Both the position numbers and the translations under genes were made by a program. The notes beneath the pieces are model-generated. The model was not told where the DNA came from. It worked only from the letters and a program-made list of their open reading frames with translations, and ran no database searches. Shown piece after piece: positions 1-35,896 of a stretch of 35,896 bases of DNA; position 1 is the stretch's first letter; the number at the start of each line of letters is the position of its first letter. Source of the DNA: a virus; IMG/VR virus record IMGVR_UViG_3300044712_001468, positions 1 to 35,896 of that record, one strand, 5' to 3'.

Positions 1-127
1 AACTGGGCAGTGGGCCAGGCCAACCGGCGCGGCTGGAGCGAGGGCTATATGAGCCTGCTCGTGTCGATGGGCTGCGGGATGACGCTCTTCGGGGCGGCAT
101 TCATCAGCCTGCCGGCAGCGGGAATCG
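1..127. repeat. 127-bp terminal direct repeat (circular genome closure)
   Basis: Bases 1-127 are identical to 35770-35896. The repeat lies inside one open reading frame that continues in frame across the junction. This is what an assembler leaves when a circular or circularly permuted molecule is closed at a k-mer of 127. A true fixed terminal repeat would be unlikely to sit mid-gene. Real unit length is therefore 35,769 bp. Confidence 0.93.
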
Positions 128-294
128 CGCTGATGTGCTTCATGGCCAGCGGGCTGCCGATGATCGCGGGCGATATTGCGCGCTACATCCGCACGCGGGA
201 TGCAGAGAAGCGCAGTATCGTGGACGCAGTGAAGCGGACGTTGGGGGAGCCGGCCAGGGAGGATCATGGCGACAACCCCAAGAGAGTGGCCTAA
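1..294 (+). CDS. small membrane protein, 3' part (begins at 35689)
   Basis: C-terminal part of the 124-aa membrane protein that starts at 35689 across the circular junction. Two adjacent hydrophobic stretches (SLLVSMGCGMTLFGAAF and PAAGIALMCFMASGLPMI) are followed by a charged tail (RTRDAEKRS) that is probably cytoplasmic. The end overlaps the next gene by 29 bases. No family recognised. Its place among several other tiny membrane proteins in the early operon would fit superinfection or membrane-associated host-takeover roles, but nothing in the sequence proves this. Confidence 0.7.
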   Translation, partial: NWAVGQANRRGWSEGYMSLLVSMGCGMTLFGAAFISLPAAGIALMCFMASGLPMIAGDIARYIRTRDAEKRSIVDAVKRTLGEPAREDHGDNPKRVA

Positions 295-481
295 CCAGGC
301 GAAGGACGCGCGCGACCGGGCGGCGGAGGCGGCCAACAACGGCCTGTACTGGTTGGTGCCGATGCTCGACCAGCAGCCCATGACCGAAGCCGAACGGATC
401 CGCAGGATTGGAATAGCAATCAGCGACTTCCACACGATTGCCAGGCTGCTGGAATCGGTGGGGGCGCAGACGAGACCTTAG
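266..481 (+). CDS. hypothetical protein, 71 aa
   Basis: Small soluble protein of 71 residues, mostly helical in appearance (KDARDRAAEAANNGLYWL, then TEAERIRRIGIAISDFHTIARLLE). It overlaps the end of the membrane-protein gene by 29 bases, and GGAGG (258-262) sits three bases before its ATG. Followed after 14 bases by the next gene, so it belongs to the same early operon. No family recognised and no catalytic motif visible. Confidence 0.6.
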   Translation: MATTPREWPNQAKDARDRAAEAANNGLYWLVPMLDQQPMTEAERIRRIGIAISDFHTIARLLESVGAQTRP

Positions 482-495
482 AAACGGAGGATAGC

Positions 496-1209
496 ATGAG
501 TGAAGATGATTTATCGCACTATGAGATCGATCCGGAATTGTCGGACGATGAGCTTAAAAATATATTGGCATTCGATGCCTACCTGAACGCGGAATCGCTC
601 CGGGTAACGGAGGAGCAACGCATTCAACAGGCCGAAGCGGATGCGCGCAATGCGGAGTTTGATCGCCAGGTCAGCAAGTTTTGGCAGCGGATGCGTGAGG
701 CTGCTCAAGCGCTGCTTCCGGAAGCGCTGCGCCCGTTCGTGGTGGCCAGCCCGGTGGATGAAGAATATGATCCTATGCCCGCGATAGGTTGGGTGTTGAT
801 TGATGCGCCCTGCTGCGCCCCGGTTCACCTCTACATGCAGATGATGGACGGGCAGATTTCGCCGGCCCAGTTTCCGCTCTGGCTGCCAAAGGTGCGCACC
901 CCGAATTGTCCCGATGAAGACGGCGGTACGACGGTGCGCTATGTGTTCACCAGTTACGCCGATTACCATCCCCATTACCCGATGAGCGATCTCGGCACGG
1001 TGATGGTTGAAGCGCGGCGATTGTACAACGAGTACGTGAGCGCGCAGATTGAATGGTCCTGGAAGGCCAACGTAGCGCAGGCTGAGCCCGAAGAGGAGCG
1101 CGATATCCAAAGTCGGCCCACCAGGCCAGAGGAAAAACTGCGCGCGGCGCTGGTAGAACTGGTCGACGATGTGATCGATGCGGCTTTGGTATACAGGGAG
1201 CGACTATGA
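496..1209 (+). CDS. hypothetical acidic protein, 237 aa
   Basis: Preceded by GGAGGATAGC directly before the ATG, the same 13-base start context seen at the parB and PRTRC_C-like genes. The N-terminal 75 residues are acidic and strongly helical, likely coiled coil (EEQRIQQAEADARNAEFDRQ). The middle is globular with aromatic and Pro-rich stretches (CCAPVHLYMQMMDG, SYADYHPHYPMSDLG). The C-terminus is again charged and helical. No known domain recognised. Its stop overlaps the next start (ATGA), so the pair is translationally coupled. Early operon context suggests a takeover or regulatory role, but function is unknown. Confidence 0.65.
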   Translation: MSEDDLSHYEIDPELSDDELKNILAFDAYLNAESLRVTEEQRIQQAEADARNAEFDRQVSKFWQRMREAAQALLPEALRPFVVASPVDEEYDPMPAIGWVLIDAPCCAPVHLYMQMMDGQISPAQFPLWLPKVRTPNCPDEDGGTTVRYVFTSYADYHPHYPMSDLGTVMVEARRLYNEYVSAQIEWSWKANVAQAEPEEERDIQSRPTRPEEKLRAALVELVDDVIDAALVYRERL

Positions 1210-1451
1210 GCCCGATGACGTTGAACCAGAACGATCACCACCGGCAGGCCAGCGCGGCGGCGATCCGGGGCGAGAAGGCCAGCGGGCCGGCGAAGTATCA
1301 ATTTCCGGTGATGCGGGATGTACGCCTGGTGCGGGATGGTCCATCGGGTTCCTGGCAGGTGTACATCGGCAAGGGGCATCCGCTGCCGGCGTCGCCGGTG
1401 GAGGTGGCGCTGTGGGTGGAGTTGCAAAAGGCGAAGGGTCAGCCGGTTTGA
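1206..1451 (+). CDS. hypothetical protein, 81 aa
   Basis: Starts in an ATGA overlap with the preceding 237-aa gene. The first 35 residues are polar and probably disordered. The remainder looks like a small beta-rich domain (MRDVRLVRDGPSGSWQVYIG) followed by a short helix (PVEVALWVELQKAKG). No homologue recognised. Coupled translation implies expression with its upstream neighbour. Confidence 0.55.
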   Translation: MSPMTLNQNDHHRQASAAAIRGEKASGPAKYQFPVMRDVRLVRDGPSGSWQVYIGKGHPLPASPVEVALWVELQKAKGQPV

Positions 1452-1488
1452 TCCGGGCACAATCTTGTAAGAAACAATTGGAGGAATG

Positions 1489-1899
1489 ATGGAAGGTAAA
1501 ACTGTATCGTACCAGGTTGACAATCCGGCCCAGGATGAGGGGGGGCAGTGGGTTATTTTGGAGTTGTTCGGCCACAAGGTGATTGCGGGTTACATGCGCC
1601 GGGATGAGACGCTGGGCACGCCCCTGCTGCGCCTGGATGTGCCCGAGACGCCGACCCAGGCGGCGTTTACCCGGCATTACAACCCGACCGCGATCTACTC
1701 GATCAGTTACGTGTCCGAAGACGTGGCGCGCCGGGTGGCCAACAGCCTGGCGGCATCGCCGATCACGGTCTACGCGCCCGATCTGTTGGACCTGGAGCGC
1801 TTGCGGGCGCGCAATCGGGATTTGACTCGCCGGCTGGAGTTGGCGAGCGGGGAAAAAGAAGAGATCGTTTATACCGACGAAGATCCCACCGAGGAGTAG
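1489..1899 (+). CDS. conserved phage-type protein, 136 aa
   Basis: Two ATGs are adjacent (1486 and 1489). The GGAGG at 1480-1484 gives a sensible spacer only to the second, so 1489 is chosen. The core (WVILELFGHKVIAGYM ... LLRLDVP ... FTRHYNPTAIYSISYVSEDVA) matches my recollection of a small family common in phages of high-GC hosts, with an ELFGH..xAG motif and an FT..xxPxAIYSI motif. Its function is not known, although some members are loosely annotated as acetyltransferases. The C-terminal 30 residues form a charged helix followed by an acidic tail. Sits in the early operon. Confidence 0.6.
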   Translation: MEGKTVSYQVDNPAQDEGGQWVILELFGHKVIAGYMRRDETLGTPLLRLDVPETPTQAAFTRHYNPTAIYSISYVSEDVARRVANSLAASPITVYAPDLLDLERLRARNRDLTRRLELASGEKEEIVYTDEDPTEE

Positions 1900-1906
1900 T
1901 AGAGGC

Positions 1907-2110
1907 ATGTCCAGGATCAAACGGCTTTATATCAGGCTGCGGGCGTTTTGGCACAAACTCGGTACGACGTTGACCGACGTGCTGCTGTGTACGATCCTGT
2001 GCCTGATGATTCTGGGCATCATGCTCTACCTATTTTACGATGATCGCTATCCGGTCATTTTCTGGGTAGCGATTGGGGTACTTATTTGGGCAATTTTCGA
2101 GGATGAATAA
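1907..2110 (+). CDS. small two-helix membrane protein, 67 aa
   Basis: AGAGG lies just before the ATG. A basic N-terminus (RIKRLYIRLRAF) is followed by two hydrophobic helices, roughly residues 23-43 (VLLCTILCLMILGIMLYLF) and 48-63 (YPVIFWVAIGVLIWAIF), with a short DDR turn between, so an inner-membrane hairpin is predicted. Last gene of the early operon; a 337-bp non-coding stretch follows. Function unknown. It could be a superinfection-exclusion or holin-like peptide, but nothing specific supports either. Confidence 0.6.
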   Translation: MSRIKRLYIRLRAFWHKLGTTLTDVLLCTILCLMILGIMLYLFYDDRYPVIFWVAIGVLIWAIFEDE

Positions 2111-2187
2111 TCCTCCGGGCGATGGAATATCAACGGCAGGCCGGTGCGTGTTTTCCCCTCCTCCTTTTCGCGCAGCGGCACCGTAAC

Positions 2188-2216
2188 GGGTGGTTCGAGG
2201 CCCCTGTGCCCGACAA
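2188..2216 (+). other. candidate attP core resembling the 3' end of a tRNA (Pro-like)
   Basis: The segment contains GGTGGTTCGAGG followed by CCCCTGTGCCCGACA. This resembles a tRNA T-loop (TTCGA), the 3' T-stem strand and a 7-base acceptor strand (GTGCCCG plus A), as in tRNA-Pro genes. No full tRNA folds here, since the D and anticodon arms are missing and the T-stem has a mismatch. Tyrosine integrases commonly use tRNA 3' ends as attB, and the integrase starts about 230 bp downstream. Inferred only. Confidence 0.3.
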
Positions 2217-2340
2217 TGAGGGCTCGACGTGAAAAAAGCTTGGCTTCCAGGAGTAAAAATTCTGGCGACTTCGGGGACGCTGGCACGTTAGAAATAGGCG
2301 TGCAAGGAGCAAGGTTCCCTCATTCTTTTTTATGTTTCCA

Positions 2341-2402
2341 GATCCGGCAGCCGTCTTGGCCGACCGTTGAGGGTGCAAATTGATTGCACCGGCTGCCGGG
2401 TC
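2341..2402. promoter_or_regulatory. compound inverted repeat ahead of the integrase
   Basis: Outer arms of 12 bases (2341-2352 and 2391-2402) pair with a single G-U. Nested against the 3' arm is a perfect 7-bp hairpin, GGTGCAA (2372-2378) and TTGCACC (2384-2390), with loop ATTGA. There is no U-tract after it, so a classical terminator is unlikely. An RNA leader controlling int, a protein-binding arm site of attP, or a small structured RNA are the alternatives. Confidence 0.5.
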
Positions 2403-2447
2403 TATCCATGTTTTCATTGATGCAACTGTGATAGGAATTTCCGAATC

Positions 2448-3584
2448 ATGACCGACGTTGCCATTACTCTCCCCGCGACCCTGGTTTTAAAAGATGACTG
2501 GCGTCAGGCCATCGAGTTGTTTTTGGCCAGCCGTAACACGCCGGCCACGCGGCGATCTTACGCGGCGGCGCTCCAGGACCTGCTCACAACAGCCAACCGG
2601 TTGCCGTGGGAGGTTACCCGGACCGACGTGATGCGCTGGACGCTGGGCCTGAAGGGGCGTGGGTTGGCCGCGGCTACGATTTCCAACCGTCTGGCGGCGG
2701 TTTCATCGTTTTACCGGTTTTGCATGGAGGAGTACCTGATTCCGGGTGGGGATGGCCGCGACGTGCCGATCCATGCGAATAACCCGGCAGCGGGCAAGAG
2801 TTTGCGGCCACGGGTGGAAATGTACGGCAAAGCGGCCTGGCTGAGCCCGGACGAGGCGAAGGCTTTGCTTCACGCGATCATTCCCCCAAACTCTGATCAG
2901 GCTACGCCCCTGGCCAGGCGTAATTTTGCGCTGGTGTTGGGCTATATGCTGCTGGCCAGGCGCAATTCGGAATGGAGAGTGGCCAGGTGGGGAGACTTCG
3001 AAAATCGGGCCGGGCGGGTGGAATATCGCTGGGCCGGGAAGGGCAAGCGCGATCAGCGGATCGCGGTGCCGGTGCCTGTTTGGAACGCGGTGGTCGAATA
3101 TCTGATTGAGGCAAGCCGGCTGGATGGGATCCGGCCTGAGGATTATATTTTTGCGCCATGCAAGGAAAAAATGACCATGCCGGGCGGGCTGGTGATGGAT
3201 AACGATCGGGCGATCAGCGCGCATGAGGTTGGACGCATCCTCAAGCGCTATTGCGAGATGGCCGGGTTGAATGCTGACCAGCTCCACGTGCATAGTCTGC
3301 GCCACACCGGGGCCATGCTGCGGCGCGAAGTGGGAGCCTCGCCGGAGGAGATCATGGCGTTTTTGGGTCATGCCAATTTGGGCATTACCGGGATTTATCT
3401 GCACGCACTGGAGGGAAAAAAGGATCAAAACTGGAGTTCCGTAGCGGATTTGTTAGGCATTTCGAACATTAAAAACGTTATACAAGACGCCCAAAACGGG
3501 GCGAAAAATGGCCGTTTATCGTCTGATAACAGTTGTTATCGGACGATGGGCGGGAAATCGCAAAATTCAGAGGGCAAAAAGTGA
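2448..3584 (+). CDS. int: tyrosine-family site-specific integrase
   Basis: 378-aa tyrosine recombinase that would integrate and, with a directionality factor, excise the prophage. Residues about 15-100 form the SAM-like core-binding domain (FLASRNTPATRRSYAAAL). The catalytic domain from about 130 has the full active-site set: Arg172 in ARRNSEW, Lys198 in GKGKRDQR, His282 and Arg285 in HSLRH, His308 in LGHANLG and nucleophile Tyr317 in GIYLH. It has about 50 residues beyond the catalytic Tyr, a Lys/Asn/Ser-rich tail that is longer than usual. Its stop overlaps the next start (TGATG), so expression is coupled to the replication genes. The adjacent upstream gap would hold attP. A second, serine-type recombinase is encoded at 28124. 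Confidence 0.93.
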   Translation: MTDVAITLPATLVLKDDWRQAIELFLASRNTPATRRSYAAALQDLLTTANRLPWEVTRTDVMRWTLGLKGRGLAAATISNRLAAVSSFYRFCMEEYLIPGGDGRDVPIHANNPAAGKSLRPRVEMYGKAAWLSPDEAKALLHAIIPPNSDQATPLARRNFALVLGYMLLARRNSEWRVARWGDFENRAGRVEYRWAGKGKRDQRIAVPVPVWNAVVEYLIEASRLDGIRPEDYIFAPCKEKMTMPGGLVMDNDRAISAHEVGRILKRYCEMAGLNADQLHVHSLRHTGAMLRREVGASPEEIMAFLGHANLGITGIYLHALEGKKDQNWSSVADLLGISNIKNVIQDAQNGAKNGRLSSDNSCYRTMGGKSQNSEGKK

Positions 3585-3814
3585 TGCAAAATTGCCGTCG
3601 TTACTATGATCTGAGAGAGCACTGGGTTCACGCCGGGGTAACGGCCCGACAAAATGGGATAGAGCCTGAACGAACTCCAGAATGGAACGAGGCATTAAAT
3701 CGCTTGCGGGCACACGCTGAAATCTGCGAACAGTGCATCGCGGCCTTGTTTTCTGCTTTTCCTGAAACCGAGGGAAAGACAATTTTTATCCTGAGCGTGA
3801 TGGAGAATTCATGA
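3584..3814 (+). CDS. small Cys/His-containing hypothetical protein, 76 aa
   Basis: The frame is open from 3533, but the ATG at 3584, overlapping the integrase stop as TGATG, is the likely start. The product carries an HAEICEQC motif near residues 44-51 that could contribute to a metal site, plus a Cys at position 4. The rest is charged and helical (TPEWNEALNRLRAHAEI). It ends in an ATGA overlap with the replication initiator, so the three genes are co-translated. No family recognised. Possible roles are excisionase or a replication accessory factor, neither shown by the sequence. Confidence 0.6.
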   Translation: MQNCRRYYDLREHWVHAGVTARQNGIEPERTPEWNEALNRLRAHAEICEQCIAALFSAFPETEGKTIFILSVMENS

Positions 3815-4734
3815 TCCAACTCACTGCAACCATGATCCGGACGCTGAAGGGCTGTCCGATTTCCGTGGTAATCGCGCTGATGGTCAACCGTGCCCCGGCC
3901 ACTGCCCAATGGCTGGAGCGCACCACCGGCTATAGCGATAAAGTCGTATTGTCGGCCCTCCAGTTTTTACAGGAGAACCAGTTCATCACCCGCAACGGGC
4001 GCTATACCTGGCAGTTGGCTGATGGTGTCGAGCAGCTTCCCCTGGGGGCGGCCTTGCTCGAAGAGCCCAAGCAGACCGGGACCCGGAATTTCTCCGAGTC
4101 GGAGATTCTCCGACTCGGAGAAATTCCGGGTCCTCTAGCTAGATCTAGATCTAGTATTCTAGATCCTAAACTAGAAAAGAATCTAGATCTAGATTCTAGT
4201 GATGACCCGGAGAAATTCCGGGTCGAGGAGAATTTAGCGGAATGCGACCGGCAAAAAATCCGCGAACCGGCGAAGACGAGGATTTCGAACCTGCCGCATG
4301 TTTCAGCGGAATATATTCGGTACATCTGTAAAACGAGCAACGGCAATGGTTTGGCGATCACGCGGATGGATAGAGGGGATAGGGGGCCTGGGTATATCGC
4401 TCCCAAGAAACCGATTCCCGTGCCGGTCGACGATCAGCCAGAGGAAACGTCTGATCCCGTGCCGGTCGACGATCAGGCTGCATCGTGGTGGATTGACATG
4501 ACTGAAAAACTGCGCGAACTTTTGCCAAGCAAAGCTGTTTTTTTGAGCTGGGTACAACGGGACGCGCCGGCGCGCAGGATTGGAGATGCGCTGGTGGTGC
4601 TGGCCAGCAACGAGATGACCGGTAAAACGATCATCGAGCACCTATCTCAAGCCGTGCTGAATGACCTGGTCCAGGCGATCAGCGGCGGGGCTGTAAACCG
4701 AATTTATTTTGTAACTCATTTCGAAGGAGGATAG
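3811..4734 (+). CDS. putative replication initiator (winged-helix N-terminus, DnaA-domain-I-like C-terminus)
   Basis: 307 aa. Residues 1-70 look like a winged-helix DNA-binding domain: TTGYSDKVVLSALQFLQENQFITRNG reads as a recognition helix plus wing, as in phage O- and DnaD-type initiators. Residues 90-225 are a polar, low-complexity linker whose DNA contains an origin-like palindrome and CTAG repeats (4079-4224) and a tandem PVPVDDQ repeat. Residues 226-302 (WWIDMTEKLRELLPSKAVFLSW, then DALVVLASNEM and a final RIYFV strand) follow the order and spacing of DnaA domain I, which binds helicase and other replication proteins. It presumably melts the internal origin and recruits host helicase, as lambda O does with P. 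No helicase or loader gene is visible nearby, so the DnaA-like tail may fill that role. Confidence 0.6.
   Translation: MIQLTATMIRTLKGCPISVVIALMVNRAPATAQWLERTTGYSDKVVLSALQFLQENQFITRNGRYTWQLADGVEQLPLGAALLEEPKQTGTRNFSESEILRLGEIPGPLARSRSSILDPKLEKNLDLDSSDDPEKFRVEENLAECDRQKIREPAKTRISNLPHVSAEYIRYICKTSNGNGLAITRMDRGDRGPGYIAPKKPIPVPVDDQPEETSDPVPVDDQAASWWIDMTEKLRELLPSKAVFLSWVQRDAPARRIGDALVVLASNEMTGKTIIEHLSQAVLNDLVQAISGGAVNRIYFVTHFEGG
4079..4224. other. candidate phage replication origin inside the initiator gene
   Basis: A perfect inverted repeat with 27-base arms (4079-4105 and 4107-4133) and a one-base centre contains two opposed copies of a 17-bp element (4080-4096 and 4116-4132). A third, direct copy follows at 4208-4224. 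Between them, about 70 bp is packed with nine CTAG tetranucleotides, including two direct copies of ATCTAGATCTAG (4143-4154 and 4181-4192), each followed closely by TTCTAG. This AT-rich, iteron-like block inside the initiator's linker codons parallels lambda ori within gene O. Origin function is inferred. Confidence 0.6.
4417..4476 (+). repeat. 21-bp direct repeat in the initiator gene
   Basis: Two identical 21-base copies (4417-4437 and 4456-4476) start 39 bases apart and encode the repeated peptide PVPVDDQ. They lie between the candidate origin and the DnaA-like domain. This may be a simple linker duplication or a further protein-binding repeat. Confidence 0.7.
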
Positions 4735-4735
4735 C

Positions 4736-6139
4736 ATGACCATCACAAAAACAACTGCTCCAGATGTGATGTGGTTTGATCCGGATATGATCAAACCCAA
4801 CCCCTACCAACCCAGGGAAGCCGAAGATCCTGCGCACATCTGCAAAATTGCCGAGTCAATTTTTCAAGACGGCCTTTTGCAAATTCCGGTTGGGCGCACG
4901 GTGGGCGGTTATGTTGAGCTGGCTTTTGGTCACACGCGCTGGCGGGCGGTTCAACTGCTCAACAATATCGCTTTGCTGGGCCTGTACAACGGGTATGATC
5001 TGACCGGCTTTCCGGTGCTGGCCAATTTTGTGGCGGATCGGGTTTCGAACCAACTGGCCGAAGGTGCCCTCCAGCACTGGAAGTCTTTCCCGGTCATCAT
5101 CCGCAATTTGAGCAACGAAGAGATGTTCAGGCTGGCCATCAGCGAGAATGTATCTCGCAAAGACCTCACGCCACTTGAAGAGGCGCGCAGCATGAGGCGC
5201 TACCAGGACGATTTCGGGAAGACGTCCGTTGATATCGGGCGCCTGTTCGGCCTGAGCGATTCGGCGGTGAGAAATAAGATGCGGCTGTTGAAACTTCCGG
5301 AAGCAGTACAGAACGCCTTGCGGAATCGCGATTTGACCGAGGGCCAGGCGCGCGCGTTGGTGCCGATGTACGATCTTCCGGATGATGTGATCGCCGCGGC
5401 GGAAAACAGCGATGCGCTGAAGCCGTCTGATATTTTAGAGGTGGCGCTTTCTGGTGTGGCGCCGGCCCAGATCGGGATATTGGTGGCGAAGTTTATCAAG
5501 CGGATCGAGGGTGAGAAGGTGTCCGTGGGGCAATACAGCATTGATAGCTTTATTCCCCAGGACCCGGAAGAAACGGACGCGGACCGGGAAATAGAAGCGG
5601 CGATAGAAGCCATTCCCCAGGTTGCCCCGATTGCCTCACCGATTCCTGCCCCAATTCCTGCCCCAAAGCCAACCCCGGTGCCGGTTATGGCGCCAACCGT
5701 TTCTATGGAAACGGTTGGGAAAAAGTCGGAGCCGGAACGTGAGCGGGAATCGGCGCAGCAGCAGATTGACAAAGCGATCCAGCATATTGAAAAAGAGATT
5801 CAGAAACGCCAGCCGCAACCGCAACCAGAAAAGCTGCCCGATGTGGTAATTCCAGCCCCCGAGCCGGTTATCGAAAAGCCGGCAGAGGCAATAATCAGCC
5901 CGGCGGTTGATCCGGTGAAACCAACCGTTTCTATGGAAACGGCATGGGACGCGGCGACGATTACCCTGACGTTGACCTATTGGCCGGAGGACGGCAACGA
6001 GCTGGGCCGCCCGGTAATGGTTGGCGCCCGGATCAACCAGGGAATGCCGAAAATGGTGATGATGCGGGAATCGCAAATCGAATTACCCGAACAATTGCGC
6101 AATCTCACGAGCATTTTGAAAAACGAATTTGGAGGATAG
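4736..6139 (+). CDS. parB: ParB-family protein of the PRTRC cassette
   Basis: 467 aa. The N-terminal ParB/Spo0J nuclease-like domain has the CTP-binding boxes GHTRWRA (residues 65-71) and ENVSRKDLTPLEEA (137-150). A helix-turn-helix follows at about 163-187 (TSVDIGRLFGLSDSAVRNKM). Residues about 280-400 are Pro/Glu-rich and disordered, with PTVSMET occurring twice. Residues about 400-467 form a small beta-rich domain (AATITLTLTYWPEDG) not typical of chromosomal ParB. Translation starts after GGAGGATAGC. No ParA gene is near. The downstream Ubl, E2-like, JAMM and E1-like genes identify it as the ParB of a ParB-related, ThiF-related cassette. Two parS-like palindromes lie inside this gene. It may bind DNA near the origin for replication, segregation or transcription control; its true role is unknown. 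Confidence 0.85.
   Translation: MTITKTTAPDVMWFDPDMIKPNPYQPREAEDPAHICKIAESIFQDGLLQIPVGRTVGGYVELAFGHTRWRAVQLLNNIALLGLYNGYDLTGFPVLANFVADRVSNQLAEGALQHWKSFPVIIRNLSNEEMFRLAISENVSRKDLTPLEEARSMRRYQDDFGKTSVDIGRLFGLSDSAVRNKMRLLKLPEAVQNALRNRDLTEGQARALVPMYDLPDDVIAAAENSDALKPSDILEVALSGVAPAQIGILVAKFIKRIEGEKVSVGQYSIDSFIPQDPEETDADREIEAAIEAIPQVAPIASPIPAPIPAPKPTPVPVMAPTVSMETVGKKSEPERERESAQQQIDKAIQHIEKEIQKRQPQPQPEKLPDVVIPAPEPVIEKPAEAIISPAVDPVKPTVSMETAWDAATITLTLTYWPEDGNELGRPVMVGARINQGMPKMVMMRESQIELPEQLRNLTSILKNEFGG
5693..5718. promoter_or_regulatory. parS-like palindrome 1 inside parB
   Basis: Perfect 11-bp arms around TATG: CCAACCGTTTC, then GAAACGGTTGG. The core GTTTC-N4-GAAAC matches the arms and spacing of the bacterial parS consensus TGTTTCACGTGAAACA. 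It encodes the first PTVSMET of the ParB linker. Binding is inferred. Confidence 0.55.
5925..5942. promoter_or_regulatory. parS-like palindrome 2 inside parB
   Basis: CCGTTTC-TATG-GAAACGG with perfect 7-bp arms. It lies in a 22-base stretch (5921-5942) identical to 5693-5714 and encodes the second PTVSMET. By eye no other GTTTC-N4-GAAAC site was found in the window. Confidence 0.55.
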
Positions 6140-6140
6140 C

Positions 6141-6572
6141 ATGATCTACAATGTGGTTATTGAAGGCCAAACGATTCCCGTGCCCGAGGAAGTTGGAACG
6201 AACGATGAAGCCGTGAAACGGGCCCTGACCCCATTTTTCCCCGAGGCGGCCAACGCCCTGATTACCCGGATCGATAACAAGCAGGGTACCACCACGATCA
6301 ACGTGGTCAAGCGGGCCGGGAGTAAGGGCACTGGCCTGGCTGCGTTGATTGCCTGCGAGGGCGGGAAGAACCCGGCGATCGCGCTATATGAAAAGATTGA
6401 GACGATGGAACAAGCGGGATACCTGGATTATCTCCAGGCTTTGGCGATGGATGAGCAAATCAACCAGTCTCTGGCCGATGGCGAAGAGCAGGCCCAGGCG
6501 GTGAAATTTGCCGCCAAACGGTTGGCGCTGTCTACCGCGCGGCCTGCCCCGCTGGTTATCCAGGGTTTCTGA
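6141..6572 (+). CDS. PRTRC protein C-like ubiquitin-like (beta-grasp) protein with C-terminal extension
   Basis: 143 aa starting at the ATG after GGAGGATAGC; the in-frame TTG at 6129 lies before that ribosome site and is rejected. Residues 2-63 match the layout of PRTRC system protein C: a short strand pair (YNVVIEGQTIPVP), a helix (DEAVKRALTPFFPEAANALITR), a strand (TTINVVKRA), then the family's terminal GTKG-like motif, here AGSKG at 59-63. Family members, as I recall them, end near this point at about 70 residues and have been proposed to be ubiquitin-like. Here a helical tail of about 80 residues follows (ALYEKIETMEQAGYLDYLQA), so Gly63 or Gly65 could become the active C-terminus after cleavage by the JAMM protein encoded at 8155. 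Coupled to the next gene. Confidence 0.7.
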   Translation: MIYNVVIEGQTIPVPEEVGTNDEAVKRALTPFFPEAANALITRIDNKQGTTTINVVKRAGSKGTGLAALIACEGGKNPAIALYEKIETMEQAGYLDYLQALAMDEQINQSLADGEEQAQAVKFAAKRLALSTARPAPLVIQGF

Positions 6573-6573
6573 A

Positions 6574-7473
6574 ATGGATACGGCAGTCGTCTCGATGACG
6601 ACGTTCCAGGATGCGAGCTGGAGCCTGCGCCGGCGAAAGATGCCGACGTTTGACCGGATGGTATCACGGTTGGGGAAGGTCAAATTTATGGCTGAATCGG
6701 CGCGCATCCTGGAAGCCTTGAATCAGGAGAGATTCAAAGAAATTAAACCTAAAATAAAATTTTTGAACAATGATGAATGTAATGATGTGCTTGCGGCAGC
6801 ATTGGGTGAAATCACCCTCGTTGCACCATTAGATATGGAATTTATCGAGTTGAATTTATCCGACTTCGATGGACTGATCACCAGCTTGCCGCCTGAACCC
6901 TATGGTTTCCCAATTAGCTTGGATGAATGGGAATCTATTACGCAGGACCTGGAGGGGTGCGCGGAATCGCTGGGGTTGTATGTTTTTTTTACCGCGCTGC
7001 GGCTTGGAGAGTATAGCGTACTGGAAGCTGCCGCGAGTCGTTTCGGATGGGATTTTCCGGATAATCTCAATTTTGACAGGTATGGAGACGTGGATTGGAA
7101 ACTCCTATTTGAAAAATTAGATCAGGCAGGCTTGGGGTTCTATAAAAACGCGATAGATGTTTGCCACTACTCTACGGGAAATCCATATTTTGATTACAAC
7201 CCGTATGATGAAGAACTAATTCACGACCTTCCTGAATATTCCCTCGAGGGAGTGCGCGAATTGCAGCAGGAGTGGATCGAGTCAAAACCGATTCTCGCTG
7301 ATTTTCGCAGGGCCGAAGAGCGGTTTGAGCATAACCCATCCAGGGAGTCGTGGCGATTATTGAAATTATATCTATCGTGCTGCGAGAAACGATCTCGTGC
7401 CCGGGTGCGCACAAACGGCAAGACCCTGGTCGAGATTTTTGGAGAGGAGGAAATCAGTGAACCAAACCGATGA
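6574..7473 (+). CDS. uncharacterised PRTRC-cassette protein, 299 aa
   Basis: Starts at the ATG one base after the preceding stop; the open frame extends upstream, but those codons lie in the Ubl gene. Features: a basic N-terminus (SLRRRKMPTFDRM), an acidic central region, a hydrophobic helix (AESLGLYVFFTALRL) and a Cys/His/aromatic motif CHYSTGNPYFDYNP near residues 197-210. Lower GC than the flanking genes, especially 6720-7230. Its place between Ubl and E2-like genes equals that of accessory proteins (such as protein F) in other PRTRC cassettes. I think the TGNPYFD motif may relate it to protein F, but this is weak. It could be a conjugation target, adaptor or E3-like partner. The end overlaps the E2-like gene by 17 bases. 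Confidence 0.55.
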   Translation: MDTAVVSMTTFQDASWSLRRRKMPTFDRMVSRLGKVKFMAESARILEALNQERFKEIKPKIKFLNNDECNDVLAAALGEITLVAPLDMEFIELNLSDFDGLITSLPPEPYGFPISLDEWESITQDLEGCAESLGLYVFFTALRLGEYSVLEAAASRFGWDFPDNLNFDRYGDVDWKLLFEKLDQAGLGFYKNAIDVCHYSTGNPYFDYNPYDEELIHDLPEYSLEGVRELQQEWIESKPILADFRRAEERFEHNPSRESWRLLKLYLSCCEKRSRARVRTNGKTLVEIFGEEEISEPNR

Positions 7474-8155
7474 ACCACAGACGCAAACATTTGAAATGTT
7501 GGCGTTACAGCCCGAGAATTTCCCTGTGCAGGGTGCCCTGTACTTTTTAGACGGTCATTATCTTTTTCGGTATGGAGATGGGAAGAAGATCCGCTCGAAA
7601 TTTGTAACATCCAAAGACCTGGCTGCGGCGTTTTCGCAAACCGAGCAGGATACCGGGTGGATCACGCCGGGAATTGTGCGGATGGGGTCTTGCACGCGTG
7701 GAACATGGTCCGTTTATAGTGCGCCTGAGCAAAAAGTGACCATCGGATTGAGCGAGGCTGAAAGCCTGGAAATACCGATTCCGCGAACGGTATGGCTGGG
7801 TATCGAAGATGCGCATTTTGTTTGGGCGTTGAAAGATAGGCGATTCGAACCGGGCGCCCAGGCGTATCATGCCCCCTTCCCAAACGTGCATCCGGATGGG
7901 CGAATATGTTGGGGTCAGAACCGTATACCGAAGGCGGATCCCAAAAAGGTGCGCGGCATATTTGAATTGTTTTTCGGTTCGTTGTTTAATGGCGATCTTG
8001 TAGGGAATAAATCCGCCAGCCAGCCAAACGACGTGAGAATCGCATTGCGCGAATTGGCGGAAAAGAAAGCCAGGGGCTACCCGGTGCATGACCTCGTTCC
8101 CGGCGGATTGAATAAAATTGGCAGTTTGATCGAAAACAAAATCAAGGGGGCCTGA
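7457..8155 (+). CDS. PRTRC protein B-like, E2-fold conjugating enzyme candidate
   Basis: GTG start at 7457 with GAGGAGG at 7444-7450; the frame extends upstream, but only this start has a ribosome site. 232 aa, near the size I recall for PRTRC protein B. The signature AYHAPFPNVHPDGRICWG (136-153) parallels the ubiquitin E2 active-site run (P...FHPNV...G.ICL), placing Cys151 as the candidate thioester cysteine. Upstream strands (GALYFLDGHYLFRYGDGKK, TRGTWSVYSAP, ESLEIPIPRTVWLGI) and the final helices fit a UBC-like alpha/beta layout. In the pathway it would receive the Ubl from the E1-like enzyme encoded at 8748 and pass it to a target. Stop and next start overlap as TGATG. Catalysis is inferred. 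Confidence 0.7.
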   Translation: MNQTDEPQTQTFEMLALQPENFPVQGALYFLDGHYLFRYGDGKKIRSKFVTSKDLAAAFSQTEQDTGWITPGIVRMGSCTRGTWSVYSAPEQKVTIGLSEAESLEIPIPRTVWLGIEDAHFVWALKDRRFEPGAQAYHAPFPNVHPDGRICWGQNRIPKADPKKVRGIFELFFGSLFNGDLVGNKSASQPNDVRIALRELAEKKARGYPVHDLVPGGLNKIGSLIENKIKGA

Positions 8156-8760
8156 TGTTTGTCCATCATATTTTTGCACACGAAACAAAACTTCCACCGA
8201 TGCAGCCCGGGCTATATGAATACGTGATCGGCGCGAATGGAATATTTGTGCGGGCGCAACGTCCGGGGCTTGAAGCTTTGATTTGGGTGGCATCTACTGT
8301 GAAACCTGTGCGAGGGTTGGCCGAAGTTATGCCGTATGTGCGGCTCAGCAATCGGGTGCGGGCCCACCTCCTGGCGCGTTTGTTCGAAATGGCGTTTCGC
8401 GCAAACGGTAAAGAAATTTTGTTTTACCTGTCCGGAAATCCGTGGCAGGTATATGTTCCCGATCAGGTGCAATCGGTAGCGAGTGTCCATCCGGTTGACG
8501 TGTTCGCCGGCGGGCAAGATACTCTTTTGGAGGTTCACAGTCACCATAACATGGGCGCATTTTTTTCGGGGGCCGACGACAAGGAAGAATCGGGCGGTTT
8601 CCGGATTTTTGCTGTGATGGGTAACCTCGCTGTCCAACCTACGATTCTGGTCAGGGTTGGCATTTACGGTCATTTCTGGCAGATCCCGGCGGCGTTGGTT
8701 TTCGAACTACCCAACGGTGTGCGGGATGGATTGGGCATGGAGGAAGAATGGACGAACTAA
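8155..8760 (+). CDS. PRTRC protein A-like JAMM/JAB metalloprotease (deconjugase)
   Basis: 201 aa with an intact zinc-metalloprotease motif: His128-Ser-His130, seven residues, Ser138-Gly-Ala-Asp141 (HSHHNMGAFFSGAD). The following GGFRIFAVMG and VRVGIYGHFWQIPA segments are as I remember PRTRC protein A. JAMM proteins cleave isopeptide bonds or trim C-terminal extensions of ubiquitin-like proteins, and the Ubl at 6141 has just such an extension. The first 100 residues form a beta-rich N-terminal half (YEYVIGANGIFVRAQ, EALIWVAST). AAGGGGG precedes the ATG. It overlaps the ThiF gene by 13 bases. Cytoplasmic. Confidence 0.82.
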   Translation: MFVHHIFAHETKLPPMQPGLYEYVIGANGIFVRAQRPGLEALIWVASTVKPVRGLAEVMPYVRLSNRVRAHLLARLFEMAFRANGKEILFYLSGNPWQVYVPDQVQSVASVHPVDVFAGGQDTLLEVHSHHNMGAFFSGADDKEESGGFRIFAVMGNLAVQPTILVRVGIYGHFWQIPAALVFELPNGVRDGLGMEEEWTN

Positions 8761-9539
8761 ACCTGGATTATTTGAATGCGCGCCGGCTGCTGGTGTCGAA
8801 TTCTGGAACTGTGACGTTGATGTTGGTGGGGTGCGGTGGAACGGGGTCATGGTTGGCACCTTCGGTGGTGCGGATCGCGCGCTTGCTCAAAGAGCAGTTT
8901 AACAAAGCGGTCGATGTTTATTTTATCGATCCGGATCACGTAGAGGAAAAGAATTGTTTTCGGCAGAATTTCTGCAATGCCGAAGTCGGGCGAAATAAGG
9001 CGGATACATTAGCCTGGCGTTATGGTCTGGCCTGGGGAGTTGAGATTATCGCAATCGCGGGTAAATTAGAGACGTGTCGAATTGACCTCATGAATCGCGG
9101 CCTGGCCGTGGTGATCGGCTGTGTGGATAATGCCGCGGCGCGGCGGACCATTGCGGAAACGGTCAAAATGTATCGCTGTTGGTGGCTGGATTGCGGCAAT
9201 CACCAATCGTCTGGGCAGGTCCTTTTGGGCAGCGGATTGGAGCGGCCTGAGAACCCGTTCCAACTCATGGGGCTATGCTCCTGGCTGCCGCTGCCGACTG
9301 ACCGGCATCCGGAATTACTCGATGACGCGCCGGCTATCAAACGAACGGATGAAAATCTGTCGTGCGCAGAGATGGCCATGCGAGACAGCCAGGGCATGGC
9401 CATCAATCAGCGGATTGCAGCGGAGGCGTCCGATTATCTGGTGCGGATGCTGCTCACAAAGGATTTGTGCAAGCACGCCACGTACATCGACCTGGCCAGC
9501 GGATCCGCAAAGTCGAAATACATACTCGAGGATCGCTAA
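8748..9539 (+). CDS. PRTRC ThiF-family E1-like adenylating enzyme
   Basis: 263 aa Rossmann-fold ThiF/MoeB/E1 domain that would adenylate the Ubl C-terminus with ATP. The nucleotide loop GCGGTGSW starts at residue 28. The DPDHVEEKNCFRQNF segment (61-75) carries the Asp, Arg and Gln that hold ATP and Mg, followed by Lys84. VDNAAARR (126-133) and LDCGN (147-151) are also characteristic. Cys206 in LSCAEMA is the best candidate for the thioester cysteine, as in MoeB/E1 SCAxxG segments. The length is right for a stand-alone ThiF. GGAGG lies four bases before the ATG. Completes a Ubl-E2-JAMM-E1 set in one operon. Confidence 0.87.
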   Translation: MDELNLDYLNARRLLVSNSGTVTLMLVGCGGTGSWLAPSVVRIARLLKEQFNKAVDVYFIDPDHVEEKNCFRQNFCNAEVGRNKADTLAWRYGLAWGVEIIAIAGKLETCRIDLMNRGLAVVIGCVDNAAARRTIAETVKMYRCWWLDCGNHQSSGQVLLGSGLERPENPFQLMGLCSWLPLPTDRHPELLDDAPAIKRTDENLSCAEMAMRDSQGMAINQRIAAEASDYLVRMLLTKDLCKHATYIDLASGSAKSKYILEDR

Positions 9540-9543
9540 ACTC

Positions 9544-9771
9544 ATGCCCAACATCGACGCCGCCATTGACCCCACCATAAACAATTTGTCCCCGCGTGAA
9601 CTCCAGGTGTTGGCCGGCCTGGCTGCTGACTGTACTCCGAAACAGTTGGCAGCCAGTTATGGCTTATCGATCAACGCGGTGCGGGCCTACCTGGCCAGGG
9701 CAAAGCGTAAATTGCGGGTATCGTCGCCGGTGGCCGCGGTTGCTGAAGCGATTCGCAGGGGGTGGATTTGA
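9544..9771 (+). CDS. stand-alone LuxR-type HTH regulator, 75 aa
   Basis: Begins four bases after the ThiF stop. Almost the whole protein is a LuxR/GerE C-terminal helix-turn-helix: LSPRELQVLAGLAADCTPKQ, then AASYGLSINAVRAYLARAKR and KLRV. There is no receiver or sensor domain. It probably binds DNA as a dimer to regulate the flanking early or late promoters. The position is the last gene before the likely late promoter and hairpin (9768-9845), so a late-gene activator is an attractive inference. Such regulators are not a standard PRTRC component. Confidence 0.7.
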   Translation: MPNIDAAIDPTINNLSPRELQVLAGLAADCTPKQLAASYGLSINAVRAYLARAKRKLRVSSPVAAVAEAIRRGWI

Positions 9772-9795
9772 CCTTTGTAGCGGATCTGATAACAT
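9768..9795 (+). promoter_or_regulatory. possible late-operon promoter
   Basis: TTGACC at 9768-9773 (5/6 to the -35 consensus), a 16-base spacer, then TAACAT at 9790-9795 (4/6 to -10). It starts in the stop codon of the HTH gene and would drive the holin-terminase-structural genes through the hairpin leader at 9821-9845. Weak by sequence alone, consistent with a need for an activator. Confidence 0.3.
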
Positions 9796-9820
9796 GACAA
9801 TTTCGAATAAATGTCCTACG

Positions 9821-9845
9821 ATAGAACGTGATAACCACGTTCTAT
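9821..9845 (+). terminator. perfect 10-bp-arm hairpin before the late genes
   Basis: ATAGAACGTG (9821-9830) and CACGTTCTAT (9836-9845) pair perfectly around ATAAC and are followed by TTGTTT. It could be an intrinsic terminator ending the early/PRTRC transcript, a leader attenuator, or a dimeric operator. It lies directly before the ribosome site of the membrane protein at 9864. Confidence 0.5.
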
Positions 9846-9863
9846 TTGTTTAAGGAGAACCCT

Positions 9864-10346
9864 ATGCGTTCGAATAACCGTCCCTTCTTTCGCGTCTTGA
9901 TGGCGCTCATCGTGTTGACCGTTTTGAGCTTCGGCTTGTTTGTGTTGGCTTCGCCGGTCTCGGCACGGTCCGTTCTGCCTGATGCCACCCAGGCCCCGGT
10001 TCAGCCCGGCTTTGCCGATTTATTCTCCCAGTGGATCGCGTTGGCGGGCGCCGGCGCGCTGATCGCCTGCCTGATCAATGTGGGCAAGGCGCTGGGTTGG
10101 ATCAAGGACGGGCAGGCCGTTACCTGGTCGACCGGCTTAAATGCTCTGGGCATGATCGGGTTACTACTGTTACAGATTTTCAAACCCGATGTTGACCTGG
10201 TGGCCCTCGATGGCTTTGCCAGCCAGGTGGCGCAGGCGTTAATGATCTTGTTTGGTCTGATTGCGCAGATGCTTTCAAGCAAGGGCACGCATATTGCACT
10301 GAAAGGCGTGCCCGTGATCGGTAAGTCCTTCACCCTGGAACGCTAA
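9864..10346 (+). CDS. holin-like membrane protein, 160 aa
   Basis: Start chosen at 9864 because AAGGAG (9852-9857) precedes it; the upstream in-frame ATG at 9828 lies inside the hairpin. Residues about 10-31 are a signal-anchor-like hydrophobic segment ending in an AxA-like PVSA. Three more hydrophobic segments follow at about 52-68 (WIALAGAGALIACLINV), 86-100 (NALGMIGLLLLQIF) and 120-136 (QALMILFGLIAQML). First gene of the late operon, next to a second small membrane protein, as is common for holin pairs or lysis cassettes. No endolysin gene is adjacent. The holin assignment rests on topology and position only. Confidence 0.45.
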   Translation: MRSNNRPFFRVLMALIVLTVLSFGLFVLASPVSARSVLPDATQAPVQPGFADLFSQWIALAGAGALIACLINVGKALGWIKDGQAVTWSTGLNALGMIGLLLLQIFKPDVDLVALDGFASQVAQALMILFGLIAQMLSSKGTHIALKGVPVIGKSFTLER

Positions 10347-10351
10347 CGCTG

Positions 10352-10666
10352 ATGGTTGATCCCGCGACGATCACGCTGCTCGGCAAGCTGGCAGAGCTGG
10401 GATCAACCGGCTTACTGCTGATCGTGGTTGTGCTCTTCCTCAATTACATCGATAAGCGCGATAAACAGTGGCAGCAATATTTTAAGGAGATGCACCAGGT
10501 TGATAGCACCGTATTGGTGGAATTGAAATCGGCTTTTGAAGCGGTAAAAAATGAGTTGGTTAGTTTGCGCTCGGAATTCCACGCACACGACGAAATGGAA
10601 CGCGAGGTCATGCGCAACGTAATCCAGCCAGATGTACCAGCGAAACCAAGACGGAGATCATCATAG
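10352..10666 (+). CDS. small single-pass membrane protein with coiled coil, 104 aa (holin/spanin-like)
   Basis: One hydrophobic helix near residues 17-30 (STGLLLIVVVLFLNYI) is followed by a long charged coiled-coil segment (DKRDKQWQQYFKEMHQ, then LVELKSAFEAVKNELVSLRS). This matches small phage BhlA/holin-like or Rz-like membrane proteins. It follows the 9864 membrane protein by 5 bases and ends directly against the HNH gene, so it is co-transcribed. A lysis role is inferred. Confidence 0.5.
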   Translation: MVDPATITLLGKLAELGSTGLLLIVVVLFLNYIDKRDKQWQQYFKEMHQVDSTVLVELKSAFEAVKNELVSLRSEFHAHDEMEREVMRNVIQPDVPAKPRRRSS

Positions 10667-11032
10667 ATGCCAAACGCAGCGCTTCGCCCCTGCACATACC
10701 CCGGATGCCCAGAACTTGTATCGCATGGAAGATGTACCAAGCACACCGTGCGATTCGAGCGTGATCCGGAAGTATCGAAACTTTACAACTCTACGCGCTG
10801 GAAACAGATCCGGATCCGCCAATTGGCTGCCCATCCCTGGTGTGCCGAGTGTGCTAAGACCAGCCGTTGGACGCCTGCCACTGAGGTCGATCATATTGAG
10901 CGGCATGGTGGAGACCCGGTCAAGTTCTTTGCCGGACCATTTCAATCTCTTTGCAAACCGTGTCATTCGCGCAAAACGATTGAAGAAGTTGGCCTCTCCG
11001 CTGCGACGGGGAGGGGGGCTCAAAATGTTTAA
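10667..11032 (+). CDS. HNH endonuclease (packaging-associated)
   Basis: 121 aa. Four N-terminal Cys/His positions (CTYPGCPELVSHGRCTKH) and CAEC form zinc-binding knuckles. The HNH core is EVDHIERHGGDP ... FQSLCKPCHSRKT, with the catalytic His in VDHI and the zinc Cys pair in CKPCH. HNH proteins encoded next to the terminase genes cut DNA together with terminase in HK97-like and many cos phages, which suggests cohesive-end packaging here. Starts immediately after the stop of the preceding gene. Confidence 0.88.
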   Translation: MPNAALRPCTYPGCPELVSHGRCTKHTVRFERDPEVSKLYNSTRWKQIRIRQLAAHPWCAECAKTSRWTPATEVDHIERHGGDPVKFFAGPFQSLCKPCHSRKTIEEVGLSAATGRGAQNV

Positions 11033-11104
11033 GATGCGTCCTATAAGAACGCGTGCTTGCAGCAGCGTGAAAAACATTCCCAATGTGGAGAATCTCGATT
11101 AATT

Positions 11105-11728
11105 ATGCCCGCCAAAAAACCGGTTGACCTGCACGTCAGACATAGCACCAAAACGGAAAAGGACGCGAGAATCGCATCCGAGGATGCTATGGCGCCTGAT
11201 CGCAGGCTGCCCACGACCGCCCCGTCTCGGTTGAAAGGTCACGCTGTAGCCTCTGAGACGTGGCGGCGGTTGATGCGCTTATACAACGAGCTGGATGCTG
11301 AGATCGTCACCCGGTTGGATGGGGACCTGCTGGTTGATTACTGCATCATGATGGAGCAGGTTACCCAGATCGACCACATGCGCCAGGCGGCTTATGATCT
11401 GTGGCTGGAGCTGGGGGCAAATCATCACAAGGCCAAAGAGGCTGCGCGGGCTGAGATCACCGGAACGCCTAAAGCTAAAGAAAAAGAAGATCTGGCCGAA
11501 CAACTGGCCATGAAAGTGTTGAACGCATTCGACACGGTTGTTAAGCTGGATGCCCGCGGTGAGCGAAAGCGCGCCATACTGAAACAATATCGGGAATCGT
11601 TGTATCTGACCCCACGCGCCCGGGCTGGTGCTGCGCCTGCCAAAAAAGAAACTGAGGAAAAGCCGCTCGATCCGATGGAACAGCTCCTCGGTTCGGTTAC
11701 CAATTATGTTAATGGCGATGGAAAATGA
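11105..11728 (+). CDS. terS: terminase small subunit (P27 family)
   Basis: 207 aa. The open frame extends upstream to 11057, but the ATG at 11105 gives the usual P27-type N-terminus (MPAKKPVDLHVRH). A GGAG lies further upstream than normal, so the start is uncertain. The body matches P27-like small terminases: a Lys/Arg-rich N-terminus, AVASETWRRLMRLYNELDAE, the helical YCIMMEQVTQI segment and a C-terminal helix before the Pro-rich tail. It recognises phage DNA and loads the large subunit. Its stop overlaps the TerL start (ATGA). Confidence 0.8.
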   Translation: MPAKKPVDLHVRHSTKTEKDARIASEDAMAPDRRLPTTAPSRLKGHAVASETWRRLMRLYNELDAEIVTRLDGDLLVDYCIMMEQVTQIDHMRQAAYDLWLELGANHHKAKEAARAEITGTPKAKEKEDLAEQLAMKVLNAFDTVVKLDARGERKRAILKQYRESLYLTPRARAGAAPAKKETEEKPLDPMEQLLGSVTNYVNGDGK

Positions 11729-13383
11729 AACGAGCGCTTATTTTTATTATCGGTTTAATCCTGGCGGTCGCTATGTTTAGCGAAGCTCATGCTCAGCGCG
11801 CCGTTGCGTTTTTCGAAATGCTCAAGCATACCGATGGGCAGTTTTACAATCAGCCTTTTGTTCTACTTCCCTGGCAGAAGCAGATCATCCGAGATGTTTA
11901 TGGCACGCTGAAAGAAAACGGCGCACGCCAGTATAAAACTGTTTACCTGGAAGTGCCGAAGAAAAATGGTAAGAGCGAGCTGGCAGCCGGTGCGGCTCTT
12001 TACCATCTATTCGCGGATGGAGAAATTAAGGGCGAAATCTATGGCTGCGCCGTAGACAAGGGCCAGGCCGGGATTGTTTACCATGTGGCCAGAGACATGA
12101 TTGAATTGGTTCCTGCGCTCGCTAAACGGGCACGGGTGACGGACTCAACCAAAAAAATCACCGATAAGGTGAGCGGTTCGGTCTATCAGGTCTTGAGTGC
12201 GGATGCTTTTCGCAAGCATGGATTTAAGGTTTCGGCCTGTATCTTTGATGAACTCCATGCCCAACCGAACCGTAACCTGTGGGATGTCATGACGTTCGAA
12301 GCCGGGGCTACTCGCCGCCAGCCGATTTGGTGGATCATTACCACTGCCGGCGAAGATCCTGATCGGGTATCAATTGGCTGGGAACAGCACGAATACGCCA
12401 TGAAGATACTGTCTGGCGAAATAGTTGATCCAACGTGGTATGTAGTTATATACAACTACGATGGCGATGACATCTATAACGAAGAAAATTGGTTCGCGGC
12501 CAATCCGAGCCTCGGCAGCGCGAAATCACTGGAATCAATGCGGGAGACCGCGACAACTGCCAAGAATAAACCCGCGAATGAACGCCTATTTCGCTGGCTC
12601 GATCTCAACCAGTGGATAACAAGCAAGTTATCTCCCTGGCTGCCACTCGATCTATTTGATAAAACGATTGGCGAATGGGATCGCAAAGAGCAGGATGGCC
12701 GGGATTGTTACTTGGGACTGGATCTCTCCACCACAACGGATTTATCCGCGATCAATCTTACCTTCCCGCCCCAGGGGGCACAGTATGATTGGCGCACTTT
12801 TTGGGAATGCTGGATTCCTAAAGAAAATATGCAAGAACGGATCGAGAGAGATCACGTTCCTTACGATAAGTGGGTTGAGCAGGGTTGGGTCACTGCCACC
12901 GAAGGCAATGTCATCGACTATACCGTCATCCGCCAACGAATTTTGGACCTATCCAAGATTTATAAAATTATTGAGGTAGTTGCCGATCCTGCTTTTGCAA
13001 CCATGCTCTTACAGGTCCTGGCCAATGATGGCCTTACGGTCGTGACCGTGCCGCAGACATTCGTCAATTTGACCGACCCAATGAATCAGTTGGAAATATT
13101 TCTCAACGGGAAAAAACCTGAGGGCGGTGCTGCGCATTTGCTGCAAGGTAGCCTCACGCACGAAAATAACATGGTCGCCAGGTGGGCATTCGGGAATACC
13201 GAAATTGCCAAAAATGGTGCCGGTCTGATCAAATACGTCAAGCAGCACAAGGGAAAGAGTGTTGTCAGAACCAAACGCATCGATCCGATTGCTGCCTGGG
13301 TCACCAATATGTGCCGTGCGCGGTTTTACAAGGGAACGCTTGATTTGAGCGCCAAAATTCTGAATGAAGAATGGGGTATGTGA
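11725..13383 (+). CDS. terL: terminase large subunit
   Basis: 552 aa packaging ATPase-nuclease of the HK97/lambdoid Terminase_1 type. LLPWQKQIIRDVYG (47-60) is the adenine-binding region. Walker A is EVPKKNGKSE (76-85), Walker B ACIFDE (171-176) and the coupling motif TTAG (206-209). The nuclease half begins GLDLSTTTDLS, with Asp333 as the first metal ligand. The first 23 residues (MKRALIFIIGLILAVAMFSE, then AHA) look like a signal peptide, which is odd for a cytoplasmic motor. The ATG at 11773 would remove most of it but has no ribosome site, whereas 11725 is coupled to terS by ATGA. Overlaps the next gene by a TGATG. Confidence 0.93.
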   Translation: MKRALIFIIGLILAVAMFSEAHAQRAVAFFEMLKHTDGQFYNQPFVLLPWQKQIIRDVYGTLKENGARQYKTVYLEVPKKNGKSELAAGAALYHLFADGEIKGEIYGCAVDKGQAGIVYHVARDMIELVPALAKRARVTDSTKKITDKVSGSVYQVLSADAFRKHGFKVSACIFDELHAQPNRNLWDVMTFEAGATRRQPIWWIITTAGEDPDRVSIGWEQHEYAMKILSGEIVDPTWYVVIYNYDGDDIYNEENWFAANPSLGSAKSLESMRETATTAKNKPANERLFRWLDLNQWITSKLSPWLPLDLFDKTIGEWDRKEQDGRDCYLGLDLSTTTDLSAINLTFPPQGAQYDWRTFWECWIPKENMQERIERDHVPYDKWVEQGWVTATEGNVIDYTVIRQRILDLSKIYKIIEVVADPAFATMLLQVLANDGLTVVTVPQTFVNLTDPMNQLEIFLNGKKPEGGAAHLLQGSLTHENNMVARWAFGNTEIAKNGAGLIKYVKQHKGKSVVRTKRIDPIAAWVTNMCRARFYKGTLDLSAKILNEEWGM

Positions 13384-13922
13384 TGGAGAAAATGTCGCAA
13401 TATCGCAACCGTTTTGAGGGGATGCCAGCAGCCGTGTTGGGTGGCGGGCCCAGCCTGCCCGGCGATTTGAGCCGGTTGCCGGCGGGTTGCGTGCTGATTG
13501 CGGTCAACTATCACGCCTTTTTGTTCTGCCAACCTCAGTTTATGGTCTATAACGACCAGCCCGAATCGGATCCGCGATTGATGGAAGCGGTAAAGCGCAA
13601 AGCGGCCATCCTGGTTAGCCCCGAGCCGACTTCGGATATTGCGTTCGATGTTCCGGTATGGACCGGGTTCTACAGCTCGAACACCGCGGCTTGGTTTGCG
13701 CTTTGGTGCGGATGTGATCCGGTCATTTTGTGCGGGATGGACTGCTACCAGGGCGAGGTCAAGTATTGTCACCCGATCGATCGCGACGAACCCGCCTGGC
13801 ATTACCCGCTTTCTGACCATTTGAGGCCCTGGATCGAGGATGCCCGCAACGAATTGCCTCATCCGGGCCGCTTACGCGCTATATCCGGGCCGCTGATGCA
13901 GGTCTTTGGAGCCTATTCATGA
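13383..13922 (+). CDS. DUF115/MptE-like Rossmann protein
   Basis: 179 aa from the ATG that overlaps the TerL stop; the frame is also open from 13371. The N-terminal AAVLGGGPSLPGDLSRLPAG is the glycine-rich loop of the DUF115/MptE-like family. The later NTAAWFALWCGCDPVILCGMD segment matches its second signature, where related proteins have SG..A...A...G...I.L.GMD. Family members include pterin diphosphokinases and glycosylation-linked proteins. Phage members are common but uncharacterised. Encoded between terminase and portal, it may act in capsid modification or be cargo. Confidence 0.65.
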   Translation: MEKMSQYRNRFEGMPAAVLGGGPSLPGDLSRLPAGCVLIAVNYHAFLFCQPQFMVYNDQPESDPRLMEAVKRKAAILVSPEPTSDIAFDVPVWTGFYSSNTAAWFALWCGCDPVILCGMDCYQGEVKYCHPIDRDEPAWHYPLSDHLRPWIEDARNELPHPGRLRAISGPLMQVFGAYS

Positions 13923-14113
13923 AGCGTTTTTTCGCTATCTTACTCCACTTTTTAGCCCGTTTTTTGGACGATATTTTGATTTTGGCGGGCTGTGCGTGCA
14001 TACTTTATGGCCTGTCTCTCTGGAATGTGGTCGTTACCTGGATTGTCGCCGGCCTGATCCTGATCGGGCTGGCTTATCTGATCGGAAAGGCAAGGTCCAA
14101 TCATGTTATTTAG
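13919..14113 (+). CDS. small membrane protein, 64 aa
   Basis: ATGA overlap with the preceding stop. Two hydrophobic helices (DDILILAGCACILYGLSLW and VVTWIVAGLILIGLAYLIG) with short basic ends. Small two-helix proteins upstream of the portal are frequent in siphovirus head operons and have no known role. Overlaps the portal start by 11 bases. Confidence 0.6.
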   Translation: MKRFFAILLHFLARFLDDILILAGCACILYGLSLWNVVVTWIVAGLILIGLAYLIGKARSNHVI

Positions 14114-15323
14114 CAGTTTGTTCCGTGGCGGCCAGCCGCCAAAAGTGGACTCCAGCGCCTCTCCAAGTCCGGATTATGCGCCATCGTATGGCTACCACAC
14201 CGATTCCGGCGAACGGGTTTCGGTGGAAGGCTCCCAGACCATTGCCACCGTGTATCGTGCCAAAAACATCATCAGCGACGACGTGGCCAAGATGCCATTT
14301 CAAATGATGCGCAAAGTTGGGCGCAATATCGAGCAGGTGGCGCCGGACCCGATCGCGCGTAACATGGCCTATCTGCTCCAGGTCAGCCCCAATCTGTGGG
14401 GTTGGACCCCGTTTCAGTTCAAAAAAGCTTCAATTGAATGGCTGTTGTTTTATGGCAATAGCTACACATGGTGCCCAACCGTTGGCCCACGCCAGTTATT
14501 GACCCTGCCATCCAACCGGACCGCGCCGGTGTTCGATTTTAGCGGTAACCTCTGGTACCGGCACACGTTCAGCAATGGGAAAGTGGAGTTTATTCCATCT
14601 GTTGAGGTCCTCCATATGCTGATCAACCCAGATGCTACCGGCTTCATGGGTCGGGGCGTAATCACCTTTGCCCGCGAGACGTTTGGACGCCAATTAGCGG
14701 CTCATAAGACCCAATCCAAGCTGTATAAAAAGGGTTTTATGCCGGCGGCTTATGTTCAACTGGCCGGAGATGTGAATAAGGACGCGCGCGAGAAGGTGCG
14801 AAATACGTATGAAGAAACGATGAGCGGGGCAGAAAACGCCTACCGGCTGGCCGTTTTCGATAAAACGATCACGAAATTCGAGCCGATCAACATCCCGCTT
14901 AAAGACGCTCAGTTTTTGGAAAGCATCAATGCCAATAACACTGATATTGCTAATTTCTTTGGGATGCCGGAGCACATGCTCAACCGGGGCAAGGAATCGT
15001 ACAACTCGAACGAGCAAAAATATATCGAGTATCTCCAGGGCACGCTGGATTCGTACCTGGTGCCCTGGGAAGAGGCTGCCCGGATCCGCTGGTTATCCAG
15101 AAAAGAGCAGTCCAACACTTATTTTAAATTCGTCCGTGAAGCCCTGCTGCGGATGGATAGCAAAGCGCGCGCCGATGCGATGGCCGTTCGCATCCAAAAC
15201 GGGATGATGACTCCCAACGAAGCCCGCGAAAAGGACGACGCCAGCGCTTACCCACTTGGAGACACCTATTATATGGCGGGCAATATCCTGCCGATTCGAG
15301 GAGACCGTGGACAAACCAACTAA
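14103..15323 (+). CDS. portal protein, HK97 family
   Basis: 406 aa, the normal size for HK97-type portals. SVEGSQTIATVYRAKNIISD and the following DVAKMPFQMMRKVG are the family's N-terminal signature. PFQFKKASIEWLLFYGNSYT and the late DIANFFGMPEHMLN, then NEQKYIEYLQGTLDSYLVPW, are also characteristic. Forms the dodecameric vertex through which DNA enters and to which the tail connects. The protease gene starts 17 bases before its end. Confidence 0.93.
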   Translation: MLFSSLFRGGQPPKVDSSASPSPDYAPSYGYHTDSGERVSVEGSQTIATVYRAKNIISDDVAKMPFQMMRKVGRNIEQVAPDPIARNMAYLLQVSPNLWGWTPFQFKKASIEWLLFYGNSYTWCPTVGPRQLLTLPSNRTAPVFDFSGNLWYRHTFSNGKVEFIPSVEVLHMLINPDATGFMGRGVITFARETFGRQLAAHKTQSKLYKKGFMPAAYVQLAGDVNKDAREKVRNTYEETMSGAENAYRLAVFDKTITKFEPINIPLKDAQFLESINANNTDIANFFGMPEHMLNRGKESYNSNEQKYIEYLQGTLDSYLVPWEEAARIRWLSRKEQSNTYFKFVREALLRMDSKARADAMAVRIQNGMMTPNEAREKDDASAYPLGDTYYMAGNILPIRGDRGQTN

Positions 15324-16047
15324 GACCCTTTTACCCGTTTTATATTCGTTGCCCATCGTGAACCGGTTGGCTTTGCCATCCCGGGCCGAACTGCTGCCCA
15401 AGATCGAAAGCGGCGAAGTCGATCATCTCGATTTTCGCGCCCAGGTATTCAGCCCGGAAGCCAAGAATTTGAACCCCTACCGCTTCAAAAACGAGGATAT
15501 GGACCGCCTGGCCAGGTCTTTTGAGGGGCAACCCTACCTGCGCGATCACGATACCTATTCCATTGATTCGCGCGACGGGACCATTATTTCATCCACGTAT
15601 GACGGCAAATGGATCAATCAGGATGTGCGATTGACCACCCGGCGCGGGATGCTCGATTACGTCGAGGGCAAAATGGACCGCTTCAGTATTGGGTGGTTCT
15701 ATGACGATGCGTTTTGCTCGATTTGCGATGCGTCGTTTTTCGGCAGGGATTGCAATCACTGGCCTGGCCAAAAATACAAGGTCGGGACCGAAACCAAAAC
15801 CTGTTTACTGACGTTTATCAACCCCAGCGGGAAAGAGCTTTCGGCGGTTAATGTTCCGGCGGTACAAGGCACCGGGATTACCGGGGCGTTAGCCGAGTTC
15901 AAGCTCTCCCTGTTTGATGATTTGGCGATTGTCCCAGATGCAGCGGTTTTCAGCGAGCCGCGGTTGACGGGTGACATGCTACGCGAGGCGCAACTCCTCC
16001 GTGATCGAGTCGATTCAATTTTACGAAAGGACCCCAAACATGCTTGA
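15307..16047 (+). CDS. prohead maturation protease
   Basis: GTG start at 15307, six bases after GAGGAG; the frame extends upstream within the portal gene. 246 aa. His81 in PYLRDHD, Ser127 in DRFSIGW and Glu177 in GKELSAVNVPA fit the Ser-His-Glu triad layout of HK97/herpesvirus-type prohead proteases. An inserted four-Cys/His segment CSICDASFFGRDCNHWPG (137-154) probably binds zinc, a variant I have seen in some phage proteases. It would cleave scaffold or delta domains during head maturation. Overlaps the next gene by 8 bases. Confidence 0.8.
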   Translation: MDKPTKTLLPVLYSLPIVNRLALPSRAELLPKIESGEVDHLDFRAQVFSPEAKNLNPYRFKNEDMDRLARSFEGQPYLRDHDTYSIDSRDGTIISSTYDGKWINQDVRLTTRRGMLDYVEGKMDRFSIGWFYDDAFCSICDASFFGRDCNHWPGQKYKVGTETKTCLLTFINPSGKELSAVNVPAVQGTGITGALAEFKLSLFDDLAIVPDAAVFSEPRLTGDMLREAQLLRDRVDSILRKDPKHA

Positions 16048-16405
16048 TTTAAAGCCCTACTATGACGCTGTCAATGCCACCGCGGCGGAAGTGCAGCGCA
16101 TCGCCGCTGAACTGGATGCGCTTTTCCGCGAGGGTACTGACGAAAGCAAGCTCAAAGCGCTTGATTTGCGCCCCGCGCTGGATGCGGCTCAAACCAAAAA
16201 CGCTGAGGCGGAATCGCTGTATGCTGCGATGCAAAAAGCCAACCGCCCGAATGAGATTGCCAGGAACTTTGTTCCGATCTCATCCACGTCGCCCGAACCG
16301 GACCAGGGCAGTCAGACGTCGGTCATCAACCGCCATGCGTATGACGGCCTTTCCCTGGTGGAACGGGCTCGCTTCATCCGCTCTGGCGGCACAGTCGAGG
16401 ACTGA
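16040..16405 (+). CDS. scaffold-like coiled-coil protein, 121 aa
   Basis: Start at 16040 with GAAAGGA at 16025-16031; upstream in-frame codons lie within the protease gene. Residues 5-80 are a charged amphipathic helix, probably coiled coil (NATAAEVQRIAAELDALFRE, later LDAAQTKNAEAESLYAAMQK). A flexible Ser/Pro linker and a short C-terminal segment (LSLVERARFIRSGG) follow. Located between protease and coat genes, where scaffolding proteins sit. The P22-type coat lacks a delta domain, so a separate scaffold is expected. Confidence 0.55.
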   Translation: MLDLKPYYDAVNATAAEVQRIAAELDALFREGTDESKLKALDLRPALDAAQTKNAEAESLYAAMQKANRPNEIARNFVPISSTSPEPDQGSQTSVINRHAYDGLSLVERARFIRSGGTVED

Positions 16406-16445
16406 TCGTCCTCATTTCACTCTATCTTGAGGACTTAGGAGGTCC
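16397..16445 (+). promoter_or_regulatory. mutually exclusive hairpins in the coat-protein leader
   Basis: GAGGAC (16397-16402), GTCCTC (16408-16413) and GAGGAC (16429-16434) allow two competing stems that share the middle element. GGAC (16431-16434) can also pair with GTCC (16442-16445), placing the AGGAGG ribosome site (16437-16442) largely in a loop. Such a layout could act as a switch or RNA-processing site that sets coat-protein output. Not followed by a T-run. Confidence 0.4.
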
Positions 16446-16450
16446 CCAAA

Positions 16451-17605
16451 ATGGCTAATACCCTGACCAATCTTATCCCTACGATCTATTCCGCAAAGGA
16501 CATTGTCCTGCGCGAACTGACCGGTTTTATCCCTGCCGTTACGATGGATGCGTCCGGAGAAATGGCGGCGAAAGATCAGACCATCCGCTGGCCCGTAGTG
16601 GGCGCCGGATCCGCGGCTGATATCGCTGCTGCCGCCACCGGTCCGGATCCCGCCGATTCCGCTCCGGGTTCCGATACCATGACCATCAGCAAGAGCCGCG
16701 GCGTCTCATTCTATTGGACTGCCGAAGATCAAAAGGGCCTGGGTGGGTTGTATGCCCAGCTCCTGAAGGACCAGTTTGCCCAGGCCATGCGCACCCTGGT
16801 CAACGAGGTTGAGGCCGATCTGGCTGCGCTATACGTGGCTGCCAGCCGCGCGTATGGCACTGCCGGCACCACCCCGTTTGGGACTGCCGGTGATTTCTCC
16901 GCCCTTGCGCAACTGCGCAAGATTCTGGCCGATAACGGCGCGCCGCTCAGCGATCTGCAAATGGTGCTGAACACCACCGCGGGGGCCAACTTGCGCGGGC
17001 AAGCCAACCTGCAAAGCGTCAGCGCTGCCGGAAACGACTCGCTGCTGCGGCGGGGCGTGCTGCTGGATATGTTTGGCTTTGCGTTGCGCGAAAGCGCGGG
17101 CGTGAAAGCCCACACGAAGGGCACCGCTGCCAGCTACGCGCTTGATCTGACTGCCGGGTATGCCGTGGGCAGCACGTCCATCCACATCGACAGCGGCACA
17201 GGGACGATTGTCGCCGGTGATATCCTGACCAACACCAAGACGGCCCGCGATACGAACAAGTATGTGGTCAAGACCGGCTGTGCCGGAGACGCCGATCAGG
17301 ATATTGTTCTGGCCAAGCCTGGTAACCAGGTGGCCTGGGTAAACAATGATCTGGTGACGGTTGGTAACAACTACACCGCGAACCTCGGTTTCAGCCGTTC
17401 GGCGATCAACCTGATGATGCGCGTGCCGGCCATGCCGGAGGGTGGAGACTCGGCAGACGATGTGACGGTGATCACCGATGAACTGACCGGGATTTCCTTC
17501 CAGGTGGCCATGTATCGCCAGCGCCGTCGGGTGGCTTACGAAGTGGGCCTGGCCTGGGGCGTCAAGGCAGTCAAATCCGAGGCTATCGCGATCCTACTCG
17601 GATAG
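16451..17605 (+). CDS. major capsid protein, P22 coat-like
   Basis: 384 aa. MANTLTNLIPTIYSAKDIVL, then RELTGFIPAV, is the N-terminal signature of P22 gp5-like coat proteins, which have the HK97 fold. DTMTISKSRGVSFYW and the C-terminal GISFQVAMYRQRRRVAYEVG also fit. The central insertion (AGYAVGSTSIHIDSGTGTIV) corresponds to the I-domain region of the P22 family. AGGAGG at 16437 lies eight bases before the ATG, one of the strongest ribosome sites here. Highly expressed structural protein. Confidence 0.9.
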   Translation: MANTLTNLIPTIYSAKDIVLRELTGFIPAVTMDASGEMAAKDQTIRWPVVGAGSAADIAAAATGPDPADSAPGSDTMTISKSRGVSFYWTAEDQKGLGGLYAQLLKDQFAQAMRTLVNEVEADLAALYVAASRAYGTAGTTPFGTAGDFSALAQLRKILADNGAPLSDLQMVLNTTAGANLRGQANLQSVSAAGNDSLLRRGVLLDMFGFALRESAGVKAHTKGTAASYALDLTAGYAVGSTSIHIDSGTGTIVAGDILTNTKTARDTNKYVVKTGCAGDADQDIVLAKPGNQVAWVNNDLVTVGNNYTANLGFSRSAINLMMRVPAMPEGGDSADDVTVITDELTGISFQVAMYRQRRRVAYEVGLAWGVKAVKSEAIAILLG

Positions 17606-17634
17606 TTGGGAAGTTCGAATAGTGAGGTAGACCA

Positions 17635-18141
17635 GTGGCAAACATTCTGACAGCCGCCGAAGCGGCAATCGTTTTGAGATGCGAAGCAACCGACACCAAT
17701 CTGCTCCAGGTGCTGCCACTGGTCGATTCTTACCTGCGGAATGCTACCGGGCACGATTGGGCCGCCGATACGACCATCCACGCCACGGCAAAAGCCGCAG
17801 CCCGGATCCTCCTCGTGCAATGGCACGAAAATCCGGGAATGATGGCTAACGGTCAGGCGTCTATGGAATTCGGTTTGACCGCCTGCCTGGTCCAGCTTGG
17901 AGCAATAGCATTGGATTTCAAGCAGTTTGCTGGGCGGTCCGGTGCCGGGTCGTGCGATCTGTTGGGCGCGCGAATCGGTGACACGGTATCGAGCCTGGTG
18001 GGGATCATCGGGGCGACTGGCGATCAGCACGCGGCATTCGAGACGGTGATCACGGTCGATGACGAGATCCAACAGGTTTCCACCGGCGACCTGAGTGACA
18101 ATTTTTACCGGGTCCACCTGGTATCTCTGGGGGACCTATGA
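17635..18141 (+). CDS. head-tail connector (gp6-like)
   Basis: GTG start with GAGG at 17624-17627. 168 aa. The N-terminus ILTAAEAAIVLRCEATDTNL, then LQVLPLVDSYLRNATGHDW, is the typical helical opening of HK97 gp6/SPP1 gp15-like adaptor proteins, and a helical core with AKAAARILLVQWHENP follows. Forms the ring below the portal. Overlaps the next gene by ATGA. Confidence 0.75.
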   Translation: MANILTAAEAAIVLRCEATDTNLLQVLPLVDSYLRNATGHDWAADTTIHATAKAAARILLVQWHENPGMMANGQASMEFGLTACLVQLGAIALDFKQFAGRSGAGSCDLLGARIGDTVSSLVGIIGATGDQHAAFETVITVDDEIQQVSTGDLSDNFYRVHLVSLGDL

Positions 18142-18482
18142 ACCTGAACGGTAAGGTGATCAACCCGGGCGAGCTGCGCACCTCGATCACTTTGCAGCAG
18201 CGCAGCGCCACCGGCGACGTGGGCGGGTTTGTCGTGCCCGGCTGGTCAACGCTGGCCACGGTTTGGGCCCGCTGGCAGAACGCGCACGGCGCCGAAGTAT
18301 GGACGGCTCAAAGCGTGCAAGCCGAGCAGGCCGCTACGGTTTTGATCCGATATCGGACCGGGTTGGACACGACCTGCGCAGTTTTGAACGGTTCGGATCA
18401 GTACGAGATCGTTTCGATCGATGATATTCAAAACAGGCATGAGTACCTTGAACTCAAGGTGAAACGGATGCGGAGCGGATGA
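18138..18482 (+). CDS. head-tail adaptor/stopper protein
   Basis: 114 aa beta-barrel protein of the SPP1 gp16-like family: MNLNGKVINPGELRTSITLQ, QRSAT, VWARWQNAHGAEVWTAQSVQ, ATVLIRYRTGLD and YEIVSIDDIQNRHEYLELKV appear in the expected order. Forms the stopper ring between connector and tail. Overlaps both neighbours by 4 bases. Confidence 0.85.
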   Translation: MNLNGKVINPGELRTSITLQQRSATGDVGGFVVPGWSTLATVWARWQNAHGAEVWTAQSVQAEQAATVLIRYRTGLDTTCAVLNGSDQYEIVSIDDIQNRHEYLELKVKRMRSG

Positions 18483-18874
18483 CAACTACGGGTAGGTTAA
18501 CCACGAAGGGCTTTGAAGATTACCTGGAGAAGCTTGCCGCGGCGGGGCGTAATGTCGATAACGCAGTAGACCGTGCGCTGGAAGCAGCCGCTCCAATTGC
18601 GTTGGCAGGGATGATTCGTAGGGCGCCCAAGAAAACCGGGCACCTTGCAAGTCATCTGTTTGCCAGTCCGGTTAGATTCTCCGGTAACTTCCGCTTTGTC
18701 AAGATCGGGTTGGATGTTCACGATCTAACTGCGCTGTATGGCATTTACGAGGAGTATGGATCGCCCAAAAGCGGGCGGGTTGCGCATCCGTTTATCCGTC
18801 CAGCCATGATTGAAGCCAGGCGGAGTATGGTTGCCACGCTACGGAAATCGTTGGAAGAGGATGGCATATTGTGA
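18479..18874 (+). CDS. HK97 gp10-like tail-completion protein
   Basis: 131 aa. RAPKKTGHLASHLF in the middle and YGIYEEYGSPKSGRVAHPFI, then RPAMIEARRSM, near the end are the hallmarks of the HK97 gp10 family. Helical N-terminus (GFEDYLEKLAAAGRNVDNAV). Acts in joining heads and tails. Overlaps the next gene as GTGA. Confidence 0.88.
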   Translation: MTTTGRLTTKGFEDYLEKLAAAGRNVDNAVDRALEAAAPIALAGMIRRAPKKTGHLASHLFASPVRFSGNFRFVKIGLDVHDLTALYGIYEEYGSPKSGRVAHPFIRPAMIEARRSMVATLRKSLEEDGIL

Positions 18875-19230
18875 CGACCGTTTGGGAGCGAGTAAAAACA
18901 GCGCTGACGCCTCTGGGCGTGCCTATGGCCGCCAGTACGTACATACCGGCCACCGGAAACGCTCTTCCGGCTCAATTTTTGGTGTACTTCCTGGTATCCA
19001 GCCCGATGGAGCAATCTGCCAATGATTTGGGCACGCTGCGTAGCAATTGGATCCAGGTCTCGGTTTACAGCCGGAGCGGGCTGGTGAATTTGCCGGACGT
19101 GGCCGGCGCAATGGTCGCGGCGGGTTTTATCGAAGGCCCGCGGCGAGAATTACCCTATGACCAGGAGACCCGCCATTTTGGCCTGTCACTGGAATTTGTT
19201 GAACTGGAGGAAGTGAGTCATGGCGATTAG
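18871..19230 (+). CDS. tail terminator/tail-completion protein
   Basis: GTG start overlapping the previous stop. 119 aa with the alpha-beta layout of gpU/gp17-like tail terminators: TVWERVKTALTPLGVPM, FLVYFLVSSPMEQSAN, WIQVSVYSRSGLVNLPDVAG, then a final strand (RHFGLSLEFVELEEV). Position between gp10-like and major tail genes supports the role. Overlaps the next gene by 11 bases. Confidence 0.7.
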   Translation: MTTVWERVKTALTPLGVPMAASTYIPATGNALPAQFLVYFLVSSPMEQSANDLGTLRSNWIQVSVYSRSGLVNLPDVAGAMVAAGFIEGPRRELPYDQETRHFGLSLEFVELEEVSHGD

Positions 19231-20140
19231 TGTGAATGCGGATGAGTATAAATCGAGAGTGGGTCTCGATAGTTTGTACGTGGCCCAGGTGACGAGCGAT
19301 GCGGCTGCCGGTTATGTGGCCGGAACCCCGGAGTATTTCGCCCCGGCGGGCGAGGCCAGCCAGGAGCCGTCTACCTCGCTGGAGATCCAGTATGCCGACA
19401 ATCAGCCCTACGATGTGGCTGCCGGAGAGGGTGAAACTAAAATCAACCTGACCGTGACCGGTATGTCGCTCCAAATGTTGGCGCTGATCACCGGTCGGGT
19501 GTGGGACGCTGCCAGCGGGCGGATGTGGGATAACGCCACGGGCATTGCCCCTTATTTTGCTCTGATGTTCCGGAGCAAGAAAAGCAACGGCAAAAATCGG
19601 TATTACTGCTTCCTGAAGGGGCACTTCGAAATGCCTAAGGAAGAAGCCGCCACGATGAAGGATAAGCCGGATATCAAGACGGTCCAACTGACCTACACTG
19701 CCCTCAAGACGGTTTACCAGTTCAACCTGGGATCGGTCACGGACGGTATCAAGCGGATCGTCGGTGATGAGGATAGCACCAACTTCTCGGGTACCACTTG
19801 GTTCAGCCAGGTTCAAACCCCGGTGGTGACCAGCCCCTCGGCCCTGGCGCTTTCTTCGAGTGACCCGACTGCCGGCGCGACCGGCGTGGCTGTGACTAAG
19901 GTCCTGACCCTGACCTTTAATAACGCGCTTCAAAACGCGGCCATCTACAACGTGGTGTTGATCAACAGCTCCACCGGGGCTGTCGTTGCCGGCACCAATT
20001 CGTTGGATGCTACCAAGAAGATCATGACCGTTGGCCATACCAGCAACCTGGCTGCCTCTACCTTGCACCGGATCGTTTACGGCGTGGTCGATATCTATGG
20101 TCAAACTTTGAGCGGCGTTGTTTCGTTCACCACAGCATAG
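19220..20140 (+). CDS. major tail tube protein with C-terminal Ig-like domain
   Basis: 306 aa. Residues 1-200 match phi13-type major tail proteins: VGLDSLYVAQVTSDAA, PSTSLEIQYADNQPYDVAAG, YYCFLKGHFEMPKEEAATM and DIKTVQLTYTALKT. Residues about 205-306 form an added Ig-like domain (SALALSSSDPTAGATGVAVT, LTLTFNNALQNAAIYNVVLI, ASTLHRIVYGVVDIYG) like bacterial SbsA-type Ig folds, which decorate the tube and may bind cell-surface sugars. GGAGG precedes the ATG. Confidence 0.85.
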   Translation: MAISVNADEYKSRVGLDSLYVAQVTSDAAAGYVAGTPEYFAPAGEASQEPSTSLEIQYADNQPYDVAAGEGETKINLTVTGMSLQMLALITGRVWDAASGRMWDNATGIAPYFALMFRSKKSNGKNRYYCFLKGHFEMPKEEAATMKDKPDIKTVQLTYTALKTVYQFNLGSVTDGIKRIVGDEDSTNFSGTTWFSQVQTPVVTSPSALALSSSDPTAGATGVAVTKVLTLTFNNALQNAAIYNVVLINSSTGAVVAGTNSLDATKKIMTVGHTSNLAASTLHRIVYGVVDIYGQTLSGVVSFTTA

Positions 20141-20147
20141 GAGTATC

Positions 20148-20465
20148 ATGGCCAACACGACCCCGATGAATATCACGTTATATGACCCCGAAACCAACGA
20201 GGTTAAATCCACCCACACCCGGCTCTTTGTGCCCTGGAAATTATTGAAACAGGCGGTCAAACTGGCAAATGGTCTTGACCCGGAAAACATGACCGATGCC
20301 GACATGGATACCCTGGCCGGGCTGGTGGTGGAGACATTCGGCAATAAATTCAGCATCGAAGACCTCAACAATGGGGCCGACGTCGGCGAAATGGTGACGG
20401 TGTTGAATACCATCATCGCCAAAGCATCGGGTGGAATCGCAAACCCTACACCCCCGGGGAAATAA
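20148..20465 (+). CDS. tail assembly chaperone (gpG-like), unshifted product
   Basis: 105 aa from the ATG at 20148, with TAGGAG at 20138-20143; the frame extends upstream into the tail gene. LFVPWKLLKQAVKLANGLDP and FGNKFSIEDLNNGADVGEMV match the first chaperone of Gram-positive-type siphovirus tail operons. Ends in a Pro/Gly-rich tail around the slippery sequence. Wraps the tape measure during tail assembly. Confidence 0.8.
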   Translation: MANTTPMNITLYDPETNEVKSTHTRLFVPWKLLKQAVKLANGLDPENMTDADMDTLAGLVVETFGNKFSIEDLNNGADVGEMVTVLNTIIAKASGGIANPTPPGK

Positions 20466-20671
20466 ACCCGGGCGACCCCACTGACCTGGTCGATCTGGCC
20501 GACACCCTGATCGACCTTGAGATTTCTCTGATCAAAGCGTTCCGCTGGAGCCTGCATGATTTGGACGAAACCGACATTGAGAGTTTATTGCCGTTCATCG
20601 CGCGAATCAATGCAGGCTCCGGTGGGCATTCTGCCCGGCGCGTTTATTGTGACCAGGCCGGCTGGCTATAA
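20148..20671 (+). CDS. tail assembly chaperone fusion (gpG-T-like) by -1 frameshift
   Basis: The -1 frame is open from the slippery heptamer A-AAC-CCT (20441-20447) through to TAA at 20669-20671 and has no start codon with a ribosome site. It adds about 76 residues (DPTDLVDLADTLIDLEISLI, then KAFRWSLHDLDETDIESLLP) to give a fusion of about 174 aa. The location between gpG and the tape measure and the second chaperone-like sequence are exactly as in lambda G/GT and related phages. A less likely alternative slip site is GGGGAAA at 20456-20462. Confidence 0.75.
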
Positions 20672-20679
20672 GGTGACGC

Positions 20680-23190
20680 ATGTCTGATTTAAGTGGAAAA
20701 GTTGGACTCGATACTACCGATTTCAAGACAGGGATCAAAGAAGCGGAAAGATCGCTGAAAGTGATTGAATCCGGTTTTAAAGCATCGGCGGCGGCCTTAG
20801 GCGATTGGGCTAAGGACGCCACCGGGCTTGAAACCCGAATCGATTCGCTCACCAAGTCGATTGATCTTCAAGAGGGAATGGTCAAGGCACTGCGAGAAGA
20901 ACATGCCCGCATGGTGGCAGAGGAAGGCGCTGGCAGCAAATCCGCGCAGGATATGGAGATCCGGCTCAATAAAGCGACTGAGGCGCTGAACAAAAACAAA
21001 ACAGAATTGAAAGGTGCATCTCAAGCCCTGGCCGATCTTAAAGCAGGCGCGGACGGGGCCGGGTCAGAGGTTCAGGACCTCGGAAAAAAAGAAGATGTTA
21101 CCGCGGCTTCGACCGATAAGCTCAAAGAAAAAAGCGGCGGTCTGGGCGCAGCGCTCAAAGCCGCGGGCGCAGCCGTGGCAGGGCTGGCGGTTGGGGTGGC
21201 GGCCATTGGGGCCGGGGTGGGCAAGATGGTGCTGGGCACCGCAGAGGCGGCGGATGGGCTGGATGAGATGTCAAAAAAGACCGGGATCTCGACCACCAAA
21301 CTGCAAGAGTTGAATTATGCCGCCGGGCAGGTGGGGATCGATGCCAGCACGGTAACCGGATCAATGGCGAAGCTTACGAAATCAATGAGCGCTGCCGCTG
21401 ATGAGACCGCTAAAACGGGTGGCGCGTTAAATGATTTGAAAATGGGCGCAACCGGCGAAGCTTTTTACCGGATGAACATTGCCGTAACGGATTCAACCGG
21501 TGGATTCCGGAATGCTCAGGCAGTTTATAAAGATGCCGTAAAGGCATTGTCTGAAATAAAAAACCCGGTGGATCGCGATATAACCTCTATGGCGATATTC
21601 GGTACAACGTTCAACCAGATCAGCCTAAAAACGTTGCCAACACTCACGAAGAACATGGGTACAGCCGCCACCCAGCTCGATGATTACAGCCTGAAAATGA
21701 GCCAGTTGCAAGACACCGCTGGCCCGACTGCCGGCGCATTTAAACAACTGGGCGTTTCTATCACTGATGCAAGTGGAAATCTGCGCTCCAGGCAGGATGT
21801 ATTTAACGAGGCCATCACGGCTTTGGGAAAAATATCCAACGAAACCGAACGCGATGCCCTGGCCATGACGATATTTGGAAAATCAGCGATGGAACTCAAC
21901 CCGCTGATTTCCGCCGGGGCGGATGAATTTGCCCGGCTCAGCCAGGAAGCGCATGATATGGGGGCGGTCTTGTCTGAGGAGGACGTCGAAGCGGCTGCCG
22001 GGCTGGCCGATCAGTTGGACGGCTTGAAAAAGAGTATGCAGGGCACGGTCATGCAGATCAGCACAGCCTTCCTGCCTGCGATTTCCGCGATCGCTACAAA
22101 AGTGGGCGGCTACATGAAAACCTTCGCCGGAATCGTGAAGGGCTCGGATGGGGACCTGAAAAAGATGACCGCCGGCACGGCTGGCCTGGTCAAACAGATC
22201 ACCACCGATATCGCCGCCCAGGCGCCGCAACTGCTGCAAGGCGGGCTCTCCATTGTCCAGGGGGTTGCCCAGGCAATGGTGCAGAGTATCCCGACCCTGC
22301 TGCCTGCTATCGTCACAATGCTGGTGACTCTGGTCCAATTCATCATCGAAAATATACCGATGCTGATTGAAGCGGGCGTCCAGATTCTGCTGGCGCTGGT
22401 CAACGGCCTGGCCACGGCCCTGCCGCAGTTGATACCGGTCGTGGTGCAGATCATCCCCCAGATCGTCACGACGCTGATTTCTAACCTGCCGCTGATCATC
22501 AATGCCGCGTTGCAGTTGATCATTGCCCTGGCCACGGGCCTGATCGCGGCCCTGCCGGTGCTGATTCCGCGCATCCCAGAGATTATCAAGGCAATGTTTG
22601 ACGCAATTATCCAGGCGCTGCCACTGATCGCTCAGGCAGCGCTTAAGTTGATCGAAACGCTGGCCAAAGGGCTTATAGATAATTTGCCGATGATTGTCGA
22701 ATCGGGCGTAAAACTGATTGGCGCCATAAAGCAGGGCATTGATGGTGTAATGCAGGGCCTATGGGATGCCGGCGTGAATATTGTAAAGGGCATCTGGAAT
22801 GGAATTAATTCACAAGGTGAAATTTTTCGCCAGCAGGTCTTGAGCTTTTTTACCGGAATCGTTGATGGAGTCAAAAAATTTTTAGGCATTGCATCGCCCA
22901 GCAAGGTGTTTGCAGGGATCGGGCTCAACATGGCCGCCGGGCTGGGGGTGGGATTTACCAATCAATTCAAACAGATCGAGCGAGATATTTCCGGCGCGGT
23001 GGGCAACATGCAGGTTGGTGGTGTCAATATTGCAACTGGGGCCAGTGGGATTTCTTCCGGATCATCCGGGGGCCGGATTGAGATGGGCGGGATCCACATT
23101 ACTGTAACCGGCAATGCCGATCCGACCCGGGTGGGTAGAGCGGCTGAACAGGGCGTATTGCGCGCGCTGCGCGCCACAGGAGCGGTCTAA
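20680..23190 (+). CDS. tape measure protein
   Basis: 836 aa, which by the usual 0.15 nm per residue predicts a tail of roughly 125 nm. A coiled-coil N-terminus (GIKEAERSLKVIESGFKASA) precedes a Gly/Ala membrane-active stretch (AAGAAVAGLAVGVAAIGAGV). A tandem repeat follows, with TDSTGGFRNAQAVYKDAVKA ... RDITSMAIFG echoed by TDASGNLRSRQDVFNEAITA ... RDALAMTIFG. Then come long hydrophobic helices (LPLIINAALQLIIALATGLI and its relatives) and a C-terminal SPSKVFAGIGLNMAAGLGVG motif typical of siphovirus tape measures. Sets tail length and probably helps DNA cross the membrane. Confidence 0.9.
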   Translation: MSDLSGKVGLDTTDFKTGIKEAERSLKVIESGFKASAAALGDWAKDATGLETRIDSLTKSIDLQEGMVKALREEHARMVAEEGAGSKSAQDMEIRLNKATEALNKNKTELKGASQALADLKAGADGAGSEVQDLGKKEDVTAASTDKLKEKSGGLGAALKAAGAAVAGLAVGVAAIGAGVGKMVLGTAEAADGLDEMSKKTGISTTKLQELNYAAGQVGIDASTVTGSMAKLTKSMSAAADETAKTGGALNDLKMGATGEAFYRMNIAVTDSTGGFRNAQAVYKDAVKALSEIKNPVDRDITSMAIFGTTFNQISLKTLPTLTKNMGTAATQLDDYSLKMSQLQDTAGPTAGAFKQLGVSITDASGNLRSRQDVFNEAITALGKISNETERDALAMTIFGKSAMELNPLISAGADEFARLSQEAHDMGAVLSEEDVEAAAGLADQLDGLKKSMQGTVMQISTAFLPAISAIATKVGGYMKTFAGIVKGSDGDLKKMTAGTAGLVKQITTDIAAQAPQLLQGGLSIVQGVAQAMVQSIPTLLPAIVTMLVTLVQFIIENIPMLIEAGVQILLALVNGLATALPQLIPVVVQIIPQIVTTLISNLPLIINAALQLIIALATGLIAALPVLIPRIPEIIKAMFDAIIQALPLIAQAALKLIETLAKGLIDNLPMIVESGVKLIGAIKQGIDGVMQGLWDAGVNIVKGIWNGINSQGEIFRQQVLSFFTGIVDGVKKFLGIASPSKVFAGIGLNMAAGLGVGFTNQFKQIERDISGAVGNMQVGGVNIATGASGISSGSSGGRIEMGGIHITVTGNADPTRVGRAAEQGVLRALRATGAV

Positions 23191-24066
23191 ATGTACCGTC
23201 TTATTCGCTTTGGGATAACAGACCTGGAGTATACCAACCAGGTGGACACAGTCGGCAGCGGCGCAACTCCCATGAGCTATGTCGGGTTGCCCGAGGGTGG
23301 GGCGCTCGATGGGTATGGATCCGGATCAAAACAGCCGGGCGTGGTCGAACGCAGCAAGCGGGTCCGGCTCAATGCTCCCAATGCCGCGGCGTTGGAAGCG
23401 GCCTATTTTGGCTTGATGGGATTGCGCGGTAAACGCGACAAACTCTACCGGCGCACCGTTTTGGGCGATATTCATTGGATGTATGCCAGGCTGGTGGAGT
23501 TGATCGCAGATCGCAGTTATGAGCAGGCGCGCTATCAGACTATCCAGGATATTGAGCTGCGCTTTGCCTGCCAGGAGGCCACCTGGCGAGGCTCCTACCG
23601 GGGCTCGTGGGTGTTGGATAGCGGCGTTTACCTGGATTCGGGTTATGACCTGGATACTGGGGAAACCCGGAGTATGGGGGCCAGTCCGGATACATTTACG
23701 ATCTCGGCAGGCTCTTCCAGCGATTCTGGGCGTGCCCCGGTGCGCTCGCTGAGCATAACGGTAACCAATGGTGCCGGGGCAACGGCCATCACGGCAATGG
23801 CGATTATCAACCAAACAACCGGGGACTCGTTAACTTTTTCCGGGAATCTGCCCGCCGGGAAGGCGCTTAACATCAACGCCGGCACAATGCAGGTGCGCAA
23901 TGATGGCGTCGATGCCTATGCCAGTCTGACCCTGGCTCCGGCCGCGAACATGGCTTCCTGGTTCACGCTGGTGCCCGGAAATAATTCTATGCGCGTCGCC
24001 TATACCGGTGGCACAGGCGGGGCGAACCCAACCATATCATTCGACTTTTACGAGGCATGGGTATGA
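23191..24066 (+). CDS. distal tail protein
   Basis: 291 aa, starts directly after the tape-measure stop. The N-terminal half follows distal tail (Dit) architecture (GSKQPGVVERSKRVRLNAPN, then a RGKRDKLYRRTVLGDIHWMY strand region). The C-terminal half is beta-sandwich-like (APVRSLSITVTNGAGATAIT ... SLTFSGNLPAGKALNINAGT ... VPGNNSMRVAYTGGTGGANP), as in Dit carbohydrate-binding-like domains. Connects the tube to the tip. Ends in an ATGA overlap. Confidence 0.7.
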   Translation: MYRLIRFGITDLEYTNQVDTVGSGATPMSYVGLPEGGALDGYGSGSKQPGVVERSKRVRLNAPNAAALEAAYFGLMGLRGKRDKLYRRTVLGDIHWMYARLVELIADRSYEQARYQTIQDIELRFACQEATWRGSYRGSWVLDSGVYLDSGYDLDTGETRSMGASPDTFTISAGSSSDSGRAPVRSLSITVTNGAGATAITAMAIINQTTGDSLTFSGNLPAGKALNINAGTMQVRNDGVDAYASLTLAPAANMASWFTLVPGNNSMRVAYTGGTGGANPTISFDFYEAWV

Positions 24067-26081
24067 TGCAAGTTCTAAATTTTTGGGTCGATATCGAGAA
24101 TAGTTCGGGAACCAGGTTCGGGGCGGGGCCCTTGCGGGCGCTCAATTTCAGACGACACAAGCCCTTATCGGCATCGGGTACCTATTCGTTCGAGGTGAGC
24201 GCGGTTGATCCCAACATTTCCACGCTGATCGAGAAGCGAGTAGCCATTTGCCGGTACATCTCGTCGACCGGCGCGATTGCCGTGTTTGGTGGGGGCGTGA
24301 TCGATAAAATCAACCGCTCGATCAACGAGACTGGCGAGATGATTTACTCAGTTGAGGGAAACGACCTGACAAGGGAGTTGACCTACCGATCGGTAGGAGC
24401 GCTGCAATTGAGGTCTGGCAGTGCCGGCGTTACAAATGGACCTAATCAGATTATGGCTCTGGCACCATCTGGTTGGACCATCACGGGCGGCACGACCATT
24501 ACACCGGTTTATGCCGGATTCGATGGTGACCCGGTCCTCAATGCCCTGGTCCGCACCGGCGAGCACATCGGCGAACACTGGCGGCTCGGATCGGGTCGTC
24601 AGGTGGCCTGGCTGGGGCCTGCGTCCGGATTTGCGGTGTCAGGTGTGCGCGCGGTCCAACATGTGAATGATCCAGTTGCAGCCGAGTCGTTGGGCAATCT
24701 CGCGATCATCACATCACTGGAGGAAATCACCGATTCCGCTGATCTGATCACGCGGGTCATCCCGCGCGGTAGCGGCAATGGCAATGCCGTCGTCACCCTG
24801 GCAGCGGCGACCGATGCAGCTCCATCCGGCTACACCCTGAGCACGAGCGGCAATTATTTGAGGCGGGATGCCAGTGAGACGGCGTATGGTCAGATCGAGC
24901 GGGTGATCGACTTCAAGGATCTCGGGCCGCTGAGCAATACAACATTGGACGTTCAGAACGCAGCCAATATGCTGCTACAGGCTGCCTGGCAATATCTGGA
25001 GCGCTATGGCGTGCCAGGAAAATTTTATACCGTGGGACTGGCCGTGGTCAATCAGATTTTGGAGCCGGGCACCACGGTGCACGTGGTTTACAGATCGCTG
25101 ATAGATGGTGCAGTAATCTATGATCTGGATGATGTGTTTAACATCCTGTCGGTCGATCTGGAGTTGGATAACACCGGGGTGTACACGACCGCAATTGAGA
25201 TATCGACCATTGACCGGCATCCCGTGACTGATGCGTCGTTTTTGGCCGGGCAGGCGCAGACCTCGCGAATCCTGGCCGCTCACCCTCAGCTCGGCACATC
25301 GGTTGATAATATCCAGTGGCGGGATGAGATGGATAAAGATCATGCATCATCCTTCCGTTTTTGGCTAGGTAACGAATATACCACCATCCAGCGAGCTTTG
25401 CTGCGTTTTCGGATTCAACCCCTGAGATCGACGATCAAATCTGTTGGAACGTCGTCTTCCACTACTTCCAGCGGCGGGAGTGCAACCCCGACTAGCTCAT
25501 CTGGCGGGAGTGCAACCCCGACCAGTTCAGCAGGTGGTGGGCAAACCTCATCATCGCAAGGTTCTCACCAGCATTTCACGAATGTTCCAAACACAACCGG
25601 AAATGTCGACGTCGAATGGTATGACAGTGGCTCGGAAATTGTCCCTGTGACCCCGTCTGTTTCCGGGCGGTTGTTGGCAACCGGCGTGAGCGGCAACCAT
25701 GCTCACACGGTGAACGATCATACTCATGACGTGAGCATACCCAGTCACACGCACGACGTAAGCGTACCAGCTCACACCCACACAGTAACTCCCACAATCA
25801 ATACCGTTTACGGAATTTTCGAGGAGACCAGCGGAAATACGCTGGCCCTGGCCGACCTGGTAATCAAACTGAACGGCGGGGCTGACCTGGCCAGCCTGGT
25901 AGAGGATATCGGGAATGGTTGGTACGCGTTGGATCTCACGTCTGGCCTAGTGAGTGCTATATTCCGGCCAAACCAAGAAAATAATGAGGTCGTTATTTCG
26001 ACCGCCACCGCTGACAAAACCGCCCGGATCGAGGCGCAGCTCACGATCCGCGGGGTAGTACAGGCAATCGCATATTCTTAG
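24063..26081 (+). CDS. tail tip protein (Tal-like) with Ser/Gly linker and His-rich collar
   Basis: 672 aa. Start at 24063 is chosen because it overlaps the preceding stop and has GAGG seven bases upstream; 24057 is an alternative. Residues 1-400 have the tail-associated (siphovirus ReqiPepy6 Gp37-like) layout: RALNFRRHKPLSASGTYSFE, VFGGGVIDKINRSINETGEM, LEPGTTVHVVYRSLIDGAVI. Residues about 460-505 are a Ser/Gly/Thr linker containing a 10-residue tandem repeat. Residues about 540-580 carry HAH/HTH triplets (NHAHTVNDHTHDVSIPSHTH), resembling metal-binding HxH collars of trimeric fibres. Ends with a beta domain. Confidence 0.7.
   Translation: MMQVLNFWVDIENSSGTRFGAGPLRALNFRRHKPLSASGTYSFEVSAVDPNISTLIEKRVAICRYISSTGAIAVFGGGVIDKINRSINETGEMIYSVEGNDLTRELTYRSVGALQLRSGSAGVTNGPNQIMALAPSGWTITGGTTITPVYAGFDGDPVLNALVRTGEHIGEHWRLGSGRQVAWLGPASGFAVSGVRAVQHVNDPVAAESLGNLAIITSLEEITDSADLITRVIPRGSGNGNAVVTLAAATDAAPSGYTLSTSGNYLRRDASETAYGQIERVIDFKDLGPLSNTTLDVQNAANMLLQAAWQYLERYGVPGKFYTVGLAVVNQILEPGTTVHVVYRSLIDGAVIYDLDDVFNILSVDLELDNTGVYTTAIEISTIDRHPVTDASFLAGQAQTSRILAAHPQLGTSVDNIQWRDEMDKDHASSFRFWLGNEYTTIQRALLRFRIQPLRSTIKSVGTSSSTTSSGGSATPTSSSGGSATPTSSAGGGQTSSSQGSHQHFTNVPNTTGNVDVEWYDSGSEIVPVTPSVSGRLLATGVSGNHAHTVNDHTHDVSIPSHTHDVSVPAHTHTVTPTINTVYGIFEETSGNTLALADLVIKLNGGADLASLVEDIGNGWYALDLTSGLVSAIFRPNQENNEVVISTATADKTARIEAQLTIRGVVQAIAYS
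25471..25530 (+). repeat. 30-bp tandem repeat in tail-tip linker
   Basis: Two adjacent 30-base units (25471-25500 and 25501-25530), nearly identical, each with GGCGGGAGTGCAACCCCGAC and encoding SGGSATPTSS. In-frame unit length means copy-number changes would alter linker length without a frameshift. Confidence 0.75.
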
Positions 26082-26089
26082 GAGGATTA

Positions 26090-28078
26090 ATGACCACCAA
26101 TAACCATACCGCCATTGCAACCGGAGCCGCGGCGAACGCGGCCACATTTGAAAACCCGCTTAGCCAGCTTGATGCTGCGATTGGCGCGTCCGTTTCAACA
26201 TTGACCACAACGGCCAAGAATGTAGTAGGAGCTGTCAATGAGGTAGATGCTCAGGTTGATGCTGAGCATAACGCAAACGGCACGCATAAGACCGGAATCA
26301 TCAGTGATACCTACCTGGCCACCGATGTTAAAATGGGCTCATTGGCAGCGCTGACAACCACGGCTAAAACGAGTATGCAGGCTGCTGTCAATGAGCTCGT
26401 CACTAAGCTTTCTGGAACCAATCGTCCGAACCTGATGTGGGATCCATTCAACGAGTATGCGACCCCGACTATTGCAGACGGTGGCGTTGTTCGCTGGCTA
26501 AGTTATCCAAATCTATCCATCATATCTCCCGATGCTGGCAACCCATTTACCGGCAAAACATTGCGAATGGGGACCGGCGCCGCTATTAATGGGAGGCAGG
26601 TATTTTTGTCTGAGTGCGGGCTGAGACCAACCGAAGTAGTTCAATTTTCTGTGTTACTAAAAGCAGCCTCTGGAAGTGGCGCCACCTATCAACGGCAGGC
26701 GCAAGCAGATGGTACGGGGGTACAATTGACAAACGGCACTACCACGGCATTTACGAATGTTCTTCAGATCTTAACATTTTCATTCACAATACTAGCGACA
26801 ACCACCCAGATCGGATTAGGCATTCAACGGATGACCGGCACAGCCGATATTGATATTTACGCAATGTGGCTGGAGAAGGGTACGGTTGCATCGGCCAATC
26901 CGTCTCCATCGGCAGTCATGCCGCTGAAATGGTCACAACTGGCCGCAGTAAAATCAGAAGTTGAAACCGCACGGGGTACTTCCGGCACTCTAAATGCGCG
27001 GTTGAATGCAATAGAAACCGCGTTTCAGCCCTGTTTGGATAATTATGGGCGTCACTATCTACGCTCCTGGCAGGCAAAACTAGCAAAGGTTCAAAACGCA
27101 GTTGCCGATTCACATGCTGTTATATCGATTATAGGTGACTCGTGGGTTAATGGGCTAATCACTCCGATAGTGACACGTCTACAGACAACGTATGGCGATT
27201 CCGGGCCTGGTTTTTTGCAATTTGGAAATTACTCAGCAATACTCGTGTCAGGCGGATCGTTTACACGAGCAGGGACATGGACGGATGATACCAAAACAAT
27301 AAACAGCCTGGGGCCGCACTGTGCACATGCCACCAGCACAGACACCGCAACCCCGGCGAGTTATACCGTGGTGGGAATTATAAACTCGTTCATTATTCAT
27401 TACATCAAAAAACTGAATGGCGGATCATTTCGCTATCGGGTTGATACTGGGGGGTGGACATCCGTAGACACATCCAATGGATCAACGGTCTATGCCACAG
27501 AAGTTATAACTGGCCTGGCATCATCCTCCCATACGTTGATCATCGAGGTAACCGTTGCAGGTACGGCAGGGGTAACTCTCACCGGCGTGGACTGTCGAGA
27601 GGATACCGTTGGCGTAAGGCTGCACTTTCTTGGTAATGCGGGCGCCCTGTCACTCTCGTTTTCCCAACTGAACTCAACCATCTGGTCTGATGGTATGGCT
27701 GCATTGGAATCAGACCTGGTGGTGATCTTGCTGGGGACCAATGATAAAGATACTAATGTTACGCCTGCAACCTTTGCAACCAATATCAACACGATCATCG
27801 ACAGGATTCAGACCCTAAACCCGCTCTGTGACATCCTCCTGCTTACACCTGCCGATAATAATATCGCCGGGAACACCTATACCGTTGCTGATTATGTCGC
27901 TCAGGAGAGGGCGATTGCAGTCAGCCAGAATACTGCGTGTATGGATATCTATATGAATTTTGGACCTTTTTCAGACGGGAACGCACGCGGTTTGTATCTG
28001 AATAGTAATCATCCAAATGAAAATGGATATGTGCTGATTAAGAATCTTCTGATTAAAAATTTTTTAGATGTAATTTAA
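26090..28078 (+). CDS. tail fibre/receptor-binding protein with SGNH-hydrolase domain
   Basis: 662 aa, AGGAGG before the ATG. Residues 30-110 hold two copies of a fibre repeat (TLTTTAKNVVGAVNEVDAQV and LTTTAKTSMQAAVNELVTKL). Residues about 115-265 are beta-rich. From about 340 an SGNH/GDSL hydrolase domain follows: block I IIGDSW with Ser351, block III GTND (549-552) and block V NSNHPN with His641. The usual Asp three residues before the His is Asn here. Such domains deacetylate or de-esterify cell-surface glycans during adsorption. Last late gene. Confidence 0.82.
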   Translation: MTTNNHTAIATGAAANAATFENPLSQLDAAIGASVSTLTTTAKNVVGAVNEVDAQVDAEHNANGTHKTGIISDTYLATDVKMGSLAALTTTAKTSMQAAVNELVTKLSGTNRPNLMWDPFNEYATPTIADGGVVRWLSYPNLSIISPDAGNPFTGKTLRMGTGAAINGRQVFLSECGLRPTEVVQFSVLLKAASGSGATYQRQAQADGTGVQLTNGTTTAFTNVLQILTFSFTILATTTQIGLGIQRMTGTADIDIYAMWLEKGTVASANPSPSAVMPLKWSQLAAVKSEVETARGTSGTLNARLNAIETAFQPCLDNYGRHYLRSWQAKLAKVQNAVADSHAVISIIGDSWVNGLITPIVTRLQTTYGDSGPGFLQFGNYSAILVSGGSFTRAGTWTDDTKTINSLGPHCAHATSTDTATPASYTVVGIINSFIIHYIKKLNGGSFRYRVDTGGWTSVDTSNGSTVYATEVITGLASSSHTLIIEVTVAGTAGVTLTGVDCREDTVGVRLHFLGNAGALSLSFSQLNSTIWSDGMAALESDLVVILLGTNDKDTNVTPATFATNINTIIDRIQTLNPLCDILLLTPADNNIAGNTYTVADYVAQERAIAVSQNTACMDIYMNFGPFSDGNARGLYLNSNHPNENGYVLIKNLLIKNFLDVI

Positions 28079-28105
28079 TAGATTTAGAGGTGTAACTATA
28101 TAAGG

Positions 28106-28146
28106 TTAACTCAAAAACGACATCTAGGATGTCGTTTTTGAGTTAA
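28106..28146. terminator. strong bidirectional terminator
   Basis: Perfect 18-base arms (28106-28123 and 28129-28146) around CTAGG, with A5/T5 tracts inside the stem, between convergent genes. It ends the late operon on the plus strand and the serine recombinase on the minus strand; the recombinase stop codon (TAG) lies in the loop. Confidence 0.9.
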
Positions 28147-29737
28147 GCGATGTTACAAATTTATGCCTATGGCTTGGTGCCCCCACGGGGGGCGGGTGCC
28201 ATAGACATAAATTATTTGAGGAGAGTTCAACCGCTTCAGGGGGGTGGTAATAGGTGATCAGGCCGCGCAATACGCGCTCTTTTCGTTCTACTACGATTTT
28301 GGCGACCAGGGAGCGCAGGGCCTGGTGCAGATCGGTGATGCGCTGGGGGTCGGTGGTGAGGTCGACGAACTGGCGGCTGAGTTCGTCGATTTGGGCCTGG
28401 GTGAGGGTCGGCGGGCGATGATCGGCGGAGAGTTCCATCAGGTGGGCCAGTAGTTCGGTTTGTTCGGCTTCGAGCGCGCGCAGTTTTTCGGTGAGGGCCG
28501 GGGATTTGCCGAGTTCGGCGATGGTTTCGACGACGTTGGCCAGGCGGCGGCGGGTGTGCGCCAGGCGTTTATTGGTTTCGGCGCGTTCGGCGGCGATCAG
28601 GGTCGCTTCCGATTCGGCTGTGCGGTCCAGTTCGGTTTGATGGGTGGCGATGGTGGCGGGGTTGATGATTTCGCCGGCGATGGTGGCCATGACGACCGTT
28701 TCGAGCATCTGGCGCGGGATTTGTTCCGCGGTACAATCGTGGCGGCGGTGGCCGGCAGAGCATTGGTAATATTCGTAGACTTGCTCTTTTGCTTTAAAGC
28801 TGATGGTGTGGCCAACCATCGCAGAGCCGCATAGGGCGCAATGGACCAGGCCGGAGAGGAGATAGGTGGAGTTGGCGCGGCGGGGATGGTCGGGGTTGGA
28901 TTGGGTGCTGCGGTGGACGGTGATGGATTGGACGGCATCCCAGGTGTTCTGGTCGATCAGCGCTTCACAGTAGCCGGTGATCGTGATGCCGGCATAATGC
29001 AGCTCGCCCAGGTAGAGCCGGTTTTTGAAAAAGGTGTTGTAGGAATTGATGGCCGGGTAAAGGTGGGTGGCGGCGTGGATTTGGTGGAGGGTGGCGCGGC
29101 GGGCGCGCATCTGCCAGGCGATTTTGCACGCCTCCCATGCGGCCGGGTTGGGTACCCAGCGGTGAACAATATGGGGGGAACCGTCGCGGCGTTTGCCTAC
29201 GTCGATGGGCTCACGCATAAAGCCGGCGGGGGGATTACCGGGGACGGCGCCATAGGCGGTGACCAGGTGGGCCAGGCCGCGTTTGACGTCTAAAGATAGA
29301 TCAGATAAAAACTGTTCGTTTTTCCAGTCGATAATTGCCTCGAACAATTTCCCGATAGGGCCTTCGGGGATTGAATCGTTCAAAGAATAAAATAAATATC
29401 CATGTCTGCGAATGTCGGCTCTATAAAACTGAGAGTCGTCTAAACTTCTCGAAAAGCGTTGATAATTCCAAATAACCAGGCCCGCCTCAGGTTGCTTAGC
29501 TGCTCTCAGGTAATGAATCATTTTGCTGAAGTCTTCACGGCCAATCAGGCTTGACCCTGGTTTTGCCTCATCTTTAAATATTTTAGTGATCGTGAGACCA
29601 TTGCGGAAAGCCCACTCTTGGATTGCAGATTCTTGCTGGCAGATTGAAAGGTCCTGTGATTCTCCGCCTGAGTCACGCAAATAGGCAACTATTGATGATC
29701 CTGTTGTAAATGGATGGCTTGTAGTATTATCATTCAT
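28124..29737 (-). CDS. large serine recombinase (second integrase)
   Basis: 537 aa. The N-terminal resolvase domain has IVAYLRDSGGESQDLSICQQ with nucleophile Ser23 and Arg21, then WNYQRFSRSLDD. A recombinase domain follows (PPAGFMREPIDV, LHQIHAATHLYPAINSYNTF). The zinc ribbon is LVHCALCGSAMVG ... YYQCSAGHRRHDC. A coiled-coil segment (KRLAHTRRRLANVVETIAEL) and a C-terminal tail complete it. Length and order are normal for large serine integrases. Base composition changes abruptly near 29290: the catalytic-domain codons are AT-rich (one sampled 60-base line is 38% GC), while the rest is very GC-rich (77% in a sampled line). The genome already has a tyrosine integrase, so this may be an older or competing integration system, or a transposon-like passenger. 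Confidence 0.9.
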   Translation of the reverse strand: MNDNTTSHPFTTGSSIVAYLRDSGGESQDLSICQQESAIQEWAFRNGLTITKIFKDEAKPGSSLIGREDFSKMIHYLRAAKQPEAGLVIWNYQRFSRSLDDSQFYRADIRRHGYLFYSLNDSIPEGPIGKLFEAIIDWKNEQFLSDLSLDVKRGLAHLVTAYGAVPGNPPAGFMREPIDVGKRRDGSPHIVHRWVPNPAAWEACKIAWQMRARRATLHQIHAATHLYPAINSYNTFFKNRLYLGELHYAGITITGYCEALIDQNTWDAVQSITVHRSTQSNPDHPRRANSTYLLSGLVHCALCGSAMVGHTISFKAKEQVYEYYQCSAGHRRHDCTAEQIPRQMLETVVMATIAGEIINPATIATHQTELDRTAESEATLIAAERAETNKRLAHTRRRLANVVETIAELGKSPALTEKLRALEAEQTELLAHLMELSADHRPPTLTQAQIDELSRQFVDLTTDPQRITDLHQALRSLVAKIVVERKERVLRGLITYYHPPEAVELSSNNLCLWHPPPVGAPSHRHKFVTSLNSKTTS

Positions 29738-29764
29738 GGAAAAGCCTATTATTGAGAGGGAACA

Positions 29765-30415
29765 TTGGGAAGAAAAACGCGATCCATTGAATCGAGATTT
29801 TGGGAGAAGGTAGAAAAGAAATCTCCAGATGATTGTTGGCCATGGTTAGGCGTTCCTAATGGTAATGGCTATGGAAGACTTAACATAGATGGACGAGATG
29901 TAGGTGCTCATCGGTTATCTTATATTCTTAATGTAGGAGAAATTCCGGAAGACTATTGTGTCTGCCATACTTGTGATAATCCAATTTGCGTTAATCCTAA
30001 GCATTTATTTGTAGGAACTACCACAGACAATTGCCGAGATGCTACCCAAAAAGGACACAATTATTTTAAGAAGGGGCACATTCTAAATATTGGAAGCCAT
30101 AATGCCCGCTCTATTTTGAAAGAAGAAGACATTATTTTCATACGGGAAAACTGTAAAAAAATAACGAATGAAGAGCTGGCTAAAAAATTTAATGTATCCA
30201 TATCCACGATACATCGAGCTGTTTCGGGGAGAAATTGGACAATGGTTGATGCCAATCCAGTGATACGACGAGCCGGGCGGTCTAAACTTACAATGGAACA
30301 AGTAAAAGAAATTTGTGATAAGTTTGAGAATAGCTCACTCTCTGCATTGGCGCGTGAATATGGTTTGACTCCATCTGGAATTCGTTATGTGATCATAAAG
30401 TTTAAGCGGAGGTAG
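29765..30415 (+). CDS. HNH homing-type endonuclease with HTH tail
   Basis: 216 aa from a TTG at 29765 with GAGAGG upstream. The core [20 protein letters not shown] ... [18 protein letters not shown] is the HNH_3 homing-endonuclease pattern, with CHTC/C zinc ligands. Two small helix-turn-helix-like segments follow ([20 protein letters not shown] and [20 protein letters not shown]), typical of DNA-binding tails in such nucleases. AT-rich and the only rightward gene in the leftward block, 27 bases from the divergent recombinase start, so it looks like a mobile insertion. It may confer dominance in mixed infections. Confidence 0.82.
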
Positions 30416-30505
30416 GCAACTACGATAGAACCCGGGGGAAATGGGGTGTTTTTATTGGCCAATTGAACTCCGATAGTAGAAATTAGGGAGGGTGGCGTTA
30501 TTATT

Positions 30506-30523
30506 CAAAAATAGCTATTTTTG
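30506..30523. terminator. 18-bp perfect palindrome at the end of the TA-linked gene
   Basis: CAAAAATAGCTATTTTTG is self-complementary and covers the stop codon of the 144-aa leftward gene, between converging genes. A/T-only stem arms make it a weak terminator at best; a protein-binding site is the alternative. Confidence 0.35.
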
Positions 30524-30949
30524 GGGATTGGCGGGAGAAGTGAACTGGAGCAAGAATGGGATTGTTGCAACCAGAGTCCAATCATCCTGCCCTTCTTCTT
30601 GCTTTTCAACAAAGAATTTATAAATGCCACTTCCTTTTACTACAATTCCATTGGAGTGAATCCGTGTATAGTGGAAAGTGGTTTCTTTGAGATCAATGGG
30701 CATTTCAATTTGCTGCTTTCTCTCGTCATTGGGGATGGAAAAAGTAAGCCGTAACTTGCCCTTAGTGCTTATATCGAGCGAGGAGCGCATCCAAAAAGAA
30801 ATAATATCAAAGCGAAGTGGAAGACGCTTGATTTTTTCGGGATCTCCCTCAATCGCTATGGTTGCTATTGCATTGAACGTGCTTACATTGCCGCTTTCAT
30901 TATCTACTGCGGCGCTTTCACATAAGACAGTCCAAATATGTTCGATCAA
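30515..30949 (-). CDS. hypothetical protein, 144 aa (third gene of the HigBA operon)
   Basis: TTG start overlapping the antitoxin stop (TTGA), with GGGAGG six bases upstream. Reads as a beta-sandwich-like protein (SGNVSTFNAIATIAIEGDPE, LPLRFDIISFWMR, KGKLRLTFSIPND, GIYKFFVEKQEEGQDDWTLV), similar in style to the small DUF6941-like proteins found beside phage and mobile-element genes. No catalytic motif. Co-translated with the toxin-antitoxin pair, so it may modulate it. Function unknown. Confidence 0.6.
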   Translation of the reverse strand: MIEHIWTVLCESAAVDNESGNVSTFNAIATIAIEGDPEKIKRLPLRFDIISFWMRSSLDISTKGKLRLTFSIPNDERKQQIEMPIDLKETTFHYTRIHSNGIVVKGSGIYKFFVEKQEEGQDDWTLVATIPFLLQFTSPANPQK

Positions 30950-31374
30950 TTGGAGCCTCCCATCGTTTCAATACTTGCACTCTGGGCGCTGGCAGGTTTT
31001 CCGGTTCTGTAATTTCCGCAAAATACATTGTCATCCTGGTGATCTATGCGGATATCGGTTTCCGGTCCGTAAAAAAAATTTGATGTTGAAGATTCTTGGG
31101 ATCTGTTTATCTTGGAAAAGGTAAGATTAAGATCGAGGGCATCGCATAAGCGCCGGATCAGGTCAAGGGTTGGATTGGCGATGGCGGATTCGATGTGTGA
31201 GATATTCGCCTGACGCGTTTGAACTCGCCGGGCAAGTTCTGTTTGAGACCAGCCTTTGTCCGTTCTGGCGTATAAAACCGCATTTGCCAATTCAATTTGA
31301 AAACGGAGTTTATGCTCAGCTTGAACATATTCTGGATTTTTTCGTAATTCGTTGATTAAGTCTTCGTGATTCAT
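30946..31374 (-). CDS. higA: XRE-family antitoxin (HigA-like)
   Basis: 142 aa. The HTH_3 domain is at about 38-88: WSQTELARRVQTRQANISHI, then ESAIANPTLDLIRRLCDALD. It is preceded by an N-terminal helix (YVQAEHKLRFQIELANAV) typical of HigA/XRE antitoxins encoded after HigB. An extra polar tail of about 45 residues lies beyond the family norm. ATGA overlap with the toxin. It would neutralise the toxin and repress the promoter at 31791-31819. Such modules stabilise prophages or block other phages. Confidence 0.82.
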   Translation of the reverse strand: MNHEDLINELRKNPEYVQAEHKLRFQIELANAVLYARTDKGWSQTELARRVQTRQANISHIESAIANPTLDLIRRLCDALDLNLTFSKINRSQESSTSNFFYGPETDIRIDHQDDNVFCGNYRTGKPASAQSASIETMGGSN

Positions 31375-31730
31375 TTGTCTTCCTCGGATTGCTGATCGTA
31401 ATAATCTTGTCTGTATTCCTTGGCTGTAGCTATTTCATCACGATATGATCTGCGGCTGTGGTCTTTAAATCCATTGGTGATGACGATTTTATTTTTATCG
31501 AAGAAAAAGTAGAGCAACCTGTATTGATTTTTTATTACCCGAGTGCGCAGTTCATAAATGCCGTCCTCGAGGTGGGCGGCTAGTGGGCGCCGGGCCTGAT
31601 TGCCTAAAACCGCCAATCGAGAAACATCGTTCGTTATAAGTACTTGATGCTCTGCTTCTACATCTTCTTCAAGGAATTCTTTTGCCGGACAGCGTTGGTT
31701 GCGCTTTTTGTAGTATTTAATGATGTGCAT
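31371..31730 (-). CDS. higB: HigB-like toxin (RelE superfamily, gp49-type)
   Basis: 119 aa from the second of two nearby ATGs, with AAGGA eight bases upstream; the frame opens at 31754. PLAAHLEDGIYELRTRVIKN, then QYRLLYFFFDKNKIVITNGF, is the HigB/gp49 signature of ribosome-dependent or RNA-cleaving RelE-fold toxins. The catalytic-side basic cluster DHSRRSYRDE follows. The toxin-first order is as in HigBA systems. Confidence 0.8.
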   Translation of the reverse strand: MHIIKYYKKRNQRCPAKEFLEEDVEAEHQVLITNDVSRLAVLGNQARRPLAAHLEDGIYELRTRVIKNQYRLLYFFFDKNKIVITNGFKDHSRRSYRDEIATAKEYRQDYYDQQSEEDK

Positions 31731-32060
31731 GCGCATGTTCCTTGCGGCGTGCATTTGCAGAGCGATGGATTATATCATTTATGCTATAGAAGTCTAGCAT
31801 TTTGCCTCCTGGTTGTCAATCGGGCAAACGTTCGATATATTACCCCACTCTATGTGCCTTTTGGTAATCACTTTACAAGCTCGCAACAAAGGAAGCCATA
31901 AGACAAAATGTAAAAAACGCGCAAAATATCGCCATTATTCGGTTAATCGGCTTGGGGCTTTTGCGAGCTAAAATTCCCGTAAGAAGTGCCACTATAAAGT
32001 TGAGGTATGGATTTAAAAATATATTCATGCTTTATCTTTGTTATTATGTCGAAGCATCGG
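31731..32060. other. 330-bp intergenic region upstream of the toxin-antitoxin operon
   Basis: No gene supported. It holds the leftward promoter at 31791-31819 and the near-palindromic TATATCAT/ATGCTATA motif (about 31771-31789), a possible HigA operator. The AT-rich 31850-32050 stretch shows nothing else definite. The plus-strand open frame from 31952 runs into the antisense of the exonuclease. Confidence 0.5.
31791..31819 (-). promoter_or_regulatory. promoter of the HigBA operon
   Basis: On the minus strand TTGACA (31819-31814), a 17-base spacer, then TAGACT (31796-31791; 4/6 to the -10 consensus). Located about 60 bases before the toxin start, with an imperfect palindrome downstream that would suit antitoxin autoregulation. 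Confidence 0.6.
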
Positions 32061-32088
32061 ATCAGGCTGGCCATTGGGCCGGCCTGAT
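32061..32088. terminator. 12-bp-arm hairpin after the exonuclease gene
   Basis: Arms 32061-32072 and 32077-32088 pair with one G-U, loop ATTG. It sits immediately beyond the leftward exonuclease stop. The T-rich side (TTTTATTTAA) lies to the right, so as an intrinsic terminator it would act better on rightward transcripts. Confidence 0.5.
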
Positions 32089-32089
32089 T

Positions 32090-32902
32090 TTATTTAACCA
32101 GCATAAATTCGGCTATGAACTCATCCGGAGTTACTACCCGGATGGTTCCACCTTTACTGTTATAGCGTCTGGTTTTTTCCAGCTTTGGGGTGTCCTGATC
32201 CATGAAATCGACAATAATCATTGTAGTGGAGTAGGTGATCGCATTTTTGATGGTGCCGCCATTTGCCATAATAAATTGACTGATCGAAAAAGGAATGGTG
32301 TAACCATCAAGTGCAAATGTCTGGTTGGCGAATATTCCGGATGGGGTTTTATTTTCAGAGGCAATGAATTCACCGTGTTTTTTGTACCATTCCGAGATCG
32401 GCGTTTTCGATTCTGCCACGGCCTTCAAAAATATTTGACCGCACACTCGGGCATCTTCCAGGGCATTGTGGTGCTGATAGGTCATGCCGAACTCTTTGGC
32501 TACATTTTTGAGTTTATAGCTCTCTGAAAATTTTTCGGGCCAAACGTTCCGAACGGCAATGCTGGCATCCAGCCACATGAATTGAAGCGGTGGTAACTGA
32601 TTTGCTTCAAATGCATTCAGCAGACTTTGTTTATCGAACGCGGTATAGGTGATAACGATTCGCCCGCCGATCAGTTCTTTGAGGGTTGGATAAACTTCAT
32701 GAAATTTTGGGCAGCCGATCACGTGTTCTTCGGTGATTTTATGGATTCTTTTATTCATTTCCGAAAATTGCGCGCATGGGTCGATCAAGCTGTCCCAGGT
32801 GGACATATTGCCATTTTCATCAAAAATGCAACTGCCAATCTGGCAAATACTCCCACGGCTACTATTTGCAGTCTCAACATCCAGGCTTATGAATGAAGTC
32901 AC
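32090..32902 (-). CDS. DEDDh 3'-5' exonuclease (DnaQ/epsilon-like) with C-terminal BRCT domain
   Basis: 270 aa from a GTG with GGGAGG five bases upstream; the frame opens further upstream at 32920. FISLDVETANS gives the first Asp/Glu pair, TAFDKQSLLNAF the second Asp region, and HHNALEDARVCG the His-Asp. The C-terminal 85 residues (GIFANQTFALDGYTIPFSIS, then QFIMANGGTIKNAITYSTTM) have the BRCT layout with the GG turn. This fusion is known in bacterial epsilon-like exonucleases. It could act in repair, replication proofreading or nucleic-acid defence of the prophage. Confidence 0.82.
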   Translation of the reverse strand: MTSFISLDVETANSSRGSICQIGSCIFDENGNMSTWDSLIDPCAQFSEMNKRIHKITEEHVIGCPKFHEVYPTLKELIGGRIVITYTAFDKQSLLNAFEANQLPPLQFMWLDASIAVRNVWPEKFSESYKLKNVAKEFGMTYQHHNALEDARVCGQIFLKAVAESKTPISEWYKKHGEFIASENKTPSGIFANQTFALDGYTIPFSISQFIMANGGTIKNAITYSTTMIIVDFMDQDTPKLEKTRRYNSKGGTIRVVTPDEFIAEFMLVK

Positions 32903-32934
32903 CGTTTCCTCCCATAACAATTTCTGGAATTTTT

Positions 32935-33000
32935 CTACGCCCTTTTAAACATCCTCATCACCACATTGACATTGATCAAAATCGAGATCCACCAACCCAG
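32935..33000 (-). pseudogene. C-terminal remnant of a small membrane-protein gene
   Basis: On the minus strand this reads LGWWISILINVNVVMRMFKR, Ala, stop. It closely matches the end of the intact 94-aa gene at 33966 (LLGGWISVLININVVLRMFR, RA, stop), with DNA similarity to match. No start codon or upstream domain remains. A duplication followed by deletion, or a recombination scar, is inferred. Confidence 0.65.
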
Positions 33001-33004
33001 TCGG

Positions 33005-33184
33005 CTAATCTGGTTCGGCTATCTTAAGAGCACCAGGATAAAAATTTTCTTTTCCATAAGAGCTCGACGCAAAGATAAACCATTTACAGGTTACTTCGCC
33101 ACTGTCTTCATCGATATACGTGATGGTCATGGCGGGCCCGCCTGTTTTAAGCTGAACGATATCACCAACTTTGAAGTCACTCAT
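33005..33184 (-). CDS. YodC-like (DUF2158) small protein, 59 aa
   Basis: Complete small gene: ATG at 33184 preceded by AAAGGAAA on the minus strand. MSDFKVGDIVQLKTGGPAMT, then ITYIDEDSGEVTCKWF, matches the DUF2158/YodC family, whose hallmark is a GDxVxLKSGGPxMTV opening followed by a CxWF strand. These are small beta-barrel proteins of unclear function, frequent in phages and mobile elements. A second copy of the domain is fused to a DNA-binding-like protein at 34902. Confidence 0.75.
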   Translation of the reverse strand: MSDFKVGDIVQLKTGGPAMTITYIDEDSGEVTCKWFIFASSSYGKENFYPGALKIAEPD

Positions 33185-33197
33185 TCTCTATTTCCTT

Positions 33198-33302
33198 TCA
33201 ACACTGAACCTTTGCTCTATTTCCCCCGGCCATGATCTTGATCACAGCCAGGAGTGTATACGCGGTACAAAAAGACGCGGCCCAAACGATGGGGATGGCC
33301 AC
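33198..33302 (-). CDS. possible 34-aa membrane peptide
   Basis: A leftward GTG-initiated frame encodes a hydrophobic helix (IPIVWAASFCTAYTLLAVIK) with a basic C-terminus, and it fits the gap between the HIRAN gene and the YodC-like gene. The ribosome site is poor (C-rich upstream), so this may be non-coding. Nothing else is visible in 33185-33332. Confidence 0.25.
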   Translation of the reverse strand: MAIPIVWAASFCTAYTLLAVIKIMAGGNRAKVQC

Positions 33303-33332
33303 AGGGGGCGTTTGTGGGGGTGGGGGGATAAA

Positions 33333-33965
33333 CTATCCCTTCTTAGTTATCGACTCAATTGCAGTCATAATAAATTCGGATTTCTTTTTCCTGATGAAAA
33401 ACGCCACGCCCAAGAAAATAAATGCAACCGTCATAATCCCAACGCCCAGTTCTTTTTGAAATGCAAGGCTGACAAAAAATAGTAATATACCTGAGATCAA
33501 AATGATCTGAAAATCTCTCGGTTGACCATGTTGATTGCCTTTTTGAAGAACCGCTACCGGGATCGAGGGGTCGATCTGGGGCGCGCGATTAATGTTCTGT
33601 TTCTTCGCCAGCCATTCGCTTCGTGCCTTTGATTCTTCGCTCGTCAATAGGGCGAGTTTGACATTAACTCCCCTGGTGGTTTTTCCGCTTTCATCTCCAC
33701 CGGTAATATTTAAAACTTCGCAATCTATTTCCTGGTGCGCATCCATAAGCGGCGCCAGCTCTGCGGCAAGTTCACGATTGATATAACCCACTGTGTAACA
33801 TTCGTCCGGATTGCCCAAATCAATCCGCACTACGATTGCATTGGGGTCATACCGATTCTCTGGTTCTCGTTCAAGTAGCAGCAAATCCCCTTCTTTAACG
33901 TCTTCGATTATATGTTTTTGGTAGTGTGACACGCCGACTAACTTTGTATTAATCATTCTTGCCAT
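33333..33965 (-). CDS. HIRAN-domain membrane protein
   Basis: 210 aa. Residues about 6-100 form a HIRAN domain: TKLVGVSHYQKHIIEDVKEG, LLLEREPENRYDPNAIVVRI, YTVGYINRELAAELAPLMDA. HIRAN domains bind single-stranded 3' ends or stalled-fork DNA. Two transmembrane helices follow near 153-171 (FQIILISGILLFFVSLAF) and 175-192 (GVGIMTVAFIFLGVAFFI), so the DNA-binding domain would be tethered to the inner membrane. An unusual arrangement that may fit sensing of invading DNA. Confidence 0.78.
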   Translation of the reverse strand: MARMINTKLVGVSHYQKHIIEDVKEGDLLLLEREPENRYDPNAIVVRIDLGNPDECYTVGYINRELAAELAPLMDAHQEIDCEVLNITGGDESGKTTRGVNVKLALLTSEESKARSEWLAKKQNINRAPQIDPSIPVAVLQKGNQHGQPRDFQIILISGILLFFVSLAFQKELGVGIMTVAFIFLGVAFFIRKKKSEFIMTAIESITKKG

Positions 33966-34250
33966 CTACGCCCTCCTGAACATTCTCAAAACAACATTGA
34001 TATTGATCAAAACTGAGATCCACCCACCCAACAAACCCACCCAGGCGATCGGATTGGGTGGCGCAGCCAGTGCGCAAAAAATTGAGAGCAGGGCAGCAAT
34101 CCCATACCAGCGCCAATCGAAGCGATAGCTTGATTTATGTTCTACCACCTCTTTGCGAGCAACTCCAAGAACTAGATTTAACTTTCTTGGATTAAGCAGT
34201 AGAGGTTCCAGGTCTGGGTTTCGTTTTTCTGTCTGTCGATGATGCTTCAT
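33966..34250 (-). CDS. small two-helix membrane protein, 94 aa
   Basis: A basic N-terminal 45 residues is followed by two hydrophobic segments (YGIAALLSIFCALAAPPN and IAWVGLLGGWISVLININVV), ending RMFRRA. The start overlaps the repressor gene by 59 bases, so it is expressed with it. The leftward HIRAN gene starts next to its stop. A fragment of a relative survives at 32935. As a lysogeny-expressed membrane protein, superinfection exclusion is possible but unproven. Confidence 0.6.
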   Translation of the reverse strand: MKHHRQTEKRNPDLEPLLLNPRKLNLVLGVARKEVVEHKSSYRFDWRWYGIAALLSIFCALAAPPNPIAWVGLLGGWISVLININVVLRMFRRA

Positions 34251-34590
34251 TTTCCATTAACACAGCGCGGGCATATTTGATAACTTTTTCTCGGCGATCT
34301 TCGGGGAGTTCGTCAAGAATGCTTAATAACTCTCGATATTTTTCTTGACTGGTCATGCTATCCATTGGGCGGGGAAGGCCAAGAACGTCATAAACCTCTA
34401 CCCCGAATTTGGATGCAATTTTTGCAAGGCTGGAAGCGTCGGGCATCGTGCCGCCCTTGTTCATCCATTTTGACATTACTGGTTGCCGAACACCTATATA
34501 TTCGGCGAACTCGCTGATAGTGCCACGCGAATCACCACGCCACTCAATGTATTTCTTGTTCATCCATTCCCGAAATTCCATTATTTTCAT
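34192..34590 (-). CDS. CI/XRE-type lysogeny repressor candidate
   Basis: 132 aa from the ATG at 34590; a further in-frame ATG lies at 34581. The ribosome site is weak, as often for repressors read from short leaders. Its HTH is RGTISEFAEYIGVRQPVMSK, then WMNKGGTMPDASSLAKIASK, followed by FGVEVYDVLGLP. A short helix (ILDELPEDRREKVIKYARAV) follows, but no LexA/CI protease domain, so induction would not be by self-cleavage. Divergent from the consensus early promoter at 34625-34653 that it probably represses. Confidence 0.75.
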   Translation of the reverse strand: MKIMEFREWMNKKYIEWRGDSRGTISEFAEYIGVRQPVMSKWMNKGGTMPDASSLAKIASKFGVEVYDVLGLPRPMDSMTSQEKYRELLSILDELPEDRREKVIKYARAVLMENEASSTDRKTKPRPGTSTA

Positions 34591-34624
34591 TGTAACCAAT
34601 TCTACAAAAAAATAATATTTGCTA

Positions 34625-34653
34625 TTGACATTTCATTCTTTAATTCCTATAAT
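34625..34653 (+). promoter_or_regulatory. early rightward promoter (perfect sigma-70 consensus)
   Basis: TTGACA (34625-34630), a 17-base spacer, then TATAAT (34648-34653): all consensus positions match. It drives the early operon starting at 34697. Its strength implies it must be tightly repressed in lysogens. Confidence 0.88.
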
Positions 34654-34654
34654 A

Positions 34655-34686
34655 TTCTTATAAGCAAAATAGTTCTTTTGAGAATA
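34655..34686. promoter_or_regulatory. candidate operator sites in the genetic switch
   Basis: Just downstream of the -10 lie the 8-bp palindrome CTTATAAG (34657-34664) and the symmetric TTCTTTTGAGAA (TTCT-N4-AGAA, about 34673-34684). Both overlap the transcription start region and could bind the repressor or the small early DNA-binding protein. Confidence 0.4.
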
Positions 34687-34696
34687 CGAGGTACTT

Positions 34697-34900
34697 ATGA
34701 CAGACACAACCCAAATGAATGTAAACGTAGAGCGGATCACCAAAGAGCGGGTATACAAAATGGCGGCGGATACCTTCCGCAAGCCTGGTGATCTGATCGA
34801 TTTCCTGGTGGATGAGGCGTACAAGAAGATGTACCCGGTCGTGGGCGTGGCTTTGTCCGCGTCCGATATTCAAAACATTGTGAAAGAAGAGGCTGAATAA
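34697..34900 (+). CDS. small ribbon-helix-helix-like early regulator, 67 aa
   Basis: First gene of the early operon, GAGG six bases before the ATG. QMNVNVERITKERVYKMAAD, then TFRKPGDLIDFLVDEAYKK, reads as an Arc/MetJ-type strand-helix-helix. The segment KPGDLIDFLVDEAYKKMYPV is clearly related to TPGQIVESLIEREWKRLHPD in the next gene, so the two are paralogues. Probably a Cro-like antirepressor of the switch; function inferred from position. Confidence 0.55.
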   Translation: MTDTTQMNVNVERITKERVYKMAADTFRKPGDLIDFLVDEAYKKMYPVVGVALSASDIQNIVKEEAE

Positions 34901-34901
34901 A

Positions 34902-35306
34902 ATGGCTGCAACAATCAGTTCTCATTTCGAGTGGATTTTGGACGCCAATTATCCTGGCGATCAAATCGGGCTGGTTACCGGGCACCTGCTTCAGATGTCG
35001 ATGGAGAGCGTTCTCACGCCGGGCCAGATTGTCGAGAGCCTGATCGAGAGAGAGTGGAAGCGCCTGCATCCGGATGGTCCGGTTTCTGCTTCGCTGAAAT
35101 TGGGCGACACGGTAAAGCTCAAATCGGGCGGGCCGGTGATGGTCGTCGTCGGATTTTCGCAAGCCGGTAATGATGTTCCTCTGGTAAGGTGCATGTGGTG
35201 GGGTTACGACGATAAATTCCAAGAGGAAAAATTCAAAGAGGCTACGCTGGTTAAAGCTGAGCCCGAATCAAAATCTACCATTCCCATGACGCCCAAAGTG
35301 GGGTAA
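34902..35306 (+). CDS. RHH-like plus YodC-like fusion protein, 134 aa
   Basis: Starts two bases after the preceding stop. Residues 1-60 repeat the helical unit of the 67-aa neighbour (LTPGQIVESLIEREWKRLHP). Residues 65-120 form a YodC/DUF2158 domain: LKLGDTVKLKSGGPVMVVVG ... VRCMWWGYDDKFQEEKF. The same domain occurs alone at 33005 on the other strand. The fusion suggests that the YodC domain works with DNA-bound or regulatory partners. Polar C-terminal tail. Confidence 0.6.
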   Translation: MAATISSHFEWILDANYPGDQIGLVTGHLLQMSMESVLTPGQIVESLIEREWKRLHPDGPVSASLKLGDTVKLKSGGPVMVVVGFSQAGNDVPLVRCMWWGYDDKFQEEKFKEATLVKAEPESKSTIPMTPKVG

Positions 35307-35308
35307 GC

Positions 35309-35500
35309 ATGGCGCACAAACGGCGGTCGATGTTTTCGAAGTTTGTGGGCGTGGCGATCTACCTGGCAATTCTGGCGGTGATGCTGGGTTTGCTGTACAT
35401 CGCGCTGAATCAGCCCCGCGCGTTTCAGGGTGCAGCGATCGCGGCGAGCGCGGGTTTTCTGGGGCTGGCGGGCTGGGTTGCGTCGGCTTCGTTGGCGTAG
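35309..35500 (+). CDS. small two-helix membrane protein, 63 aa
   Basis: A basic N-terminus (HKRRSMFSKF) precedes two hydrophobic helices (VGVAIYLAILAVMLGLLYIA and GAAIAASAGFLGLAGWVASA), an inner-membrane hairpin. Follows the preceding stop by two bases. No family recognised. Confidence 0.6.
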   Translation: MAHKRRSMFSKFVGVAIYLAILAVMLGLLYIALNQPRAFQGAAIAASAGFLGLAGWVASASLA

Positions 35501-35503
35501 GGT

Positions 35504-35692
35504 ATGGGCAAGCGGATCCAGGCGGACCAGTGCGAGTTTCGGGTGGAGTGGGTGCCGTGCCCGCCTGAGCACGCGGCAGAGTATTGGGCGGGGTGGCGGG
35601 TTATTTTGGCCACTCTGGCGGAGCTGGCCAGGAAGAACGAGGAGGATGGGGCTTCGAAATTTGAGCATGAAGAAAGGATAGCAGAAATATGA
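35504..35692 (+). CDS. hypothetical protein, 62 aa
   Basis: Small soluble, Trp-rich protein (FRVEWVPCPPEHAAEYWAGW) with a C-terminal charged helix (LATLAELARKNEEDGASKFE). Starts three bases after the previous stop and ends in an ATGA overlap with the membrane protein that crosses the circular junction. No family recognised. Confidence 0.55.
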   Translation: MGKRIQADQCEFRVEWVPCPPEHAAEYWAGWRVILATLAELARKNEEDGASKFEHEERIAEI

Positions 35693-35896
35693 TCGAGATG
35701 GTAATCCGGGCAGATTACGGGACGATTCTGGGCGTTTTGGCGATCCTGTTTGTGTTTGGGATCGCCTACAACTGGGCAGTGGGCCAGGCCAACCGGCGCG
35801 GCTGGAGCGAGGGCTATATGAGCCTGCTCGTGTCGATGGGCTGCGGGATGACGCTCTTCGGGGCGGCATTCATCAGCCTGCCGGCAGCGGGAATCG
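35689..35896 (+). CDS. small membrane protein, 5' part (continues at window start)
   Basis: The ATG at 35689 overlaps the stop of the preceding 62-aa gene (ATGA), so the two are translationally coupled. The frame runs to the window end and continues in the same frame at position 128, ending at 294, for a joined product of 124 aa. The first segment, residues about 10-28, is a hydrophobic helix (GVLAILFVFGIAY) followed by a basic stretch. Two further hydrophobic segments lie in the part encoded at the window start. It is an inner-membrane protein of unknown function in the early operon. The start is chosen for the ATGA coupling; the GTG at position 10 is an internal codon exposed only because the contig was cut there. 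Confidence 0.75.
   Translation, partial: MIEMVIRADYGTILGVLAILFVFGIAYNWAVGQANRRGWSEGYMSLLVSMGCGMTLFGAAFISLPAAGI
35770..35896. repeat. second copy of the 127-bp terminal repeat
   Basis: Exact copy of bases 1-127; see the entry at position 1. Genes at both window edges should be read as contiguous. Confidence 0.93.

Follow-up and report, generated by a model that had tools for sequence, protein, structure and literature searches.

A predicted replication origin of palindromic boxes and a symmetric AT-rich core inside the initiator gene of an uncultured phage family

The phage genome and its predicted initiator gene

The stretch of DNA analyzed here (IMG/VR record IMGVR_UViG_3300044712_001468; 35,896 nucleotides, hereinafter the window) is a circular phage genome of 35,769 bp with a 127-bp terminal repeat, and has genes for a terminase, a portal protein, and an integrase. 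One of its plus-strand genes codes for a predicted initiator protein, the end of which is followed after 2 bp by the start of a downstream gene for ParB. The features of the initiator gene and of the element lying within it are:

3811–4734, plus strand: initiator gene, 307 aa, with winged helix-turn-helix (wHTH), disordered linker, helical domain, and DnaA-domain-I-like C-terminus
3817–4032, plus strand: winged-helix codons (residues 3–74), presumed box-binding domain (AF2 pLDDT over 90, wHTH fold matches)
4080–4100, no strand: left box 1 (outer), GACCCGGAATTTCTCCGAGTC
4096–4116, no strand: left box 2 (middle), GAGTCGGAGATTCTCCGACTC
4112–4132, no strand: left box 3 (inner), GACTCGGAGAAATTCCGGGTC
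4133–4203, no strand: AT-rich core that contains the nine CTAG motifs and is presumed to be the unwinding element (GC 0.32 against 0.54 for the gene)
4139–4160, no strand: core inverted repeat, left arm (own score 32, matched by 0/1000 shuffles of either kind)
4178–4199, no strand: core inverted repeat, right arm (same core symmetry score)
4204–4224, no strand: right box (box 4), GACCCGGAGAAATTCCGGGTC
4480–4731, plus strand: codons of the DnaA-domain-I-like C-terminus (family profile and fold match)

Anatomy of the element

An earlier note on this DNA had picked out an origin-like palindrome and a cluster of CTAG motifs in the linker codons of the initiator, and its description of the anatomy stands. 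The block occupies codons 90–138 of the gene, in a stretch that the predicted structure renders as a low-confidence linker (residues 73–131). The 55-nt palindrome has two 27-nt arms (4079–4105 and 4107–4133) that are 100% complementary with 1 nt between them; it is the longest perfect inverted repeat in the window (spacer up to 8), as against 8–10 bp in six Markov-simulated windows. The further copy that the note reported corresponds to a 21-bp box at 4204–4224, 95% identical to 4112–4132. Likewise, nine CTAG motifs are packed into 65 bp (4135–4199), whereas the densest 70 bp among 200 simulated windows holds three. These make up half of the 18 CTAG in the window, for which shuffling predicts 54.1 ± 7.4, and the motif is therefore depleted in the rest of the window.

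The 55-mer resolves into three overlapping 21-bp palindromic boxes of the type GAGTCGGA-N5-TCCGACTC, set at 16-bp steps, such that the full unit consists of three left boxes, followed by a 71-bp AT-rich core and then the fourth box, with a second inverted repeat (4139–4160/4178–4199) inside the core whose arms are made up of the CTAG run. The 13-mer CGGA-N5-TCCG has three additional occurrences in the window, while the full box is confined to the element.

The unit is shared by an initiator family

The window protein as a single query against IMG/VR and the genome collection retrieved no relative, and tblastn searches, whether with it or with its relatives, likewise came up empty in 50,697 phage records and 72,556 plasmid records; exact-box DNA scans gave no match, and ParB as query gave no viral relative. 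The first relative was reached via the terminase and displays this anatomy in the matching linker. Alignment searches added four viral loci and one contig from a metagenome-assembled genome (MAG), all with the unit, and the 12 loci from a final protein-first scan were without exception already known with the element; the unit is thus carried by all relatives found through the protein alone. A DNA-only pattern scan of IMG/VR for two boxes 79–109 bp apart recovered 44 loci, in which the AT-rich cores fall inside an initiator-family ORF in 24/24 cases and the GC-rich cores in 0/20, the latter (core GC 0.53–0.71) lying in unrelated sequence. As the members found DNA-first were chosen for their boxes, the unbiased support comes from the protein-first set and from this separation by AT-rich core.

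Altogether, the box/AT-rich core/box unit is present in the same initiator linker of 24/24 relatives (23 viral loci and one MAG contig), giving 25 distinct members with the window. The genome collection contributed a single member (L021; MEWP01000028.1), which belongs to a MAG labelled Zixibacteria; no further members were found in 30 other genomes of that phylum, and the contig may be misbinned or derive from a prophage.

Boxes are conserved as DNA and the core as a symmetry

The boxes are maintained at the level of DNA. Across the members they are found in all three reading frames (frames 0/1/2: 11/11/3 for the inner left box and 7/16/2 for the right box), and the box pair was re-created in just 2–746 of 20000 synonymous codon shuffles of the genes of seven members, probabilities that are not independent of each other because the genes are related. 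The outer arms of the boxes co-vary such that dyad symmetry is kept (e.g., GACCC...GGGTC in the window): the observed value is 0.78 versus 0.66 ± 0.02 after shuffling, and 0/2000 shuffles reach it. Additional left boxes are seen in 10/25 members, invariably at a spacing of 16 bp, and full boxes (at most one mismatch) are absent elsewhere in the examined DNA of every member. The distance between the inner boxes ranges from 79 to 108 bp; a helical phasing of this spacing (90–92 versus 101–104) failed across the 25 members.

The core has a mean GC of 0.34 against 0.52 for the gene across members, an average that includes one wrong box pair (L062; its pair was assigned by hand for the frame counts and the core-symmetry scores). 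In most members the two halves of the core form an inverted repeat, with a mean local score of 24.3 versus 11.1 and 12.5 for two kinds of shuffles, and versus 16.3 for pairs of halves taken from different members; in four members (L017, L048, L069, and L070) the symmetry falls short of p<0.05 against triplet shuffles. The letters of the core vary among members (TAG, TTA, GTT, or CTAGAT) while the symmetry is retained: the arms are filled by TAGTAGTAGTAG/CTACTACTACTA, CTTATTACTACTA/TAGTAGTAATAAG, or TGTTGTTAATGT/ACATTAACAACA in relatives and by CTAGATCTAGAT in the window. CTAG is therefore the window phage's own filling of a symmetric core, and the proposal that it serves as the iteron has to be dropped: what is both iterated and conserved is the 21-bp palindrome, and the core of most relatives holds arrays of TAG, TTAC, or TTA instead.

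Domains of the initiator protein

In an AlphaFold (AF2) model of the initiator, a confident winged helix (residues ~3–74) is followed by a disordered linker, which covers the element, and then by a helical and a C-terminal domain; the latter has a conserved Trp and Phe. The fold matches of the wHTH part include MarR-like proteins; lambda O and DnaD structures are not among the matches listed, an absence that excludes neither. A C-terminal profile built from seven members matches domain I of DnaA (4tps, 6e-13, and 8btg, 8e-12, both from B. subtilis; 2e0g, 2.5e-6), and DnaA_N (PF11638) is detected above the Pfam cut-off in six members. The window initiator taken alone has no direct Pfam match to DnaA domain I; a fold search with its C-terminus placed B. 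subtilis DnaA domain I at the top (Z 7.9, rmsd 2.6, 75 residues), followed by other DnaA structures, with unrelated folds and the helicase loader DciA just slightly below. Since a Z under 8 is by itself no proof, the case for the window C-terminus rests on homology to the other members. Hence, going by profiles and predicted structures, the C-terminus is a DnaA domain I at the level of the family, an assignment that for the window protein is one of fold.

Neither the AAA+ domain III nor the DnaA-box-binding domain IV has a Pfam match in 22 member proteins (208–333 aa). Several relatives are without DnaA domain I and have short or different C-termini; accordingly, the C-terminus seems to be a modular part behind a constant wHTH and predicted origin. 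The PHROG family ‘replication initiation O-like’ shows weak matches to some members (best 6.7e-5) and none to the window protein; weak matches to DnaD-like PHROGs are also seen among members.

Alternative readings of the element

The strongest rival reading, which we nevertheless consider unlikely, is that of an operator or copy-control site, whereby the wHTH protein, bound to the boxes, either blocks transcription within its own gene as a road-block and so represses it, or handcuffs two copies, with replication starting elsewhere. The MarR-like matches of the wHTH fold and the dyad-symmetric, dimer-type sites would suit such a role; however, the boxes lie ~270–410 nt into the gene rather than at a promoter, and an operator has no need for an AT-rich, inverted-symmetric core and an inner-box spacing of 79–108 bp in every member. 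The C-terminal DnaA domain I also points toward the recruitment of a helicase. Origin sites can also act as operators, and repression could accompany origin function.

A structured mRNA, with a hairpin controlling translation or decay, would draw on the ability of both boxes and core to pair (as RNA, the window element folds with −91 kcal/mol). We regard it as very improbable: on the mRNA strand the core arms have 7 G·U-type pairs versus 20 A·C and 32 other mismatches, folding of the opposite strand is as good or better in most members, and the Watson–Crick dyads of the box arms are kept whatever the reading frame.

The proximity of the ParB gene, and the palindromic nature of parS sites in general, raise the question of a centromere for the downstream ParB. 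Such a site would not require an AT-rich core, and two separate parS-like palindromes (GTTTCTATGGAAAC; 5699–5712 and 5927–5940) lie within the parB gene itself, while several box-bearing relatives are without a visible ParB-like product just downstream (judged by eye on partial loci); we therefore give this reading even less credence than the mRNA hairpin. Least probable of all is a selfish in-frame palindromic repeat akin to the Rickettsia palindromic elements, or nothing more than the coding of a low-complexity linker, which would account for the in-frame position in a disordered linker but not for full boxes restricted to one gene family and to a constant position within it, their failure to be recreated by synonymous shuffles, their compensatory symmetry, or the finding of box plus AT-rich core in unrelated genes in 0/44 pattern matches.

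A probable intragenic origin and its proposed mechanism

The block is probably the theta-type, lambda-like replication origin of the phage, situated within the gene of its own initiator, a function that we infer from what is directly seen: the anatomy, the conservation as DNA in all three frames, the restriction to the initiator gene, the AT-rich core and its symmetry, and the protein domains. Comparison lends good support to the central proposal of the earlier note, an origin within the initiator gene resembling that of lambda O: the unit recurs in the linker of every relative found, the constraint is independent of frame, and the protein has wHTH and DnaA domain I. Iterated sites and an AT-rich tract both lie inside the initiator coding sequence, as in a lambda O-type intragenic origin. 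Along with the CTAG iteron, the turn of GC skew that the note expected at the element falls away: the skew is +0.14 on one side and +0.09 on the other, with the extrema of the detrended curve at 34.7 kb and 9.2 kb. The missing turn is weak evidence because gene orientation probably dominates the skew in this genome.

In the mechanism that we propose, each dyad-symmetric 21-bp box would be bound by a dimer through the winged-helix domain, with one to three such boxes to the left of the core and one to its right. The complexes bound on both sides would strain the AT-rich, inverted-symmetric core, which may then melt, possibly via hairpin extrusion. To the opened core, the C-terminal DnaA domain I would bring the replicative helicase of the host or the loader of that helicase, and the core's mirror symmetry would permit loading on both strands. 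In E. coli, DnaB loading requires domain I of DnaA (PMC5448010). Among the window proteins scanned (part of the ORFs), none was recognized as a helicase or a helicase loader, and no DnaA box is found near the element in the window. As several relatives are without DnaA domain I, helicase recruitment would not be alike in all members.

More tentatively, and with somewhat less than even confidence, we suggest that these phages represent an undescribed initiator-origin family. A winged helix linked to DnaA domain I would here do what the DnaA machinery does, and the core would be selected for mirror symmetry (as a hairpin or cruciform, or as two opposed loading tracks) rather than for sequence, its letters drifting freely between relatives. 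Because the inverted symmetry is kept while the sequence changes completely, it may be structure, rather than any fixed motif, that governs unwinding. We found no description of the initiator family, of its DnaA-domain-I initiator, or of the symmetry-conserved core in the papers and libraries searched or among annotated phages or plasmids. An uncultured phage family thus gains a predicted initiator and an origin predicted to the base pair, and the link of a phage initiator to DnaA domain I suggests that a phage DNA-binding domain acquired a bacterial module for helicase recruitment. The initiator gene can, moreover, be found in raw sequence by its DNA signature alone (boxes plus AT-rich core).

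Relationship to known initiators and origins

An origin within an initiator gene is a known kind of arrangement. The lambda origin lies inside gene O (PMC7466680) and shares with the present element its position in the middle of the initiator gene and its repeated initiator-binding sites (predicted here) beside an AT-rich tract, with some relatives showing the weak O-like PHROG matches noted above. Unlike in lambda, the boxes here are on both sides of the core and overlap at 16 bp, and the core is an inverted repeat; the protein has a DnaA domain I as its C-terminus, with Phage_rep_O absent among the listed Pfam matches of the 22 members and no P-like loader seen among the window proteins scanned. 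Similarly, oriL of SPP1 lies inside gene 38 (PMC6316719), with repeats and an AT-rich unwinding element (presumed in our case) within the initiator gene; however, SPP1 has its own helicase loader and helicase, whereas none was recognized among the proteins scanned here, and no relation to gp38 was seen.

With bacterial DnaA, the family shares the homology of domain I, but no AAA+ or DnaA-box-binding domain was found in the members. Runs of TAG trinucleotides by the boxes in many relatives recall the DnaA-trios, the 3'-GAT-5' trinucleotides of bacterial DnaA and oriC (PMC10201434); these runs are mostly of opposite polarity to those of B. subtilis (~16 members versus 5), and the window has none, with CTAGAT hexamers instead, such that the resemblance is a lead only. 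The DnaD-like helicase loaders and replisome organizers of phages likewise have an N-terminal wHTH, and the weak DnaD-like PHROG matches are a further resemblance; in the place of the DnaD C-terminal domain, which was not found, the present protein has DnaA domain I.

Other features of the genome

Several further features of the genome were recorded. The second linker of the initiator, ahead of the DnaA-domain-I part, contains a perfect 22-nt direct repeat, TCCCGTGCCGGTCGACGATCAG (4416–4437 and 4455–4476, 39 bp apart). Directly 3′ of the initiator gene (4736–6139 and 7397–9539, plus strand) is a PRTRC-like cassette with ParB-related and ThiF-related proteins, its members being ParB, PRTRC_B/E2-like, PRTRC_A/JAB-like, and PRTRC_ThiF (149.4 bits, above the cut-off); sites similar to the parS-like palindrome of its parB gene (GTTTCCNNGGAAAC) occur in L016, L043, and L048. 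A tyrosine integrase (2448–3584, plus strand) and a large serine recombinase (28124–29737, minus strand) are both encoded in this one 35.8-kb phage genome. At 30946–31754 on the minus strand, a small HTH protein lies beside a small look-alike of RelE/HigB-type toxins (by eye), a possible toxin–antitoxin pair. The AT-richer right arm of the genome also codes for a fusion of an exonuclease (RNase_T) to a BRCT domain (32090–32920, minus strand) and for a HIRAN-domain protein (33333–33965, minus strand).
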